Source: Alloalcanivorax dieselolei B5
GTDB lineage: Bacteria; Pseudomonadota; Gammaproteobacteria; Pseudomonadales; Alcanivoracaceae
Reading direction: 5' to 3'
Length of the DNA stretch: 64,000 nt
Assembly (NCBI RefSeq): GCF_000300005.1
Contig: NC_018691.1
Coordinates: forward strand, 1,178,001 to 1,242,000
A program made the position numbers and the translations under genes. The notes below the pieces were generated by a model. The model saw only the letters and a list, made by a program, of their open reading frames with translations. It had not been told where the DNA came from and ran no database searches. This document shows positions 1 through 64,000 of this stretch, one piece after another. The first letter of the stretch is position 1. Every line of letters starts with the position of its first letter.

Positions 1-54
1 ATCTGGCGCGAATGGCTGGCGCTGATCTGGTATCACTGCAAATACCCGTTGTGA
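1..54 (+). CDS. C-terminal end of a gene entering from the left edge (partial)
   Basis: An open frame runs from the first base to a TGA at 52-54 and encodes 17 residues ending in KYPL. It is rich in Trp, Tyr and Leu (it contains EWLALIWYH), which reads like a real protein end rather than noise. It would converge with the DASS transporter gene, whose stop lies 13 bases away. Too little is present to assign a family, and a chance open frame cannot be excluded. Confidence 0.3.
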   Translation: MWREWLALIWYHCKYPL

Positions 55-67
55 TAATCGCGGTCCT

Positions 68-1525
68 TTACCAGATGGTCCTCACCAGCACATAGCTGAG
101 CAGGGTCACCACCACGATGCCCACCAGGTTCAGGAAGAAGCCGGCGCGGATCATGTCGCCGATGCGCAGATGGCCGGTGCCGAAAACAATCGCATTGGGC
201 GGCGTCGCCACCGGCATCATGAAGGCGCAACTGGCGGCGATGGCGGCGGGAATCGCCAGCAGTTCCGGTGACATGCCCTGGGATACCGCCAGGGCGCCGA
301 GCAATGGTAAAAACGCCGCGGCGGTGGCGGTGTTGGAGGTCACCTCGGTGAGGAAGATGATCACCATCACCACCATGCCGATCAACAGGATCAGCGGCAG
401 GAAGCCAAGCGCGCCCATGCCCTGGGCGATCCAGTCGGCGAGGCCGGTGGCGCGGATCTGGGCGGCCAGGGACAGACCGCCGCCGAACAGCAGCAGCACG
501 CCCCAGGGCAGCTTGCCGGCGTGGCCCCAGCTCATCAGGAAATCCCGGTTTTTGATGCTCACCGGCACCAGGAACAAGGCGATGGCTGCCGCCATGGCAA
601 TGCTGGTGTCGTTGATTCCCGGCACGACTTTGGCGATCAGGGGCTGGAATACCCAGGCGAAGGCGGCGCACACAAAGACCACCGCGACCCCTTTCTCGCC
701 CCGGGACAACGGCCCCAGCGCCTTGAGTTCGTCGTTGATCAGGGCATCGCTGTCGGCCAGCTTTTCCGCTTTGCGCAGGCCACCCCGGGTCAGCCACAGC
801 CAGGTGACGCCCAGCATCACCACCGACACCGGCACACCCACCAGCATCCATTGTCCGAAGCCGATATGGATGTCGTAGTTGTCCTTCAGAAAGGCAATCA
901 ACAGCGCGTTGGGCGGCGTGCCGATCAGGGTGCCGATGCCGCCGATGCTGGCGGCGTAGGCGATGCCCAGCAGCAGCCCGGTGGAGAGACGCTCACTGTG
1001 CGGGTTGTCATCGCCCAACAGAGTGATCACCGACATACCGATGGGCAGCATCATGATCGAGGTGGCGGTATTGCTGACCCACATACTGAGGAAGGCGGTG
1101 GCCAGCATGAAGCCCGCCACCTGGTAGGCGGGCTGGCTGCCGACGGCACGCAACGTCATCAGGGCGATGCGTTTATGCAGATTCCAGCGTTCCATGGCCA
1201 GCCCCAGCATGAAGCCGCCGAGAAACAGAAAAATCGCCGGGTTGGCGTAGGGCGCGGACGCCTTGTCCACGGTGCTGATGCCCAGAGCCGGAGCCATCAG
1301 GATCGGCAACAGGGAGGTGACCGGAATCGGGATTGCTTCGGTGGACCACCAGGTGGCCATTAACAAGGTCAGGCCCACGGTGCGCCAGCCTGCTTCGCTC
1401 AGGGTGCCGGGCGGATCGGTCAGCAGGCAGGCCAGTAGCAATAGAGGTCCGAGGAACAGGCCGATCCAGGCGGCGAGATCGGTGTCTTTCTTGATTTCGG
1501 CCTGGTGCCGGGCAGCGTCGGTCAT
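68..1525 (-). CDS. DASS/SLC13-family sodium-coupled anion symporter
   Basis: A 485-residue polytopic membrane protein of the divalent anion:Na+ symporter family. Both Ser-Asn-Thr signatures that bind Na+ and the anion carboxylate or sulfate in this family are present: WVSNTATSIMM in the first half and EVTSNTATAAAF in the second. The family loops IGTLIGTPPNALL and VATPPNAIVFG are also there. I start at 1525 (MTDAARHQ) because AGGAG lies six bases upstream; an upstream in-frame start at 1561 lacks this support. It is the last gene of a minus-strand run after sulP, sqr and the persulfide dioxygenase. Family members carry dicarboxylates, sulfate or related anions. The context favours a sulfur oxyanion, possibly export of sulfite or sulfate from sulfide oxidation, but the substrate is inference. 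Confidence 0.88.
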   Translation of the reverse strand: MTDAARHQAEIKKDTDLAAWIGLFLGPLLLLACLLTDPPGTLSEAGWRTVGLTLLMATWWSTEAIPIPVTSLLPILMAPALGISTVDKASAPYANPAIFLFLGGFMLGLAMERWNLHKRIALMTLRAVGSQPAYQVAGFMLATAFLSMWVSNTATSIMMLPIGMSVITLLGDDNPHSERLSTGLLLGIAYAASIGGIGTLIGTPPNALLIAFLKDNYDIHIGFGQWMLVGVPVSVVMLGVTWLWLTRGGLRKAEKLADSDALINDELKALGPLSRGEKGVAVVFVCAAFAWVFQPLIAKVVPGINDTSIAMAAAIALFLVPVSIKNRDFLMSWGHAGKLPWGVLLLFGGGLSLAAQIRATGLADWIAQGMGALGFLPLILLIGMVVMVIIFLTEVTSNTATAAAFLPLLGALAVSQGMSPELLAIPAAIAASCAFMMPVATPPNAIVFGTGHLRIGDMIRAGFFLNLVGIVVVTLLSYVLVRTIW

Positions 1526-1601
1526 TGACGACTCCTGAGGCGCATAACGAAAAACAAACAAGTATGCACTCGGAGCCGGGCGTGGGGAATTAGACTTATC
1601 G

Positions 1602-3356
1602 CTAGCGCGGCGGGGCGAGACTTGCCGGATCCAGAGCCCGCAGGGCGTCGAAATGAGTCAGAAAGATCCGGCCGTGCAGGTGTTCCGGGAACGGCGAACG
1701 GCGCAAGCGATCCATCACCGGGCCCTTGACCTCGGACAGATGCAGCGTGACGCCGGCGTCCCCCAGCCGTTGATTGAGACTTTCCAGGCTGTCCAGGGCG
1801 CTGGCGTCGATCTGATTCACCGCCGAGCACAACAGCACCACATGGCGGATTTGCGGCCGCTGCATGACGCAGTCGTAGATCTGATCTTGCAGATGGCGGG
1901 CGTTGGCGAAGTAAAGGGATTCGTCCACCCGCAGCGACAGCACGGTGGCGGAGACCAGCACCTGATGCCGCTGCACATTGCGGAAATGCTCGGTGCCGGG
2001 CACTTGGCCCAATTCCGCCACATGGGGCTGGCCGGTGCGCCACAGAAACAGCACCAGCGACGATAGCACCCCGGCGATCACGCCCACCTCCACCCCCATC
2101 AGCAGCACACCGGCCATGGTCACGGCCATGGCCAGGCCGTCCGCGCGGGAATAGCGCCAGGTGCGGGCCAGGGCGCCGAGATCCACCAGGCTGAGCACGG
2201 CGACGATGATGGTGGCGGCCAGTGTGGCCTTCGGCAGGGCCTGGAACCAGGGCGTGAAGAACAGCGCGGTCAGAGCGATCCCCATGGCGGTGAGGATGCC
2301 GGCCAGGGGGCTGCGCGCGCCGGCATCGAAATTCACCACCGAGCGGGAGAAGCCGCCGGTAACCGGGAAGCCGCCGCTGACCGCCGAGGCCAGGTTGGCC
2401 ATGCCCAGGCCGGTCAGTTCCGCATTGCTGTCGATGCGTTGACGGCGTTTGGCGGCCAGGGTCTGGGCCACGGACACCGACTCGACGAAGCCGATCAGGC
2501 TGATCAGCAGGGCCGGCAACAGCAGGGCGCGCCACAGCCCAGCGTCGAAAGCGGGCAGACTCAGGCCCGGCAGGCCGCCGGGAATGGCTCCCACCGTGGC
2601 CACCCCGGCCCGCTGCAGATCCAGGACGTCCACCGCCAGAGTGGTGAGAATCACCGCCAGCACTGGCGCTGCTTTGCTGACAAGCTCCGCCGCCGAAGCC
2701 GACAGGCGGGTGCGAGCGAGCAGGGATTTCAAACCGGAGCGGGCCCAGAACAAAAAGGCCAGGGTGAGCAGGCCCAGGATCACCGTGGTGCCTTGAATCC
2801 GGCCGATCTGCGCCAGCAGGGAACCGACCAGGGCCCACAGCGTGTCACCGTGCAGAGGAATCCCCAGCAGATGTTTGAGCTGACTGGCGGCGATCAGCAG
2901 GCCGGAAGCGGAAATAAAACCGCCGATCACCGAATGGCTGAGCAGGTTCGCCACCCAGCCGAGACGCAGCAGGCCCATGCCGACCAGCATGAGTCCGGAG
3001 AGCAGTGCCAGCACCGTGGTGGCGAGCAGGAAAGTGGCGCTGTCGCCGCCGGCCACCTGGCCGGCGGCCGCCGCGGTCATCAGCGAGATCACCGCCACTG
3101 GTCCCACCGCCAGAGTGCGGCTGGAGCCGAACAGCGCGTACGCCACCAGCGGCAGAATGCTGGCATAGAGTCCCATCTGCGCCGGAACACCGGCGAGCAG
3201 CGCGTAGGCCAGGCTCTGCGGGATCAACATCAGGGTGACGATCACCGCCGCCAGACCGTCGGCACTGAGATCCCGGCGCTGATACTCCGCCAGCCAACGT
3301 GACGCCGGTAGCCAGGACGGCAGCGGCAAGCGGCGGCGAGGGGAAGCGGGACTCAC
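1602..3356 (-). CDS. SulP-family anion permease with C-terminal STAS domain
   Basis: A 584-residue permease of the SulP (SLC26) family in the inner membrane. The N-terminal half has the conserved opening MLIPQSLAYALLAGVP and the following segment LYASILPLVAYALFGSS. The last ~110 residues form a STAS domain, with the segment NQIDASALDSLESL where the family has its conserved Asp-Ser turn. The start is GTG; no good Shine-Dalgarno site is visible, and the start codon lies inside a 9-bp hairpin (separate entry). The gene follows sqr by 28 bases and precedes the DASS symporter by 76 bases, so co-transcription is likely. SulP proteins move sulfate, bicarbonate and other anions. Beside sulfide-oxidation genes, sulfite or sulfate is the natural guess, but the sequence does not fix substrate or direction. 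Confidence 0.9.
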   Translation of the reverse strand: MSPASPRRRLPLPSWLPASRWLAEYQRRDLSADGLAAVIVTLMLIPQSLAYALLAGVPAQMGLYASILPLVAYALFGSSRTLAVGPVAVISLMTAAAAGQVAGGDSATFLLATTVLALLSGLMLVGMGLLRLGWVANLLSHSVIGGFISASGLLIAASQLKHLLGIPLHGDTLWALVGSLLAQIGRIQGTTVILGLLTLAFLFWARSGLKSLLARTRLSASAAELVSKAAPVLAVILTTLAVDVLDLQRAGVATVGAIPGGLPGLSLPAFDAGLWRALLLPALLISLIGFVESVSVAQTLAAKRRQRIDSNAELTGLGMANLASAVSGGFPVTGGFSRSVVNFDAGARSPLAGILTAMGIALTALFFTPWFQALPKATLAATIIVAVLSLVDLGALARTWRYSRADGLAMAVTMAGVLLMGVEVGVIAGVLSSLVLFLWRTGQPHVAELGQVPGTEHFRNVQRHQVLVSATVLSLRVDESLYFANARHLQDQIYDCVMQRPQIRHVVLLCSAVNQIDASALDSLESLNQRLGDAGVTLHLSEVKGPVMDRLRRSPFPEHLHGRIFLTHFDALRALDPASLAPPR

Positions 3357-3369
3357 CGTTGGTGAGTCC
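3349..3369. promoter_or_regulatory. Perfect hairpin over the sulP start codon
   Basis: GGACTCACC, a GTT spacer and GGTGAGTCC form a perfect 9-bp inverted repeat with a 3-base loop. On the minus strand the right-hand arm of the hairpin contains the GTG start codon of the SulP permease (3356-3354). In the mRNA this helix would hide the start, so it could lower translation of sulP relative to the upstream sqr. It could also act as a processing or attenuation site between the two genes. No U-tract follows, so it is a poor intrinsic terminator. The role is inference. Confidence 0.5.
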
Positions 3370-3384
3370 GGTGACGGAACGGGA

Positions 3385-5058
3385 TCATTTGGCCGGACCA
3401 GTGAGCCATTCGTGGCCTTTCAGCATCAGATCGAAATAGATGCGCGGCATGGCCTTGGCTTTAAGCCACCAGTACATTGAACGGGCTTTGGTGGGGGCCA
3501 GCGGAAAGGTGGGTTGCAGCACGCCCTGGTAACCGAATTCCGCCAGGATCACCTTGCCTTTCTCCACCGTCAGCGGGCAGGCGCCGTAGCCATCATAGGC
3601 CGCGCCCGGGGACTGGCCATCGAGTACCGACAGCAGATTTTCCGCCAGTACCGGCGCCTGCTTGCGAACCGCCGCGGCGGTTTTGGCGTTGCTGGTGCCG
3701 GCCACGTCGCCGAGCGCGAAGACGTTGGCGAAGCGGGGATGTTGCAGGCTGGCCGGATCCAGATCGACCCAGCCGGCGCTGTTGGCCAGCGGGCTGTCGG
3801 CGACAAACGCCGGGGCTTTTTGCGGCGGCGTCACGTGCAGCAGGTCAAAGCTCTCTTCCCGCTCCCGCGCGTTGCCGTCCTGATCCTTGTCCACGAACCA
3901 GGCTTTGCGATGGCCCGCGTCCACCGCTTTCAGGGTGCTGCGGAAGTTCAGGGTGGCGTTATAACGACGCACGTATTCCATTAGCGGTGGCACGAAATCG
4001 GCGACACCGAACAGCGCCTCCCCGGCATTGTGGAAGTGCACGTCGATGTTCCGCAGCGCGCCGCGTTGCTCCCAGTGATGGCAGGACAGATACAGGGCTT
4101 TCTGCGGCGCGCCGGCGCATTTGATCGGCATCGGCGGTTGCGTGAACAGGGCGCGGCCGTGTTTCAGGTTCTGTACGCATTCCCAGGTATAGGGCGCGTG
4201 CTCGAACAGATAATTACTGGTCACGCCGTTGTGGCCGAGACTGTCGCGCAGGCCTTCCACCGCGTCCAGATCCAGTTCCAGACCGGGGGCGACGATCAGC
4301 GCGCGATAGCCAAGTCGGTCTCCATCCTCCAGGATGACCTGGTTACGCTCCGGATCGAAACCGGTGACCCGGGCCCGGATCCATTTGCTGCCCCGTGGCA
4401 TCACCTGAGTCATCGGCCGGGCGGTATCGCGGCGGCGGAAGGCGCCGGCGCCGACCAGAGTCCAGGCGGGCTGGTAATAGTGGGTATCACGGGGCTCCAC
4501 CACCGCCACATTCAGGGACGGCCGCCGCTTCAGCAGGCTGGCGGCGGCGGCCAGACCACCGGCGCCGCCGCCGATGATCAATACGTCCCAATCGTTGGCC
4601 GGCGAGCGACGGGCGGCGTCGGCACTTTGCCCCTGCTGCCAGCGTTGCTGCAGGCGAGGACACTGTTTTTCCAGGTCGTAACCGGCGGCGGAAGTGGTGG
4701 CGAGAACCGTTTGCGGATCCAGCTGTGAGGATTGCGACAGCGCCCACAGCGTGCTGGAACGGTTGCCGGTGCGGCAGAAAGCCATGACCGGGGCGCGGTT
4801 GTCCGTCAGCAGTTGGCCGAAGCGCTGGATCTGTTCATCGCTGATCTCGCCGGGGATGATTGGCAGATAGTGATATTGCAGGCCGGCTTCGGCGGCGGCT
4901 CCGGCCAGCGCCTCGCTGGTCGGCTGGTCCTCGCCTTCGCCGTCCGGGCGGTTATTGATGACGGTATGAAAGCCGGCTTCGGCCAGGGCTTTCATGTCCT
5001 CGGGCTGCAACTGACCGGCCACCGAAATGGCCGGGGTCAGAGTCTTGTAGTCGTTCAT
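3385..5058 (-). CDS. sqr: Fused DUF442 phosphatase-like domain and sulfide:quinone oxidoreductase
   Basis: A 557-residue two-domain protein. Residues ~1-125 are a TIGR01244/DUF442 domain with the Cys-x5-Arg phosphatase loop CRTGNRS (Cys95). From ~155 a flavoprotein begins with the FAD motif LIIGGGAGGLAAAASLL. The rest follows the mitochondrial-type (SQOR) sequence: VKCAGAPQK-like segment PIKCAGAPQKALYLS with Cys314, LLHVTPPQ, and YDGYGACPL with Cys494. Cys314 and Cys494 match the two redox cysteines of the human enzyme, so catalysis is probably intact. SQR oxidises sulfide at the membrane, passes electrons to quinone and makes a persulfide, which the dioxygenase encoded just upstream would use. 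The gap to that gene is 23 bases, which suggests one operon. The job of the N-terminal domain is unknown; it is related to domains also found attached to persulfide dioxygenases. Confidence 0.93.
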   Translation of the reverse strand: MNDYKTLTPAISVAGQLQPEDMKALAEAGFHTVINNRPDGEGEDQPTSEALAGAAAEAGLQYHYLPIIPGEISDEQIQRFGQLLTDNRAPVMAFCRTGNRSSTLWALSQSSQLDPQTVLATTSAAGYDLEKQCPRLQQRWQQGQSADAARRSPANDWDVLIIGGGAGGLAAAASLLKRRPSLNVAVVEPRDTHYYQPAWTLVGAGAFRRRDTARPMTQVMPRGSKWIRARVTGFDPERNQVILEDGDRLGYRALIVAPGLELDLDAVEGLRDSLGHNGVTSNYLFEHAPYTWECVQNLKHGRALFTQPPMPIKCAGAPQKALYLSCHHWEQRGALRNIDVHFHNAGEALFGVADFVPPLMEYVRRYNATLNFRSTLKAVDAGHRKAWFVDKDQDGNAREREESFDLLHVTPPQKAPAFVADSPLANSAGWVDLDPASLQHPRFANVFALGDVAGTSNAKTAAAVRKQAPVLAENLLSVLDGQSPGAAYDGYGACPLTVEKGKVILAEFGYQGVLQPTFPLAPTKARSMYWWLKAKAMPRIYFDLMLKGHEWLTGPAK

Positions 5059-5081
5059 TGCGCTCCGCTCTTGTGTCTTGC

Positions 5082-5960
5082 TCAGATCGAGTTCAGTGGA
5101 ATCTTCAGATAGTGGACGCCGTTGTCCTCCGCCGGGGGCAGATGGCCGGCGCGCATGTTGACCTGTACCGACGGCAGGATCAGGCGCGGCATATCCAGTC
5201 CGGCATCGCGGTTCTCGCGCATGGCGACGAATTGGTCTTCGTCAACGCCGTCGTGAACATGAATGTTGGCGCGCCGCTGCTCCTCTACCGTGGTTTCCCA
5301 ATGATACTGGTCGCGTCCTTCCGGCAGGTAATCGTGGCACAAAAACAGGCGGGTGGAGCCGGGCAGGGCGAGAAGTTTGCGAACCGAGCGATAAAGGGTG
5401 CGGGCATCGCCGCCGGGGAAGTCACAGCGGGCGGTGCCGTAGTCGGGCATGAACAGGGTGTCGCCGACGAACACCGCGTCGCCGATCAGGTGGCTCATAC
5501 AGGCCGGAGTGTGGCCCGGAGTATGCAACGCCACGGCCTCCAGATTACCGACCCGATAGTGTTCGCCGTCTTCGAACAGGTGGTCGAACTGGCTGCCGTC
5601 ACGGGCGAATTCGGAACCGGCGTTGAAGATTTTGCCGAAGGTGTTCTGTACCGTTCGGATATGGGAACCGATGGCGAGCCGGCCACCCACTTGTTGCTGA
5701 ATCCAGGGCGCCGCCGACAGATGATCGGCGTGGACGTGGGTCTCCAACAGCCATTCCACGATGAGATCGTGCTTGCGAACGTAATCCACCAGCCGCTGGG
5801 CGCTGTGGTATCGGGTGCGCCCGGCGGCCGGATCGTAGTCGAGTACCGAATCCACCACCGCGCAGTGGCGGGTGTCGGGGTCGATCACCACGTAACTGAC
5901 CGTGTTGGTATCGGTGTCGAAGAAGCTTTCCACTTGCGGACCGGCCATGACCCTATCCAT
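5082..5960 (-). CDS. pdo: ETHE1/Blh-like persulfide dioxygenase (metallo-beta-lactamase fold)
   Basis: A 292-residue cytosolic metallo-hydrolase-fold enzyme. The metal ligands are visible as THVHADHLS (HxHxDH), LHTPGHTP, GDTLF and FLCHDY, matching persulfide dioxygenases rather than glyoxalase II. The enzyme oxidises glutathione persulfide to sulfite and GSH, which pairs with the downstream sulfide:quinone oxidoreductase. The first Met (5960) has little Shine-Dalgarno support. A second Met at 5948 (MAGPQVESF) follows GGATAGGG, so the true start may be four residues later. It is the first gene of the sulfur operon and has a strong sigma-70-like promoter and a palindrome just upstream. Confidence 0.92.
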   Translation of the reverse strand: MDRVMAGPQVESFFDTDTNTVSYVVIDPDTRHCAVVDSVLDYDPAAGRTRYHSAQRLVDYVRKHDLIVEWLLETHVHADHLSAAPWIQQQVGGRLAIGSHIRTVQNTFGKIFNAGSEFARDGSQFDHLFEDGEHYRVGNLEAVALHTPGHTPACMSHLIGDAVFVGDTLFMPDYGTARCDFPGGDARTLYRSVRKLLALPGSTRLFLCHDYLPEGRDQYHWETTVEEQRRANIHVHDGVDEDQFVAMRENRDAGLDMPRLILPSVQVNMRAGHLPPAEDNGVHYLKIPLNSI

Positions 5961-5983
5961 CCAAAACGTTGCGGGATGGCACC

Positions 5984-6012
5984 GTTATAGGGGGCGCGGG
6001 AGCGAAAGTCAA
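5984..6012 (-). promoter_or_regulatory. Sigma-70-type promoter of the sulfide-oxidation operon
   Basis: Read on the minus strand, TTGACT (6012-6007) and TATAAC (5989-5984) are separated by exactly 17 bases. Each hexamer matches the consensus at five of six positions. It points to the persulfide dioxygenase gene, which would give a leader of roughly 20 bases. This is one of the best promoter matches in the window. Confidence 0.7.
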
Positions 6013-6030
6013 ATAAGTTATATGCTTATT
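6012..6030. promoter_or_regulatory. Palindromic operator touching the -35 box
   Basis: AATAAG, a 7-base spacer (TTATATG) and CTTATT form a perfect 6-bp inverted repeat in an AT-rich island. Its edge overlaps the last base of the -35 box of the sulfur operon promoter. The size and composition fit a dimeric winged-helix repressor. ArsR-type persulfide sensors (BigR/SqrR) control such genes in other bacteria, but no regulator gene is visible here, so the identity of the binder is inference. Confidence 0.5.
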
Positions 6031-6058
6031 CTATTTTGAGATAAGCGGTTCAGGCCAG

Positions 6059-6442
6059 TTATAATGCGAGGGCGCCATAAAGGGCCTCGCCGTAGACCTG
6101 ACGCCCGTTCTCAAAGCGCATGATTTCGCAGGCGAAGGCCCGTTTGCCATTGGCGCTGGCAATGTAGTGCACCACCAGTTGCTGGCCCGGCTCGTCACAA
6201 ATAGCGGTCACCAATTCGAAGTGCAAACCCGGCCGGTCGGCAAGAGCCGCTACCCAGTAATCGCGCAGTGCCGCTTTGCCCTGAATGCGGCTGGTGCCGA
6301 CGTAGGGTTCGGCCACCGCGCTGATGAACTCGGCGTCGTCGCTGAAGGCGGACACCACCGCCTCCACGTCCCCCCGGTTCCAGGCCTCTATCCAGTGACG
6401 GGCATGGTTTTGCAAATCGGCATAGCTGAGTCGGTGGGGCAT
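6059..6442 (-). CDS. NTF2-like (SnoaL-type) nuclear transport factor 2 family protein
   Basis: A 127-residue single-domain protein with the alpha+beta NTF2-like pattern: an early helix HARHWIEAWNRGDVEAVVSAF, then DDAEFISAVAEP, and a strand near the end, FACEIMRFENGRQVYGEALY. I start at 6442 (MPHRLSYAD) because GGAGG lies five bases upstream; a longer frame to 6484 has no ribosome site. Members are isomerases, hydrolases or simple ligand pockets, and nothing here fixes the substrate. It lies between the sulfur operon and lnt, on the same strand as both, with its own gap of about 100 bases on either side. Confidence 0.8.
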   Translation of the reverse strand: MPHRLSYADLQNHARHWIEAWNRGDVEAVVSAFSDDAEFISAVAEPYVGTSRIQGKAALRDYWVAALADRPGLHFELVTAICDEPGQQLVVHYIASANGKRAFACEIMRFENGRQVYGEALYGALAL

Positions 6443-6541
6443 GAGGCCTCCGCGAACAGTGGATTGGAGGCCAAGTATGCGCACAACGGCGGAAGGCCGT
6501 CACGGTACAGATGACGACCGGGTTGGCGGTACTGGCGCGGC

Positions 6542-8011
6542 TCAGCGTGAGACGCGGCGGCGGCCTTCCCCGCCGGCCAGCACCGCCATGGCCAGCGCCA
6601 GCAGCAGCGTGGGCCAGACGCCGGCCACCATGAAGGGCGTCTGGCCTTGGCGCGGCTGGTATTCGCTGATCAAGACGCCCCGCTCGAATTGCGGCAACCG
6701 GTCGCGCACTTGACCGCGCGCGTCCACCACCGCGGTGACACCGTTATTGGTGCCGCGCAGCAGCCAGCGCCCGGTTTCCAGAGCGCGCAGACGGGTCATC
6801 TGAAAATGCTGCAAGGGGCCGGCGGAATGGCCGAACCAGGCGTCATTGCTGATGGTCAGCAGCACATCCGCGTTGCCGGTGCGTTCCGCCACCTGAGCCG
6901 GGTAGAGCATCTCGTAGCAGATCGCCGGCGCGATTTCCTGGCCCAGGGCGAAAAGGTTGGGCTGGTCGGGGCTGCCGGGCGTGAAGCTGGACATGGGCAG
7001 ATCGAAGAACGGAATCCATCCGCGAATCAGGCTTTCCAGCGGCACATATTCACCGAACGGCACCAGCTTCTGTTTGTGATAAACGCCGTCGTGACCGGTG
7101 CCCACCACCGCCACGCTGTTGTGGTAGCGCGGCGGATAGGTGCTGGCGTCACGCCAGGGCAGGCCGCTGATCAGGGCGCCGCCTTTGGCGGCGATCCGTT
7201 CGCCTTCGCCATCCACGAAGCCGCGAATATCCTGATAGAACTCGATCATCGCCGATTCCGGCCAGATCACCAGGGTGTCCTCCGGCAGGTCGGCGGTGAG
7301 TGAGTGATAAATCTCCTGGGTCTCGTCACGCATGGTGACCAGCCACTTCAGATCCTGCGGAATATTGCCCTGCACCAGCGCCACCTGTTGGCGAGGGCCG
7401 GAAGGGTGGGTGAAGGCATGGCGGCCGGCCAGCAGGCCCGCTGTCACCAGAATCAGTACCACCGCCAGGGCCGCTCCGGCGCTTACCCGTGGCCGCGCCA
7501 GATCCACCACCGTGGCGGCGGCCAGTACCAGCGTCAGAGTCAGGACCCAGACGCCACCCAGTGGCGCCAGCCCGGCCAGTGGCGTATCGATGGCGGCGTA
7601 ACCGGCATAGAGCCAGGGGAAGCCGGTCAACAACCCGCCGCGCACCCAGTCCAGCACCAGCCAGGCGCCGGCGAACACCATGGCGCGCGGGCCGCGCCGT
7701 TTGGTGAACCAGAACGCCAGCCCATAAAACAGCGCCAATCCCATGGCGAACAAAGCGGTGAACGGAATCGACATCCACAACGGCATGAAGCCGTAGTCGG
7801 TCATCGAGACGTGCAGCCAGCTGATACCGAACCCGAACATGCCGACGCCATACAGCCAACCGGCAGTGAAGGCGCGGCCCGGAGTCGGCGATCGTACCAG
7901 AGCCGTATAACCCAGAGCGGCGCTGACCAACACCAGCGGCCACAGATCGTAGGGGGCAAAGGCGAGGGGAAACAGTAGCCCCGCGATCAGGGCGAGCAGC
8001 AGGTTGGGCAT
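6542..8011 (-). CDS. lnt: Apolipoprotein N-acyltransferase
   Basis: An inner-membrane enzyme of 489 residues that adds the third acyl chain to the N-terminal Cys of lipoproteins. An N-terminal membrane half (from MPNLLLALIAGLLFPLAF) is followed by a nitrilase-like domain. The catalytic triad is intact: Glu252 in WPESAMIEF, Lys313 in YHKQKLVPFGEY and Cys365 in AICYEML, with spacing close to the E. coli enzyme. I place the start at 8011 rather than 8062 because the extra 17 residues are polar and unlike the family N-terminus. In many gammaproteobacteria lnt directly follows corC; here a cyanase gene on the opposite strand separates them. Confidence 0.95.
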   Translation of the reverse strand: MPNLLLALIAGLLFPLAFAPYDLWPLVLVSAALGYTALVRSPTPGRAFTAGWLYGVGMFGFGISWLHVSMTDYGFMPLWMSIPFTALFAMGLALFYGLAFWFTKRRGPRAMVFAGAWLVLDWVRGGLLTGFPWLYAGYAAIDTPLAGLAPLGGVWVLTLTLVLAAATVVDLARPRVSAGAALAVVLILVTAGLLAGRHAFTHPSGPRQQVALVQGNIPQDLKWLVTMRDETQEIYHSLTADLPEDTLVIWPESAMIEFYQDIRGFVDGEGERIAAKGGALISGLPWRDASTYPPRYHNSVAVVGTGHDGVYHKQKLVPFGEYVPLESLIRGWIPFFDLPMSSFTPGSPDQPNLFALGQEIAPAICYEMLYPAQVAERTGNADVLLTISNDAWFGHSAGPLQHFQMTRLRALETGRWLLRGTNNGVTAVVDARGQVRDRLPQFERGVLISEYQPRQGQTPFMVAGVWPTLLLALAMAVLAGGEGRRRVSR

Positions 8012-8184
8012 GGCTATCCGTGGTTCCCGGCTAAGGTCATAGGGCAAGCATGATGACGCCACGTTATACGCAAATTAACCGCCTTGCGCCATGGGCTCAT
8101 ATCTCTGAGTTGGTATGGAGCTTGCAGAGCTTGGTTTGGAAGAAAGCGTGTCATTGAGTTGGGCACATAACAGGAGAGAGTACC

Positions 8185-8625
8185 GTGGATAAACAGCAAA
8201 TGACGGACATCATCGTGACCACCAAGGCCGAGCGGGGACTGACCTGGGAAAAAATGGGCGAGGACCTGGGGATGTCGCCGGTGTGGCTGGCGTCCGCCTG
8301 CCTCGGCATGAACGGCGCGCCGCCGGAAAAAGCCATGGCGATCACCGAGTATCTGGGCCTGGATCAGGACGTGGCCAAGGCACTGGAAGCCTTTCCCACC
8401 AAGGTCTGGGACCAGACCGTGCCCACCGATCCGTTGATTTACCGGTTCTATGAAATCGCCGGTGTGTATGGCACCACGCTGAAGGAAGTGATCCAGGAAA
8501 AATTCGGCGACGGCATCATGAGCGCCATCGACTTCACCATGGAGGTGGACAAACAGGAAGACCCCAAAGGGGACCGTGTGGTAGTGACCATGAACGGGAA
8601 ATTCCTGCCGTATAAACATTGGTGA
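8185..8625 (+). CDS. cynS: Cyanate hydratase (cyanase)
   Basis: A 146-residue cytosolic enzyme that converts cyanate and bicarbonate to ammonia and CO2. It has the family layout: an N-terminal helical domain and a C-terminal catalytic half. The catalytic residues are Arg87 and Glu90 in YRFYEI and Ser113 in GIMSAIDF, equivalent to Arg96, Glu99 and Ser122 of E. coli. The start is GTG with AGGAG eight bases upstream. The gene stands alone on the plus strand between lnt and corC, with its own terminator and no cynR or cynT nearby. This suggests a separate insertion into an older operon. It could supply nitrogen or detoxify cyanate. Confidence 0.96.
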   Translation: MDKQQMTDIIVTTKAERGLTWEKMGEDLGMSPVWLASACLGMNGAPPEKAMAITEYLGLDQDVAKALEAFPTKVWDQTVPTDPLIYRFYEIAGVYGTTLKEVIQEKFGDGIMSAIDFTMEVDKQEDPKGDRVVVTMNGKFLPYKHW

Positions 8626-8671
8626 GCTGCGTTGCGGGACCCTGTTGAACAGGGACGTTCGACAGGGAGCC

Positions 8672-8706
8672 TACAGGGACGAATTCACGGCGTCCCTGTA
8701 TTTGTT
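8672..8706 (+). terminator. Rho-independent terminator of cynS
   Basis: TACAGGGACG, a 9-base loop and CGTCCCTGTA form a perfect 10-bp stem, followed by TTTGTT. It lies 46 bases after the cyanase stop and also faces corC on the other strand. Three copies of ACAGGGA occur at 8649, 8662 and 8673, the last being part of the stem. Confidence 0.75.
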
Positions 8707-8726
8707 CCTAAAGAGCGCGCCGCGGA

Positions 8727-9602
8727 TTACTCCGGTGATGCGTCCAGAGCCGGATCATCCTGCCGATGAGTGACCCGCAGCAAGCGGATGGTGCGGCCGT
8801 CCGCGCTTAACACGGTGAATTGGAACGGCCCCAGGTCGATGGACTCTTCGCGCCCGGGCAGGCGGCCGAAGGCGTGCATCACCAGACCGCCGATGGTGTC
8901 GAACTCCTCGTCGCTGAGCTCGCACTGAAAGTGTTCGTTGAAATCCTCGATCGGCGTCAGGGCCTTGACGGTGTGTTCGCCGTTCTCCAGATCCTTGATC
9001 AGGTAATCGTCTTCCTCGATGTCGTGCTCATCCTCGATCTCGCCGACGATCTGTTCCAGCACGTCCTCGATGGTGACCAGGCCGGCGATGCCGCCGTACT
9101 CGTTGACCACGATGGCCATGTGATTCTTGGTGATGCGGAATTCCCGCAGCAGCGAATCCAGGCGCTTGGACTCGGGGACCACCATGGCGGAGCGCACGTG
9201 ATCCTTGATCTGGAAGCGCTCCATGCGGGCCGGCTCCAGAATCAGCGCCAGCAGATCCTTGGCCAGCAGGATACCAATGACTTCGTCCGGATCGTCGCCG
9301 ATGACCGGGAAGCGGCTGTGGGCGCATTCGATGATGGTGGGCAGGAAATCGCGGGGGTCGCTGCTGGCACGGATGCTGACCATCTGCGTGCGAGGGATGA
9401 GAATCTCCCGGACCTGCATGTCGCTGACGCCGATAGCGCCTTCGATGATGCCAAGCGTGTCACCGTCAATGACGTGACTGTCGCGCATGGAGCGCATCAG
9501 ATCCAGCAATTCCTCCCGGGAGCCGGGAGTGGAAGTGAAGAACTGGCCAACGCGCTCCAACCAACTTCGACCGTTGTTCTGGTCTGAATAGTCGTCCGAC
9601 AT
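8727..9602 (-). CDS. corC: CorC/YbeX-family CBS-domain protein
   Basis: A 291-residue soluble protein, close to the E. coli YbeX length of about 292. It has tandem CBS domains (from IPRTQMVSIRASS through the segment GGIAGLVTIEDVLEQIVGEI) and a C-terminal CorC_HlyC domain containing DEEFDTIGGLVMHAFGRLP. CorC/YbeX is tied to Mg2+/Co2+ efflux and, in E. coli, to ribosome metabolism alongside YbeY. A GGAG site stands 11 bases upstream. It follows ybeY by 47 bases, the conserved order ybeZ-ybeY-ybeX. Confidence 0.93.
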   Translation of the reverse strand: MSDDYSDQNNGRSWLERVGQFFTSTPGSREELLDLMRSMRDSHVIDGDTLGIIEGAIGVSDMQVREILIPRTQMVSIRASSDPRDFLPTIIECAHSRFPVIGDDPDEVIGILLAKDLLALILEPARMERFQIKDHVRSAMVVPESKRLDSLLREFRITKNHMAIVVNEYGGIAGLVTIEDVLEQIVGEIEDEHDIEEDDYLIKDLENGEHTVKALTPIEDFNEHFQCELSDEEFDTIGGLVMHAFGRLPGREESIDLGPFQFTVLSADGRTIRLLRVTHRQDDPALDASPE

Positions 9603-9649
9603 CAGGGGTAATGCTCCATGTTATGGTTTCGATGTTATCGGTTTGTGAA

Positions 9650-10138
9650 TTATGGGGGCAACGAGTTATACGGATCCGGAAAGCCCTGGCCGGCAAGCGC
9701 GAGGATCTCCAGGGACTCCATCTGTTCGGCGTCGTCGTCGTCGATATGATCGTAACCCAGCAGATGGAGTACGCCGTGGACGACCATATGCGCCCAGTGC
9801 GCTTCCACGGTTTTGTTTTGTTCGGCGGCCTCGCGCCGGACCACGTCCGCGCAAATAATAATATCCCCCAGCAGCGGGGCGATGGCGTCATCGGGCAGGC
9901 CTTCGGGCATATCGAAGGGGAAGGACAACACATTGGTGGGTTTGTCCTTGCCCCGGTAGTCACGGTTGAGAATGCGGATTTCCTCGTCGTCGACGATCCG
10001 CAGAGTGATATCCCCGACCACGCCGCCGGCTGCTTCCGCGGCGGCCAGAGTCCAGCGGTGCAAGTCGCTTTCGTCCGGTGCGTCCGGGGCATCCGTGGCC
10101 CACTGGATATCAACGGTTGGGGTCGGTATTCCGTTCAT
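9650..10138 (-). CDS. ybeY: Endoribonuclease YbeY, rRNA maturation factor
   Basis: A 162-residue metal-dependent RNase for 16S rRNA maturation and ribosome quality control. The zinc signature HGVLHLLGYDH is intact near the C-terminus. I begin at 10138 (MNGIPTPTVD) because the frame upstream to 10228 lies inside the ybeZ gene and has no family resemblance. The chosen start still overlaps the 3' end of ybeZ by 29 bases, which suggests translational coupling. Confidence 0.94.
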   Translation of the reverse strand: MNGIPTPTVDIQWATDAPDAPDESDLHRWTLAAAEAAGGVVGDITLRIVDDEEIRILNRDYRGKDKPTNVLSFPFDMPEGLPDDAIAPLLGDIIICADVVRREAAEQNKTVEAHWAHMVVHGVLHLLGYDHIDDDDAEQMESLEILALAGQGFPDPYNSLPP

Positions 10139-11099
10139 GACGGTCGTAAGCTTCCACGATACGTTGGACCAGCGGGTGGCGAACCACGTCGCGGCTGTCG
10201 AAACGGGTGACGCCGATGTCCTGTTCATCGGCCAGCACTTCGAGGGCGTTGACCAGCCCCGAGCGCTGGTGGCGCGGCAGGTCCACCTGGGTCACGTCAC
10301 CGGTGATCACCGCCCGGGAACCGAAGCCGATCCGGGTCAGGAACATTTTCATCTGTTCCGGTGTGGTGTTCTGGGCTTCGTCCAGGATCACGAAACTGCC
10401 GTTCAGCGTGCGTCCACGCATGTACGCCAGTGGCGCCACTTCGATGACGTTGCGATCCATCAGTTTGGCCACGTTTTCGAATCCCAGCATTTCATAGAGG
10501 GCGTCGTAAAGCGGGCGCAGGTAAGGATCGATTTTCTCCGCCAGATCCCCGGGCAGAAAACCCAGTTTCTCGCCCGCCTCCACCGCCGGCCGTACCAGCA
10601 GAATACGCCGGATCTCGGCACGCTCCATGGCGTCCACGGCGCAGGCCACCGCCAGCCAGGTCTTGCCGGTGCCGGCCGGGCCGATGCCGAAATTGATGTC
10701 GTGACGGCGGATATTGCGCACGTACTCGCGCTGATGGGCACCACGCGGCCGGATACGGGCGCGTTTTGTGCGGATCACCATCTCGTCACTGGGGAAGGCC
10801 ACGGTATTGTCCAGCTTGTCGGTCAGACCGGATTGCTGCAGGTGCAAATGGACCAGCTCCGGCGTGATGTCGGTGCCGTCCACGGTTTGATCGTAGAGAT
10901 CGTGCAGAACGGAACTGGCGGCTTTTACCGAGCGTTCGTCACCGGACAGATGAAATTCATTGCCACGATTGTGGATATCCACGCTCAGGCGTTTGGCGAT
11001 CTGCTTGATGTGCTCGTCCAGTCGGCCACAGAGATTGGCGAGCCGCTGGGAATCGTAGGGTTCGAGACGGAGTTTCTGGGAAGCGAGTGGTGTGTCCAA
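10110..11099 (-). CDS. ybeZ: PhoH-like ATPase YbeZ
   Basis: A cytosolic P-loop ATPase, about 329 residues, that works with YbeY. Walker A is GPAGTGKTWLAVACA, and the Walker B region is VILDEAQNTTPEQMKMFL. The N-terminal KH-like part (LEPYDSQRLANLCGRLDEH) matches YbeZ. The start is uncertain. No ATG precedes the conserved region, so I take a TTG at 11099, where the family N-terminus begins. A GTG at 11195 would add 32 residues with no family match. The gene immediately upstream on this strand is cysA, where miaB would be expected. Confidence 0.92.
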   Translation of the reverse strand: MDTPLASQKLRLEPYDSQRLANLCGRLDEHIKQIAKRLSVDIHNRGNEFHLSGDERSVKAASSVLHDLYDQTVDGTDITPELVHLHLQQSGLTDKLDNTVAFPSDEMVIRTKRARIRPRGAHQREYVRNIRRHDINFGIGPAGTGKTWLAVACAVDAMERAEIRRILLVRPAVEAGEKLGFLPGDLAEKIDPYLRPLYDALYEMLGFENVAKLMDRNVIEVAPLAYMRGRTLNGSFVILDEAQNTTPEQMKMFLTRIGFGSRAVITGDVTQVDLPRHQRSGLVNALEVLADEQDIGVTRFDSRDVVRHPLVQRIVEAYDRHERNTDPNR

Positions 11100-11185
11100 G
11101 TTGGGAAGCGAGGCCCCGCGGGCGGTTGCGATGGATTCAGCATACCCCGAAAAGTGCTTTCGGGGGAAGATTTCCCGGCACTGTA

Positions 11186-11207
11186 GCCTGCCCACCGGGG
11201 GGCAGGC
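11186..11207 (-). terminator. Hairpin downstream of cysA
   Basis: GCCTGCCC and GGGCAGGC form an 8-bp stem with a 6-base loop, ten bases after the cysA stop. No U-tract follows, so it may be a weak terminator or an mRNA 3' end stabiliser that separates the sulfate importer from ybeZ. Confidence 0.4.
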
Positions 11208-11216
11208 AAGAGGGGC

Positions 11217-12311
11217 TCAGGCCGGCGCCACCTGGGGGCCCAGATCACCGTCGCAGGTGACCGTTTGCAGCCGCCGGGGCAGCAGGAACAAGGCGGGCTG
11301 CCGGTCAGGCTGGAGCGCGTCCCAGCGCACCCGGTCCAGCTCCACTTCAAGCACTTCCGCGCCCCAGCCCTGGGGTTCCAGCTCCACCGTCACGGTGCCG
11401 CCGAACACGCTGCGTCCGGCCACTCGTACCGGCAAATGAGCGGCCTCGGTGGGCGCCGCCGCCAGATCCGCTTCGTGGGGGCGCAGATAGAGCGTGAGGG
11501 CGCCGTCCGGGCAGGCGCCCTGGGTATCGAGACGCAGAAAAGCGTCGCCGGAGCGCCAGTTATGGCCATCGTAGAGCCCTTCCAGGCTGTTGATGTGGCC
11601 GAGGAAATCAAATACGAAGCGGCTGGCCGGCTGCTCGTACACCTGCAGCGGCGACCCCATCTGTTCCACCCGGCCCTGGCTCATCACCACCACCTTGTCG
11701 GAGACCTCCATGGCCTCTTCCTGGTCATGGGTGACGAAGATGCTGGTCACCGAGATCTGCTCGTGCAGGCGCCGCAGCCAACGGCGCAAATCCTTGCGCA
11801 CCTTGGCGTCCAGCGCGCCGAACGGCTCGTCCAGCAGCAGCACCTCCGGTTTCAGCGCCAGCGCCCGGGCCAGCGCCACCCGTTGCTTCTGGCCGCCGGA
11901 CAGTTGCGCGGGGTAACGCCCGGCCAGATTGTCCAGTTGTACCAGACTCAGCAATTCCCGCACGCGGTCACGGATGTCCCTGCGCGAGGGGCGCTCGGCG
12001 CGCGGTAACAGGCGCAGTCCGAAGGCAATATTGTCGGCCACGGTGAGGTGTCGAAACAGGGCATATTGCTGGAATACGAACCCGACGCGGCGGCGGCGTG
12101 CGTCCAGATGAGTGACGTCCTCGTTATTGAACAGCACCCGCCCGCCGTCCGCCTGTTCCAGGCCGGCGATGATCCGCAGCAGCGTGGTCTTGCCGGAACC
12201 GGACGGTCCCAGCAGCCCCACCAACTGGTTGGTGGGCACGTCCAGGGAGATGTCGTGCAAGGCGGTGAAGGCGCCGAAGGATTTGCGGATGTTCTCGACC
12301 TGAATGCTCAC
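11217..12311 (-). CDS. cysA: Sulfate/thiosulfate ABC transporter ATP-binding protein
   Basis: A 364-residue ATPase on the inner face of the membrane that drives the CysTW channel. It shows Walker [13 protein letters not shown], the ABC signature [15 protein letters not shown], Walker [14 protein letters not shown] and the switch His in [12 protein letters not shown] CysA-type regulatory C-terminus follows. I choose the GTG at 12311 ([11 protein letters not shown]) with AAGGA upstream; the longer frame to 12344 would overlap cysW. It is the last gene of sbp-cysT-cysW-cysA. Confidence 0.94.
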
Positions 12312-12325
12312 TTTCTGGCTTTCCT

Positions 12326-13141
12326 TTAAACGCGTTGACGCCATTCCAGCACGGTTTTCAGCAACAAGGTGATCAGGGCCATGGCGGCCAGCAGCCCGGC
12401 GGCGGTGAAAGCGCCGACGGTGTTGTAATCCTCATGCAGCATCTGAATCAGCAGCGGCAGGGTCAAGGTCTCGCCGCGAATCAGGCCGGACACCACGCTG
12501 ACCGCGCCGAATTCCCCCACCGCCCGGGCGTTGGTCAAGATCACCCCGTACAGTAGCGCCCAACGGATCTTCGGCAGGGTAACGTACCAGAACACCTGCC
12601 AGCCGGAGGCACCCATCAGTACCGCGGCTTCCTCTTCCTCCGGGCCCTGGGACTGCATCAGGGGAATCAATACCCGGGCCACATAGGGGCAGGACACAAA
12701 AATAGTGACCATGACCATACCCGGAAGAGCGAACATCAGTTGCACGTCGATGTCCGCGAGCCACCCCCCGAGTAGTCCCTGGCTGCCATACACCACCAGG
12801 TAACAGAGACCGGCCACCACCGGTGACATGGCGAAGGGGATATCGATCAGGGTGGTCAACAGCTTGCGACCGCGGAATTCAAAGCGGGTTACGCACCAGG
12901 CCAACAGGATGCCGAACACCAGATTGACCGGCACGGTAATCAGTGCCACCACCACGGTGAGACGGATCGCGTGACCCATGTCGTTGCTGGTCAACGCCTC
13001 CAGGACCGGGGCCAGACCATGGGCGAAGGCCTGATGCAGAATCAACAGCAGCGGCAATACCAGCATCAGGATGACGGTGGCGAAAGCGGCGGCGATCAAC
13101 AGCCATTGATGTGCGTGTCGTGGCATGCGAGTTCCCGTCAC
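12326..13141 (-). CDS. cysW: Sulfate ABC transporter permease CysW
   Basis: A 271-residue inner-membrane permease with about six helices. The ABC-permease coupling loop is visible as [23 protein letters not shown] (written here as its core, [13 protein letters not shown]). The start is a GTG whose codon overlaps the cysT stop (GTGA); an ATG five codons later (13126) is the alternative. It pairs with CysT to form the channel. Confidence 0.93.
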
Positions 13142-13977
13142 AGTCCGTGCCAGCGTTTCACCAGCCGGGCCTGCAATCCCTGAATACCGAACAGCAATAC
13201 CAGGGAGGCCAGCAGAATTATCGAGGCTAGAGCGCTGGCGGCGGCGAAGTCGTACTCTTCCAGGCGGATATTCACCAGCAGCGACACGATCTCGGTCTCG
13301 TACGGCAGGTTGCCGGCAATGAAGATGACGCCGCCGTATTCACCCAGGCTGCGGGTGAAGGCCAGGCCGGTGCCGGTGAGCAGAGCCGGCATCACCTGGG
13401 CCAGTATCACCTTGCGGAACGAGGCCAGCGGTGAGGCGCCCAGGGTGGCGGCGGCCTCTTCCAGATCCGGGGTAAGGTCTTCCAGTACCGGCTGTACCGC
13501 CCGCACCACAAAGGGCAGACTGGTGAAGCTCATGGCAATCATGATACCGACCCAGGTATAGGACACCTGGATGCCGGCCAAGCTGAACCATTGACCGAGC
13601 CAGCCGTTATCGGCGAACAAAGCGGCCAGAGTCAGGCCGGCCACCGCCGTGGGCAGAGCGAACGGCAGATCCACCAGCGCGTCCATCAGCCGCCGGCCGG
13701 GAAAGCGATAGCGGGTGATCACCCAGGCCAGCAGCAGGCCGACAATGGCGTTGATGACGCTGGCGCCGGCGGCGGAAAGCACCGTGACCTTGAAACTGGC
13801 GATGCTGCGCGGATGGCTGATCACCCCCCAATAGCTGTCCCAGCCCATGCCGGCCACATGCATGGCCAGCCCGGACAGAGGCAGCAGGATCACCAGGCAG
13901 ATAAACAGCACGCTCAGCGAAAAGCTGAGCGTGAAACCTGGCAGAACCGAGTGGCGGGTGCGCAGCAGAGCGATCAA
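13138..13977 (-). CDS. cysT: Sulfate ABC transporter permease CysT
   Basis: A 279-residue inner-membrane permease with the coupling loop LEEAAATLGASPLASFRKV and the CysT-type segment PFALPTAVAGLTLAALF. The start appears to be TTG, directly after the sbp stop (TAA TTG), with no clear ribosome site, so re-initiation after sbp is likely. It overlaps cysW by four bases at its end. Confidence 0.93.
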   Translation of the reverse strand: MIALLRTRHSVLPGFTLSFSLSVLFICLVILLPLSGLAMHVAGMGWDSYWGVISHPRSIASFKVTVLSAAGASVINAIVGLLLAWVITRYRFPGRRLMDALVDLPFALPTAVAGLTLAALFADNGWLGQWFSLAGIQVSYTWVGIMIAMSFTSLPFVVRAVQPVLEDLTPDLEEAAATLGASPLASFRKVILAQVMPALLTGTGLAFTRSLGEYGGVIFIAGNLPYETEIVSLLVNIRLEEYDFAAASALASIILLASLVLLFGIQGLQARLVKRWHGL

Positions 13978-14979
13978 TTAACGCAGGCTCCGCGCCTGGG
14001 CTTGCAGCTTGTCGAGCATGCCGCCGGAAGCGAAATGTTGATCGGTCACGTTTTCCCAGGAGCCAAAGTAGTCTTCCACCTTGAGCAGTTTCACCGGCGG
14101 GAAACGGTCGGCGGTTTCCTCGACGACCTTCTCGTTGTGCACACGGTAGTTGAAGGACGCCAGCAGCCGCTGGATCTCTTCGCTGTAGAGGAAGTCCAGA
14201 TAGGCGGTGGCCACCTTGCGGGTCCCTTTCTCGTCCACCACTTTGTCCACCACGGTGACCGGGAACTCGGCCAGGATCGAGGTCTTCGGCACCACCACTT
14301 CATAGTCGCCAGTGCCGTATTCCTTGCGGATGTTGTTCACCTCGGACTCGAAGCTGATCAGCACGTCACCGATTTCGCGCTCGGCGAAGGTGACGGTGGC
14401 GGCGCGGCCACCGGAGTCGAACACCGACACATTGGACAGGAAGCGGGCCATGTAGTCCTTGACCTTGTCCTCGTCACCGTCAAAGCGTTCCACCGCGCTC
14501 ATCCAGGCGGCCAGATAGGTGTAGCGGCCGTTGCCGGAGGTCTTCGGATTGGGGAACACCACATCGACGTCGTCCCGGGCCAGATCGGCCCAGCCCTGGA
14601 TGTTCTTCGGGTTGCCCTTGCGCACCAGGAAGGCGGTGGTGGAGTAGTAGGGGCTGGAGTTGTTCGGCAGGCGCTGATTCCAGTCCGCCGGAATCAGATT
14701 GCCCAGATCGTGCAGGACATTGACGTCGGTGACCTGGTTGAAGGTCACCACATCGGCCTTCAGACCCTGCAGGATGGCGCGGGCCTGCTTGGAGGAACCG
14801 GCGTGGGACTGCTTGATGGTGACGTCCTCGCCGGTCTCCGCCTTCCAATGCTCCTGGAATTTCGGGTTGATGGCGGCGAACAGTTCCCGGGCGATGTCGT
14901 AGGAACTGTTCAACAGGGTTTGTTGCGCGGTTCCCAGCGAGGCCAGGGACAGCAGGACGGCGGTCAGCAAGACGCGCAT
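13978..14979 (-). CDS. sbp: Periplasmic sulfate-binding protein
   Basis: A 333-residue solute-binding protein with a short signal peptide ([20 protein letters not shown]). Family motifs include [39 protein letters not shown] and [14 protein letters not shown]. It captures sulfate, or thiosulfate, for CysTWA. AAGGAG sits six bases before the ATG. It is the first gene of the importer operon, and an inverted repeat upstream suggests regulation by sulfur supply. Confidence 0.94.
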
Positions 14980-15020
14980 CTTCGGCTCCTTGAATGGTGA
15001 GTCATAAAGGGCTCATTTTA

Positions 15021-15079
15021 TATAACCAATCCTGAGGTTAAAGGGGCTTGGTTATACCAAATTGCCATTCGCATATGCG
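15021..15079 (-). promoter_or_regulatory. Operator candidate upstream of sbp
   Basis: TATAACCAA at 15021-15029 and TTGGTTATA at 15048-15056 form a perfect 9-bp inverted repeat with an 18-base spacer, 42 bases upstream of sbp. A separate perfect palindrome, CGCATATGCG, lies at 15070-15079. The AT-rich TATATAAAAT on the minus strand, overlapping the left arm, could serve as a -10. Sulfate importers are commonly controlled by the LysR-type protein CysB; assigning this site to CysB is inference. Confidence 0.45.
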
Positions 15080-15115
15080 TTTAAGCGTATCCGGTGCTGT
15101 TCAGCCCCCCAGGGA

Positions 15116-16453
15116 TCACTCCACCCGCCGGTAGTCGGTGCCGCGCAGGGAGTTGGGCAGCGCTTCCTGGATGGTCAGGTCCACGAACTGGCCGATCAGG
15201 TCCAGTTCATCGGTCTGGAAGTTCACCACCCGATTGTTTTCGGTACGGCCCTTGAGCTGGCCGGGATCCTTCTTGGAGAAGCCGTCCACCAGGATACGCT
15301 GGGTGCTGCCCACCATCTTGCGGGAGATGTCCTGGGTATTCTGGGCGATCCGCTGTTGCAGCAGGCGCAGGCGCTCCTTCTTCACCGCCATGGGCACATC
15401 ATCGGGCAGGTCCGCCGCGGGGGTGCCGGGGCGGGCGCTGTAGATGAAGCTGAAGGAATTGTCGAAGCCGATATCCGCGATCAGGTTCATGGTGGCTTCG
15501 AAGTCGGCGTCGGTTTCGCCGGGGAAGCCGATGATGAAATCCGAGCTGTAGGAGATATCCGGACGGATACGCCGTAATTTGCGCAGCTTGGCCTTGTACT
15601 CCAGCACCGTGTGGTTGCGCTTCATCAGCGCCAGCACACGGTCGGAACCGGATTGCACCGGCAGATGCAGGTGGCTGACCAGTTCCGGCACCTCCTCGTA
15701 CACCTGGATCAGGGCGTCGGAGAACTCCACCGGATGGCTGGTGGTGTAGCGGATGCGGTCGATGCCGTCGATATCCCGGATCAGCAGCAGCAGGTCGGCG
15801 AAGTCCAGGATCTCACCATTGGCGCCCGGGCCCCGGTAGGCGTTGACGTTCTGGCCCAGCAGGTTGACTTCGCGCACGCCCAGATCCGCCAGATGGCGGA
15901 TTTCATCCAGCACCGGACGCACCGGCCGGCTGACTTCCTCGCCACGGGTGTAGGGCACCACGCAGAACGAGCAGTATTTGGAGCAGCCTTCCATGATCGA
16001 GACGAACGCCGAGGGGCCGTCCACGCTGGGCTCGGGCAGACGGTCGAACTTTTCGATCTCCGGGAAGGTCACATCGATGGCCAGTTCCCGGGTGGTGGCC
16101 GCCTGCTGGATCAACCCGGGCAGGCGGTGCAGGGTCTGCGGGCCGAAGACCACATCCACATAGGGCGCCCGATCACGGATTGCCTCGCCTTCCTGACTGG
16201 CCACGCAGCCGCCGACGCCGATGATCAGGTCCGGCTTGCGCTCCTTGAGCTGCTTCCAGCGGCCCAGTTGGTGGAACACCTTTTCCTGGGCCTTCTCGCG
16301 GATCGAGCAGGTATTGAGCAGCAGCACATCCGCTTCGTCCGCGTTGTCGGTGGGCTCCAGGCCATGACTGGATTCCAGCAAATCCGCCATGCGCGACGAG
16401 TCGTACTCGTTCATCTGGCAGCCGTGGGTCTGAATAAACAGCTTGCGTGCCAT
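15116..16453 (-). CDS. miaB: tRNA-2-methylthio-N6-dimethylallyladenosine synthase MiaB
   Basis: A 445-residue radical-SAM methylthiotransferase that modifies A37 of tRNAs. The N-terminal UPF0004 domain starts [15 protein letters not shown]. The radical-SAM cluster motif is [17 protein letters not shown] (CxxxCxxC), and a C-terminal TRAM domain follows. I start at 16453 (MARKLFIQ); the 17 extra residues of a longer frame are not conserved. In related genomes it is followed by ybeZ, but here sbp-cysTWA intervenes. Confidence 0.96.
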
Positions 16454-16572
16454 GGGTCGCTCAACCGTGGTTGTGGATCGGTCCGGTGCGTCATTTTGCC
16501 GCATCGGGGTGTGCCGGGCGCCGTAATGGACTACAACGGGCCGCGACCGGCACTCCGGGAAAATGGGCGCGA

Positions 16573-16602
16573 ATTATACCGCCGCCCTGGTCAAACTGCG
16601 AA
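16573..16602 (-). promoter_or_regulatory. Candidate miaB promoter
   Basis: On the minus strand a perfect -10 TATAAT occupies 16578-16573. Eighteen bases upstream is TTCGCA (16602-16597), a four-of-six match to the -35. It would start miaB with a leader of about 110 bases. Confidence 0.4.
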
Positions 16603-16606
16603 CCAT

Positions 16607-16651
16607 CGCGGCTGTAAAATGGTGGCGGTAAAAATAGTGGCGGTAAAAATG
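16607..16651. repeat. Tandem array of three 15-bp units between miaB and sco
   Basis: Two nearly identical 15-bp units, GTGGCGGTAAAAATA (16622) and GTGGCGGTAAAAATG (16637), follow a diverged copy, CGCGGCTGTAAAATG (16607). They lie just upstream of the candidate miaB promoter and 115 bases before sco. The rest of the 312-base gap holds no gene I can support. Confidence 0.7.
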
Positions 16652-16765
16652 TCGGGCCGGGACTTGGTAACCGCGAGGTCGCGGGGGTATGGTCGCTGGG
16701 CGTCACCGCAAAGCCGGGCAAATCGGCCCGGGCGGCGTATAGATCATAAACAGGCTCTAACAGGT

Positions 16766-17359
16766 ATGAACAATAAAGACGGTTTCACAAGCGCATTCCT
16801 TTTCCGCATTCTGGTCGCCGGCGCCGCGCTGTTACTGGTGGCCTGTTCCGAGCCGGCCAGGGAATTACCGGTCAACACCCGTCTGGGCGGCGATTTCACC
16901 CTGACCGACCATAATGGGGAGCGGTTCAGCCTGTCATCCCTGAACGGCGAGGTGGTGATTCTGTTCTTCGGCTATACCCACTGCCCGGATATTTGTCCGG
17001 CGGTGCTGGCCCGCGTGTCCCAGGTGTACCGGAATCTGAAAGAGCAGGGGGCGGCGGACCGGGTGCAGCCGGTGTTCGTGACCTTCGACCCGGAACGGGA
17101 TACCGCGGAACATCTGCGCGAGTACCTGCCCTGGTTCAAAGCGGACATTATTGGTCTGACCGGTGACGTGCCGGCGATCCAGAAGGTGGCGGAACAGTAC
17201 GGGGTGGTGTTCATCAAAGAGGATGGAGACAGCGGGGAAGCGGACTTTACCCACAGTGACTATATCTACCTGTTGGACCAGCAGGGCCGGGTGCGCAAGG
17301 TGTATCCGGCGGATTTCAATATCGACGAGGTGGTAGCCGATGTTAAAACGCTTCTTTAG
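16766..17359 (+). CDS. SCO1/SenC-family copper chaperone lipoprotein
   Basis: A 197-residue protein that delivers copper to the CuA centre of cytochrome oxidase. A signal with lipobox LLVAC gives acylated Cys27. The thioredoxin-like fold has the copper ligands CPDIC (Cys73, Cys77) and His163 in DFTHSDYIYLL. I start at the ATG at 16766; an open frame continues far upstream, but that part is antisense to miaB and unlike the family. The gene overlaps the PCuAC gene by 20 bases, so the two are probably translated together. The oxidase genes themselves lie about 25 kb away. Confidence 0.93.
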   Translation: MNNKDGFTSAFLFRILVAGAALLLVACSEPARELPVNTRLGGDFTLTDHNGERFSLSSLNGEVVILFFGYTHCPDICPAVLARVSQVYRNLKEQGAADRVQPVFVTFDPERDTAEHLREYLPWFKADIIGLTGDVPAIQKVAEQYGVVFIKEDGDSGEADFTHSDYIYLLDQQGRVRKVYPADFNIDEVVADVKTLL

Positions 17360-17801
17360 TGCCGTGAGTAGTGCCATGACTAGTGCGGTGAGTGCCGTGC
17401 TGCTGGTGGCCGCCAGCGCCGGCGCCGTGGCGGATGTGCGTATCGAACAGGCCTGGCTGCGCGCGGTGCCGCCGGTATCGCCGTCCATGGCCGGTTATTT
17501 CGTGCTGGTGAACGATACCGATCAGCCGCTGGTGCTCACCGGCGCCAGCGCGGAATTCGCCGGCATGGCCATGTTGCACGACACCAGTACCGATGGTGAG
17601 GGCCGCCGCAGCATGTCCCATCTGAAAGAGGTCACCATCCCGGCCGGTAAGAGCCTGGCCTTTAGCCCCGGTGGCCGTCATCTGATGCTGATGAAAATGG
17701 ATTCGGTGCCGGCGGCGGGAGAGACCCCGAAGGTGTGTCTGGCCTTCCAGAATTATGCTGACCTGTGTGGCGCCTTCCAGGTGCGCCACAACGAGCCCTG
17801 A
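17340..17801 (+). CDS. Periplasmic copper chaperone PCu(A)C
   Basis: A 153-residue secreted protein with a signal peptide ending near ASAGAVADV. The PCuAC copper site is present as His (MLHDTS), then Met (RRSMSH), then after 21 residues HLM (GGRHLMLM). The H-to-M gap is 11 residues here, against about 10 in the usual motif. These proteins pass Cu(I) to SCO or directly to CuA. Its start lies inside sco, and the nuclease gene begins two bases after its stop. Confidence 0.92.
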   Translation: MLKRFFSAVSSAMTSAVSAVLLVAASAGAVADVRIEQAWLRAVPPVSPSMAGYFVLVNDTDQPLVLTGASAEFAGMAMLHDTSTDGEGRRSMSHLKEVTIPAGKSLAFSPGGRHLMLMKMDSVPAAGETPKVCLAFQNYADLCGAFQVRHNEP

Positions 17802-17802
17802 C

Positions 17803-18771
17803 ATGACCGGCCGATACTGGCGGTGCTGGCTTCTGGCCGCGGCGGTGCTGGTCACCGGACCGGTGCTCGCGGATTGCCGTGATCTCGCGCCGGCGCGCCC
17901 GTTGCCCTCGGCGGAGGACGGCCAGATCAGTCTGGCCACGTTCAATCTCTGGCGTCTGCGGGATGCCAGAAAGGACAGCTCGCTCGACCGTCCCTTATCG
18001 AAAGCTGTGTACCAGGCCCGCCTCGAGGCAGTGGCCCGGTACATTACCCGGGACCTGCGGGCGCCGGCTTTGCTGGCGGTGCAGGAAGTGGAAAGCGCCA
18101 CGGTGCTGAAGGCGCTGAGCCGTGCCATTTCCACGGCGGGCGGGCCGGACTACAAGGTGGTGCTGCTGGAAGGGCATGACCCGGCGGGCATGGATGTGGG
18201 GCTGTTGTACCGGGCGCCGGTCACGCTGGGACGCCACCAGGCCTTGTTCGCCGACAACCGTTTTCAGCGGCAGCCGTTATTCACCCGACCTCCTTTGCAG
18301 GTCGAGGTGCGCACTCCGGTGGCCTTCGATCTGGTGGTGGTTCATCTGCGCAGTGCCCGGGATCTGAATCAGAAGGACTGGGTGGCGCCGAAGCGCCGGC
18401 GCCAGGCCGCGGCCATCGCCGGCTGGGCGGCGGACCAGACCCGGCCCGTGGTGGTGGCGGGGGACTTCAACAGCGCGCCGGACAGTGGCCGCTTCAGCGA
18501 GCCGCTGGCGCAATTCGAGAACGGGAACCTGATCAGTGCCTGGTCGCGATTGCCCGAAAAGGAGCGTTATTCCTTCCGGCATCAGTGCCGGCCGCAGGCG
18601 CTGGACCACATCTTTTTCTCCCCATCGCTAAAGCAGCATGTACAGAGAGTGGCGGTCAGCCGCGGCAATGCCGGGCGCTACGATGTGCTCTACGATCACG
18701 ACGGTACCCGGGTGGTGTCCGATCATGATGTGTTGGGGATTTATCTGGAAGCCGGAGCGTCGGCGGACTAA
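17803..18771 (+). CDS. Secreted endonuclease/exonuclease/phosphatase-family protein
   Basis: A 322-residue protein with an N-terminal signal (CWLLAAAVLVTGPVLADC). The EEP fold motifs are in order: ATFNLWRL, VQEVES (metal Glu), VVVAGDFNSAPDSG, ALDHIFFSP and the C-terminal VVSDHDVLGI (catalytic His). It could be a DNase, a sugar or inositol phosphatase, or a related phosphodiesterase. The start at 17803 is one base after the PCuAC stop. Its place as third gene of a copper-delivery operon is unusual, and no link in function is obvious. Confidence 0.85.
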   Translation: MTGRYWRCWLLAAAVLVTGPVLADCRDLAPARPLPSAEDGQISLATFNLWRLRDARKDSSLDRPLSKAVYQARLEAVARYITRDLRAPALLAVQEVESATVLKALSRAISTAGGPDYKVVLLEGHDPAGMDVGLLYRAPVTLGRHQALFADNRFQRQPLFTRPPLQVEVRTPVAFDLVVVHLRSARDLNQKDWVAPKRRRQAAAIAGWAADQTRPVVVAGDFNSAPDSGRFSEPLAQFENGNLISAWSRLPEKERYSFRHQCRPQALDHIFFSPSLKQHVQRVAVSRGNAGRYDVLYDHDGTRVVSDHDVLGIYLEAGASAD

Positions 18772-18788
18772 CGGAAGAGAATGAAAAG

Positions 18789-18841
18789 CACCGTGGGGCC
18801 TGCTTGCGTTGTTTGCGAGGACCAGGGAAGGCCCCACGGTG
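18789..18841. terminator. Long stem between convergent genes
   Basis: CACCGTGGGGCC (18789-18800) and GGCCCCACGGTG (18830-18841) form a perfect 12-bp stem with a 29-base loop. On the minus strand the stem is followed by CTTTTC. It lies between the convergent nuclease and torF genes and may end transcription in both directions. Confidence 0.55.
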
Positions 18842-18870
18842 AAAAACGGTGGGCGGCGTTGTTGCCGCCC
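18842..18870 (-). terminator. Rho-independent terminator of torF
   Basis: On the minus strand GGGCGGC, a 6-base loop and GCCGCCC are followed by ACCGTTTTTC, a compact stem with a U-tract. It lies 20 bases after the torF stop. Confidence 0.75.
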
Positions 18871-18889
18871 GGGAACCAGCGCGGTTCTG

Positions 18890-19603
18890 TTAGATCTCGA
18901 AGGCGTAGGACACGACGAACAGCAGATCGTCATCCACATCGTCCTTGTCGCCGACACATTCCCCATTCATGAACAGAGCGTCATCGTTGTTGTTGATGGC
19001 GCAGTCGTCAGCGGAGATCACTTTGGACACGGTGAAGCTCAGGTTGTCGGTGAGCGCGTAGCTCAAGTCCAAGTGAGTGTAGTTGGTGTCATCGGCGTCG
19101 TTGTCCCAGGTGCCGACCAGAATGCCGTATTTGTCGTAGCTGTAGCCCAGGGTGTAGTAGCGGTCCTTGTTGTCGGTAGCGTCGTTACCGTGACCGTAGT
19201 CACCCACGCCGAAGTAACCGGTGAACGTGACTCCGGCGTAACCGAGGCTGGCAACGATTTCGGCCAGATCGGAGTCGGTGTCGTTCGGGTAGTTGTAGTC
19301 GATGTAGGACAGGTCATAGGAGAGGTCACCAAAGGCGCCGCCATAACCGACATACAAATCGTATTCGGTGGAATCGGTTTCGGAGCTGCCCCAGACACCG
19401 GCATAGAGGCCGGAGGCGTGGCTGTAGTCCAGGCTACCGAAAACCTGAGCCGCGCCGTTGGAAATATCCTGACCACGCCAGAAGTACATGTTGGAAATGC
19501 CCAGGCTACCGCCGATTTCCGCTGCCGCCATGCCCGGCATGATCATGCCGGCGGCGACCGCCGCGGCCAGTACGGTTTTTTTCATCCCGAATGCGTGTTT
19601 CAT
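18890..19603 (-). CDS. TorF-family putative outer-membrane porin
   Basis: A 237-residue outer-membrane beta-barrel of the TIGR02001/TorF type. A signal peptide (MKHAFGMKKTVLAAAVAAGM, cleaved near AAAE) is followed by the family opening SLGISNMYFWRGQDIS. Amphipathic strands rich in Tyr, Gly and Asp come next, and the C-terminal Phe-containing end is FVVSYAFEI. It is very acidic (DNDADDTNYTH, GDKDDVDDD), typical of marine outer-membrane proteins. GAGGG upstream supports the start at 19603 over the Met at 19585. The transported solute is unknown. Confidence 0.88.
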   Translation of the reverse strand: MKHAFGMKKTVLAAAVAAGMIMPGMAAAEIGGSLGISNMYFWRGQDISNGAAQVFGSLDYSHASGLYAGVWGSSETDSTEYDLYVGYGGAFGDLSYDLSYIDYNYPNDTDSDLAEIVASLGYAGVTFTGYFGVGDYGHGNDATDNKDRYYTLGYSYDKYGILVGTWDNDADDTNYTHLDLSYALTDNLSFTVSKVISADDCAINNNDDALFMNGECVGDKDDVDDDLLFVVSYAFEI

Positions 19604-19829
19604 GTGCAACCCTCTTTGCAAATGGCAAGTGTTCTAATGTGTCCTGTTGTGCGCTCCTGGCGCACTGGCCTGGGAGGCTTGTCACTTCACAAAGCAGGGT
19701 CCGTGCCAAAATGGAAAACCCAAGAAAAAACAAGAAGTTGTGATGAGGGCGTTGGGGTGGAAGGGGAAATCGGGGCGAGGAGCGGAGAAGCGGTGCGCCG
19801 CCTTGGTGCGCCGCACCGAGTTGGTGCGT
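19604..19829. other. Intergenic stretch between torF and the lipoprotein gene
   Basis: No gene is supported here. It should hold the torF promoter. CGGTGCG (19791-19797) and CGCACCG (19812-19818) can pair downstream of the lipoprotein gene, but no U-tract follows on the minus strand. Confidence 0.35.
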
Positions 19830-20300
19830 TTATTTGGGGCACTCCCAGGACGTCACCACGGCGTCGGCCTGAAGGCTGTTGTCGCCGGCCACTTCCAGGC
19901 CGCACTGGCCGTTGCTGTAAGTGAAGTGGGCGTTGTAGCTGGCACCGGGTTGAGCATTGAACTGCACCGCCACCCGGCACAGATCCCGGTTCCCCGCCGA
20001 CCCTTTCTGGTAAATGACACCGATGCGCGCCTGCTCGTCCGCTCGCACGGTGGTGGTGACTTCCGGCGCTTTCTTCATGGTTTTCAGCAGTTCATCGAAG
20101 GCTTTGGTCTCGAAGGGAACCTGCTGCAGGGACGTGGGCGTGGACTGAAAGCCCTTGCCCGGTACGCACACCACTGGCTGGGCGGCGATGTTGTCGCTGG
20201 AGAAAGTGACGGTGGCGACGTCCCCGTCAGTGGGCGCCGTGTAGCTGAGCATCTGGCAGCCGGTGAGCAGAAGCGCGGGAAGGGGAAGCAAGTATTTCAT
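19830..20300 (-). CDS. Hypothetical lipoprotein
   Basis: A 156-residue protein with a short lipoprotein signal, MKYLLPLPALLLTGCQ (lipobox LLTGC, Cys15). The rest is a compact beta-rich domain with Cys residues in VVCVPGKGF, RDLCRVAVQF, NGQCGLEV and the terminal SWECPK, which may form two disulfides. I recognise no family. It stands alone on the minus strand between torF and the M14-like gene. Periplasmic membrane attachment is likely; function unknown. Confidence 0.75.
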   Translation of the reverse strand: MKYLLPLPALLLTGCQMLSYTAPTDGDVATVTFSSDNIAAQPVVCVPGKGFQSTPTSLQQVPFETKAFDELLKTMKKAPEVTTTVRADEQARIGVIYQKGSAGNRDLCRVAVQFNAQPGASYNAHFTYSNGQCGLEVAGDNSLQADAVVTSWECPK

Positions 20301-20472
20301 GGTGGGTCCTCATGACAAATAGGGGCGAAGCCGTCAGGCGAATATAAAGCGTGCCCAAAATGATGCAAAACCAGGGCCACTTTGGCGCACGTTGGAAAGA
20401 CGGGTCTGACGTCCGACCTCCTGTTTAAAGCGTCCGACGGCAGGCCCGGTTCCTGACCTTTTGACGTTCGGA

Positions 20473-21510
20473 TCACCCGAACCAGTGCTTCATCGCCTGC
20501 CGGGTCAGGTTTTCCCTTGCTTCTCCGCGTGGCAGCCAGTTGCCGGCGTTCACCGCCATGGCCACCAGGAATTCGAATAGCGGCAAATGCTGACGCAGCA
20601 CCCGGTTGTGGCGATGGCCGATGATCGGGTTGAACAGGCCGAAAAAATCCAATAGCTGCCGGGGGTTTTTCCGTACCCACAGCCAGGACCCCATTTCCAG
20701 GGTGAACGGCAGGAACAACCGGTCCGGGTGTTGCTCCCGGGCTTCGTCGTAGAGGTAGTCCCACAGATCGCCGTGGGTGGTGTAGTTCACCGATTGCGGT
20801 TCAATCAGATAAGGGTGGTGGTACGGGTAGGTGTGCTCGAGGATCTGTTTGAGACGGTACACCTCGGCGAGGTGCGCAATGGGTTTCTGGCTGCGGGCGT
20901 AGCAGCACCAGATGCGGTCGCGGCGGCCAAAACCGCTGTGGCAGTCCAGGCTGATCGATACCGGAGCGTTCATCAGGCGCTGCCGTACCGTGTTCACCAG
21001 CGCCTGCGCCTCGGTTTCCATGGGCACGCCGGCACGCCCCCGATACCAGGGCAGGTGACGGCTCAGGCGCTGGCCGCCGGCGAGGAAGGGCACCTTGCCT
21101 TCGGCATCCACCGGCGCGTTGCGCATCAAATCGACGCCATTGGGATTGCTGCGGGTACGCCGCCAGATACCGCCGGGGTTGATCATCGGCATGAACACCA
21201 GCCGCACCCGTTCCAGCCGCCGGTGCAATTGATCATCCCATTGCAGTCGATGGATCAGACTGTGCAACCACGACAACAGCACCTGGGAGCCGATCCGTTC
21301 GACGCCGTGCACGCCGCCAAAGAAGCCGACCACCGGGGCACCGGGGGAACGGCTGCCCATCTCCAGCACCCGCAATGGCAGCGTGATATCGCCCATCTGG
21401 ATGGTGTCCACGTCATGCACACGCAGGTGCCGTTCACCCAGTCGGATCAGCGACTCCAGGTGTAACCATTCGGGCAGGTGGCGTTGAAATTGATACAGGC
21501 GTTGTTCCAT
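20473..21510 (-). CDS. M14-like zinc carboxypeptidase / DUF2817 family
   Basis: A 345-residue cytosolic protein (no signal) of the carboxypeptidase/succinylglutamate desuccinylase fold. The zinc ligands appear as HGVE in FGGVHGVERIG and a later His in SLDCHSGFG. The substrate-carboxylate region is NPGGIWRRTRSNPNGVDLMRN, and the likely catalytic Glu is in FTLEMGSW. The complete set suggests an active metallo-amidase or peptidase. The substrate is not evident from the neighbours. Confidence 0.85.
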   Translation of the reverse strand: MEQRLYQFQRHLPEWLHLESLIRLGERHLRVHDVDTIQMGDITLPLRVLEMGSRSPGAPVVGFFGGVHGVERIGSQVLLSWLHSLIHRLQWDDQLHRRLERVRLVFMPMINPGGIWRRTRSNPNGVDLMRNAPVDAEGKVPFLAGGQRLSRHLPWYRGRAGVPMETEAQALVNTVRQRLMNAPVSISLDCHSGFGRRDRIWCCYARSQKPIAHLAEVYRLKQILEHTYPYHHPYLIEPQSVNYTTHGDLWDYLYDEAREQHPDRLFLPFTLEMGSWLWVRKNPRQLLDFFGLFNPIIGHRHNRVLRQHLPLFEFLVAMAVNAGNWLPRGEARENLTRQAMKHWFG

Positions 21511-21700
21511 CGGCGCGCGTCAGTGGGTGACGGTCGGCGCCCGTCAAAGTAGGCGCACAGGGCAGGATGACGGATTCCGGTTAAGGTTTCATGACGATTC
21601 CGGCGCAGCGTTTTTGTCATGGAACTGCGATGTAACTGTCAGTGTAGTGTCATCCGCGCTGGCCACTCTGCCCTTGACGCTGGCGGCGGGAATCACCGTG

Positions 21701-22411
21701 ATGCAGAGCCTCGACAACTTCGCCTTGAACCTGGAAACCGGGGATGTGCTGTTGTTCGCCGGACGAGGGGTCACCAGTACCGTGATTCGTTGGTTCACCC
21801 GCAGCCCCTGGAGTCATGTGGGCATGGTGGTGCGCCTGCCGGAAGTGGCGGAGCCGCTGGTGCTGGAATCCACCGGTCTGAGTGAATCGGCGGACTGGAT
21901 GCTGGGACACCCGGTGATGGGCGTGGCGCTGGTGCCGCTGTCACGCAAGATCGCGGAATACCCGGGTGATGTGGCGGTTAGGCGTCGTGAAGGGCCGCCG
22001 CTGACATCGCTCCAGCAGCGATTGATGCAGCGGCTGGTGCGGCGGTTGCTGCACCGGCCCTACAAGAACTACCTGCTGTGTAATTTCTATGACGCCCTGA
22101 GCGGCTTTTCCGGACGCCGCCGCCGCTCCGGCTGGTTCTGTTCGGAGCTGGTGGCGGAGTGCTACCGGCGGCTCGGCTGGCTGCCGGAAACGGTTTGCCC
22201 TCACCGCTTCGTTCCCGGTCATTTCGGCTCCCGGCGGCTGAGTCTCACCGCCGGCCGGCTATTGCCGGCGCAGTGGCTGAAGCGGCTCAAATCCAGCGCC
22301 GCACCCGCTGCCGATAGCGCTGCCACTGATCCCCGAACTGTTGCTCGTGAAACGCTTCTTCCGCGGCGATCACGTGGTGATGCATCACCCACAGAATCGG
22401 CGGCAGCATGA
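21701..22411 (+). CDS. YiiX/YebB-like permuted papain-fold (NlpC/P60-related) protein
   Basis: A protein of about 236 residues from the ATG at 21701. In permuted NlpC/P60-like enzymes the His precedes the Cys; here the segments are LETGDVLLFAGRG, SPWSHVGMVV (His) and later SGWFCSELVAECY (Cys). Such proteins act as amidases, acyltransferases or lipid-linked hydrolases. The start is uncertain: GTG codons at 21647 and 21527 are in frame. The last ~40 residues are Ala/Arg/Ser-rich and are encoded over the 3' end of the opposite gene, an unusually long convergent overlap of 125 bases. Confidence 0.78.
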   Translation: MQSLDNFALNLETGDVLLFAGRGVTSTVIRWFTRSPWSHVGMVVRLPEVAEPLVLESTGLSESADWMLGHPVMGVALVPLSRKIAEYPGDVAVRRREGPPLTSLQQRLMQRLVRRLLHRPYKNYLLCNFYDALSGFSGRRRRSGWFCSELVAECYRRLGWLPETVCPHRFVPGHFGSRRLSLTAGRLLPAQWLKRLKSSAAPAADSAATDPRTVARETLLPRRSRGDASPTESAAA

Positions 22412-22748
22412 TCAGCATGCCGGGACTGGAAAGACTGAGAGCACAGCCCAGATGAAGCAAGGCAAAGGCCAGATAAATGGGATTGCGGGTCAGGCGGAAA
22501 ACGCCGCCGGTGATCAATTCCCGTGCCGCGCGATGTGGCAAAACCGTGGTGCGGTGTCGATAAAACTGCACTATCGCGCCGGCCAGCAACAGCACCGCGA
22601 ACAACGCCAGCGCCGTGGCCAGTGCGTACTGGCCAGGCCATGCCGGCAGGGTCCAGTTCAGTGCCTGGTCCAGGCCATAGCCCACCAGCAAACCACCCAG
22701 ATGCAGCAGAGGAGGGGGAATGCGAACCTCGGGATGTTCCAATGCCAT
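22287..22748 (-). CDS. Isoprenylcysteine carboxyl methyltransferase-like membrane protein
   Basis: A 153-residue integral membrane methyltransferase-type protein with about four helices. The family core is TGGVFRLTRNPIYLAFALLH and the C-terminal EEAFHEQQFGDQWQRYRQRV, which bind the SAM and lipid headgroup in ICMT/PEMT proteins. In bacteria the acceptor is usually unknown. Its 3' end overlaps the convergent papain-fold gene by 125 bases. Confidence 0.87.
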   Translation of the reverse strand: MALEHPEVRIPPPLLHLGGLLVGYGLDQALNWTLPAWPGQYALATALALFAVLLLAGAIVQFYRHRTTVLPHRAARELITGGVFRLTRNPIYLAFALLHLGCALSLSSPGMLIMLPPILWVMHHHVIAAEEAFHEQQFGDQWQRYRQRVRRWI

Positions 22749-22902
22749 GTTCAGAGGCCTATCGTTGTCAGTGAAGAAAAGCTGGGTTATGGTAATTCAC
22801 ATCCCGCCATTGCGGGAGTGATCGCGATCCGCTGGAACAACTGTTGTTGAAGCTCGGCGAACAGCACTGCCGGTAAAGCAATCGGCGGCGGGCGCGAACG
22901 TC

Positions 22903-22954
22903 ACTTGTGAAAGCCATATGTGAATGGCACTTGTGAGCGTCACTTGTGAAACGG
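22903..22954. repeat. Four tandem 13-bp units upstream of the PIN-PhoH gene
   Basis: Four consecutive 13-bp units begin at 22903, 22916, 22929 and 22942. Each starts CAyWTGTGA (CACTTGTGA three times, CATATGTGA once), followed by four variable bases. The array ends 38 bases before the start of the PhoH gene and lies between it and the divergent ICMT-like gene. The constant spacing and conserved core suggest iterated protein-binding sites, or recent slippage. Confidence 0.75.
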
Positions 22955-22992
22955 TCCGTCGCCATGTCCTGCAACCTTGAAAGGGGAAACGC

Positions 22993-24444
22993 ATGGAAGA
23001 TCGCGCGGCCACCTTGCACAGCGTAACCGCAGCATCCCAATCCCGCCTCCACCACGAACCGGAACAGCGCCCGAAAGCCTACGTACTGGACACCAACGTC
23101 CTGATCCACGATCCCAACTCTCTGATGAACTTCGAAGAGCACCGGGTGGTCATTCCGATGACCGTGCTGGAGGAACTGGATCGCCTGAAAACCGGGAAAT
23201 CCCACACCGCCGCGGATTGCCGCGCCGCTATTCGTTTGATCGACAGGGTTATCGGCAAGGCGTCGCCGTCGGAAGTGGAAGCGGGGATTCCTATCCAACG
23301 GGGGGAGAATCACCACCAAGGAACGCTGACCGTTCTGATGCCACAGAGCGGACTGACGCCGCCATGCCTTCCCGAACATCTGAACGACAACCGGATCATC
23401 AATGACGTGGTGGCGATGATCGCCGCCGATCCCGATCGCCACTACGTGCTGGTCACCAAGGATATCAACATGCGCCTCAAGGCGCGGGCCTGTGGTATCG
23501 ACTCCGAGGATTACCACAACGACCAGCTGGTTTCCGATATCCGCCAGCTCAATCAGGGCTATTTCATGGTGGAGGGATCGTTCTGGGACCGGGTCGACGC
23601 GGTGGAGACCGAACAGCACGGCGCGGAAACCCTGCACCGTTTGTCGCACGGTCTGCTGGCCGGTGACATTCTTGGCGAGGAGGTGTATCCGAATCAGTTC
23701 ATTCTCGATGAGCAGGGCTTCGTCGGCCGGATCATGTCGGTGGAGGCGGGCGTGGCGACCTTGCGCCACTACAGCGAACAGACGCTGATGGACCAGCAGG
23801 CCTGGGGACTGAGACCGATGAACATACAGCAGGCGGTGGCGTTGCACCTGCTGCTGGATCCGGACGTTCATCTGGTGACGCTGACCGGCGCGGCCGGTTC
23901 CGGCAAAACCATTCTGGCGTTGGCCGCCGCCATTGAAATGACGGTGGAGCAGAAACGCTTCAATAAAATCATCGCCACCCGTTCGACGCCGCCGCTGGCG
24001 GAAGAGCACGGTTTTCTGCCCGGCACCGAGGAAGAAAAGATGGATCCGTGGCTGGGCGCGATCAATGACAATATCGAAGCGTTGCACCTGAACGATGAGA
24101 ACCCCTCCGGCAGCATCCAGTACGTCAAGGAGAAGGCCAACATCCAGTTCAAGGCGATGAATTACATTCGCGGCCGCAGCTTCCAGAAATCACTGATCCT
24201 GATCGATGAAAGCCAGAACCTGACGCCGCACCAGATGAAGGCGATCATCACTCGGGCCGGTGAAGGATCGAAGGTGGTGTGCCTGGGTAACCTGGCGCAG
24301 ATCGATACGCCGTATTTGTCGCCCACCAGTTCCGGTCTCACCTATATGACCGAGCGCTTCAAACACTTCATTCATGGCGGCTCGGTGCAACTCAATGGCG
24401 TGCCGAGGTCGTTGCTGGCGGAGTACGCGGAAACCTGGTTGTAA
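22993..24444 (+). CDS. PIN-domain PhoH-family RNA helicase/nuclease (PhoH2/YlaK-like)
   Basis: A 483-residue cytosolic protein. Residues ~30-165 form a PIN nuclease domain (YVLDTNVLIHDPNSL, LEELDRLKTGKS, NDVVAMIA and LVTKDINMRLKA supply the acidic residues). A PhoH ATPase domain follows, with Walker A LTGAAGSGKTILALAAA and the Walker B region ILIDESQNLTPHQMKAII. Proteins of this type act as RNA helicase-RNases. GGGG-rich sequence ahead of the ATG gives a modest ribosome site. It ends at a hairpin and stands alone on the plus strand. Confidence 0.93.
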   Translation: MEDRAATLHSVTAASQSRLHHEPEQRPKAYVLDTNVLIHDPNSLMNFEEHRVVIPMTVLEELDRLKTGKSHTAADCRAAIRLIDRVIGKASPSEVEAGIPIQRGENHHQGTLTVLMPQSGLTPPCLPEHLNDNRIINDVVAMIAADPDRHYVLVTKDINMRLKARACGIDSEDYHNDQLVSDIRQLNQGYFMVEGSFWDRVDAVETEQHGAETLHRLSHGLLAGDILGEEVYPNQFILDEQGFVGRIMSVEAGVATLRHYSEQTLMDQQAWGLRPMNIQQAVALHLLLDPDVHLVTLTGAAGSGKTILALAAAIEMTVEQKRFNKIIATRSTPPLAEEHGFLPGTEEEKMDPWLGAINDNIEALHLNDENPSGSIQYVKEKANIQFKAMNYIRGRSFQKSLILIDESQNLTPHQMKAIITRAGEGSKVVCLGNLAQIDTPYLSPTSSGLTYMTERFKHFIHGGSVQLNGVPRSLLAEYAETWL

Positions 24445-24452
24445 ATGGAAAG

Positions 24453-24482
24453 GGTCGGACGTCTGGCGCCGGACGTCCGACC
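24453..24482. terminator. Bidirectional hairpin after the PIN-PhoH gene
   Basis: GGTCGGACGTC and GACGTCCGACC pair perfectly over 11 bp with an 8-base loop. The U-tracts are poor on both sides (TTCCT on the plus strand, CTTTCC on the minus). It lies between two convergent genes, with four bases to the next stop. Confidence 0.6.
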
Positions 24483-24486
24483 TTCC

Positions 24487-25497
24487 TCACTCCTGCAGCG
24501 CCTGACCCAGCACCGACAAGCACGCCTCGCTCTGATAGAAATCCCCCAGCGCCAGTTCTGCCCAGGCGCTCAATACGCCTTGTTCCTTCAATACCCCGGC
24601 GCCACGCGCCAACGCCGGCGCCAGCGTGTCGCGGCGCGCTGCCGTATCGGTGTGCATGGCCTGGAGCAGTGCGGGCAGACTCCATGCCATCAAGCCCTCG
24701 ATCGCCGCGCGAATGCCTTCCATTACCAGCCGCCGGCTGTAGTCCAGCGCGGCGACATGATCGGACAACAAGACTCCCTGGCGCACCAGGCCCGGCAACG
24801 CGTCATCCGGCACATCACGCAGTAGCGCCGCCGGCTTCATCGGGGCGATACGGCCATAGGCATCGCGGGCCAGCTCGGCAATGCGATCGTTGCTCAGCTC
24901 CCGGTTCAACCACTGTTCACCGGTCTTGAGCGTGGCACGAATATTCTGTCTCAGGTAGGAACGAATCGGCTCTTCCAATCCGCCCATGGCCCGGCCCACG
25001 CTTTTGCGGCCCAGCTTCATCATGCTGCTGACGCCGGGCAGCTTGGCCAGGGCATTCTCTTCCAGCAGGAAGTTCTTGATGCCGGTATAGAGCATTTCGC
25101 TGACCATCTGACTGATCAGCGGATGATTCAGCACCGCATGAATGGTCCGCTCACGCAGGCTCCGCAGGCGCAGCAGTTGTTCCAGCAGGGCTTCGAACTG
25201 GCCTTCATCGAGCAACTCGCCGAAGGTCACCGGATCCTGGCGGGCGCTGTTCAACAGGGCATGGGCCACGGATTCGATCACCGGCTGCAGCCCTTCCGCG
25301 GTGGCCACATGCGCCAGCCAGTCATCCACTACCTGACCGAGCACTTCGGCGTCCACCAGCGCCCCCAGCGGCTGGTCCGCCAGTATCGTCACGCCCTGGT
25401 CCAGCAGGCCGTGCCAGTAATCCGGCTCGCACAGACGTTGGCAGACGTGTTCCACATGAGCTTGCTGTAACGCTTCAGCCAGTTCTTTTCGCTTCAT
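24487..25497 (-). CDS. Conserved-looking hypothetical protein, helical
   Basis: A 336-residue, mostly helical soluble protein with no signal peptide and no motif I recognise. It is rich in Leu, Ala, Glu and Arg, with regular segments such as EALLEQLLRLRSLRERTIHAV and IKNFLLEENALAKLPGV (each shown in part). The start is taken at 25497 (MKRKELAEAL), the family-like lysine-rich opening; upstream in-frame sequence to 25605 looks non-coding. It lies convergent to PIN-PhoH and divergent from ompW. Function unknown. Confidence 0.75.
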   Translation of the reverse strand: MKRKELAEALQQAHVEHVCQRLCEPDYWHGLLDQGVTILADQPLGALVDAEVLGQVVDDWLAHVATAEGLQPVIESVAHALLNSARQDPVTFGELLDEGQFEALLEQLLRLRSLRERTIHAVLNHPLISQMVSEMLYTGIKNFLLEENALAKLPGVSSMMKLGRKSVGRAMGGLEEPIRSYLRQNIRATLKTGEQWLNRELSNDRIAELARDAYGRIAPMKPAALLRDVPDDALPGLVRQGVLLSDHVAALDYSRRLVMEGIRAAIEGLMAWSLPALLQAMHTDTAARRDTLAPALARGAGVLKEQGVLSAWAELALGDFYQSEACLSVLGQALQE

Positions 25498-25656
25498 TGT
25501 TATCGGTTCCGCTGTGTCCGTTTTGCTTGTTCCGCCGGCTACCGAATCCTTCTGGATCTTGATCCACGACAAGAGACGGTGCCCGCCGGCCCGGTGTAAT
25601 ACCACAGAACCCTGGCGATGCCGAGGGTTCGTGTCCAGGCCCGCGCGGTCGGGACG

Positions 25657-25698
25657 ACACTATCGTTGGTGTGGAATCGTCGATGTGAAATCGTCGGT
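25657..25698. repeat. Three tandem 14-bp units upstream of ompW
   Basis: Three back-to-back 14-bp units start at 25657, 25671 and 25685. They share the core ATCGTyGrT (ACACTATCGTTGGT, GTGGAATCGTCGAT, GTGAAATCGTCGGT). The array ends 32 bases before the ompW ATG, so it sits where a promoter or operator would be. Confidence 0.65.
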
Positions 25699-25730
25699 GC
25701 GGACATGATGAGCCAAGAAGGGAGCTAAAC

Positions 25731-26405
25731 ATGCAACTATGGGGACGTGGCGCCTTGGCGCTGGCGCTAATCGGCAGTGTGGGTCTGGCCCAGGGGTACG
25801 AGGCCGGAGATATCTTGGTGCGCGCTGGTGCGGCCACGGTGTCGCCCCGCGTGGACAGTGACGCTTTCTCGGTGGCGCCGTTGACTGGCGCCAAGGTGGA
25901 CGTGAACAACGACACCCAGTTCGGGTTCACGGTCGCCTACATGATCAACTCACGTTTTGGCGTCGAGCTGCTGGCGGCCACTCCGTTCAAACATGATCTC
26001 TATGTGGAAGGCGCGGGGTTGGGCCGTACCGATATCGGCGATACCAAGCACCTGCCGCCAACCCTGATGGCGCAGTACTACCTGCCGGAGCTGGGTCCGG
26101 TGCGTCCCTATGTGGGGCTCGGCGTCAACTACACCTACTTCTTTGATGAGAACATCCATGATGGCGTGGTCAGTCCGCTGATCGGGGGCGCCAACGCCGA
26201 TGTGTCGCTGTCCAACTCGGTGGGCTGGGCCGCTCAGGTGGGGGTGGATCTGGCCATGGGTGACACCTGGTTCGTCAACCTCTCCGCCTGGCGGGTGGAT
26301 ATCGATACCGAGGCGCGCCTCAAAGTGAACGGTTCCACCGTGGATAAAATCGATGTGGAACTGGATCCGCTGGTATGGATGGTCGGTATTGGCCGGGCGT
26401 TCTGA
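25731..26405 (+). CDS. ompW: OmpW-family outer-membrane protein
   Basis: A 224-residue eight-stranded beta-barrel with a signal peptide (ALIGSVGLAQGYEAGD region) and the OmpW opening GDILVRAGAATVSP. The segments LPPTLMAQYYLPE and RPYVGLGVNYTYF match the OmpW/AlkL group, and the end VGIGRAF closes the barrel. Members allow small hydrophobic molecules to cross the outer membrane. GGGAG upstream gives a good start. A role in hydrocarbon uptake would fit an Alcanivorax-like host but is inference. Confidence 0.92.
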   Translation: MQLWGRGALALALIGSVGLAQGYEAGDILVRAGAATVSPRVDSDAFSVAPLTGAKVDVNNDTQFGFTVAYMINSRFGVELLAATPFKHDLYVEGAGLGRTDIGDTKHLPPTLMAQYYLPELGPVRPYVGLGVNYTYFFDENIHDGVVSPLIGGANADVSLSNSVGWAAQVGVDLAMGDTWFVNLSAWRVDIDTEARLKVNGSTVDKIDVELDPLVWMVGIGRAF

Positions 26406-26434
26406 AGCCCGCTGGTTATGTCGGGGTATACCAT

Positions 26435-26458
26435 GCCGGGGCGCTCAGCCCCGGCCTT
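26435..26458 (+). terminator. Terminator of ompW
   Basis: GCCGGGGC, a 5-base loop and GCCCCGGC make a perfect 8-bp stem, followed by a weak CTT tail. It is 30 bases after the ompW stop and faces the convergent glpE gene. Confidence 0.6.
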
Positions 26459-26465
26459 GCCGTTG

Positions 26466-26786
26466 TCAGCCTTCTTCCTCGACCCGGTCCGGGTAGGCCT
26501 GGCGCCAGTGCTCGAAGCCGCCGTCCAGACTCACCGCCCGGGTGAAGCCTTTTTCCGTCAGAAAATCACAGGCCGACTGGCTGGAATGGCCATGGTAACA
26601 ATAGACCACCAAGGCCTGGTCACGGGAGGTGGTGGCCAGAAAATCGTCCAGACTGGCCTGGGTCAGCGGCACGGCGCCGGGAATACGCGCCATGGCGTGG
26701 CTGCCCGGGTCCCGCACATCGATAAACAACGCCTCTCCGCTGTCCAGAGTTTCCCGGCCTTGTTCCGGTGAGATTCGCTGGGCCAT
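26466..26786 (-). CDS. glpE: Thiosulfate sulfurtransferase GlpE
   Basis: A 106-residue single-domain rhodanese. The active-site loop CYHGHSS starts at Cys63 in VVYCYHGHSSQSA and matches GlpE of E. coli, as do DVRDPGSHAMARIPGAVPL and SLDGGFEHW. It transfers sulfane sulfur from thiosulfate to thiophilic acceptors in the cytosol. GGGAGG is four bases before the ATG. It lies 74 bases downstream of rhlB on the same strand, with a pentanucleotide repeat in the gap. Confidence 0.93.
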   Translation of the reverse strand: MAQRISPEQGRETLDSGEALFIDVRDPGSHAMARIPGAVPLTQASLDDFLATTSRDQALVVYCYHGHSSQSACDFLTEKGFTRAVSLDGGFEHWRQAYPDRVEEEG

Positions 26787-26800
26787 GACGCCTCCCTTGT

Positions 26801-26830
26801 TGCGTTGCGTTGCGTTGAGCTGCGTTGCGT
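26801..26830. repeat. Pentanucleotide repeat (TGCGT)
   Basis: Six consecutive 5-bp units, five of them TGCGT and one TGAGC (26816-26820). It lies in the leader of glpE between rhlB and glpE. Such a simple repeat can change length by slippage. Confidence 0.8.
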
Positions 26831-26860
26831 TTGCCGTTCTTTCCGCTTACCCGGAATGGT

Positions 26861-28096
26861 TCAGGCCTGGCGCTGGTCTTCCAGTAGTGGCGCCGGCGGA
26901 TGCTCGCAGGGCAATTTCATGCCGATGGCTTCTTCCAGTTGCGGCAGCAGGAAGGCATCGTCCTCGCAGGCGAAACTGATCGACACGCCGCTGGCCCCGG
27001 CGCGGCCGGTACGGCCGATGCGATGGACGTAATCCTCGGGATCTTCCGGCAGATTGAAGTTCACCACATGGGAGACGCCGTCGATGTGGATGCCCCGTCC
27101 GGCCACGTCGGTGGCGATCAATACCCGAAGGTCGCCGGCGCGGAAGCGCTCCAGGGTCTTCATGCGCTGATTCTGCGGCACGTCACCGGAAATCAGCGAC
27201 ACTTTCAGGCCCTTTTTCACCAGCCGGTCGTTGAGCCGGCGGGTAATGTCCCGGCGGTTGGCGAACACGATCACCTTTTCCATGTTTTCGCTGATGATCA
27301 GGTTGTACAACAGATTGAATTTGTCTTCCGTGGCGGTGATATAGACCTTTTGCTCCACGGTTTCCGTGGTCACCTGGGCCGGCTCGATTTCCACCGTCAC
27401 CGGGTCCTCGGTCCAGCGCTGGGCCAGCGCCATGACGTCCTCATTGAAGGTGGCGGAGAACAGCAGAGTTTGGCGGTGGCGATTCGGCGGCGTCATCCGC
27501 ACGATGCGTTTGACGTCGGGAATGAAGCCCATGTCCAGCATCCGGTCGGCTTCGTCCAGGACCAGCGATTCCACCCGGTCCAGCCACAGATCACGGCGTT
27601 TGGCGAAATCCAGCAGACGGCCGGGGGTGGCCACAAGGATGTCGATCAGGCGGGTTTGCAGGCGTTCCTGCTGACGGTTGAAGTTCATGCCGCCAACCAC
27701 ACTCATCACCTGCAGGTCGGTATAACGGGCCAACTGCAGGGCATCTTTCTCGATCTGCATCGCCAGTTCCCGCGTCGGCGCGACGATCAGAGCGCGCGGT
27801 TCACCGGCGTAGCGGGGCACCGTCAGAGGGTGACGCAACAAGTCGTTGATGACCGTGATCAGGAACGCGGCGGTTTTGCCGGTGCCGGTCTGGGCTCGCC
27901 CGATGGCATCCGCGCCGGCCAGAGTGTGGCGCAGGACCTCCGCCTGGATCGGCGTGCAATACTGGAAGCCTGTTTCGGCGATGCCGCGCATCAAAGGCAG
28001 TTCCAGATCGAAGTCATGAAAACGGACCTCGCCCTCTTTCTCCGGTACCTGGAACTGGTCCAGATCCCAATCGCTTGTTTTGTCTTGTCGCATCAC
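26861..28096 (-). CDS. rhlB: DEAD-box RNA helicase, RhlB-like
   Basis: A 411-residue RNA helicase. Motifs in order: Q motif [12 protein letters not shown], Walker [34 protein letters not shown] (DEAD), [20 protein letters not shown] and [10 protein letters not shown]. The short N-terminus and overall pattern match RhlB, the degradosome helicase, more than RhlE or DeaD. The C-terminal tail is short ([14 protein letters not shown]). Confidence 0.92.
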
Positions 28097-28228
28097 GTTG
28101 CTCGGATTGCTCTCGCCGTCGGGTGGAAAGCACGGGCCATCACGGAATAAATGGCCGGATCAGGGAAACGTCGGCCTGTGCCCATGCAGTCATTCATAGT
28201 AGTGAAAGGGCCCCCCGGGGAACAATCG

Positions 28229-28810
28229 TCAGTGGAACACCAGCAGGCGATTGTTGGCGGGCATAGCGTGGTCAGCCAATAAAACACGTCCGTGGCGTGC
28301 AAACAAGGCCACTACCCACTCCTGGTCGCGAATTCCCATGCTCAGGGACTGGCTCTTGAGGTGCAGATCGAAGCGGCGGTTGCCATCGCTGGTGTAATGC
28401 CCCTGGTAATTGAACGGGCCATAAATGTAGGCACGGGCTTGTGGCGTCAGGTGCTCGCAGAGGTGCTGCACGCACCGCTCCACCAGCGGTCGGGACAGGA
28501 TGTGGAAGGTGTTGGCGGTGTAGATATGACGGAAACGATGCCCCGGCCAGCGGCCTTGTACCCGCAGCATGGTGGCCGCTTGCAGGGAGGGGGAGGGATG
28601 AGCCTCCAGCCAGCGGTTCAGGCCGGTCATGTTCTCCGGCTGCTCACTGGGATACCAGCGAACAGCCGGGAACCGGGGCGCCATCCAGATGGCGTGCTGA
28701 CCGGTGCCGGAGCCGATCTCCAGCAGGTCGCCGTGATCCAGATAGCGGGCCAGCACCTCGGCGATGGGCCCCTTGTTGTTCTCGGCGGCTTGGGAAAACG
28801 GTCTTTGCAT
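28229..28810 (-). CDS. DUF938-family SAM-dependent methyltransferase-like protein
   Basis: A 193-residue protein of the DUF938 family. It opens FSQAAENNKGPIAEVL and has the SAM-binding loop LLEIGSGTGQHAIWMAPRFP, then WYPSEQPENM and the family segment AYIYGPFNYQGHYTSDGN. The methyl acceptor is unknown. It lies on the minus strand between rhlB and the SDR gene, with no close operon contact. Confidence 0.88.
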   Translation of the reverse strand: MQRPFSQAAENNKGPIAEVLARYLDHGDLLEIGSGTGQHAIWMAPRFPAVRWYPSEQPENMTGLNRWLEAHPSPSLQAATMLRVQGRWPGHRFRHIYTANTFHILSRPLVERCVQHLCEHLTPQARAYIYGPFNYQGHYTSDGNRRFDLHLKSQSLSMGIRDQEWVVALFARHGRVLLADHAMPANNRLLVFH

Positions 28811-28875
28811 AGGGTGTCCGGTCGTGGTGGGATCGTCCCTGTCTTCGGGCTGCCGTCGCCACGACCGGTGCGGCG

Positions 28876-29712
28876 CTAGCGCCGCATCAGTTTCTGGCCG
28901 GCCACCATCAAACGCTGGTAGCTGGTCGGCAGCAGCCGCTGCATGCCGTCGATGGCCAGGGCGTCGGAGCCGATCAGTACCCGACGTTTGTTGGCCCGCA
29001 CGCCCTTGAGGATGGTGCGGGCCGCTTCCTCGGGGGTGGTGCGGAACAGTTTCTCGAAATCCCGGCGGGCCTTGTCGGCATCGGTGCCGGTGATTTTTTC
29101 CATGCCGCTGCCCATACGGGCATTACGGGCGATATTGGTCTTGATGCCGCCGGGATGCACGGTGGTGCAGGAAACCCCGCCGTTCTCGATCTCCAGTTCC
29201 TGGCGCAGGGATTCGGTGAAGCCCCGAACGGCGAACTTGGCGGCGTTGTAGGCGGACTGGGTCGGTACGCCAATCAGCCCGAAGACACTGGAAACGTTGA
29301 CGATGTGCCCTTCGCCGGCGGCTTTGAGGTGCGGCAGGAAGGCCTTGGTGCCATACACCACGCCCCAGAAATTGATGCCCATGAGCCACTCGAAATCCTC
29401 GTAGCTCATCTCTTCCACGGACGCGCCCAGAGCGACGCCCGCATTATTGATGACCAGATGGGCGGCGTCAAAGTGGGCCATCACTTCGTCGGCGAAGGTA
29501 TAAACCGCGTTCCGGTCAGCGACGTCGAACACCTTGGATATGACTCGTTCCGAATCCAGGCCAAGTGCTTCGACGGTCTCCCGCAGGCCTGCCTCGTTAA
29601 CGTCGGAGAGTGCCAGTTTGGCGCCCTGGGCGGCCAGTTGTCCGGCCAGTGCGCGACCGATGCCGGAGCCTGCGCCGGTGATCACCGCGACCTTGTCCTT
29701 GAAACTTTTCAT
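28876..29712 (-). CDS. Short-chain dehydrogenase/reductase
   Basis: A 278-residue classical SDR. The cofactor site is VITGAGSGIGRALAG, the NNAG motif is VINNAGVALG, and the catalytic Ser and Tyr-x3-Lys are in NVSSVFGLIG and SAYNAAKFAV. An Asp after the second strand (LALSDVNEAG) favours NAD(H) over NADP(H). I start at 29712 (MKSFKDKVAV), with GGGGA upstream; a Met at 29727 is also possible. The substrate is unknown. The C-terminal ~60 residues (TPEEAARTILKGVRANKRRV) resemble SDRs acting on large hydrophobic alcohols. Confidence 0.88.
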   Translation of the reverse strand: MKSFKDKVAVITGAGSGIGRALAGQLAAQGAKLALSDVNEAGLRETVEALGLDSERVISKVFDVADRNAVYTFADEVMAHFDAAHLVINNAGVALGASVEEMSYEDFEWLMGINFWGVVYGTKAFLPHLKAAGEGHIVNVSSVFGLIGVPTQSAYNAAKFAVRGFTESLRQELEIENGGVSCTTVHPGGIKTNIARNARMGSGMEKITGTDADKARRDFEKLFRTTPEEAARTILKGVRANKRRVLIGSDALAIDGMQRLLPTSYQRLMVAGQKLMRR

Positions 29713-30092
29713 GTTGGAAATCCCCATGACTACGTGGAGCGGAGTGTACCGGCATCGATCATGCAGAACGGGCCAATTGCCAACGGGGGACTGGCTCCGC
29801 CGCCAGCGGCGGCGGGCCCTGATGTCGATCAGTGGGCGTTGGGCCGGGCGTTGATCACGTGGCCGAATAGGACAGGTGGATTCTGGCATTGTTACGCTTT
29901 TGTCAAAGTGTCGCCGCGGTCGACGTTTTTTGATGGAGTTTCCGCTAACAATGCGAGCCAATGGTAAAAACAGCGGCGCAAATGCAAGTAAATGAGCATC
30001 AGGCGTCGCATTTGGCGCGAAGAACGCTAGAGGATAAATTGTAACCAGTGTTAACCTTCGCTTTTCGTACGACATAGAAGAAGCCGATCTGC
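29713..30092. other. Divergent intergenic region between the SDR and the Asp-box protein
   Basis: About 380 bases with no gene I can support. Near the right end TTGGCG and TAAATT are 17 bases apart (from 30013), a weak promoter candidate for the plus-strand gene. An imperfect inverted repeat (GGCGCAAATGC near 29972 and GCATTTGGCGC near 30009) lies just before it. Confidence 0.4.
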
Positions 30093-31373
30093 ATGGCCTT
30101 GAACAAATGGATGCATTGGGGAATAGGCGCCTTGCTCCTGGTGGCGTTCCTGATGGGGTTGCCTGGGCGCGCGTTGCATTCCGACCCCCCTTTTATGGCT
30201 GAACATGTTCCCGCTCACGATGTGGTTGATGGGCAGTGGCAGATGCGTTTCGCCTCCGACGCGGAAACCGCTCTGGTCCACGCCGCCTCCATGGTGGAGC
30301 TGCCCGATGGCCGGCTGCGCGCCTTCTGGTTCGCCGGCAGCCGGGAAGGAGCCCAGGATGTGGGCATTCACTCCAGCGTGTTCGATCCCGCTGCCGGAGC
30401 CTGGAGCGACGAGACCACGGTGGTGACCCGTGACCAGATCCGCGAGGGATGGGGGCGTCACGTCCGCAAGCTGGGCAACGCGGTGCCGGTGCTGGACGAT
30501 AATGGCCGCATGCGTCTGTTCGTGGTGGCGGTGAGTTTCGGCGGCTGGGCCGCCAGCCGTCTGGTGGTGCTGGAGTCCTGGGACCAGGGGGAAAGCTGGC
30601 AGTTTGATCGCGCCTTGACCACCTCGCCCTTCCTCAATATCAGCACCTTGGTGAAGACGCCGCCGGTGCGTTTCGCGGACGGTTCGGTGGGGCTGCCGGT
30701 CTACCATGAGATGATCGGCAAGTTCGGCGAGATGCTGCGCGTGGGCGAGGACAACCGGATTCTGGATAACGCGCGCATCGGCCATGGCCGCAAGGCGATT
30801 CAGCCGCTGGTACTGGTGGACAGCCCGCACCGGGCCACGGCGTTTTTGCGTAACGAGAGCGATGACCATCCGGGCATGCTCTATCGCAGCGATACCTACG
30901 ACGGCGGCAGCGAATGGACACCGCTGGTCTCCTCGGGACTCCCTAATCCCAGTGCCGCCGTTGGCGGTGTGGCGCTGAGCGAGGGGCACTGGTTGCTGGT
31001 GGCCAACTGTAATTCGGTGGAACGGGATGATCTGTGCATGCGCGAAACCCGGGACAGCGGCCGTACCTGGACCGATCGCATCTACTTTCATAATCGCGTT
31101 TCCTGGCGCGGCGGCGACCTGGAAGAAAACCGTTTCCTCAATATGATCGGCGAGGAATTGGACGGCACGTTCGGCGTTATCCGCGATCAGCCCTATCTGC
31201 AACGGGTGGAACACAACAAGTGTTTCGCGCGCGGTTGTGAATTCCAGTACGACTACCCCTACGTTATTCAGACCAGCAATGGTGATCTCCACGTGCTCTA
31301 TACCTGGAATAAATCCGCCATTCGTCATGCCTGGTTGCCGGCCAGGCAGCCGGATAAAGGGGGGAGAGGGTGA
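30093..31373 (+). CDS. Sialidase-fold (BNR/Asp-box) protein with N-terminal membrane segment
   Basis: A 426-residue protein with an N-terminal hydrophobic segment (IGALLLVAFLMGLPG), so it is exported or anchored. The rest has the six-bladed sialidase-type pattern. Asp-box motifs are SWDQGESW and TRDSGRTW, with a partial one at YDGGSEW. RFASDAETALVHAASMVELPDG near the start fits the family opening (shown in part: ALVHAASMVELPDG). No classical Arg triad can be assigned by eye, so sialidase activity is not assured. It is translationally coupled (TGATG) to a membrane protein, which suggests they form one unit. Confidence 0.82.
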   Translation: MALNKWMHWGIGALLLVAFLMGLPGRALHSDPPFMAEHVPAHDVVDGQWQMRFASDAETALVHAASMVELPDGRLRAFWFAGSREGAQDVGIHSSVFDPAAGAWSDETTVVTRDQIREGWGRHVRKLGNAVPVLDDNGRMRLFVVAVSFGGWAASRLVVLESWDQGESWQFDRALTTSPFLNISTLVKTPPVRFADGSVGLPVYHEMIGKFGEMLRVGEDNRILDNARIGHGRKAIQPLVLVDSPHRATAFLRNESDDHPGMLYRSDTYDGGSEWTPLVSSGLPNPSAAVGGVALSEGHWLLVANCNSVERDDLCMRETRDSGRTWTDRIYFHNRVSWRGGDLEENRFLNMIGEELDGTFGVIRDQPYLQRVEHNKCFARGCEFQYDYPYVIQTSNGDLHVLYTWNKSAIRHAWLPARQPDKGGRG

Positions 31374-32002
31374 TGCTGGTGTCCGTGGTGGTGTGTGCTT
31401 GTATTCTGGTGGCGGTGTCGCTGCGTCTCTCCAGCCGCTGGCCGGCGCGCCGCCGTGCGCTGGTGGCGGCGACGGTACTGGTGTTGGCCCTACTGCCGTT
31501 TCCCTATGGCCTGGCGCCCTGGGTGCTCAGTTACCTGGGGGACTTCAGCCTGACCTCCGGCATGTTGGCGTTGCTGGCCATTCTGCATCGCCTGCGCGGC
31601 CATCAGTTCCTCTCCATGGGACAGACCCGCATGGCCTGCCTGCTGCTGGTGTTTCTGGCGCTTTGGTTCTATCCAATGAGTCTGGGGTCCAGCTACGAGG
31701 ACCCGTACGCCTGGGGCTTCGGCGATCTGATCTTCAGTTGCATGCTGCTGCTATTGGGTGTGGTGGCCTGGCTGAGTCGCGCCTATGCCAGTTGTATCAT
31801 TCTGGTGGTGGCGCAACTGGCCTACGCTTGGCGTCTGCTGCCGTCCGATAACCTCTGGGATTATCTGATCGATCCCTGGCTGGTGTTCTGGGCCAGTGGC
31901 TGGTTGATCCGTGATCGTTTGCTGGCCCGCCGGGCCCGTCAGCGTCTGGCGGTGAGTCAGCCGGAGGCGGCATCGGCGGCGCCTGTCCGTACCGAATCCT
32001 GA
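31373..32002 (+). CDS. Polytopic membrane protein, partner of the Asp-box protein
   Basis: A 209-residue membrane protein with about six hydrophobic segments, an Arg-rich cytosolic loop (RLSSRWPARRRALV) and the tail DRLLARRARQRLAVSQ. Its ATG overlaps the preceding stop by one base (TGATG) after GGGGAGAGGG, so coupling is very likely. A GTG one codon earlier is possible. I recognise no family; it may help anchor, export or feed substrate to the Asp-box protein. Confidence 0.75.
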   Translation: MLVSVVVCACILVAVSLRLSSRWPARRRALVAATVLVLALLPFPYGLAPWVLSYLGDFSLTSGMLALLAILHRLRGHQFLSMGQTRMACLLLVFLALWFYPMSLGSSYEDPYAWGFGDLIFSCMLLLLGVVAWLSRAYASCIILVVAQLAYAWRLLPSDNLWDYLIDPWLVFWASGWLIRDRLLARRARQRLAVSQPEAASAAPVRTES

Positions 32003-32051
32003 GTAGAGCAGCGGGTACAAGCAGGCGAACAGGCACGCTCCCACGAAGCCG

Positions 32052-32127
32052 CTGTAGGAGCTTGCCTGCAAGCGAATATCCCGAAGGCCTGAGAGGCCCC
32101 CATTCGCTTGCAGGCAAGCTCCTACAG
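32052..32127. repeat. REP-like inverted pair (BIME), locus 1
   Basis: A 26-bp arm at 32052-32077 and its perfect inverted copy at 32102-32127 flank a 24-base centre. Each arm has a GTAGGA head, then a 6-bp hairpin with a 2-base loop (GCTTGC CT GCAAGC), then GAAT. This is the layout of pseudomonad-type REP sequences. It lies downstream of the membrane protein and of the convergent symporter gene, so it may also act as a transcript end. Confidence 0.85.
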
Positions 32128-32195
32128 TCCACTGTCCCCAGGCCTGCAAGAGGGCCAGGGTTTAGCGTGCCGGCGTGTTGCGCGCCAGCCCGCCT

Positions 32196-33728
32196 TCAAC
32201 CGTAACGGCTGGCCAGCAGTCGGCCACTGAGATGAGCCACCGCGTAGCCCACCAAAAACATCAGTACATTGCCGATCAGACCGGTGTAATACAGATCAAA
32301 GGGCGCGCGTAGTGCTGCCGGCCACCAGGCCTGCTCCGACAGCAGTGTCCAGCCGGTGAAGAGGAGGGTGCAGATCAGACCGCACCAGGCAGAGAAGGTG
32401 TTCCCCGTGCGCGTGAAGAAACCCAGCAGGTACAGTCCGAGCATACCGCCGCCCAGCAGTGATACCAGAATGGTGGAGGTGTCCTGCAGGGTGCGGGTGG
32501 TGGCGCCGTTGAGCCAGAGGGCGCCCACGATCATCAGGACCATGGTCAGCGCCGCGGCACCGCGTGCCACCGCCAAATAGTGGCGATCCTCCCGATTCGG
32601 CCGCCAGTGGCGGCGGTAGAGATCGACAACGGAAACCGTGGCCACGGCGTTGATGCTGGAATCCAGCGAACTCATCGCCGCCGCCAGCGCCGCCGCCACC
32701 ACCAGCCCGGCGATGCCGACCGGCAGATATTCGGTAATGAACCAGGGCACGATGGTTTCCGCCCGGGCCGTGCCGGCCAGTACTTCCTGTGACAGCGGGT
32801 CGGGGAAGTGCTGAAAGAACACCCAGAGCCCGGTCCCCAGCAGCATATAGAAGGCCCACAGCGGCAAGGCCGTGAACAGATAGACCCAGAGGGCGCGACG
32901 GGCTTCGACGAGGGAACGGGCGGCACAGTAGCGTTGCACCGTGTTCTGGTTGCTGGCGTATTCGGTGAGCCAGTTGGTGAGGCCGATGAACAGCATCATG
33001 GTGGCGGTTTTTTCGCTCAATGACAGTGTCCAGCGCGTGGTTCGCGGGCCGTCCTCGCCCCATTCCGCCAGAGCGAACTTGCCGGCCCGGCTGGCTTCGC
33101 TGAACAACTGAGAAAGCCCGCCGGGCAGGGCGTCCACCACGACCCACAGGCACAGTACGCCGCCCAGGATCAGCACCACGGTTTGCAGCACATCGGTCCA
33201 GATTACCGCGTCGATGCCGCCGACCACGGTGTACAGCCCAACGAACAGGCCGCTGAGCACGATGGCGGTGGCAGGCGGGATCGAAACCAGCTGCTGAATC
33301 AGCAGCGACAACAGCCACAGGATCATCGACACCCGTACCAACTGGGCGATGATGAATACCGTGGCACCGTACACTCGCAGGCTCGGTCCGAAGCGCTGTT
33401 CCAGATATTCGTAGGCGCTGGTCAGATTGCCACGGCGAAAAAAAGGCAGGAAGAACCAGGCTGCCATGGCGATGGCGAAGGGCAGCGCCAGATTGGGCAA
33501 ATAGCGCAGCCAGCCGGTCTTGAAGGCGTCGGCCGGGTAGGCGAGGAAGGTCACCGAACTGATCGAGGTGCCGACCAGGGACAGGCCGATGACCCAGCCG
33601 CGAAACCGGCGCCCGCCGACGAAGTACTCTTCGGTGCTGGTATTGCGTCGCGAGCAATACAGCGCGATGGCCAGTACCACCAGCAGGTACAGGGCCATCA
33701 CGGCCCAATCGGCGAAGGCCAGATTCAT
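32196..33728 (-). CDS. Sodium:solute symporter (SSS family)
   Basis: A 510-residue inner-membrane protein with about 13 helices. Family features include the opening YLLVVLAIALYCSRRNTSTEEYFVGGRR (shown in part: STEEYFVGGRR), GTSISSVTFLAYP, the segment GGIDAVIWTDVLQT and the helix AAALAAAMSSLDSSINA with the conserved Ser-Ser region. SSS proteins take up sugars, amino acids or organic anions with Na+. The substrate is not indicated. It is followed on the upstream side by the cold-shock gene, 15 bases away, possibly co-transcribed. Confidence 0.9.
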   Translation of the reverse strand: MNLAFADWAVMALYLLVVLAIALYCSRRNTSTEEYFVGGRRFRGWVIGLSLVGTSISSVTFLAYPADAFKTGWLRYLPNLALPFAIAMAAWFFLPFFRRGNLTSAYEYLEQRFGPSLRVYGATVFIIAQLVRVSMILWLLSLLIQQLVSIPPATAIVLSGLFVGLYTVVGGIDAVIWTDVLQTVVLILGGVLCLWVVVDALPGGLSQLFSEASRAGKFALAEWGEDGPRTTRWTLSLSEKTATMMLFIGLTNWLTEYASNQNTVQRYCAARSLVEARRALWVYLFTALPLWAFYMLLGTGLWVFFQHFPDPLSQEVLAGTARAETIVPWFITEYLPVGIAGLVVAAALAAAMSSLDSSINAVATVSVVDLYRRHWRPNREDRHYLAVARGAAALTMVLMIVGALWLNGATTRTLQDTSTILVSLLGGGMLGLYLLGFFTRTGNTFSAWCGLICTLLFTGWTLLSEQAWWPAALRAPFDLYYTGLIGNVLMFLVGYAVAHLSGRLLASRYG

Positions 33729-33743
33729 GGCGTGACGATCCGG

Positions 33744-34319
33744 TTATTGTTCGATGTACACCTGATCGGCCTGTTCGCCCCGATCGGATTGCCGTGTGGT
33801 GAAGCGCACCCGGGTGCCGGTACGCAGGCTGCGGCGTCCACCGTTCTGTACCGCCTTGAAGTGGACGAAAATTTCCTCCTCATCGTCGGTGAGGATGAAA
33901 CCGAAGCCCTTATTGGGATTGAACCACTTCACCTCGCCGTGGCGCATGGCGCCGCCGCTGACTCGCAATCTTTGCCATGGCAGCAATGGCAGCAGGTAAA
34001 TCAGCACCGGAATCCACAACCAGGCGGCGACGCCGAAGGCCACCTGGCCGTGGGCCAGTACCAGCCCCGCCAGGTAGAAGAACACCGCCAGATGCAAGGG
34101 CAGACGGCTGGGTCCGCCAAGTGGACACACCAGGTTCACCGCGGCGGCCAGCAGCAGACCCAGGCCGGCCTGCTGAGACAATACCGGGGAGACCATCAGC
34201 TCAATGTCATGCACGGAGAGGATCAGGGATTGCGGCGCGAAAATAAGCCAGGCGCCGCACAGGGCCAGTAATAAGGCTGCCAGCATATAAAAGGCGGCCA
34301 AAGGTTTGGAAACTTTCAT
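33744..34319 (-). CDS. Membrane-anchored cold-shock-domain protein
   Basis: A 191-residue protein. Residues 1-120 hold four hydrophobic segments (LAAFYMLAALLLALCGAWL, AGLGLLLAAAVNLV, LAVFFYLAGLVLAHG, AWLWIPVLIYLLPLLPW). Residues ~125-191 are a cold-shock domain: GEVKWFNPNKGFGFI (RNP1) and EEIFVHFKAV (RNP2). The order is opposite to the common CSD-DUF1294 fusions. An internal ATG at 33947 would make a free cold-shock protein of 67 residues, the usual Csp size, though its ribosome site is weak. It probably places a nucleic-acid-binding domain at the inner membrane. Confidence 0.85.
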   Translation of the reverse strand: MKVSKPLAAFYMLAALLLALCGAWLIFAPQSLILSVHDIELMVSPVLSQQAGLGLLLAAAVNLVCPLGGPSRLPLHLAVFFYLAGLVLAHGQVAFGVAAWLWIPVLIYLLPLLPWQRLRVSGGAMRHGEVKWFNPNKGFGFILTDDEEEIFVHFKAVQNGGRRSLRTGTRVRFTTRQSDRGEQADQVYIEQ

Positions 34320-34600
34320 GGAATGGACGTTACCTTATGCTCATTGGGCTCGGGACCCTCCCCGAAAAGCGGAGAGGAACGTCACGCCGATGCTATCGGC
34401 GGGCGGCCAGGGCCGATGGTCGTTTCCGCGCGCTTCCTCTCGTGGGGGAGCGTCGCCTCCGCGGGCAAAGAGGGGATAAAGGACGAGCCCCGGAGTAGAT
34501 CGGCCTGCGTTATCATTATGATCGCCGCCGGGCCATTGTAACCAAGGCGGCGGATAATCTCACACCCGCCAGGGCCGAATTGGGCAGTAGAGGCGTTACT
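34320..34600. other. Intergenic region before the FemAB/GNAT-like gene
   Basis: About 280 bases between divergent genes with no supported gene. The frame of the downstream gene is open from 34499, so a longer protein beginning at a rare start codon cannot be excluded. Confidence 0.3.
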
Positions 34601-35641
34601 TTGCGGTATCCGTTTTTATCCGACAGTTTTTTTCAGGCCTTGGCGCGCAGCGGCGCCACCGGTGAAGACGCCGGTTGGCTGCCTCGTCATGTGCAACTCG
34701 ATGGCGGTTTTTTGCCGTTATTCGAGCGCCGGGACTCCCGTGGTGAGTACGTGTTCGATTACGCCTGGGCGGACGCCTACGAGCGTTACGGCTACCGCTA
34801 TTATCCGAAGCTGGTCAGCGCCATTCCCTATACCCCGGTGGTGGGGCCGCGTTGGCGGGGGGACATCGACGCCGACCGAATCTGGACGGCGGTGCGCGAG
34901 CGGGTGGCGGAAACCGGTGCTTCCGGCTGGCATATGTTGTTTCCGGACCGGGCCAGCCGCGTGGCTCTGGCGGAGCTGCCGTTGATCGAACGGCAGGCCT
35001 GTCATTTCCGCTGGTTCAATCATGGCTATGCCGACTTTGGCGATTTCCTGGCGCGCTTCCAGTCACGCAAACGCAAGAACCTGAGGCGCGAACGGGACAA
35101 AGTCACGGCACAGCACATCCAGGTGGAGCGGCGGCTGGGGTCGACGCTGAGCGCGGCGGAGTGGGCACGCTTTTACCAGTGTTACGCCAGCACCTATCTG
35201 AAACGAGGGCAGTGGCCTTATCTTACCGAATCCTTCTTCACCGACCTGGCCGCCGCCCAGGGAGATCAGATGATGGTGGCGCTGGCCCGCCATCAGGACG
35301 ACACCGTGGCCGCGGCTTTATACCTGTTCGACGATCAGGCTCTGTACGGCCGGTATTGGGGCTGCCTGCGCGAATTCGATGCTCTGCACTTCGAACTTTG
35401 CTACTACCAGGGCATTGAATTCGCCATCGAGCAGGGGCTGGCGGAGTTCGATCCCGGTGTGCAGGGCGAGCATAAACTGTTGCGCGGATTTGAACCGGTC
35501 ATTACCTATTCCCTGCACTGGTTGGCGGAACCGGAGTTTCAACGCGCGGTGGCGGACTTTTGCACCCGGGAAGCCCGGCATGTCAGTGGCTATCGGGAAG
35601 AAGCGCTGACGTTGCTGCCGTTCCGGGTGGATCTTTCATGA
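34601..35641 (+). CDS. DUF482/FemAB-like GNAT-fold acyltransferase
   Basis: A protein of about 346 residues related to the peptidoglycan-type (FemAB/DUF482) N-acyltransferases. Recognisable segments are RYPFLSDSFFQALARSG, GWLPRHVQLDGGF, YYPKLVSAIPYTPVVGPR and, in the second half, WGCLREFDALHFELCYYQG and FDPGVQGEHKLLRGFEP. The start is uncertain. I choose TTG at 34601 with AGAGG seven bases upstream; TTG at 34580 is the alternative. It is slightly short at the N-terminus for the family. Acceptor unknown; the stop overlaps the next convergent gene by six bases. Confidence 0.82.
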   Translation: MRYPFLSDSFFQALARSGATGEDAGWLPRHVQLDGGFLPLFERRDSRGEYVFDYAWADAYERYGYRYYPKLVSAIPYTPVVGPRWRGDIDADRIWTAVRERVAETGASGWHMLFPDRASRVALAELPLIERQACHFRWFNHGYADFGDFLARFQSRKRKNLRRERDKVTAQHIQVERRLGSTLSAAEWARFYQCYASTYLKRGQWPYLTESFFTDLAAAQGDQMMVALARHQDDTVAAALYLFDDQALYGRYWGCLREFDALHFELCYYQGIEFAIEQGLAEFDPGVQGEHKLLRGFEPVITYSLHWLAEPEFQRAVADFCTREARHVSGYREEALTLLPFRVDLS

Positions 35642-36016
35642 ATTCCCCACGTCCCCCTGCTGCTGCATCAGTAATGCCATGGTGATGCGGTCGCAGGGAT
35701 CCGCATCCGGGTGTTCCGGGTGCTTGGGGCCCAACTCGTGGCTGACGTCCTCCAGGCTGCTGTTGTCCGGCTCATCCAGGTCTACCAGGAACTCCAGGAC
35801 GTGGCCCTGGGGATCCACCAGTGTGCCGGTGTAGGTGCGCTGATCGAAGGGGCAGAGACTGGCGAACAAGGTGCGGCCCAGGTCCAGTCCCTGGTCCGAG
35901 AACCATTGATTCAACGCCGGATCGAGCAGGCCCTGGCGTACTTCGCGGGTGGCTTGATGAACCGCGTCGCGGGTGACGCGGTGGCTTATTTTTTCCAAAT
36001 GCATTGTTTTTTCCAT
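35636..36016 (-). CDS. Small hypothetical cytosolic protein
   Basis: A 126-residue acidic protein with no signal or membrane segment. Features include TRDAVHQATREVRQGLLD, LCPFDQRTYTGTLVDPQGH and a His/Pro/Glu-rich tail (GPKHPEHPDADPCDR). I recognise no family. A second Met at 36004 (MHLEKISHR) has a GGA site of its own, so the start could be four codons later. It follows the M48 protease gene on the same strand, 21 bases away. Confidence 0.65.
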   Translation of the reverse strand: MEKTMHLEKISHRVTRDAVHQATREVRQGLLDPALNQWFSDQGLDLGRTLFASLCPFDQRTYTGTLVDPQGHVLEFLVDLDEPDNSSLEDVSHELGPKHPEHPDADPCDRITMALLMQQQGDVGNS

Positions 36017-36037
36017 GGCATCCGCATTGACGGAGAA

Positions 36038-37801
36038 TCAGCGGGTCCGACGAAACAAAGGTGGCATGGGGCTGTCGAGGAGGGCGCAGAGGGCCCGTAA
36101 CAGTTCTGTTTCCGCCACCTGAATCTGGCCGTCGGCGAGTATCAGGTCGGCGGCGGTATCAATCACCGCCGATTTGAGCGGGGGTGTCAGTCGATTCAGA
36201 CGCGCCACTGAATGATTCATCCGCTCCGGTGTGCAGCGGTCCGGGGGTAACAGCTGGCGGCCTGCCGGCAGCAGCCCCCGGGTGGCTTGTTGAAACAACG
36301 TCACGGCGGTATGGCGGGCGCTGTCCGCGGCCCAGGCCAGGGCGGAAAACACCACCTGAAGATCCGCCGCCACCGCGCCGAAGCGATGCAGGGCCGGTTC
36401 CGCCAGTCGTTTGGCGGGCAGTAAGCGAGTCCGGGCCAGTGCGCACAGCGCCCAGCAGAGCAGGTCACGATGGCCTCTCTGACGGGCGATGCCCAGTAAC
36501 TGGTCGACGATGGCCTGGCGCCGCGCCAAGGGCTGGCGCGCCAGGGTTGGCAGTGCCAGATCCAGCAACGGCAGGCGCAGGCGGGTGCCCAGTTGTCGCA
36601 CTTGCCGGATCCACTCGCCGCGTTTGCCGCCGGCCAGCGCCGGCGGTACCGGACGGGGCCCCAGCGCCAGTGCGTACAGAATGGTTTCGGCGCCCTCGTT
36701 ACCGGCCAGGACTTGCCGCAGGGGCGCCGGAATACTGGCCACCAGGGAACGGGCGTAACCCAGATTGGCATCGTCAAGAAAACCGATGTGTTGAGAAGCG
36801 CGCGGGTCGCGGCGCGCCCGCACTCGGGCGCGCGCGTTCCAATCCGGGCCGAGTGCCCGCAGACGTTGTTCCAGTGGCGGGTGAGAAGAGAGCAGGGCGC
36901 GCAGATGAATAGAGACGGTTTCGGCGAAGCCCATGTGACTGATGTCCTCGGCATACAGCGAATGCAACAGGGAGCCACCGCCATTGCGAATCTTGATCAG
37001 GGCGCCGGCCAGGCCTTCACTTTGCCGGGTGAACTGTACCGCGCAGGCGTCCGCCAGATGCTCGCGCTGCCGTGAGATGGCGGCCTTGATCAGACGGCCG
37101 AAGAACAGCCCGGCGTAGCCCACCGTCATCATCAGGACGCCGCCGGTGAAAAACAGCGGCTGATAGCGGTGCCGCCGGGAGATCGGCTGCAACAGGAATT
37201 CGCCCACTTTTCCCACCGCCAGAATGCCGGAGAGCGCGGTCATCAATTGCAGATTGAGGCGCATGTCGCCGTTGAGGATATGGCTGAATTCATGGGCCAC
37301 CACGCCCTGCAGTTCCTCCCGGCTCAGTTGCTCCAGGGCGCCTCGGGTGACCACCAGCAGAGCCTGATCCGGACGAGCGCCGGCGACGAAGGCATTGATG
37401 CCGGCTTCGTCGTCCAGCACGAACAGGCGTGGCACCGGCAGACCACTGGCGATCGCCATCTCCTCGGTCACGTTGCGCAGTCGGCGCAGTGGCTGCTCGC
37501 CGGCGTCGGCGTCCACTTCCCGTGCCGACAACAGCGCGGTGAGCGCGGTGGCGCCGCCGCGCAATTGCCAGGCCTTGCGTAGCGAGCCGTAAGCCATGAT
37601 CGACAGCGTCGACAGACTGACCCACCAGAACAGACTGCTGCCGAGCCAGGGCGTGGGAGCCAGTCCGGGCAGCAACAGGCGGGCGAGTACCACGGTCACC
37701 AGATTGACCGCCGCAGTGACTCCGGCGAGGGCCAGCAGGAAGTACAGCGCCAGCAGCAGGGTGCGGCGCCGGGCCTGGGTCTGATGCTGGAAGAAGTCCA
37801 T
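36038..37801 (-). CDS. M48-family membrane metalloprotease with long C-terminal region
   Basis: A 587-residue integral membrane protease. Two N-terminal helices (TLLLALYFLLALAGVTAAV and a second near 45-70) precede the zinc site HEFSH at 170-174 in VVAHEFSHILNGDMRLN. The downstream Glu is in REHLADACAVQF. HtpX alone is ~290 residues; this protein doubles that, with a C-terminal part ending in a TerB-like helix set (TAADLILADGQIQVAETELL). It follows lemA by 13 bases, a common LemA plus M48 pairing in membrane protein quality control. No substrate is known. Confidence 0.9.
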   Translation of the reverse strand: MDFFQHQTQARRRTLLLALYFLLALAGVTAAVNLVTVVLARLLLPGLAPTPWLGSSLFWWVSLSTLSIMAYGSLRKAWQLRGGATALTALLSAREVDADAGEQPLRRLRNVTEEMAIASGLPVPRLFVLDDEAGINAFVAGARPDQALLVVTRGALEQLSREELQGVVAHEFSHILNGDMRLNLQLMTALSGILAVGKVGEFLLQPISRRHRYQPLFFTGGVLMMTVGYAGLFFGRLIKAAISRQREHLADACAVQFTRQSEGLAGALIKIRNGGGSLLHSLYAEDISHMGFAETVSIHLRALLSSHPPLEQRLRALGPDWNARARVRARRDPRASQHIGFLDDANLGYARSLVASIPAPLRQVLAGNEGAETILYALALGPRPVPPALAGGKRGEWIRQVRQLGTRLRLPLLDLALPTLARQPLARRQAIVDQLLGIARQRGHRDLLCWALCALARTRLLPAKRLAEPALHRFGAVAADLQVVFSALAWAADSARHTAVTLFQQATRGLLPAGRQLLPPDRCTPERMNHSVARLNRLTPPLKSAVIDTAADLILADGQIQVAETELLRALCALLDSPMPPLFRRTR

Positions 37802-37814
37802 TGCCGCCGCGGCC

Positions 37815-38402
37815 TCAGAGCCTGACCGCGACCGCTTGGCGTGCCGCCGCGGTTTCCAGTGACAGCAGGTCAGCGGCGCGGAACGGTCCGAACAGGCCGC
37901 CGATCAGGTTATTCGGGAATTGTTCACGGTAGGTGTTGTAGCCCATCACGGTGTCGTTGAAGGCCTGGCGGGCGAAACCGATGCGATTCTCGGTGCTGGT
38001 CAGGGCTTCCATCAGATCCGACACGGTGGCGTCCGCCTGCAGTTCCGGGTGGTTCTCGGCCACGGCCCGAAATTGGGCAAGGCTGCCGGAAAGCAGATTC
38101 TCCGCCTGTGACAGACGCGTCATGGCGCCGCTCTCGCCTGGGTGACGGGCAGCGTCGGTGCGGGCTTTGGCGGCGTCCCGGCGGGCTTCGGTGACCCGGG
38201 TCAGAGTGTCTTGTTCGTGGCGCAGGTAAGCGCGGGTGGCGCTCACCAGATTGGGAATCAGGTCGTGGCGGCGTTGCAACTGCACATCGATCTGAGCGAA
38301 CGCATTACGGTACTGATTACGCAGACGGATCAGCCGGTTGTAGACGGCGATCAGATACAACAGCAGCGCGGCGATAACGCCGGCGAATAGCCACTCCCCC
38401 AT
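37815..38402 (-). CDS. lemA: LemA-family protein
   Basis: A 195-residue protein with one N-terminal membrane helix (LFAGVIAALLLYLIAVYNRL) and a long helical domain. The LemA signature YRNAFAQIDVQLQRRHDLIP is clear, as are NLVSATRAYLRHE and YNTYREQFPNN. LemA proteins sit at the inner membrane and are often encoded with M48 proteases, as here. Role poorly known. Confidence 0.93.
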   Translation of the reverse strand: MGEWLFAGVIAALLLYLIAVYNRLIRLRNQYRNAFAQIDVQLQRRHDLIPNLVSATRAYLRHEQDTLTRVTEARRDAAKARTDAARHPGESGAMTRLSQAENLLSGSLAQFRAVAENHPELQADATVSDLMEALTSTENRIGFARQAFNDTVMGYNTYREQFPNNLIGGLFGPFRAADLLSLETAAARQAVAVRL

Positions 38403-38676
38403 ACTATCCCCCCAGAATGATAGTAACGTGGTTCCCCGGATTGTCGTTCCTCGCGAGCGGCGGCTGTCAGGATCAGACGGAGCCGGCCACGGGACGTCAT
38501 ATTATTGAGGAATGCCGACCTCGCATCCGGCGGGCCTTCATTCCTACCGGTTAAGTTACTGTAATGCCGCCGTACAACCAAGCAGGTCGGCGGGCCGGCG
38601 TGACCGAATTAACATTTGTCACGCGACCCGGGGGACAATCGCGGTCCGTGGACCGCGATTGGCGCGTAAGCGTCTC
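38403..38676. other. Intergenic region between lemA and cyoE
   Basis: No gene is supported in these 274 bases. ACTATC and GATAGT (38403-38408 and 38419-38424) form a small inverted repeat at the lemA start, a possible operator. The cyoE-side hairpin is listed separately. Confidence 0.4.
38636..38661 (-). terminator. Perfect hairpin after cyoE
   Basis: CAATCGCGGTCC, a GT centre and GGACCGCGATTG form a perfect 12-bp stem 16 bases after the cyoE stop. There is no U-tract on the minus strand, so it may end or protect the oxidase-assembly transcript rather than act as a classic terminator. Confidence 0.5.
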
Positions 38677-39567
38677 TCAGACTATGAAGGGATAAAGCGG
38701 GATGTAGTGATCCACCAGCAGCGCGGTGAACAACACGAACAGGTAGGTGATGGAGTAGCCAAAGGTCTTCATCGGCAGTTTGGGGTCTTCCGAGAAGCGC
38801 AGGCGCACCGCGTGCACCAGGAAGATGGCGCCGAGAATGACCGCGGCGATCAGATAGATCAGCCCGCTCATGCCGGTGAGGTACGGCAGCAGCGAGCATA
38901 CGAACAGCAGAATGGTGTAATAGAGCACCGACTCGCGAGTGAACGGAATGCCGTGGGTCACTGGCAGCATCGGGATATCGGCCTTGGCGTATTCATCGGC
39001 TCGATGAATCGCCAGCGCCCAGAAGTGCGGAGGCGTCCACACGAAGATGATCAACACCAGCAACCAGGCATGGGGATGGAGTTCGTTGGTCACCGCCACC
39101 CAGCCCAGCAGCGGCGGGATGGCGCCGGCGACGCCGCCGATAACGATGTTCTGTGGCGTGGCGCGCTTCAGATACAGGGTATAGACAAAGGCGTAACCGA
39201 CAAAACCGAACAGGGTCAGCCAGGCGGTCATCGGATTGACCAGAAAGTACAGCATGGCCATGGACAGCATCGCCAGCGCCACGGCGAACGCCACCGCCGC
39301 TCGCGGTGACAACTTGCCCGCCACCAGTGGCCGTTGCTCGGTGCGTTTCATGATCGCATCGATCTTCTGGTCCATGATCTGATTGATGGCGGCGGAGGCC
39401 ATCATCGCCAGAGACAGTCCGACGAACGCGGGGATAAAGATGGGCAGCGGAACCATGCCCGGCGGATCCGTGGCCAGGAACATGCCGGCCACGGCGGTCA
39501 CCATCAGCAGCATGACCACGCCAGGCTTGGTCAGGGCCAGATAGTCTCGCCAGGTGGTGGTGCTCAT
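38677..39567 (-). CDS. cyoE: Protoheme IX farnesyltransferase (heme O synthase)
   Basis: A 296-residue UbiA-family prenyltransferase with about nine helices that makes heme O for the oxidase. The first Asp-rich motif is NQIMDQKIDAIMKRTEQRP (shown in part: NQIMDQKIDAIMKRT), and the second region includes ADEYAKADIPMLPVTHG. I start at 39567 (MSTTTWRDYLALTKPG), five bases after ctaA; a longer frame reaches into that gene. It works with CtaA to supply heme A to the neighbouring cytochrome oxidase. Confidence 0.95.
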   Translation of the reverse strand: MSTTTWRDYLALTKPGVVMLLMVTAVAGMFLATDPPGMVPLPIFIPAFVGLSLAMMASAAINQIMDQKIDAIMKRTEQRPLVAGKLSPRAAVAFAVALAMLSMAMLYFLVNPMTAWLTLFGFVGYAFVYTLYLKRATPQNIVIGGVAGAIPPLLGWVAVTNELHPHAWLLVLIIFVWTPPHFWALAIHRADEYAKADIPMLPVTHGIPFTRESVLYYTILLFVCSLLPYLTGMSGLIYLIAAVILGAIFLVHAVRLRFSEDPKLPMKTFGYSITYLFVLFTALLVDHYIPLYPFIV

Positions 39568-39572
39568 GAACG

Positions 39573-40625
39573 CTATTCCCCGTTGGGGCCCGGTCGGGCG
39601 CTGGTGCATTTGACGTTGATGGCGCGGATGAACAGAACCAGGGTGATCAGCAGGACCACCGCGCCGAAGTTGTGCGCCACCGCTATCTTCAGTGGCACGG
39701 AAAATACCACATTACCGATGCCGAGACCCACTTGCACCAGCAGTAACAGCAGGATCACGCCGGCGAAACCACGAAAAAAGGTGCTGTGGGCGCGGCGCAG
39801 GATACGGGCCACCAGGGTCAGCACCAGCAGCGAGGCCAGCAAGGCGCCGAAGCGATGCATCACGTGGATGGTGGTACGGGCGTCGTTTTCCAGCACGCCG
39901 AATTCGTAGTCGGGCAGGTCATGTTCGTGGCCCCAGAAAATAAAGGCATCGGCGAAATTGAGATGTTCCGTCCATCCGGACTCACACACCGGCAGTTCGG
40001 TGCAGACCACCGCCGCGTAGTTGGCGGTGGTCCAGCCGCCCAGGGCGATCTGCAGAATCACCGCCGCCAGGGCCAGGCCGGCCAGTGGCTTGAGGGTGCG
40101 GACATCGCAGTCGTTGAGGAACTCCGGCCAGCGGTAGAGCCGGGCGGCCAGTAGCGACAGCAAAGTGAGCGTGGTGAAGCCGCCGAGCAAATGCAGCATG
40201 ACGATGGTGGGCTGCAGCCCCATGGTCACCGTCCACATGCCGAGCAGGCCCTGGAAGATCACCAGCACCACCAGGAACAGCGGTAGCTTCAGCGGTTGTT
40301 TGGCGCGCTTGCGATTGATCCAGCTGAGCGCCGCGATGATCAGGATGGTCAGGCCCAGCACGGAGGCGAAGTAGCGATGGACCATCTCCGGGATGGTTTT
40401 GTGCGCCTCGCGCAAAGCGCCGGGAGCGGTGGAATTGACATCGGACACGTGCGCCACGGCCTTCCGTACATCCAGGTGACCGTAACAGCCGGGCCAGTCC
40501 GGACAGCCCAGGCCGGCGTCGCTGAGGCGGGTCCAGGCGCCCAATGCGATCACGCCGGCGGCGAGGACAATGGCTACAATCGTCATGCGACGCAGCCAGA
40601 TTTGGGAAGATGTCAGGGTTTGCAT
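39573..40625 (-). CDS. ctaA: Heme A synthase CtaA/Cox15
   Basis: A 350-residue inner-membrane monooxygenase with eight helices. The four heme-ligand histidines are in MVHRYFASVLGL, MLHLLGGFTTL, VMHRFGALLASLL and VAHNFGAVVLL. The opening LVRLSDAGLGCPDWPGCYG-type segment is seen as GLGCPDWPGCYG. It converts heme O to heme A. The gene lies between the SCO-like gene and cyoE, on the same strand. Confidence 0.95.
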   Translation of the reverse strand: MQTLTSSQIWLRRMTIVAIVLAAGVIALGAWTRLSDAGLGCPDWPGCYGHLDVRKAVAHVSDVNSTAPGALREAHKTIPEMVHRYFASVLGLTILIIAALSWINRKRAKQPLKLPLFLVVLVIFQGLLGMWTVTMGLQPTIVMLHLLGGFTTLTLLSLLAARLYRWPEFLNDCDVRTLKPLAGLALAAVILQIALGGWTTANYAAVVCTELPVCESGWTEHLNFADAFIFWGHEHDLPDYEFGVLENDARTTIHVMHRFGALLASLLVLTLVARILRRAHSTFFRGFAGVILLLLLVQVGLGIGNVVFSVPLKIAVAHNFGAVVLLITLVLFIRAINVKCTSARPGPNGE

Positions 40626-40720
40626 GATTTCGGGACCTGCTGGTGTTCATCCGATCTACGCGCGGGTTGTCCGCGCGGGATAAAAGCACGGGTCGCCCAG
40701 ACGGTGGCGCCGGGTAGGCG

Positions 40721-41335
40721 CTAACCGATCAGGGAGCCCTTGAGTGTCCGTTTCAAATCCAGGCGGATGTTCTCCGCCTCTTCCAGAGTGGCGTCCATGT
40801 CCTCGTGGGTGCGGTAACGCATGAAAATCTGGCCGTCGGGACTGACCAGATAAATATCCCCCACCGGTGAAGACTGACTCTCGCCATACGCGGCTTCGAG
40901 AGTGGCTTTCAGGGTCTTCAGGTCACCCTGGACCTCCTCCATGCCGGCGACATTGTCGTCCAGGAAAGCGCGGAAGTCCGCATTCGGCTGCCGGGTGAGC
41001 ACCACCACCCGGCGCACTCGCTGCGCATCCTCCGTGAGTGCCAGGCGAACCTGGCGCATCTGATAGTAGAGGCCGTTCTTGCAGCGGCTGTCACAGCCGT
41101 CCCCGGCGATGTACAGCATCGTCCAGCGGCCGCTCATGTCATCGGCCCGGTACGGATCGTCGGTGCTTTCCATCAGGCCCAGATCCGACACCGGAATATG
41201 CGGGATCAGCAACTGGCCTTTGTTCTGGCGCGGCAGTTCCCAGGGATCGACCAGGTAACGGCCGGCCAGGAAAAACAGCACGAAGGGGCTGAGAATGGCC
41301 AGCAGAGTGAGTCTGTTTTTGCTGCGAGGGGACAT
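40721..41335 (-). CDS. SCO-like thioredoxin-fold protein of the oxidase locus
   Basis: A 204-residue protein with one N-terminal membrane helix (LLAILSPFVLFFLAGRYLV) and a periplasmic thioredoxin-like domain. Its CxxxC at Cys81-Cys85 (GDGCDSRCKNGLY) sits where SCO proteins bind copper, and DIYLVSPDGQIFMRY resembles the SCO strand YLLDQQGRV. The usual downstream SCO His is not clear. It lies between SURF1 and ctaA and is probably an oxidase copper or redox assembly factor, distinct from the SCO at 16766. Confidence 0.82.
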   Translation of the reverse strand: MSPRSKNRLTLLAILSPFVLFFLAGRYLVDPWELPRQNKGQLLIPHIPVSDLGLMESTDDPYRADDMSGRWTMLYIAGDGCDSRCKNGLYYQMRQVRLALTEDAQRVRRVVVLTRQPNADFRAFLDDNVAGMEEVQGDLKTLKATLEAAYGESQSSPVGDIYLVSPDGQIFMRYRTHEDMDATLEEAENIRLDLKRTLKGSLIG

Positions 41336-41339
41336 CGGT

Positions 41340-42089
41340 TTATAGGTCCAGTTGATCCTGTCGGCGTGCCTGCCGCCGACTCGCTACCAGAAAGACCGCC
41401 AGGGCCGCCACGGCCAGCCCCAGCCACTGCAGCGCGTAAGCCTCGTGGCGTTGCGGGCTGATGATGGTTTCCGCGTCTTGCCAGGGTTTCGGCAATGGTG
41501 GCTGATCGCCCAAGCCTTGACCCGCGGCAAGGCGGATTTCAAAGGGCGCCAATTCTACCCCAAGTCGGACGCCGATGGCTGCAAAATCCACCTTTTGTAC
41601 CCGTAAAGGCCATTGATTGTCCGGCAGGGGGGTGTCCTTGAGCACCAGCGTGCGGCTGGAAGGCTCGTATATCGTGCCTTTCACGGTGAGCGGGCCGGTC
41701 ACCGGCGCTACCGCGGGCAGCACGGCGCGGTCGTTGCCACGGGGCAGCCAGCCGCGATTGATCAGCACCCAGCGGCCGTCGGCGGTACGCAGCGGCGACA
41801 GCAGGTAATAGCCGGCGATGCCCTGATTCATGCGGTTGTCCAGCAGCACCGGACGAGCGTTGTCGAGTTCGCCGCTGACGGCGATGGGCAGATGCTGGCG
41901 GTCGTGGCGGCTCAACGCCCCGGACAACGACAGCGGCGCCCCAGCGGCTTTGTCGGACTGGTCCGCGAGCCATTCTCTCTTCTCGTCCGCGCGCTGCCAC
42001 TGCCACCAGGACAAACTCAGGCACACGGCGACCACCACCAGCGTGAGCGCGGTGGCAAGAGGGGAAAACAGACGGGGTTTTCCGGCCAT
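41340..42089 (-). CDS. SURF1-family oxidase assembly protein
   Basis: A 249-residue inner-membrane protein with two terminal helices: near residues 8-28 (TLVVVAVCLSLSWWQWQRAD) and near the C-terminus (LQWLGLAVAALAVFLVA). The periplasmic domain has the family segments LLDNRMNQGIAGYYLLSPL and WVLINRGWLPRG. SURF1 helps place heme A in subunit I. I start at 42089 (MAGKPRLFS); the longer frame has no family match. It overlaps nothing and is four bases from the next gene. Confidence 0.92.
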   Translation of the reverse strand: MAGKPRLFSPLATALTLVVVAVCLSLSWWQWQRADEKREWLADQSDKAAGAPLSLSGALSRHDRQHLPIAVSGELDNARPVLLDNRMNQGIAGYYLLSPLRTADGRWVLINRGWLPRGNDRAVLPAVAPVTGPLTVKGTIYEPSSRTLVLKDTPLPDNQWPLRVQKVDFAAIGVRLGVELAPFEIRLAAGQGLGDQPPLPKPWQDAETIISPQRHEAYALQWLGLAVAALAVFLVASRRQARRQDQLDL

Positions 42090-42193
42090 GGGCGATCTCC
42101 GGGTAACGGCGGCCGGCGGAGCGTGCACTTCACCGCCGGGGGGCTACAATGGGCGCACATTGTACATGAACAGCGAGTGTGGAAGGTGCCTGT

Positions 42194-42445
42194 ATGTGGT
42201 GGGTGAAACTGATCGTCATCGTGCTGCTGGCCGCGGCCGTGGTCTCCCTGGGGCGGGCTTTGATGGCCCTGGTCCGTAATGAAGGCAAGGAAGGTAAAAC
42301 CATGCGCGCGCTGGCCTGGCGGGTGGGCTTCTCGGCGGCGGTGTTCGTGTTCATCCTGCTGAGCATGATGATGGGCTGGATCCAGCCCCATGATGTCAAT
42401 CCCACGACCTTGTATGGCGAGCCGGTGCAGCAACAAGGAGATTGA
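42194..42445 (+). CDS. DUF2909 twin-helix membrane protein
   Basis: An 83-residue protein with two membrane helices (LIVIVLLAAAVVSLGRALM and FSAAVFVFILLSMMMGW) joined by a basic loop. It matches the DUF2909 protein that commonly sits beside coxC/SURF1 genes in gammaproteobacteria. GGAAGG precedes the ATG at 42194. It is on the opposite strand from the oxidase genes here and is followed by rsuA, 40 bases on. A role in oxidase assembly is suspected in the family but unproven. Confidence 0.85.
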   Translation: MWWVKLIVIVLLAAAVVSLGRALMALVRNEGKEGKTMRALAWRVGFSAAVFVFILLSMMMGWIQPHDVNPTTLYGEPVQQQGD

Positions 42446-42485
42446 AAGACGGTGACGGACGCTACGCCGTAAGCAGGACTGAACC

Positions 42486-43178
42486 ATGCGCCTGGATCGC
42501 TTGTTAAGCCTCTCGCCACTTTATAGCCGCCGGCGAAGCCGGCTGTTGATCAGTGCCGGGCGCCTGCGGGTGGACGGTGACGTGGTGCGCGACCCTCGCC
42601 ACGAGGTGAGCGCCTTCCAGCGCGTGGAGTTGGATGGTGTTCTGCTGCAAGCCGGGCGCAGCGCTCGTTACTGGATGCTGCACAAGCCGGTGGGCGTGGT
42701 CAGCGCTACCCGGCACGACAGCCACCGCACCGTGCTGGATTTACTCGACGAGGCGGACAAACACGAGCTGCATCTGGCCGGACGGTTGGATCTGAACACC
42801 AGCGGCCTGTTGTTGCTCAGTAACGACGGGCACTGGTCGCGGCGCATTACCCTGCCGGAGCAGCGCAAACCCAAGGTTTACCGGGTCGATACCGAGCAGC
42901 CTATCAGCGAGGACTACATCGAGGTGTTCGCCCGGGGCCTGTACTTCGCTTATGAAGATCTCACCACCTTGCCCGCCCAGCTCGAATTGCTGGGCAGCCA
43001 CCGCGCCCGCCTGACTCTGTTCGAGGGACGCTATCACCAGGTCAAGCGCATGTTCGGCCACTTCCGCAATCGCGTTGTCGCTCTGCATCGCGAGCGGATG
43101 GGGGAGATCCACCTCGATCCGGACCTGGCGCCCGGCCAGTACCGGGCTTTGACGGAGGCGGAGATTGCCAGCGTTTAG
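42486..43178 (+). CDS. rsuA: 16S rRNA pseudouridine synthase RsuA-family
   Basis: A 230-residue enzyme with an N-terminal S4 RNA-binding domain (RLDRLLSLSPLYSRRRSR) and a catalytic domain with GRLDLNTSGLLLLSNDG, whose Asp is the nucleophile. The C-terminal segments KPKVYRVDTE and YHQVKRMFGHFRN match RsuA. The family makes pseudouridine 516 in 16S rRNA. The paralogous RluB/E/F enzymes differ in length, so RsuA is favoured. Confidence 0.88.
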   Translation: MRLDRLLSLSPLYSRRRSRLLISAGRLRVDGDVVRDPRHEVSAFQRVELDGVLLQAGRSARYWMLHKPVGVVSATRHDSHRTVLDLLDEADKHELHLAGRLDLNTSGLLLLSNDGHWSRRITLPEQRKPKVYRVDTEQPISEDYIEVFARGLYFAYEDLTTLPAQLELLGSHRARLTLFEGRYHQVKRMFGHFRNRVVALHRERMGEIHLDPDLAPGQYRALTEAEIASV

Positions 43179-43293
43179 GTTTGGCACATCCTGTCCGGGG
43201 GCGGGTCTGTACGGCGATCCCGCAAAGGCGTAACGCGGATCAGCGTCCCTGATGGAGAGTAATCCCGTTCCTCTCAAAGCAGCCATGAACCAT

Positions 43294-43323
43294 AAAAAAG
43301 CCCCGGCAATGCCGGGGCTTTTT
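43294..43323. terminator. Bidirectional terminator between rsuA and coxC
   Basis: GCCCCGGC, a 3-base loop and GCCGGGGC form a strong stem with AAAAAA on the left and TTTTT on the right, so it works on both strands. It ends the plus-strand rsuA transcript and the minus-strand oxidase transcript. Confidence 0.9.
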
Positions 43324-43346
43324 AGTGTTCGGGAAGGCGCAGGCGT

Positions 43347-44228
43347 TTACAGCCAGTACACCACCACGAACAGGAACAGCCACACCACATCCACGAAGTG
43401 CCAGTACCAGGCCCCCGCTTCCCAGGCGAAGTTGTTCTCGGCGTCGAAATGCCCCTTGATCACCCGGATCAGCGTCACCGCGAGGAAAATGGTGCCGATG
43501 GTCACGTGGGCGCCGTGGAAGCCGGTGAGCAGGAAGAACAGACTGCCGTAGATGCCGGCGTCCAGGGTCAGGCCCATTTCGGTATAGGCATGGATGTACT
43601 CTTCCACCTGCAGACCAAGGAAGATTGCGCCCAGCAGCACGGTGATGGCCTGGAAGCCGATCAATTTGCCGCGTTTGCCAGCCAGCAAGGCGTGGTGAGC
43701 GATGGTCAAAGTAATGGAACTGGTCAACAGGATGGCGGTGTTGATTGCCGGCAGGCCCCATGCGCCCATGGCCTGGGTGGTGGTGCCGCCCGGCGTCTTC
43801 ACCAGAGGCCACATGGCCTGGAAGTCCGGCCACAGCAGCTCGTGGGTCATGGCGTTGCTGCCAGCGCCACCCAGCCATGGCACGATCAGCCAGCGGGTGT
43901 AGAACAGGGCGCCGAAGAAAGCGCCGAAGAACATCACCTCGGAAAAGATGAACCAGAGCATGCCCTGGCGATAGGAAATGCCCAGTTGATGGCTGTGCAG
44001 CCCGCCACGGGATTCCTTGATGGTGTCACGCCACCACAGCGCGATGGTCAGCCACAGCCAAGCCAGGCCGAAGAAGAACAGCGGCTGGCCCCAGGAGCCG
44101 GAGAAGGTGTCCGGATCGGTGGCCTGCTGAATGAAGTGCGCGCCGCCGAAGGCGGTCATGAACAGCCCCACCGAGGCCACCAGGGGCCAGGGGCTGCTCT
44201 CGGGTACATAGTACTTATCGGTTGCCAT
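43347..44228 (-). CDS. coxC: Cytochrome c oxidase subunit III
   Basis: A 293-residue inner-membrane subunit with seven helices. Family segments are GMLWFIFSEVMFFGAFFGALF (shown in part: LWFIFSEVMFFGAFF), HHALLAGKRGK, FHGAHVTIGTIFLAVTLIR and the C-terminal WHFVDVVWLFLFVVVYWL. The Glu in FSEVMFF lies near the proton path. I start at 44228 (MATDKYYVPES) with AGGAG nine bases upstream. It is the fourth gene of ctaC-ctaD-ctaG-coxC. Confidence 0.96.
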   Translation of the reverse strand: MATDKYYVPESSPWPLVASVGLFMTAFGGAHFIQQATDPDTFSGSWGQPLFFFGLAWLWLTIALWWRDTIKESRGGLHSHQLGISYRQGMLWFIFSEVMFFGAFFGALFYTRWLIVPWLGGAGSNAMTHELLWPDFQAMWPLVKTPGGTTTQAMGAWGLPAINTAILLTSSITLTIAHHALLAGKRGKLIGFQAITVLLGAIFLGLQVEEYIHAYTEMGLTLDAGIYGSLFFLLTGFHGAHVTIGTIFLAVTLIRVIKGHFDAENNFAWEAGAWYWHFVDVVWLFLFVVVYWL

Positions 44229-44255
44229 TGAATTGGTCTCCTCTACCACCGGGTT

Positions 44256-44831
44256 TTAGCGCACCACGGTGTCGCTTTTGTTATCAGTCCCGGTTACACG
44301 TTCGGTCACATCGAACATGGTGTAGGACAGGGTCAGGGTGGTGATGTGCTTGGGCAATTCCGGATCCAGGTAAAAAATCATCGGCATTTCCTTCATTTCC
44401 CCCGCCGTCAGTGTCTGCTGATCAAAACAGAAGCACTGGGTCTTGTGCAGGTAGCGCGCCGCCTGCCCGGGAGTAATGGAGGGGATGCTCTGGGTGATGA
44501 TGTCGTGGTCCTTGGGATTGCTCGCGTAGAAGTTCACCAGCGTGATCTCGCCCGGATGCACGCGCACCCGGTGGGTTTTGGCGTAGAAGCTGCCGTTCAC
44601 GCCGGCCCCGTTCTGGGTAATGAACTCCACTGTCACGACCCGGTCTTCCACCACGGTTTCCGGCGATTGGGTCGCCGCGGTGTTGGATGTTTTGCCGTTC
44701 AGGCCGGTGATGTCACAGATGACGTTATAGAAAGGCACCATGGCGAAGGCGAAGCCGAACATCGCCACCGCCCAGATAAGGAGCTTCTTCAAAGTGCGGG
44801 CGTTGCGGGCCTGCAGATCGTCGTTGCTCAT
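44256..44831 (-). CDS. ctaG: Cytochrome c oxidase assembly protein CtaG/Cox11
   Basis: A 191-residue single-pass inner-membrane protein that inserts CuB into subunit I. The N-terminal helix is LLIWAVAMFGFAFAMVPFYNV, and the copper motif CFCF (Cys133, Cys135) is in KTQCFCFDQQTL. AGAGGGAGG precedes the ATG. It sits between ctaD and coxC, the conserved order. Confidence 0.95.
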   Translation of the reverse strand: MSNDDLQARNARTLKKLLIWAVAMFGFAFAMVPFYNVICDITGLNGKTSNTAATQSPETVVEDRVVTVEFITQNGAGVNGSFYAKTHRVRVHPGEITLVNFYASNPKDHDIITQSIPSITPGQAARYLHKTQCFCFDQQTLTAGEMKEMPMIFYLDPELPKHITTLTLSYTMFDVTERVTGTDNKSDTVVR

Positions 44832-44858
44832 GATGCCTCCCTCTCTCCGTCGGATCCG

Positions 44859-46463
44859 TTACTTCACCAGCGGCGGTGTGTCGAAGGTGTGGTAGGGCGC
44901 CGGAGACGGCACTTCCCATTCCAGACCTTCGGCGCCGTCCCAGGGCTTGGCTTCCGCCTTCTCGCCTTTCTTCAGCGCGCACTGCAGACACACAGCCAGG
45001 AAGAACAGCTGGGAAAGACCGAACCAGAACCCGCCGATGGAGATCCAGAAGTTGTAATCGGCGAATTGCAGAGCGTAGTCGGCATAGCGGCGCGGCATGC
45101 CAGCCAGGCCCACGAAGTGCATCGGGAAGAACAGCAGGTTCACGGAAATCAGAGAGTTCCAGAAATGCAGTTCACCCAGCACCTTGTTCGGCATCATGCC
45201 GGACCACTTCGGCAGCCAGTAGTAGGCGGCGGCGAACATGGTGAACACGGCGCCGGAGACCAATACGTAGTGGAAGTGCGCTACCACGAAATAGGTGTCG
45301 TGGTATTGGAAGTCCACCGGCGTGATCGCCAGCATCAGACCGGACAGGCCGCCGCAGGTGAACAGGATGACGAAGGTGATGGCCCACTTCATCGGCAGCT
45401 CGAAGGTCATGGAACCGCGCCACATGGTGGCCACCCAGTTGAACACCTTCACCCCGGTGGGCACCGAGATCAGCATGGTCATGTACATGAAGAACAGGGT
45501 GCCGGCCAGCGGCATGCCCACCGTGAACATATGGTGGGCCCAGACCACGAAGCTCAACAGCGCGATGGAGGCGGTGGCGTACACCATGGAGGCGTAACCG
45601 AACAGCTGCTTGCGCGCGAAAGTGGGGATGATCGCCGACACGATACCGAACGCCGGCAGGATCATGATGTACACCTCGGGATGTCCGAAGAACCAGAACA
45701 CGTGCTGGAACAGAACCGGGTCGCCACCGCCGGCGGCATCAAAGAAGCTGGTGCCGAAGTGACGGTCGGTGAGCATCATGGTGACGGCGCCGGCCAGTAC
45801 CGGCATCACCGCGATCAGCAGGAAGGCGGTGATCAGCCAGGTCCATACGAACAGCGGCATTTTCATCAGGGTCATGCCCGGTGCCCGCAGGTTGAACACC
45901 GTCACGATCACGTTGATGGCGCCCATGATGGAAGAGATCCCCATCATGTGAACCGAAAGGATGAACAGGTCGGTGGAGGCCGGGCCGTACTTGGTGGACA
46001 GCGGCGCGTAGAACGTCCAGCCGAAGTTCGGAGCGCTCGGGTTGCCATGGCCGAAGGCGCTCAACAGCACCGAGCTCAGCAGAATGGTGAACGCGAACGG
46101 CAGAATCCAGAACGACCAGTTATTCATACGCGGCAACGCCATGTCCGGCGCGCCGATCATCAACGGAATCAGCCAGTTGGCCAGACCCACGAAACCGGGC
46201 ATGACCGCGCCGAAGACCATGGTCAGACCATGGACGGTGGTCATCTGGTTAAAGAACTCCGGATCAACGAATTGCATCCCGGGCTCGATCAATTCGGCCC
46301 GAATGATCATCGCCATGAAACCGCCGGCCAGGAACATGGCAAAGCTGAACCACAGGTACAACGTACCGATGTCTTTGTGGTTGGTGCTGAACAGCCAGCG
46401 CTTCAGGCCGGTCGGGGCGTGGTGATGGTCGTGATCATCGTGTGCTGCGGCAACAGTACTCAT
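44859..46463 (-). CDS. ctaD: Cytochrome c oxidase subunit I
   Basis: A 534-residue, 12-helix catalytic subunit of an aa3/caa3-type oxidase. Heme and CuB ligands are visible: FFGHPEVYIMILPAFG (the His-Tyr pair), VVWAHHMFTVGM (the two CuB histidines) and HDTYFVVAHFHYVL (heme histidines). The N-terminus is His- and Asp-rich (AAAHDDHDHHHAPTG), which is unusual and may bind metal. GGGAGG precedes the ATG. Confidence 0.97.
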   Translation of the reverse strand: MSTVAAAHDDHDHHHAPTGLKRWLFSTNHKDIGTLYLWFSFAMFLAGGFMAMIIRAELIEPGMQFVDPEFFNQMTTVHGLTMVFGAVMPGFVGLANWLIPLMIGAPDMALPRMNNWSFWILPFAFTILLSSVLLSAFGHGNPSAPNFGWTFYAPLSTKYGPASTDLFILSVHMMGISSIMGAINVIVTVFNLRAPGMTLMKMPLFVWTWLITAFLLIAVMPVLAGAVTMMLTDRHFGTSFFDAAGGGDPVLFQHVFWFFGHPEVYIMILPAFGIVSAIIPTFARKQLFGYASMVYATASIALLSFVVWAHHMFTVGMPLAGTLFFMYMTMLISVPTGVKVFNWVATMWRGSMTFELPMKWAITFVILFTCGGLSGLMLAITPVDFQYHDTYFVVAHFHYVLVSGAVFTMFAAAYYWLPKWSGMMPNKVLGELHFWNSLISVNLLFFPMHFVGLAGMPRRYADYALQFADYNFWISIGGFWFGLSQLFFLAVCLQCALKKGEKAEAKPWDGAEGLEWEVPSPAPYHTFDTPPLVK

Positions 46464-46477
46464 CGCGGTCCCCTCCC

Positions 46478-47686
46478 TTACTCTTCTTCGTGGACATCTT
46501 CGGGTTGGATCAGATCGCCGGAGTCATTGCCCCAGGCGTTCCGCTCATAGGTAATCACCGCCGCGATGTCCTTGGGCGTCAATTGACCTTTGAAAGCCGG
46601 CATGGCATTGCGGCCTTCAAGCACGACATGAATATGCTCTTCGCGGTGCTCCGGTTTGATAGCGAAATCATCGCCCGCGAACGGCAGCCCAATGCCGCCT
46701 TCACCGTTTTGCCCGTGGCACAGCGCGCAATTGGAAGCGTATACCTTTTCGCCCACTTCCATGGCGGCATCCAGGCTTTCGAACGGCGTCAGGTCAGGCG
46801 CGGCGGCGGCTTCCTCTTTCTTCTGCGCCAGCCAGTCCTGGAATTCGTCCTGAGTCACCACGTTGACCATGATTGGCATGAACGCATGATTCTTGCCGCA
46901 CAGCTCGGCGCACTGACCATAGTAAGTGCCTTCCTCGCCCTCGGGAACCAGTGCCCAGGTTTCATTGACGAAGCCTGGGATGGCGTCCTTCTTGCCGCCA
47001 AAATCGGGGATCCAGAACGAGTGAATCACGTCATCGGAAGTGACCAGGAAACGAACCTTCTGGCCGGAGGGAATAACCAGCGGGTTATCCACTTCGAGCA
47101 TGTAGTTGTGATCCTTGTCTTGGGGCGGCGTGCCGACGCGGTCCTTGGCGGTGCCGTAAGGGAACAGGCCGCCGGAGAGCACCGGGTTCTCGTACTGTTC
47201 AGGCGGCGTGGCCAGGGAGGAGATAAAGGAAACGCCGACGTCGTTGTCGTCCTGGTAGGTGAGGTATTCGTAACCCCATCTCCAGCGATAACCGGTCACT
47301 TTGACGGTCAATTCGGAATCGGCGGTATCGTCCAGTTCAATCAGCACCCGGGTGGCGGGTACAGCCATGGCGATCAAGATGATAAAAGGAATGATCGTCC
47401 ACAGAACTTCCAGGAAAATATTTTCATGGAAGGTGGCTGGAGTTGGGTGTTTGGATCGGCGATGTCGAATCATCGAGATCAGGATCAGCCCGAAAACCAG
47501 CAGGCCGATAATGGATACGATCCACAACACGGTATTGTGCAAGCCGTGGACTTCCTGGGCGACGGCGGTCACCCCGGGTCGCAGGTTGTGGTCGGAACGT
47601 TCAGCCCAGTCGCTGGCCGTGGCCAACCCGCTGATCATCAGCGAGGTCAAGCCGACCGCCATGCGGTGGAACAGAGTTGACTGCAT
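46478..47686 (-). CDS. ctaC: Cytochrome c oxidase subunit II with fused cytochrome c domain (caa3-type)
   Basis: A 402-residue subunit with a signal, two helices and a periplasmic CuA domain. The CuA ligands are in IHSFWIPDFGGK and the sequence CAELCGKNHAFMPIM. The C-terminal ~90 residues carry a heme-c site, NCALCHGQNG, and a Met ligand in AMPAFKGQLT, so this is the caa3 form with a tethered electron donor. I start at 47686 (MQSTLFHRM) with GGGAGC seven bases upstream. It heads the oxidase operon. Confidence 0.96.
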   Translation of the reverse strand: MQSTLFHRMAVGLTSLMISGLATASDWAERSDHNLRPGVTAVAQEVHGLHNTVLWIVSIIGLLVFGLILISMIRHRRSKHPTPATFHENIFLEVLWTIIPFIILIAMAVPATRVLIELDDTADSELTVKVTGYRWRWGYEYLTYQDDNDVGVSFISSLATPPEQYENPVLSGGLFPYGTAKDRVGTPPQDKDHNYMLEVDNPLVIPSGQKVRFLVTSDDVIHSFWIPDFGGKKDAIPGFVNETWALVPEGEEGTYYGQCAELCGKNHAFMPIMVNVVTQDEFQDWLAQKKEEAAAAPDLTPFESLDAAMEVGEKVYASNCALCHGQNGEGGIGLPFAGDDFAIKPEHREEHIHVVLEGRNAMPAFKGQLTPKDIAAVITYERNAWGNDSGDLIQPEDVHEEE

Positions 47687-48109
47687 GCGTTTGCTCCCTG
47701 TTTTCCCCGGCAAGGTACCCCCCAGTAAGGAGTCCAAGCCCATTCTTCGCCTTCTAAGCCGTCACCGGCACCTGGAACCGGGCCCAGGCCATTTCTTGAG
47801 GATGCTGTGGAGCCGTTGCCGGATTCCAGGCCCAAAACGGGGCGGGGCAGACCAAAAAAGCGGCTGTCCAAACGTCTCGAGAAGGGGGAAACCCCAACCA
47901 AATCAACAAATTACCTGAATATGAGTGGTTTGGTTCGAATTTCCAGGGTGCGGCAAAATGCCCCACGGCATACGGCGGGTAACTCTAGACATTCAAGGGG
48001 GTAAAGTCCAGCCGGAATGCCGCATATCACGTGGCTTGGGGAGGGTGTGCCCGGGCCGATTTATGCTAGACTGCGCCCCCCGTTTCGACCCCTGCGCAGG
48101 GATTCAGGA
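47687..48109. other. Divergent intergenic region between ctaC and the DUF1820 gene
   Basis: About 420 bases with no gene I can support. It must hold the ctaC promoter on the minus strand and a promoter for the DUF1820 gene. TATGCT at 48062-48067 could be a -10, but no good -35 stands at the right distance. Confidence 0.4.
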
Positions 48110-48439
48110 ATGTCCAAAAGCCGTCAGATTTATAGGGTTATTTTCCTCAATCAGGGGCAGATCTATGAGATCTACGCTGCCCAGATTTATCAGAGCGAGC
48201 TCTACGGTTTCATCGAAGTAGAGGAATTTTTATTTGGCGAACGATCGCAAATGGTGGTGGATCCGTCCGAGGAACGACTGAAGAGCGAATTCGCCGGTGT
48301 CCAGCGCTCGTTCATTCCCATGCATGCCATCATCCGGGTGGATGAGGTGGAGAAGGAAGGGGTAGGTAAAATTACCGAGGCCACCGGCTCCAATGTGACC
48401 TCCTTCCCCATGCCGTTCGGGCCTGGCGGCAAGAAATAG
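48110..48439 (+). CDS. DUF1820-family small protein
   Basis: A 109-residue cytosolic protein with the DUF1820 pattern QIYRVIFLNQGQIYEIYA, then YQSELYGFIEVEEFLFGE, and the tail FPMPFGPGGKK. Function is unknown, but the family is widely conserved in gammaproteobacteria. The start at 48110 is preceded by AGGGATTCAGGA. It is followed by a terminator-like stem read on the other strand. Confidence 0.9.
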   Translation: MSKSRQIYRVIFLNQGQIYEIYAAQIYQSELYGFIEVEEFLFGERSQMVVDPSEERLKSEFAGVQRSFIPMHAIIRVDEVEKEGVGKITEATGSNVTSFPMPFGPGGKK

Positions 48440-48448
48440 CGGTCACAC

Positions 48449-48485
48449 AAAAAAAAGGCGCCGGCGGTTCGTTCCGCCAAGCGCC
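48449..48485 (-). terminator. Rho-independent terminator for the small secreted protein gene
   Basis: On the minus strand a two-part stem (GGCGC, then GGCGG, a 6-base loop, CCGCC and GCGCC) ends in eight T residues. It is about 90 bases downstream of the 59-residue gene and also blocks antisense reading into the DUF1820 gene. Confidence 0.75.
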
Positions 48486-48573
48486 CCGAGGGTTGCCTGA
48501 TTATCTACAAGGGAGAAACTGCACAAGATTAGTCAGTGCCGTTGACGGCAAGTTCCCGGTAAAGCGTCCAAAT

Positions 48574-48753
48574 TCAGATTTTTTTCTCTTCGCGTTCTCT
48601 GGCCGGCGTTTCGGTGGCCGAGGTGACGCCCGATTCCAGGGTTTCCACCGTCGGTGAGTCGATGTCGCTGCTCTCCACCCGGGCCAGGGTGGGTTGGGAC
48701 AGCCAGAGCGTGGCGGTGATCGCCAGCAAGCCTTGAATCGCTAATCTGGGCAT
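48574..48753 (-). CDS. Small secreted acidic protein (59 residues)
   Basis: A 59-residue precursor with a clear signal peptide (PRLAIQGLLAITATLWLSQ, cleaved near PTLA). That leaves a mature peptide of about 33 residues rich in Glu, Ser and Thr (VESSDIDSPTVETLESG) with a basic tail REREEKKI. AGGAG is five bases before the ATG at 48753, and it has its own terminator, so it looks like a real gene. No family is recognised. It is 89 bases downstream of the RcnB-like gene on the same strand. Confidence 0.7.
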   Translation of the reverse strand: MPRLAIQGLLAITATLWLSQPTLARVESSDIDSPTVETLESGVTSATETPAREREEKKI

Positions 48754-48842
48754 GGGAACTCCTGATTCTCCGTGTCGGTGGTTCCAAAGTCGCACTTTCA
48801 ATGTGACGCCGGAGAAGAGCAGGGGTTCCCTCCGTGGTTTCG

Positions 48843-49325
48843 TTAGCGGGTCAACTGGAAAATGTCGATGATGGTCTGGGTGGCGTCCAGGACACGAACC
48901 ACCTCATTGTCGATGACGTAGTCGGAATAGCCGTATCCACCGCGATAGCCGTCCCCGTAGTAGCTGTCGGGCAGGCGGTAGCCGAACCGGCGGAGATCAT
49001 CGGACAGGCGGTGGCCGGATTGCAGTTTCTTGCGCCATCCCGGCGGCAGTTCGCCGGTGCGGGCCAGCTTTTTGCGCAGTCCCGGTGGCAGATCCGAACC
49101 GGAGGGGTAGCGCTGATAAAAGCGGCCAAGCCGATCCCGCTCATCCCGGGAGAAGCGATAGTCGCGCCAATCACGGTCGTTATGGTATTCGATCCGCTTT
49201 TCCACTTTATGTGGTTTGCCGCTGTGCTTGTTGCCGTTTCCGGCCCAGGGGGGCGGATCCGCCTGCGCCGCGCCGGCGGCCAGCAGGGCGCCCACAGCCA
49301 GTGTCGTAATCAGTTTGCGGCCCAT
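48843..49325 (-). CDS. RcnB/CigR-like secreted protein
   Basis: A 160-residue periplasmic protein with a signal peptide (KLITTLAVGALLAAGAAQAD). Basic mid-regions follow (LPPGLRKKLARTGELPPGWRKK) and then the end LRRFGYRLPDSYYGDGYRGG. This pattern matches the RcnB/CigR group of small periplasmic proteins. AAGGAGG precedes the ATG at 49325. Some members affect nickel/cobalt homeostasis or virulence; no role is assigned here. Confidence 0.8.
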   Translation of the reverse strand: MGRKLITTLAVGALLAAGAAQADPPPWAGNGNKHSGKPHKVEKRIEYHNDRDWRDYRFSRDERDRLGRFYQRYPSGSDLPPGLRKKLARTGELPPGWRKKLQSGHRLSDDLRRFGYRLPDSYYGDGYRGGYGYSDYVIDNEVVRVLDATQTIIDIFQLTR

Positions 49326-49474
49326 GGTTGCGTCCTCCTTAAGGATTCTGTGCAATGCTCGTTCTCCCAATATAAGTGCGGCGGCTGGTTGAAACGGTGT
49401 GCCGGTGCCCGGGATTACGAGATTTTATCTTTGTCACGGTGTTATCACGCCGTTTGATATGACGGGAGAGGAAT

Positions 49475-50203
49475 ATGTCGGAAGTTGAAGTGCGGACCGT
49501 GTCCTATGAGGTGGACGGAGCCCCCTTCGAGGGGAGGTTGCTGTATCCGGCGGCGGGCAAGCCTGACCGGGCCCTGTTGATGGCGCCGAACTTTTACGGT
49601 GTCAGCGACGCCGCCGAGAAGCTGGCCCGGGAGCGGGTGGGAGAGCGCAATGTCATCCTGGTCCTGGATCCCTATGGCGTGGGCGTGCGTCCCGGCAACG
49701 CCGGAGAAGCGGCGGAGGCCATGGGCGCGATCCGCAACGACAATGCCGCCCTGCGTGCCCGGTTGCGGGTGGCACTGGCGGTGTTGCGCGAGGAAGCGGG
49801 CAAGCTGGGCGTGGCCGAGGACCGGCTGGCGGTGTTCGGTTTCTGTTTCGGTGGTGCCTGTGCTTTGGAACTGGCCCGCGACGGCGCCCGGATCCGGGCG
49901 GCGGCGTCGTTCCACGGCCTGCTGGAGACGCCGGAGCCGGCGCAAAGCGGCCCGATCCAGGGGCCGGTGCTGGTGATGAACGGTGCCGATGATCCCATGG
50001 TCAGCGCCGAAGCGATCGCCGCCTTCAAGGAAGAAATGGACAACGCCGGCGCTGACTGGACCTTTATCAACTACGGGGGCGCGGTGCACTCCTTCACCGA
50101 CCCCAACGCCAGCAATCCGGGCACCAGCGAGTACAACGCCAAAGTGGCGCGGCGTGCCTTTGCCGCCATGGACGACCTGTTCGACGAGGTGTTCGCCGAC
50201 TGA
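49475..50203 (+). CDS. Dienelactone hydrolase family protein
   Basis: A 242-residue alpha/beta hydrolase of the DLH type. The nucleophile is Cys in VFGFCFGGACALELA. The Asp is in MNGADDPMV and the catalytic His in YGGAVHSFTDPNAS. The opening VDGAPFEGRLLYPAAGK is typical. Family members open lactone rings in aromatic degradation or act as general carboxylesterases. GGGAGAGG precedes the ATG, and a REP element begins five bases after the stop. Confidence 0.9.
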   Translation: MSEVEVRTVSYEVDGAPFEGRLLYPAAGKPDRALLMAPNFYGVSDAAEKLARERVGERNVILVLDPYGVGVRPGNAGEAAEAMGAIRNDNAALRARLRVALAVLREEAGKLGVAEDRLAVFGFCFGGACALELARDGARIRAAASFHGLLETPEPAQSGPIQGPVLVMNGADDPMVSAEAIAAFKEEMDNAGADWTFINYGGAVHSFTDPNASNPGTSEYNAKVARRAFAAMDDLFDEVFAD

Positions 50204-50207
50204 GCCG

Positions 50208-50235
50208 CTGTGGGAAGCTGCCTTGGCAGCGAATC
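50208..50235. repeat. Single REP-like element, locus 2
   Basis: This copy has the same head (CTGTGGGAA), hairpin and tail (GAATC) as the REP pairs at 32052 and 62214. The hairpin stem is GCTGCC TT GGCAGC rather than GCTTGC/GCAAGC. Both strands of the stem changed together, so pairing is kept. Unlike the others it has no inverted partner nearby. Confidence 0.75.
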
Positions 50236-50279
50236 AACGTGTAAGCAGGGCTTGACCCACAACGGTGGGGCAGCGGTGG

Positions 50280-50930
50280 TCAGTCGAGCACGCTATGCAG
50301 GAACGCGGCGATGTCCTGGATCTCTTCCAGACACACCGCGTGTTCCATGGGGTAGGTCTTGTAGTCCGTGGAGTAGCCTTTGGCGCTCAGCGTCTCCGCC
50401 GCCCGGCGGCCTCCTTCCTCGGGTACCACGGGGTCGAAAGTGCCGTGGGCGACGAAGATCGGCAGAGCCTGGTTGGCATCGCTGAACTGGATGCTGTCGG
50501 CGGTGGCGAAGTAGGTGGACAAGGTCATCAGGCCGGCCAGCCTTGCCGGATGGCGCAGAGCCACCTCATAGGCCACCGCGCCGCCCTGGGAAAAGCCGGC
50601 GACAACAATGCGTTCGGTGGGAATGCCGCGCTCGATTTCACGCGCGATCAGGGCGTCGATTTGCGCCGCCGAGCGACGGATACCGTCCTCGTCGATCGGC
50701 CCGCCGCCGCCCAGACTGATGATGTCGTACCAGGCCGGCATGACCATGCCGCCGTTGACGGTCACCGGAATTTGCGGCGCGTGCGGAAACACGAAACGGG
50801 TGCTCTTGCGTGCCAGCTCCGGCACCACCGGTTCGAAATCATGGCCGCTGGCGCCCAGGCCATGCAGCCAGATCACGCTGGTTTCGGCGGGCTGCGGCGG
50901 TTCGATTTCCACGCAGGGCAGATAGCTCAT
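50280..50930 (-). CDS. Carboxylesterase / phospholipase-type alpha/beta hydrolase
   Basis: A 216-residue serine hydrolase of the carboxylesterase/phospholipase (EstB-like) group. The triad reads Ser in VAGFSQGGAVAYEVAL, Asp in HGTFDPVVPEEGG and His in PMEHAVCLEEI. The oxyanion loop is WLHGLGASGHDF. I start at 50930 (MSYLPCVEIEP) with AAGGAG seven bases upstream; the longer frame would overlap the end of rapA. It may act on short acyl esters. Confidence 0.92.
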   Translation of the reverse strand: MSYLPCVEIEPPQPAETSVIWLHGLGASGHDFEPVVPELARKSTRFVFPHAPQIPVTVNGGMVMPAWYDIISLGGGGPIDEDGIRRSAAQIDALIAREIERGIPTERIVVAGFSQGGAVAYEVALRHPARLAGLMTLSTYFATADSIQFSDANQALPIFVAHGTFDPVVPEEGGRRAAETLSAKGYSTDYKTYPMEHAVCLEEIQDIAAFLHSVLD

Positions 50931-50946
50931 TCCGGCACTCCTTAAC

Positions 50947-53820
50947 TCAGTTTCCGGCAACGATCACACGGACCGCTTCCAATTGCACCCGCGCCTGGTC
51001 CAGATAAGCGGCCAGGGCCCGGGTCTGCGCTTGCAGGAACTCGATCTCTTCGTCGCGCACCGCCGGGTTCTTTTCCCGCAGTGCCTTGAGCCGGGCCAGT
51101 TCCGCTTGTTGATGACGGTTCATCGCTTCGCGGGCGCTGTCGATATGTTCTTCCGCCGCTTCCTTGGCCCGTGATTCATTGGCGCGCAGCAGTTTTTCCA
51201 GTAGCGCCTTCTGGCTGCCAACCACTTTGCGGGCCAGCGGCTTTTCCAGCTTGTGGCATTGCCGGCACAGGCCCGGGAAGTCGATGGCCTGGGACAGATC
51301 GCGCCCCTTTGGATCAAGCAGATGGCGGATCGTCACCGTCGGCAGGAAGCGGTCCAGTTGCAGATGCCGGGGAGCGCTGCACGACACCGTATAGATGGTT
51401 TCCACCAGCAGGGTGCCGGCGGGGATTTTGGGGTTCTTGAGCAGCGCCACCGAGGCTCGGCCACGGGTTTCGGTAAGCAGGCGGTCCAGCACACCGGTGA
51501 CCATCGGGTGTTCCCAGGTCAGGAACTGCATGTCGTCCCGGGCGATGGCGGTGCCGCGCTGGTCGGTGACGGTAATGCCTTCTTCCGGCAGACCGGGGAA
51601 CGGTTCGCGCAAATGCGGCGCCGGCTTCAGTACCCAGGCGTGTTCGGAGTGGTCTTCCTGATCAACGCCGTAGTGTTCGAACACCTCGCCGAGGAACGCC
51701 ATGGGCGTTTGCCCGTCTTCCCGGGCCAGTTGATCACGCAAGCCGTCGGCCTGTTCACGGTCGCAGGACGCCATTTCCAGCAGGCGGTCCCGGCCTTCCT
51801 CCAGGCGCTGGCGCAGCTCATCGGCGACCTCCCGGGTTTGTGCCAGCAGGGCGGTGACCTTGGCGTCGTCGTCCGGGGCGCGCAAGGCCTGTTCCAATGC
51901 TTCCCCGCAGCGCTGCCCAATCTCGTGACCAGCCGGGTTGGTGTGCTCGAACGCGCCCATGCCTTCGTGGTACCAGTGGAACAGGACTTGCTGGGCGTGG
52001 GCCTGGAAGTGCGGCACATGGATCTGAATGGTGTCGGTCTGGCCGATGCGGTCCAGGCGGCCGATGCGCTGCTCCAACAAGTCCGGATTGCGCGGCAGAT
52101 CGAGCAGCACCAGATGATGGGCGAACTGAAAGTTACGGCCTTCGGAGCCGATCTCGGAGCAGATCAGGGCCTGGGCGCCGTCCACTTCGTCAGCGAAAAA
52201 GGCGGCGGCGCGGTCCCGCTCGATCAGATCCATGTCCTCATGGAACACCGCCAGATTCAGTCCCAGCTTGTAGCCGCAGTGGGCGTGCAGATCGATGGCG
52301 GTATTGCGATGCGCGCAGATCACCAGCACTTTTTCGCCACGATGTTGCTTGAGGAACTGCTCCAGCCAGTCGGTGCGCGGATCCTCGGCGCACCAGCGGT
52401 CGTCCCGGTAAGCGGTTTCCGGATACAGCGCCAGTTCCAGATCCTCGTCCTCGTCCAGGCGATAGGCATCCGGCAAGGGCAGCGGATAACCCTCAACCCG
52501 TCGCTGCGGGAAGCCGGCCACATTGTGCCGGGTGTTGCGGAACATCACCCGGCCAGGGCCGAAGCGGTCCAGCAATTCGCCCAGAATGGCATCGCGGCGG
52601 CTTTCGTCGATGTCTTCGCCGGGCAGCCAGTGGGCGGCGCTTTCGCGCAGTTGCGCCGACCAGTTGGATTCATCGTGCAGAGCACCGGCCAGTTCCGCCA
52701 CCTGCCGATACTGCTGCTGTTCCTCGATGAACGCGTCCAGGCTCGGGTAGCGGTCCGGGTCCAGCAGGCGCAGGCGGGCAAAGTGGCTTTCCAGCCCCAG
52801 CTGTTCCGGCGTGGCGGTGAGCAGCAGCAGACCACGGGCCTGACGTGACACCTGTTCCACCCGGTTGTAGGCCGTGGAGGGCTGTTCCGGGCTCCAGGCC
52901 AGATGGTGGGCTTCGTCCACCACCAGCAGGTCCCATTCCGCCTCGGCCAGCAGGTCGATGTCGCAGCCTTCCAGGAAAGTGGTGCTACACAGGACCAGTT
53001 GTTCGGACAGAAAAGGATTGTCCTGGGTGGTCGATTCCTGACCGGTTTCCTCGGCGATGATATCCGCCAGCATGTTCTTGATGCTGGCGGCGCTGGAGGC
53101 GCCGAGCGCTTGCAAACGGCTTTCGTCGAAAATGCTGAAACGCAGATTGAAACGCCGTGCCATTTCCACGAACCACTGATGCACCAGGGCATCGGGCACC
53201 ACCACCAGCACTCGCTGCGCGCGCCCGGTATAGAGTTGCTGATGCAGAATCAGACCCGCCTCGATGGTTTTACCCAACCCCACTTCATCGGCCAGCAACA
53301 CCCGCGGTGCGTAGCGACGCGCCACCTGCTCGGCGATATACAACTGATGACCGATCAGATCGATACGGGCGCCACGCAGGCCCTGCAGGGGAGACCGTTC
53401 GCTCTGGGCCTTGGCCTGCAGCGCCTTGATGCGCAGTTCGAACCAGCGATTGGAGGACAGCTGGTTGGCCAGCAGCCGCTCCTGGGCGCCATTGAGGGCC
53501 AGCTGATGGCCGAGATGGGACTCGGGTACCGGCTGTACATTGTCCGGCTGATCCATCGGATGGGCGTGATAGACCAGCAGACCGTTGAGGTCATTGACCG
53601 CCTGAACTTTCAGCTCAAGGCCGTCGCCAGTGGTCAGGGTCTCACCCACGTCGAAGGTGACCCGGGACAGCGGCGCGTTGTTTTTGGCGTAGGTCCGCTC
53701 TTCCTCCACCGCCGGGTAGTTCACCGTGACCAGGCGGTAGTCCACCTCCTTGATCACGCCGAGACCCAGCTCGGTTTCGGATTCACTTAGCCAGCGTTGC
53801 CCGGGAACAAATTCGGTCAT
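50947..53820 (-). CDS. rapA: RNA polymerase-associated helicase RapA
   Basis: A 957-residue Swi2/Snf2-type ATPase that recycles stalled RNA polymerase. N-terminal Tudor-like domains (GQRWLSESETELGLG) are followed by the ATPase core. Motif I is ADEVGLGKTIEAGL, motif II is LLVVDEAHHLAW (DEAH), and motifs V/VI are SEIGSEGRNFQFAHH and LEQRIGRLDRIGQT. Helical C-terminal domains complete the chain, at the usual length (E. coli 968). Confidence 0.97.
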   Translation of the reverse strand: MTEFVPGQRWLSESETELGLGVIKEVDYRLVTVNYPAVEEERTYAKNNAPLSRVTFDVGETLTTGDGLELKVQAVNDLNGLLVYHAHPMDQPDNVQPVPESHLGHQLALNGAQERLLANQLSSNRWFELRIKALQAKAQSERSPLQGLRGARIDLIGHQLYIAEQVARRYAPRVLLADEVGLGKTIEAGLILHQQLYTGRAQRVLVVVPDALVHQWFVEMARRFNLRFSIFDESRLQALGASSAASIKNMLADIIAEETGQESTTQDNPFLSEQLVLCSTTFLEGCDIDLLAEAEWDLLVVDEAHHLAWSPEQPSTAYNRVEQVSRQARGLLLLTATPEQLGLESHFARLRLLDPDRYPSLDAFIEEQQQYRQVAELAGALHDESNWSAQLRESAAHWLPGEDIDESRRDAILGELLDRFGPGRVMFRNTRHNVAGFPQRRVEGYPLPLPDAYRLDEDEDLELALYPETAYRDDRWCAEDPRTDWLEQFLKQHRGEKVLVICAHRNTAIDLHAHCGYKLGLNLAVFHEDMDLIERDRAAAFFADEVDGAQALICSEIGSEGRNFQFAHHLVLLDLPRNPDLLEQRIGRLDRIGQTDTIQIHVPHFQAHAQQVLFHWYHEGMGAFEHTNPAGHEIGQRCGEALEQALRAPDDDAKVTALLAQTREVADELRQRLEEGRDRLLEMASCDREQADGLRDQLAREDGQTPMAFLGEVFEHYGVDQEDHSEHAWVLKPAPHLREPFPGLPEEGITVTDQRGTAIARDDMQFLTWEHPMVTGVLDRLLTETRGRASVALLKNPKIPAGTLLVETIYTVSCSAPRHLQLDRFLPTVTIRHLLDPKGRDLSQAIDFPGLCRQCHKLEKPLARKVVGSQKALLEKLLRANESRAKEAAEEHIDSAREAMNRHQQAELARLKALREKNPAVRDEEIEFLQAQTRALAAYLDQARVQLEAVRVIVAGN

Positions 53821-53907
53821 GGATATGCGATCGCCTGGATGGTTGCGGGGGCGGGCGATTATACGGGTTTGTGGCGCCGGCTTCGATGCGTGTCGGTGAA
53901 AAACGAA

Positions 53908-54702
53908 TCAACCACCGCCGTTCTCGCCGGCCTGTGTCCTGAACCACTGCGCTGTCGCCTCATCGGCGGGGAAATATTGTTCTATGCGCAACTCTTCCAT
54001 CACCACGTCCACCGCGGTGCCGAAACTGGCCAGGGTGGAGAAGGCGTTCAGACGTTGCCCGCCGATGTTGAGCACCAGTGTCAACATTGGGTCCGTACTC
54101 ACCGGCATGTCCACCGGAATCCGGCTGAGATCGGCCAGCGTCGCCAGGCGCCGGTGCAGGCGGTGCAACGCCGGGTCCGGTCGCGCATGCAGATCGCGGC
54201 GCAGATGCCGTAGCAGGAACGATGCCACCACTGGCCAGTTCTCGATGAACGGGCGGAAGCCGTCGGGATGAAACGCCAGTTCCATGATATTGGTGGTGTC
54301 CGGCAGCGGGCCGCGCTCCGCCACCATGGCCGCCACGATGTGGTGCTGAGCCGGATTGGCCAACAGCAGGTTCCAGTGCGCGTCCAGCACCACCGCCGGA
54401 TAGGGCAGGTGGTTCTCCAGCATCAGATTCAGCGCCTGCCGCACCGGGGCCATGGACGGCTCGTCCAGGCGGGTTTCGCCAAAGGCCGGCGGGTGACCGG
54501 CGGCGGTGAGCAGGTAGTTGGTTTCCCTGAGGCTCAGATCCAGCGCCCCGGCCAGCCGTTTAAGCATATCCGCGCTCGGGCGGGAGCGGCCATTTTCGAC
54601 AAAACTGAGATGGCGGCTGGAAACGCCGGCGTTATTGGCCAGCTCCAGCTGGCTGATGCGTCGGGTGCGGCGCCAGTCCGCCAGTATCGTGCCTGCCTGC
54701 AT
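53908..54702 (-). CDS. XRE-family regulator with MmyB-like ligand-binding domain
   Basis: A 264-residue regulator. Residues ~8-62 form an XRE helix-turn-helix (LADWRRTRRISQLELANNAG, then VSSRHLSFVENGRSRPSADM). The rest is an MmyB-like domain (PAVVLDAHWNLLLANPAQ and the segment PVSTDPMLTLVLNIGG). MmyB domains bind fatty-acid-like ligands in known members. GGAGG is seven bases before the ATG at 54702. It diverges from two small membrane-protein genes and has an inverted-repeat operator over its ribosome site. Confidence 0.88.
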   Translation of the reverse strand: MQAGTILADWRRTRRISQLELANNAGVSSRHLSFVENGRSRPSADMLKRLAGALDLSLRETNYLLTAAGHPPAFGETRLDEPSMAPVRQALNLMLENHLPYPAVVLDAHWNLLLANPAQHHIVAAMVAERGPLPDTTNIMELAFHPDGFRPFIENWPVVASFLLRHLRRDLHARPDPALHRLHRRLATLADLSRIPVDMPVSTDPMLTLVLNIGGQRLNAFSTLASFGTAVDVVMEELRIEQYFPADEATAQWFRTQAGENGGG

Positions 54703-54705
54703 GTG

Positions 54706-54735
54706 ATTACCTCCGAGGTAATTGTTTTGATTACC
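54706..54735. promoter_or_regulatory. Operator candidate of the XRE regulator
   Basis: Three half-sites alternate in orientation: ATTACC (54706), GGTAAT (54717) and ATTACC (54730). The first pair forms a 7-bp palindrome around CCG (54706-54722), which contains the regulator's own Shine-Dalgarno site on the minus strand. This fits autorepression and shared control of the divergent membrane genes. Confidence 0.6.
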
Positions 54736-54782
54736 CCTGGCGGGGATTCTGACTCTATCAGAAACCACGAAGGAGAAAGATC

Positions 54783-55181
54783 ATGCCCTGGCAATCCTTG
54801 AAATCCGCACTGTTGTTCAATGCCATTGTCTGCGCCGTGTTCGGCGTTCCGCTGGTCGCCGCTGGCGCCTTCTTCGCCGGTCTGGCCGGCGCCCATGCCG
54901 GTGCTATTCCGGTGTGGCTGGCTACCGCCGCCGGTGCCGTGTTGTTGGTGCTGGCGGTGGATCTGGCCTGGGTCGCCACCCGCCGCCCGATTCCGCGTCT
55001 GCTGGCGCGATTGTTGACCCTGGCGGACGCCGCCTTTGTCGTGGCGATGCCGGTGGTGATGCTGGTGGCGGCACCCTGGCTCTCCAATATCGGTCAATTG
55101 CTGCTGGCGGACCTGGTGCTGATCACCGCCTTCTGTGTGTGGTGCCAGTGGCGTGGCCTGCGGCAGACGGCGCACGCATGA
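54783..55181 (+). CDS. Small four-helix membrane protein
   Basis: A 132-residue inner-membrane protein with about four helices (FNAIVCAVFGVPLVAAGAFF, GAVLLVLAVDLAWV, LADAAFVVAMPVVMLVA and LLLADLVLITAFCVWC). No family is recognised. GGAG precedes the ATG. It is the first plus-strand gene opposite the XRE regulator and is likely under its control. Confidence 0.75.
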   Translation: MPWQSLKSALLFNAIVCAVFGVPLVAAGAFFAGLAGAHAGAIPVWLATAAGAVLLVLAVDLAWVATRRPIPRLLARLLTLADAAFVVAMPVVMLVAAPWLSNIGQLLLADLVLITAFCVWCQWRGLRQTAHA

Positions 55182-55229
55182 TGTCCCGGGGCGGCGTTCC
55201 GGCGCCGCCCCGTTCACGGAGGATCCGCC

Positions 55230-55589
55230 ATGACTCTGTTACTGCTTCCGGTGGCACTGGTGTTTCTGGTGATGGGCCTTGTCGCTCTGGCCCGTCCGCC
55301 AATGGTACTGGCGTATTTCGATGTTCATACCTTGCCCGCGCCGATGCGCAACGAAGTGCGCGCGGTGTACGGCGGTTTCGGTATCGCCATCGCCGCGCTC
55401 TTGCTGGTGGCCTGGGTCTCGCCGCTCTGGCGTGACGGCATCACCGTCACGGTGGCGGTGGCGTTGCTGGGGATGGCGGCGGGGCGTCTGGTCTCCTGGG
55501 CACTGGAACGGGCCCTGCCGAAATGGCCGGCGCGGTTTCTGCTGCTGGAACTGGTGATGGCGGCGATGCTGGCGGCTGTCGTGTGGTGA
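55230..55589 (+). CDS. DUF4345-type membrane protein
   Basis: A 119-residue protein with about four helices, including LLLLPVALVFLVMGLVALA. A short loop RNEVRAVYGGFGIAIAAL carries the DUF4345 pattern. A GGAGG ribosome site precedes the ATG. It follows the previous membrane protein by 48 bases and probably shares its transcript. Function unknown. Confidence 0.8.
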   Translation: MTLLLLPVALVFLVMGLVALARPPMVLAYFDVHTLPAPMRNEVRAVYGGFGIAIAALLLVAWVSPLWRDGITVTVAVALLGMAAGRLVSWALERALPKWPARFLLLELVMAAMLAAVVW

Positions 55590-55634
55590 GCGGGACGGCT
55601 ATGCTGAAGGGCTCTTCTTATACGAGGCCCGGCC

Positions 55635-55817
55635 ATGGCCGACATTCTGCCCTTCAAGAAACCGGCGAAAAAGAAAGCCGCCAACAAAAGCCTGTGCCGC
55701 CACGGCTTTCATAAATGGGTGGTGGCGAAGGACACCACCTTTGATTCCAAACAGGGGCGTCTGGTCACTCTTTACCGGTGCCAGCGTTGCGGTAAGACGA
55801 AAACCGAAGCGCGCTGA
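55635..55817 (+). CDS. Small zinc-ribbon-like protein
   Basis: A 60-residue basic protein with a Lys-rich start (LPFKKPAKKKAANKS). Cysteines and histidines are arranged as Cys21, His23, His26 and then Cys49-x2-Cys52 in YRCQRCGKTK, which suggests a small metal-binding ribbon. I recognise no family. The gene is on the plus strand, 45 bases after the DUF4345 gene. Confidence 0.65.
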   Translation: MADILPFKKPAKKKAANKSLCRHGFHKWVVAKDTTFDSKQGRLVTLYRCQRCGKTKTEAR

Positions 55818-55849
55818 GGAGACCCCCTCCCGGCGTGGGGAGAAAGGGG

Positions 55850-56728
55850 ATGAACGAAGCGCAGTTGGTACAGATCGATAACGGAAAAGGCTATTCGGTG
55901 CCGGTCACCTGGGTGTCCGGTGGCGGCCCGGTCTTTCTGGTAATGGGCGCCCTCGGCGTGGCCGCGCCCTTCTACGACAAACTGGTGGCGGAACTGGCTG
56001 CGCAGGGCTGGTCGGTGGCGCTGATGGAGCAGCGGGGCCTGGGCAGCAGCACGTTGCGTCCTTCGCGACGGCATAATTGGGGCTTCCGCGACATCGTCGA
56101 GGACGACGTGCCGGCGGTGCTGGACTGGATCGCAAAAGAGGCGCCACAGCGGCCGGTTTACCTGTTCGGTCACAGTCTCGGCGGCCACTATGCGGCCATG
56201 TGCGCCGGCCTCTACCCGGGGCGTTTCGAGGGCATCGTCATGTGCGCCTGCGGCAGCCCCTGGATCACCGCTTATCAGGAAGCGGACCGCCGCCGGGTGC
56301 AACGGCTCACCCGCCTGATTCCGTTGTGCCACTTGTTGTTTGGCTATTACCCCGGTGACCGCCTCGGTTTCGGGGGACGCGAAGCGCGTGGTGTGATGAG
56401 CGACTGGCGTCACCTGGCGCTGACCAATCGTTATCGGGTCGGTGCCGATGACCGCCGGGTGGATCAGGCGTTGGCGGACTACACCGGCCCCGCCTTGATG
56501 TTGCGCATGGAGAATGACCCTTTTGCCTCCGCCATCGCGGTGGATTCGGTGTTGCGGCGCTTTCAGCGTCACCGCCCGGAAGAGCAGGTGCTGAGCGCCG
56601 GGGAGATCAACGACAAGGCTGACCATTTTCGCTGGGCCAGACGGCCGGCGGCGGTGGTGGCGCGTCTGGCGCGGTGGCTGGAAGCCGATCAGGCGCGGCC
56701 GGCCGGGGCGTCCGCGAGCCGAATCTGA
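55850..56728 (+). CDS. Alpha/beta hydrolase
   Basis: A 292-residue serine hydrolase without a signal peptide. The nucleophile elbow is LFGHSLGGHYAAMCAG. The acid is probably the Asp in RMENDPFAS, and His is in NDKADHFRWARR. The opening VSGGGPVFLVMGALG gives an oxyanion region. It resembles general esterase/lipase-type proteins; substrate unknown. It precedes the TPR-peptidase gene by 94 bases on the same strand. Confidence 0.82.
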   Translation: MNEAQLVQIDNGKGYSVPVTWVSGGGPVFLVMGALGVAAPFYDKLVAELAAQGWSVALMEQRGLGSSTLRPSRRHNWGFRDIVEDDVPAVLDWIAKEAPQRPVYLFGHSLGGHYAAMCAGLYPGRFEGIVMCACGSPWITAYQEADRRRVQRLTRLIPLCHLLFGYYPGDRLGFGGREARGVMSDWRHLALTNRYRVGADDRRVDQALADYTGPALMLRMENDPFASAIAVDSVLRRFQRHRPEEQVLSAGEINDKADHFRWARRPAAVVARLARWLEADQARPAGASASRI

Positions 56729-56822
56729 GACTACGTTCCCACAACGAACCGCCGCATACGGTGCGGTTCTCGTCTCGCACGGCTAACATGTCCCTCTTTT
56801 TTAAAGGCAAGGGGAGGGGAGC

Positions 56823-59800
56823 GTGCAGCAGGGAGTCACCGAAACCACGGATGCGTTGTGGCAAGCGCGCCAAAAGTACCAGCAGGGGCTGTACCGGCAG
56901 ACCTTCGATATTTTGCGTCGCGAACACGGTGAACCGGCGCAATGGCGAGACCCGGAATTGCAATTGCTGGGCGGCCGCACGCTGAACCATCTGGGCCGCT
57001 CCCGTACCGCCCTGGCACTGATGCAGCGCGCCTGGCGTGGCGCACCGGAGCGGCCGCGCCAGCGCTATTATCGGGGTTTTCAGTTGCTTGGCCGGCGCGG
57101 GCCCTGGGCGGCGCTGCGCTTCATCCAGCGGCACGGCGAGATCCTGTGCGAGGACGACCCTCATCTGCAAGGGCTGTGGCTGGGTCATTTCGCCACGCTT
57201 TACAGCATCTACCGCGATTGGGAACGCAGTCACGAATTCCTCGAACGGGCCCTGGCCCTGCATCCGAATTCCTCCTGGCTGGCGCTCGAACACGCCGTCA
57301 TTCTGCAGCGGGAAGACCGCTATCCGGAGGCCATGGCGGTATTGGCGCCGTGGCTGGCGTCACCCACGCCACCGCGTCCGGTGGTGGCCGCCGGGGCCGA
57401 ATTACTGCTGCTACTGGACCACCGCGACGACGCCGTGGCGTTGCTGGCCAAGCATGCCCCCCGAATGGAATCGGTGGAGCTGTGTCTGCGTCTCTATGAT
57501 CTGCTGCTGGAAAATGGCGAGCGCGACGCCGCCGCCGAAGCGCTGCAAAGAGCCCGCTACCTGGTGCCGGAACTGCCGGGCACCGTGGACCGGGAACTGG
57601 TCTACCGGGAGTTCGAGCTGCACTATGAGCGCGGTGAGCTGGATCAGGCACTGCAGGCCGCCGACGAACTGAAGGATCCGTTCGTGGTCAGTGTCCGCGA
57701 GAGCCTGCGTGAACGTCGTGACCAGCCGGCGGAGGCGTTGTTGCCGGTGGCGTTCGTGCGCCAGCATCACATGACCTGCGCGCCCGCCACGTTCGTGGCC
57801 CTGGCCCGCTACTGGGGCCACCAGTTCGACCACCTGGAGGTGGCGGAGCAGATTTGCTACGACGGCACGCCCGCTTCCACCGAGCGGCGCTGGATCAGCG
57901 AACTGGGCTGGCACGTGCGTGAATTCGAAATGGATCACGACATCATTCGCGCCTTGCTGGATCGGGGTGTGCCGGTGGCGCTGTCCACGGTGGAGCCCGG
58001 CAGCGCCCATATGCAGGCCATTGTCGGTTACGACTTGCGCAAGGGCGTGTACAAAATCCGTGATCCGTTTTCACCGCTGATCAGCGAAATGCTGATGGAC
58101 GGCGCCGCCAAACGCTACGCCGCCACCGGCCCGCGCTGCATGGTGGTGGTGCCGTCGGATCAGGCCGGGCGGCTGGATGGCATCGAACTGCCGGCGGCAC
58201 GCCTGTACGACCATTACCATGATTTGCAACTGGCGCTGGAGCGGCACGATCGGTCGGCGGCGGTGACGGCGCTGGAACAGTTGCGCCGGCAAGGCGCCGA
58301 ACATCGCCTGGTGTTGTGGGGAGAGCGCAGCCTGGCCGCCTATGACCACGACGCGCCGGCCTCGTTGAAGACCCTGGATGCGCTGCTGGAACGCTATCCG
58401 GAAGACCTCAATCTGATCGCCTCGCGGGCGGATATGCTCGGCGAACTGGGCCGGTTCCAGGAGCAGCGTGCCTATCTGCGTGAGCAACTGGAGGCCGGCC
58501 ACAGTCATCCGCTGCTGATTCAGACGCTGGTCCATGCCCTGCGCCACGACTATCGGGTGGCGCAGGAGACCCATCAATGGCTGGAGCGCTTGTTGCGCCT
58601 GGAGCCGACCCGCGCCACCGCCTTGTATTCCCTGGCCGGGCTGAACTGGGACGAGGGCAAACGCGAGCAGGCGTTTGAACTGTATCGGCTGTGCGCCTGC
58701 CTGGAAGACAAGGTGGAGCGCTACGCCCAGAGCTATTTCAAGGCGGCCCGCTTTTTGCGCCAGACCGACCAGGCTCTTGACTGGCTGCGCCGCCGCGCCG
58801 ACCGGCTTGGGCCATTGTCCGCCGATGCCCGGGTGACGCTGGCGTTGATGCTGGAGCAGTTGGATCTGAGTCGTGAAGCCGCGGAGGTGTTCGAGCAGGC
58901 TCTGAACGAGCATCCGCGCAACGTCTGGCTGGTCAATGAAGCCCTGATTTTCTATCAGAGCCGCTCTGATCTGGAACGCGCCCGGGCGTTACTGGCCCAA
59001 CGCCGCGCCGATCTGCCGGAAGCGATGGTGCTGGAGTTCGAGGGGGATATCGCCCGCCAGGCCGGGGATCTGGAGCAGGCGAGCGTTCACTTCCGGGCGC
59101 TGCTGGCGCTGCGTCCGTTCCACACCGGCGCGCTGCGTTTTGTCGCCGGCCAGCTACGGCGCGACGACAGCCTGGAGGCGGCGCTGGCGTTCATCGATCG
59201 CCAGGGTAGCCTGAATCCCCACGACTACGGCATTCGCGGCGTCAAGCTCGACTTCCTTGAGGCACTGCCGCCCAGTCAGCGCTGGCCGCAACTGGAGGCG
59301 TTGGCGGCGCAGGCCGGGGACGACAGCCGGGTGGCCCAGGCCATGGCCGATTGCGCCCTGGAGCGCGGCGATTACGCCCAGGCCCTGCGTTTCGCCGGCA
59401 GGGTGCTGGCGGAAGCCCCGGACGACCATCAGGCCCTGGTGGTCAGCGCGCGAGCCCATCTGCTGGCCCAGGACAACGACGCCGCGGCGCAGGCGTTCCG
59501 TGCCGCGATCCAGGCCAGCGTGGACCGGCCGGATGCGTTTCACGGCTTGCTGGAGTGTTATCCGGACGTGGCCGCCAAGCGCGAGGCGCTGGGCTTCATC
59601 CACCGGCAACTGTTGGAGCAGGTGACCTTTGGTGACGGTGTGCAGGCGTTCGTGGCGCTGGCCCGCCGCTTCCTCACGGATGACGAGGTGGCGGCGTTCG
59701 TGGACCAGGTCATCGCGGAGCGTCCGGACCTGTGGCAGAGCTGGCTGGCCGCCGCCCATTTTCATCGTGATGTACGCCATCTGGAGCGCGCCCTGGAGTG

Positions 59801-61370
59801 CATTCGGGAGGGTTGCCGGCGTTTTCCCCTGATCCCGCGCCTGTGGCTGGAAAGCGGTCGTTTGCGTTTGCTGGCGGACGACACCGAGGGGGCCGAGGCC
59901 GATCTGACCGAGTGTCTGCGGCAATCACCGGACTGGGTCCAGGCAGTGATTTCCCTGTCCGATGTGTTGGAAGTGCGGGGCGATTTTGATGCCTCCGAAG
60001 GGCACATCGACCGCGCTTTGCGGCGTTTGCCCCGGGAAGGCCTGCTGCTGGGCTACAAGTCCGATCTGCTGTGGCGGCGCGGGCAGCGCAAGGAGGCCTT
60101 TGACACCATGGTCCGCGCTTTGGCCGAGACCCCGGATTACCACTGGGGCTGGGACAAACTGGGCGAATGGGCGCGGGAAACCGATCGCCGTGACGAGGCG
60201 CTGGCACTGGCGGAACGTCTCGCCAACGAGCAGGAGAGCAACGCTGATCTGTGGCGCCACTGCTATCTGCTCACCGACCAGCAGGATCAGGAGCTGGCGT
60301 TCATCGAGCGGGCGCGGGCGCTGCGTCCCCACGACCCCTCTCTGGTGATCGACCAATGCGAGGTGTTGCACCGGATTGGCCGGGAAAAGGAGATCGAGCC
60401 GCTGCTGTCACGGGACTACTGGCGCGGGCCGCCGCCCACCGAGGTGCTGGGCTTCACCGCCTGGCTGCGTCATCAGCAGGGCGATCGCGACACCGCCATC
60501 AGCATGATGCGGGATCAGGTACTGCGCGATGATCCGGCGTTCTCCCGTGGCTGGCGTCTGCTGGCCACCTGGTACAAGGACGCCGGAGAGGTGGCACCCT
60601 GTCTGCACGCCAGCCGCCAGTTGGTGGCACTGCAGCCGGGGCATGCCGGTGCCCTGGTGGAAGCCGCCGAACTGATGCTGGAGGTGACCGAGGGCGACGC
60701 CCGGCGGGCCATCGAGGAGGAAGTGTCCGATTATCTTGAGCGGGCCCTGGCGCGGGACTATTCCGACACCTATATCCAACTGACGTTGCTGGATCACTAT
60801 ATGGACAGCGGCCATCCCGAGCGGGCGCGGGAACTGATGACCCGTATCCTGGTCGACGAGGGCAACGTCTTTGTGCGCGCCCGCCAGTTGCGGCTGGCGC
60901 TCGAGTCCGCTGAGCTGGACGCGGCCTGGCCGCTGTATCAAAGCGTGATCCGCGACTGGCGCGACAACAACTGGCTGCTGCTGGAGCCGCTGGCATGGGT
61001 GGCGACCGCCGGCGCCGATGCCCGCCAGGCACTGTGGAGGGCGGTTCCGGACTGGCTGGCCGACCCCGACATGCCCGACGCCGTGGTGGTCGTCTGGGCC
61101 CGGGCCCAGGCGCTGGCTGGCGTGCCCGGCGATGAACTGGTTGCTAACCTGGAGCGGTTACGCCGCGATCCGCGGCGCGGCGGGCTGTTCGGTTTCGCGC
61201 TGGAGTGGCTGCTGGACAGTGACGAGATCGATCCGGCGGTACGTCTGCGTCTGGTGCGTCGCCACTGGTGGCGCCTGCGCGGTCAGGAACGGGCCGCCAC
61301 CGCCGCCAGGCGCTTCCTGGCCGGGCAAAAGCGCTGGCTGTGGTGGCTGTGGCTGCGGGTGGTGCTGTGA
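56823..61370 (+). CDS. Giant TPR protein with embedded C39-like cysteine peptidase domain
   Basis: A 1515-residue protein with no signal peptide. Helical repeats of TPR type fill residues ~1-290 and again ~470-1300 (for example ALALHPNSSWLALEHAV). Between them, at ~305-450, lies a papain-like C39 domain. Its catalytic set is Cys319 in HHMTCAPATFVAL, His396 in GSAHMQAIVGYD and Asp414 in YKIRDPFSPL, with the spacing of C39-type double-glycine peptidases. No ABC transporter gene is near. The C-terminus is Trp- and Arg-rich. The GTG start follows GGGGAGGGGAGC. Its stop overlaps the murI start (GTGA). Peptide processing or a scaffold role is inference. Confidence 0.85.
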   Translation: MQQGVTETTDALWQARQKYQQGLYRQTFDILRREHGEPAQWRDPELQLLGGRTLNHLGRSRTALALMQRAWRGAPERPRQRYYRGFQLLGRRGPWAALRFIQRHGEILCEDDPHLQGLWLGHFATLYSIYRDWERSHEFLERALALHPNSSWLALEHAVILQREDRYPEAMAVLAPWLASPTPPRPVVAAGAELLLLLDHRDDAVALLAKHAPRMESVELCLRLYDLLLENGERDAAAEALQRARYLVPELPGTVDRELVYREFELHYERGELDQALQAADELKDPFVVSVRESLRERRDQPAEALLPVAFVRQHHMTCAPATFVALARYWGHQFDHLEVAEQICYDGTPASTERRWISELGWHVREFEMDHDIIRALLDRGVPVALSTVEPGSAHMQAIVGYDLRKGVYKIRDPFSPLISEMLMDGAAKRYAATGPRCMVVVPSDQAGRLDGIELPAARLYDHYHDLQLALERHDRSAAVTALEQLRRQGAEHRLVLWGERSLAAYDHDAPASLKTLDALLERYPEDLNLIASRADMLGELGRFQEQRAYLREQLEAGHSHPLLIQTLVHALRHDYRVAQETHQWLERLLRLEPTRATALYSLAGLNWDEGKREQAFELYRLCACLEDKVERYAQSYFKAARFLRQTDQALDWLRRRADRLGPLSADARVTLALMLEQLDLSREAAEVFEQALNEHPRNVWLVNEALIFYQSRSDLERARALLAQRRADLPEAMVLEFEGDIARQAGDLEQASVHFRALLALRPFHTGALRFVAGQLRRDDSLEAALAFIDRQGSLNPHDYGIRGVKLDFLEALPPSQRWPQLEALAAQAGDDSRVAQAMADCALERGDYAQALRFAGRVLAEAPDDHQALVVSARAHLLAQDNDAAAQAFRAAIQASVDRPDAFHGLLECYPDVAAKREALGFIHRQLLEQVTFGDGVQAFVALARRFLTDDEVAAFVDQVIAERPDLWQSWLAAAHFHRDVRHLERALECIREGCRRFPLIPRLWLESGRLRLLADDTEGAEADLTECLRQSPDWVQAVISLSDVLEVRGDFDASEGHIDRALRRLPREGLLLGYKSDLLWRRGQRKEAFDTMVRALAETPDYHWGWDKLGEWARETDRRDEALALAERLANEQESNADLWRHCYLLTDQQDQELAFIERARALRPHDPSLVIDQCEVLHRIGREKEIEPLLSRDYWRGPPPTEVLGFTAWLRHQQGDRDTAISMMRDQVLRDDPAFSRGWRLLATWYKDAGEVAPCLHASRQLVALQPGHAGALVEAAELMLEVTEGDARRAIEEEVSDYLERALARDYSDTYIQLTLLDHYMDSGHPERARELMTRILVDEGNVFVRARQLRLALESAELDAAWPLYQSVIRDWRDNNWLLLEPLAWVATAGADARQALWRAVPDWLADPDMPDAVVVVWARAQALAGVPGDELVANLERLRRDPRRGGLFGFALEWLLDSDEIDPAVRLRLVRRHWWRLRGQERAATAARRFLAGQKRWLWWLWLRVVL

Positions 61371-62158
61371 GCCGCCCGGTGTTGGTGTTCGATTCCGGTG
61401 TCGGCGGCCTGTCGGTGGTGACGGCCCTGCGCCAACAGGTGCCGGGCCTGCCGCTGGCTTATGTCTGTGACAACGCCGCCTTGCCCTACGGCACCAAGCC
61501 GGATTCCTGGTTGCTGCGCCGGATCGTTGACGTCTGCGTGGCGGCGGTGGCGGCCAGTGACGCCCGGGTGCTGGTGGTGGCCTGCAATACCGCCAGCACT
61601 CTGGCGCTGGAGGCGTTACGGGAACGGCTGGCGATTCCGGTGGTGGGGACGGTGCCGGCGATCAAACCGGCGGCGCGACTGAGCCGCTCCGGAGTCATTG
61701 CGTTGCTGGCCACCACCGCCACCGTGACGCGCCCCTACACCGACCGTCTGATCGAGGAATTCGCCGGCCACTGCACCGTGGCGCGCGTCGCCGCCGACCC
61801 GCTGGTGGCCCAGGCGGAACGCTGGCTGGCCGGAGAGCCGCTGGACGCCCGGGTGCTCGCCGAGTGTCTGGCGCCTCTGGCGGCGATTGCCAAGCTCGAT
61901 ACGGTGGTGCTCGGCTGCACCCATTTCCCGTTGCTGCGGGAATCCCTGGCCTCCATGGCGCCAGGCCCGGTGCACTGGATCGACTCCGGCGACGCCATTG
62001 CCCGGCGGGTGGTGCAGGTTGTGGGAGAGGTGTCCCAGTCAACGGTGTCCTCCGGCGCCTTCCTCAGCTGGGCCACGGCGCCGGACAACCCCGGCCTGGC
62101 CCGCGCCTTCTCCGGATTCGGCTTCCAGCCACCTAAACGGCTCAATGAGGCAAGTTGA
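61367..62158 (+). CDS. murI: Glutamate racemase
   Basis: A 263-residue enzyme making D-glutamate for peptidoglycan. The two catalytic cysteines are Cys73 in VVACNTAS and the second in VLGCTHFPLL. The opening VFDSGVGGLSVV carries Asp9. The start is GTG overlapping the TPR-peptidase stop, so translation is coupled. The last coding bases lie inside a long compound repeat, whose left arm supplies the final Ser codon and the TGA. Confidence 0.94.
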   Translation: MSRPVLVFDSGVGGLSVVTALRQQVPGLPLAYVCDNAALPYGTKPDSWLLRRIVDVCVAAVAASDARVLVVACNTASTLALEALRERLAIPVVGTVPAIKPAARLSRSGVIALLATTATVTRPYTDRLIEEFAGHCTVARVAADPLVAQAERWLAGEPLDARVLAECLAPLAAIAKLDTVVLGCTHFPLLRESLASMAPGPVHWIDSGDAIARRVVQVVGEVSQSTVSSGAFLSWATAPDNPGLARAFSGFGFQPPKRLNEAS

Positions 62159-62343
62159 CAGTTGATAGTGGACAGTTGACAGCGAAAAACAAAAAAGTCG
62201 ATCCATATGTTTTCTGTGGGAAGCTTGCTTGCAAGCGAATATTGCTAAACGCCTGAGCGAACCCCATTCGCTTGCAAGCAAGCTTCCCACAGCAGTTCAG
62301 TCCCTTGTTTTTGCTGTCAACTGTCCACTATCAACTGTCAACT
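62153..62343. repeat. Nested compound inverted repeat (REP locus 3 inside a longer repeat)
   Basis: An outer arm of 38 bases (62153-62190) and a 37-base inverted copy (62307-62343) match except for one missing base. The arm is itself built from ACAGTTGA-type units. Inside is a REP pair: 27-base arms at 62214-62240 and 62266-62292 that are perfect inverted copies. The left outer arm contains the murI stop. The whole element fills the convergent gap between murI and the Crp/Fnr gene and may end both transcripts. Confidence 0.85.
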
Positions 62344-62350
62344 GCCTTTC

Positions 62351-63064
62351 TCATTCCCCATAGTCCCGCAGCGCTTCCAGGTCCTGGATGTTGATGCGGC
62401 CGTATTCCACTTTCAGCAGGCCGTTGGCTTCCAGTTCGCGCAGGGCCTGGTTGGCGCGCTGGCGCGACATGCCGCACAGTTGCGCCACGTCCTCCTGGGA
62501 GACTTTCAGGCTCAGGGAGCCGTTGGGGTAGAGGTAGGAATTGAACAGCGTGGCCAGGCAGCGGGCCACGCGGGCCTCGGGGCGCAGCATGCGATCGAAA
62601 CTGACCATGGAAATGAACAGGCCCAGGCGTTCGTTCAGTTGCCGCAGCAGGAAGCGGTTGAAGGCGATGCTGTTGTCCAGCAACCAGGTGAACGTGGTTC
62701 GGGGCATCAGCGCCACCCGGGTCTGGCCCACCGCGATACCGTCATAGCGGCGCGGTTCGTCCTTGAGTAGTGAGCCTTCGCCGAACCAGCCACCGGCATT
62801 GACCCCGGTAAGGGTGATCGCCTTGCCCTCCGGGGACAGCACACTGAGTTTTACCAGCCCCTGAATCACGCCGATCCAGTGGTCCGCCGGGTAGCCCTGA
62901 TGACAGACGTACTCCCCCGGGCCCACCTCCCGCTCGGTGATCTGGCTACGCACGTGATCCAGCGTCACGGAATCCAGGTTCTGAGCCCAGATCGAGTCGC
63001 GCAGCATGCTCTCCACATCGCCGTGGGAGGTGGTGATGTCATCGCTATGATCTTTGACGGACAT
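62351..63064 (-). CDS. Crp/Fnr-family transcriptional regulator
   Basis: A 237-residue regulator. The cyclic-nucleotide-binding-type domain spans ~35-150 (GEYVCHQGYPADHWIGVIQ and ITLTGVNAGGWFGEGSLL), and a winged helix-turn-helix follows (VSQEDVAQLCGMSRQRANQAL). It lacks the FNR cysteine cluster, so it is not an oxygen sensor of that type; the effector is unknown. It diverges from the AMP-binding gene, with ~520 bases and a repeat array between, so it may regulate that operon. Confidence 0.88.
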   Translation of the reverse strand: MSVKDHSDDITTSHGDVESMLRDSIWAQNLDSVTLDHVRSQITEREVGPGEYVCHQGYPADHWIGVIQGLVKLSVLSPEGKAITLTGVNAGGWFGEGSLLKDEPRRYDGIAVGQTRVALMPRTTFTWLLDNSIAFNRFLLRQLNERLGLFISMVSFDRMLRPEARVARCLATLFNSYLYPNGSLSLKVSQEDVAQLCGMSRQRANQALRELEANGLLKVEYGRINIQDLEALRDYGE

Positions 63065-63585
63065 GGTGTTGTAATCCCGTACTCCGGTCTGAAAAAGAGC
63101 TTCTTTCCCAGATTGTCGCGGAAACGACAGCTTGGTGCAGCCAGTCGATGATATAGATGGTCATGCGCTGATGCGCCGGCCCTGGATGATCCCGCGGACG
63201 CCGTTGTGCGGACCGCTTGCAAAAGGCCGTCAGGCGGGTAGCCTGAAACAGAAAAGAGTAAGTATAAGAACGGTTAATAACAATAACGTCGTGGTCCGAG
63301 CGGCCACGCAAAAGCTGGAGGTGAGAGCCTTGACGTGTATCCCTCGTTTGGCGGGCGGCACTGTTGGCACCGGTATGACCACTGTTGGTAGTACCACTGC
63401 CGGTAGTACCAGTGAAAGTACCATGACTGCCATGAGCGCCGCGATTTCCTGTCATTCCCTTGTCCGGCCCCGCGCCGTCACCGCATCCCGAGTCTGTCCG
63501 AGCCGCACCGAAATCACGGTGGTAAACCCCTGTTTCACCTTGACCAACCTTCGGATTGGTATGAGAAAAAAGGGAGGTGTCCGCC
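63065..63585. other. Divergent intergenic region upstream of the AMP-binding gene
   Basis: About 520 bases between the divergent Crp/Fnr and AMP-binding genes. Open frames exist on both strands but none has a ribosome site or a family pattern that I trust. The region must hold both promoters, and it contains the repeat array at 63371. Confidence 0.45.
63371..63423. repeat. Repeated palindromic sites between the regulator and AMP-binding genes
   Basis: The units CGGTATGACCA (63371), TGGTAGTACCA (63386) and CGGTAGTACCA (63401) are 15 bases apart, with a partial copy ending at 63423. The second is a perfect 11-base palindrome (TGGTA G TACCA). They could be binding sites for the divergent Crp/Fnr-type regulator, or degenerate tandem repeats. 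Confidence 0.5.
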
Positions 63586-64000
63586 ATGTCGGTCAATGAA
63601 CTGGACACATTCCCCAAACTGTTGATGCATAACGCCGAGCATCGGCCGAATGTGGACGCCATGCGAGAAAAGGATCTGGGTATCTGGCAAACCTGGACCT
63701 GGCGCCAGGTGTACAAGGAGGTGGAAGCCCTGGCCGGTGGGCTGAAGGCACTCGGGCTGCAGCGTGGCGACCGGGTGGCGGTGATCGGCGACAATCGGCC
63801 GCAACTGTATTGGTCAGTGGCCGCGGTACAGGCCATGGGCGCCGTCCCGGTGCCGCTGTATCAGGATTCGGTCGGCGACGAAATGCAGTATGTCCTGCAC
63901 CATGCTGAAGTCCGCTTCGCGGTGGTGGAAAACCAGGAGCAAGTGGACAAGGTACTGGACATCAAAAGTCAGGTGCCGAGCCTGGAGACGATGGTCTATG
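63586..64000 (+). CDS. AMP-binding (acyl-CoA synthetase-like) protein, partial at right edge
   Basis: The first 138 codons of an ANL-superfamily ligase that runs off the window. The N-terminus reads SVNELDTFPKLLMHNAEHR, then LKALGLQRGDRVAVIGDN, then the segment AVPVPLYQDS. These match long-chain acyl-CoA synthetase-like proteins. GGGAGG lies eight bases before the ATG at 63586. It diverges from the Crp/Fnr gene. The ATP-binding and catalytic motifs lie beyond the edge, so substrate and activity cannot be judged. Confidence 0.85.
   Translation, partial: MSVNELDTFPKLLMHNAEHRPNVDAMREKDLGIWQTWTWRQVYKEVEALAGGLKALGLQRGDRVAVIGDNRPQLYWSVAAVQAMGAVPVPLYQDSVGDEMQYVLHHAEVRFAVVENQEQVDKVLDIKSQVPSLETMVY

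Follow-up and report, generated by a model that had tools for sequence, protein, structure and literature searches.

A giant TPR protein with an internal C39-type module in Alloalcanivorax and scattered relatives, probably a cysteine peptidase

The 64,000-nucleotide stretch of DNA analyzed here (the window) encodes a giant protein in which a C39-type, papain-fold module is set within TPR solenoids. On balance, we favor reading it as a cytosolic cysteine peptidase that would cut a client captured by the solenoids, with proteolysis as its probable chemistry. The long solenoids would bind one client protein, or a small number of them, and offer a segment of the client to the embedded active site, where the segment would be cut by means of Cys319, His396, and Asp414, with Gln314 in the oxyanion hole. 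The gene is rare, but its active site is unaltered in the scattered relatives that carry it, and the product is therefore probably a working protein-cutting enzyme.

The first-pass annotation had placed a C39 peptidase between long TPR arrays, a layout which both the Pfam profiles and the AlphaFold models reproduce. Many TPR families were matched along the protein, which classes as tandem TPR and as alpha-solenoid, and the module is Pfam Peptidase_C39_2 (PF13529; residues 308 to 415, E = 1.8e-6, 29 bits where 24 are required). The same cut-off was passed by L040, L041, and L046, the three relatives scanned whole. The module modeled alone from a 6-row alignment reached a pLDDT of 85.3 and a pTM of 0.84, and residues 1 to 1200 modeled from a 15-row alignment reached 89.4 and 0.72. 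In the longer model, 17 helices lead into a C39 fold at approximately residues 301 to 455, after which 44 helices follow up to residue 1195 (Table 1).

When the module was compared with the PDB by Foldseek, the top match was ComA (3k8u, E = 1.2e-3, TM 0.62 by target and 0.38 by query) and the second a pseudomurein endoisopeptidase, followed by more ComA entries, PCAT1, and an AMS/PCAT protease (6mpz also matched), with AvrRpt2 at rank 19. No Foldseek match to the module was found at E ≤ 0.001, which counts against the peptidase reading, and the rmsd among the best 18 matches ranged from 4.2 to 20.9 Å. For the model of residues 1 to 1200, the 50 matches listed were led by the solenoid proteins Ski3, IFT-A subunits, Ctr9, and OGT, and by title none of the 50 was a solenoid with a papain-fold insert. 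A PDB sequence search with the giant protein gave one match only (E = 0.18).

No signal peptide was seen by eye in the giant protein, as the first-pass annotation had stated, which suggests that the protein is cytosolic. The chain opens with TPR helices in the AlphaFold model, and its N-terminus lacks a lipobox. By eye, the N-termini of the relatives carry no obvious signal sequence either, the start of L021 being uncertain. Also in line with the earlier claim, a Pfam scan of six neighbors of the giant gene found no ABC exporter.

Table 1. Features of the giant gene, its flanks, and two short C39_2 proteins. Positions refer to the window unless a locus is named.
Feature	Position	Strand	Evidence and remarks
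Alpha/beta hydrolase gene, upstream flank	55835..56728	+	Pfam; adjoins murI in 8/9 congeners without the giant gene
Purine-rich stretch, candidate ribosome-binding site	56810..56819	+	Sequence directly 5' of the GTG start
Giant TPR-C39-TPR gene	56823..61370	+	1515 aa; ORF and translation, dN/dS, full-length relatives
N-terminal TPR solenoid, residues 4-297, 17 helices	56832..57713	+	Pfam TPR, AlphaFold, helix count
C39-type papain-fold module, residues 302-452	57726..58178	+	PF13529 above cut-off, AlphaFold, Foldseek
Gln314, presumed oxyanion-hole residue	57762..57764	+	17/17 family proteins
Cys319, presumed nucleophile, first residue of helix 319-330	57777..57779	+	17/17; AlphaFold
His396, in strand 394-404	58008..58010	+	17/17; AlphaFold
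Asp414, after strand 409-413	58062..58064	+	17/17; AlphaFold; Ser in 20/24 short relatives
C-terminal TPR solenoid, residues 459 to ~1400; 44 helices up to 1195	58197..61022	+	Pfam TPR; AlphaFold to residue 1200; helix count
Basic C-terminal tail with aromatics, last 30 residues, net +6	61278..61367	+	Charge across the family
Glutamate racemase murI, downstream flank	61367..62158	+	NCBIfam/Pfam on longer ORF; sequence
L086 short C39_2 protein	L086, 1327-2028		234 aa; C39_2 42.6 bits; PA2778 only 22.5 bits
L089 short C39_2 protein	L089, 1315-2022		236 aa; C39_2 43.2 bits; no PA2778 score

The complete set of Cys319, His396, and Asp414 described in the first-pass annotation is present at exactly these positions, and Gln314 is conserved as well. 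We take Cys, His, Asp, and Gln to be the catalytic residues of the Peptidase_C39_2 module, and the oxyanion-hole role of Gln314 is presumed from the C39 peptidases. The succession of Cys at a helix, His in a strand, and Asp after a strand is the papain/C39 order. All four residues, together with Gly348 and Thr349, are kept in every one of 17 distinct family proteins (the window protein included; near-identical Alloalcanivorax copies omitted), and the expected conservation of the catalytic residues was thus borne out.

The C39 module is the most conserved part of the family. Eleven of the 12 invariant columns in the 17-row alignment lie within it, in an alignment that includes L043 (a 739-aa piece) and L048 (cut by a contig end), so that columns past approximately residue 700 could hardly be invariant. 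Because of this bias, the fair comparison is the mean pairwise identity of 13 rows with L043, L046, L047, and L048 removed, which reaches 47% in the module as opposed to 24% in the N-terminal solenoid and 26.5% in the C-terminal one. Two TPR stretches (residues 626 to 645 and 995 to 1014) are also well kept, with the same bias from the partial rows L043 and L048, and are candidate docking sites. The giant gene is under purifying selection, as dN/dS among the four Alloalcanivorax orthologues ranges from 0.050 to 0.066 over its full length and from 0 to 0.035 within the module. Constraint is looser at residues 1441 to 1515 (the final 75), where two of the six pairs give values of 0.55 and 0.74 that rest on few changes.

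The last 30 residues carry a net charge of +3 to +9 in all 14 core members of the family, and of 0 and +2 in two divergent ones, the tail of L048 being unreadable because its sequence stops at a contig end. In each of the 14 core members, the basicity of the tail reaches at least the 94th percentile within its own protein. Their last 18 residues hold two to five aromatics, and the tail sequence varies. An amphipathic membrane anchor was considered and rejected, as the hydrophobic moment of the tail is ordinary (mean percentile 0.61 over all 16), and the claim is therefore limited to a basic tail, which may hold the giant protein near membrane or nucleic acid.

The window genome is a single contig of 4,928,223 bases, its relatives by name being Alloalcanivorax balearicus, A. 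xenomutans, and Alcanivorax sp. 24, and its genus belongs to the Gammaproteobacteria. Full-length orthologues with 95 to 98% identity occur in three other congeners, so that 4 of 13 genomes, the window genome included, carry the gene, and a query with the C39 part found it in 5 of 46 genomes from the bacterial family. Farther out, the giant gene is rare, with at least 3 of 369 class genomes, at least 4 of 398 phylum genomes, at least 11 of 244 order genomes, and at least 3 of 15 and 5 of 196 genomes in two further family samples. These samples include the window genome and genomes already known to carry the gene, and the counts are lower bounds given the candidates scored per genome (2 in the class, up to 6 in the phylum, and up to 11 in the order sample). 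A module profile search with up to 10 candidates per genome returned the same three giants in the class sample. All four carriers in the phylum sample fall within the Gammaproteobacteria, the class of the window genome.

Distant copies measure 1407 to 1748 aa by longest open frame, besides L048 at its contig end and L043 in two frames. The first set of distant copies has 22 to 50% BLASTP identity to the window protein, the most divergent (L046 and L047) aligning over 248 and 200 residues. In genome G917, the copy is split over two overlapping frames (L043, 5591-10533), and this gene is thus broken or mis-sequenced. Carriage as mobile-element or phage cargo was also considered, and no match was found in plasmids (E ≤ 1e-10), phages, or viral contigs.

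The place of the gene in the chromosome points to a unit of one gene. In eight of nine congeners without the giant gene, the alpha/beta hydrolase gene lies directly beside murI, the aligned parts of the two being 129 to 188 bases apart. For the ninth congener, the stretch examined yielded no hydrolase. One gene has thus been gained at that site or lost repeatedly, and the giant gene appears to come and go as a single unit in either case. The purine-rich stretch ahead of its GTG start is likely its ribosome-binding site. At the other end, the likely GTG start of murI shares four bases with the end of the giant gene, and murI may therefore now be translationally coupled to it.

The first-pass annotation had proposed a search for conserved neighbors across related genomes. 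All-against-all BLASTP of the ORFs at 14 and then 17 loci revealed no specific neighbor common to unrelated carriers, and the lack of a conserved partner gene among the carrier loci counts against the peptidase reading. Strong neighbor matches were confined to close relatives (L044 with L048, and L046 with L047), and the remaining ones were judged generic by eye and set aside (histidine-kinase, LysR, helicase, GST, AMP-ligase, and short-chain dehydrogenase types). Twenty flanking proteins scanned against Pfam included RsmI, a SpoU methylase, an inositol monophosphatase, NA37, AmoC, GGDEF/EAL proteins, a histidine kinase, nSTAND3, several DUFs, and others, with no common theme, and two of them had no Pfam match at all. 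The nSTAND3 protein (L023, 15054-17321) matches PADLOC PDC-S73 and is encoded in genome G151 with one gene between it and the giant gene.

Some papain-fold enzymes are acyltransferases, which counts against the peptidase reading; the module might be a transferase (acyl, amino, or ligase, via a Cys thioester) that modifies a TPR-bound client in the manner of BtrH or phytochelatin synthase. We regard this as unlikely, although it is the main rival. BtrH_N, whose papain-like fold is related to that of the giant's module, is grouped near families C39 and C70 in PMC10318531, where BtrH is described as serving antibiotic biosynthesis. The window genome itself encodes a BtrH_N/DUF4872 protein (154.5 bits) between acyl-CoA-synthetase-like ORFs, and this protein touches PF13529, which weighs against the peptidase reading; it carries DUF4872 and no TPR match, unlike the giant. 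On the other hand, the best solved fold matches of the module in Foldseek are peptidases, and the 20 flanking proteins scanned with Pfam include no carrier protein and no obvious partner in biosynthesis. The BtrH_N/DUF4872 protein has 359 aa (L064, 1180-2259), and by eye there is one acyl-CoA-synthetase-like ORF on either side of it.

Joining a protease to an alpha-solenoid also recalls Csx29 and separase, in which the protease has the CHAT/clan CD fold and not the papain fold. A single gene could thus encode a sensor-protease whose solenoid senses a foreign or stress signal and switches the peptidase on, similar to TPR-CHAT/Csx29 or related immune proteases, but this appears quite improbable. 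The patchy distribution of the giant gene, present or absent as a single gene, is consistent with such a role, and so is the solenoid-plus-protease layout, as Csx29 is described as a CRISPR-linked protease joined to an alpha-solenoid (PMC10028731). However, PADLOC scans of the giant and three relatives gave weak matches only, all in the TPR parts, and a scan of 20 flanking proteins from 10 loci (flanks of the window, L046 to L048, and L078 to L080 left out) gave one strong and one weak match. No CRISPR context appeared in these scans, unlike for Csx29, and nothing was found on plasmids, phages, or viral contigs.

The fold family shared with ComA and PCAT1 raises a further reading, in which the giant processes double-glycine leader peptides as the C39 exporters do. 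In Foldseek, the module has the same fold as these exporter peptidases (PF03412), and it has Gln, Cys, His, and Asp in the order of the ComA active site. Unlike ComA and PCAT1, however, the giant has neither a fused transporter nor one among the scanned neighbors, and its module is set in TPRs. No PF03412 match was found in the window genome and no PF03412 line for the giant protein up to E = 0.1, in a genome profile search of imperfect sensitivity, as the PF13529 run missed a PA2778-like protein that scores 29.9 bits in Pfam. Small double-glycine peptides, which the first-pass annotation had suggested looking for, were not enriched either. Beside 16 copies of the gene, a loose leader-like pattern gave 45 matching ORFs against 49.6 in shuffled flanks (up to 4 kb on each side, one match per stop codon, base composition alone preserved in the shuffle), and no pair was alike between loci at E ≤ 0.01. 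We therefore hold this function to be very improbable. The earlier proposal of a stand-alone peptide-processing scaffold survives as a stand-alone, apparently cytosolic TPR protein with an intact C39-type site, and a link to double-glycine peptides is not supported. A pseudo-enzyme scaffold in which the C39 module only binds is hardly credible, since the catalytic set is kept in all 17 family proteins, even though inactive papain-like domains do exist (PMC10318531).

The reading of the giant as a peptidase that cuts a captured client would give an unusual architecture. C39_2 proteins are described as single-domain peptidases in PMC10318531, and no precedent for a TPR-C39-TPR arrangement was found by title or abstract in a literature search that covered few subscription journals and preprints, which counts against the reading. 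If the reading is true, a conserved giant with a peptidase in the middle of its coil would represent bacterial solenoid-directed proteolysis without an operon partner. Since there is no operon partner, the client would have to be a protein common to very different hosts or one of outside origin. A wider picture, which is speculative and which we consider rather unlikely, is a rare one-gene system across the Gammaproteobacteria: a cytosolic, solenoid-caged papain-fold protease passed singly between chromosomes with neither a mobility gene nor a fixed partner. In this picture, its TPR coil would sense or capture a conserved host or foreign protein for the C39 module to cut, and the protease would be a papain-fold counterpart of TPR-CHAT or separase. 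The giant raises a testable question, namely what gets cut when Cys319 is present.

The combination of C39 and TPR is already known in a short form, the PA2778 lipoproteins (NF033920), which are the most clearly defined of the known relatives and in which a C39_2 module is likewise followed by TPRs; the giant architecture differs from it in location, size, catalytic Asp, and context. With the 17-row module profile, 60 of 369 class genomes were matched at E ≤ 0.001, three by giants and the rest in open frames of 100 to 405 aa, and seven of the first eight short relatives scanned pass NF033920. Among 24 short proteins, 22 have 303 to 346 aa, and a simple pattern finds a lipobox in 20, unlike in the giant. 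At the Asp414 column, they have Ser (n = 20), Thr (n = 2), a gap (n = 1), or Asp (n = 1), in a mixed alignment where the two divergent giants are displaced at column 349 and where Gln is missing at column 314 from one of the 24 short rows. The giant scores 37.5 bits against NF033920, where the cut-off is 150, and its best stretch is in the TPRs (residues 972 to 1068). As location, size, Asp414, and context all differ, the giant does not belong to the PA2778 family, though it is broadly related to it.

In a FastTree of the modules, the giants form one clade with a support of 0.95 for the core and 0.90 with the two divergent ones (L095 and L102 were left out of the mixed alignment and tree, and L092 yielded no ORF). 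Two short C39_2 proteins, L086 and L089, join the giants with a support of 0.996 and stand closer to them than the PA2778 proteins do, which means that the giant's module may be nearer to these two than to PA2778. Unlike the giant, both lack a TPR match and have a signal-peptide-like N-terminus by eye, and they are unnamed in Pfam and NCBIfam.

A separate PA2778 protein (292.5 bits) is encoded in the window genome approximately 0.3 Mb from the giant gene, although both the PF13529 genome search and the 17-row module profile missed it. A PA2779 gene adjoins the PA2778 gene in both examples inspected (L088 and the window genome), whereas the giant gene has no such neighbor. PA2779 was considered as a substrate of the giant, as it occurs in 9 of 20 carriers, but was rejected because in the window genome it lies beside the separate PA2778 gene. 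In this pair (L118, 587-1920), PA2779 has a possible cleavage site, a Gly-containing spot ahead of its hydrophobic segment.
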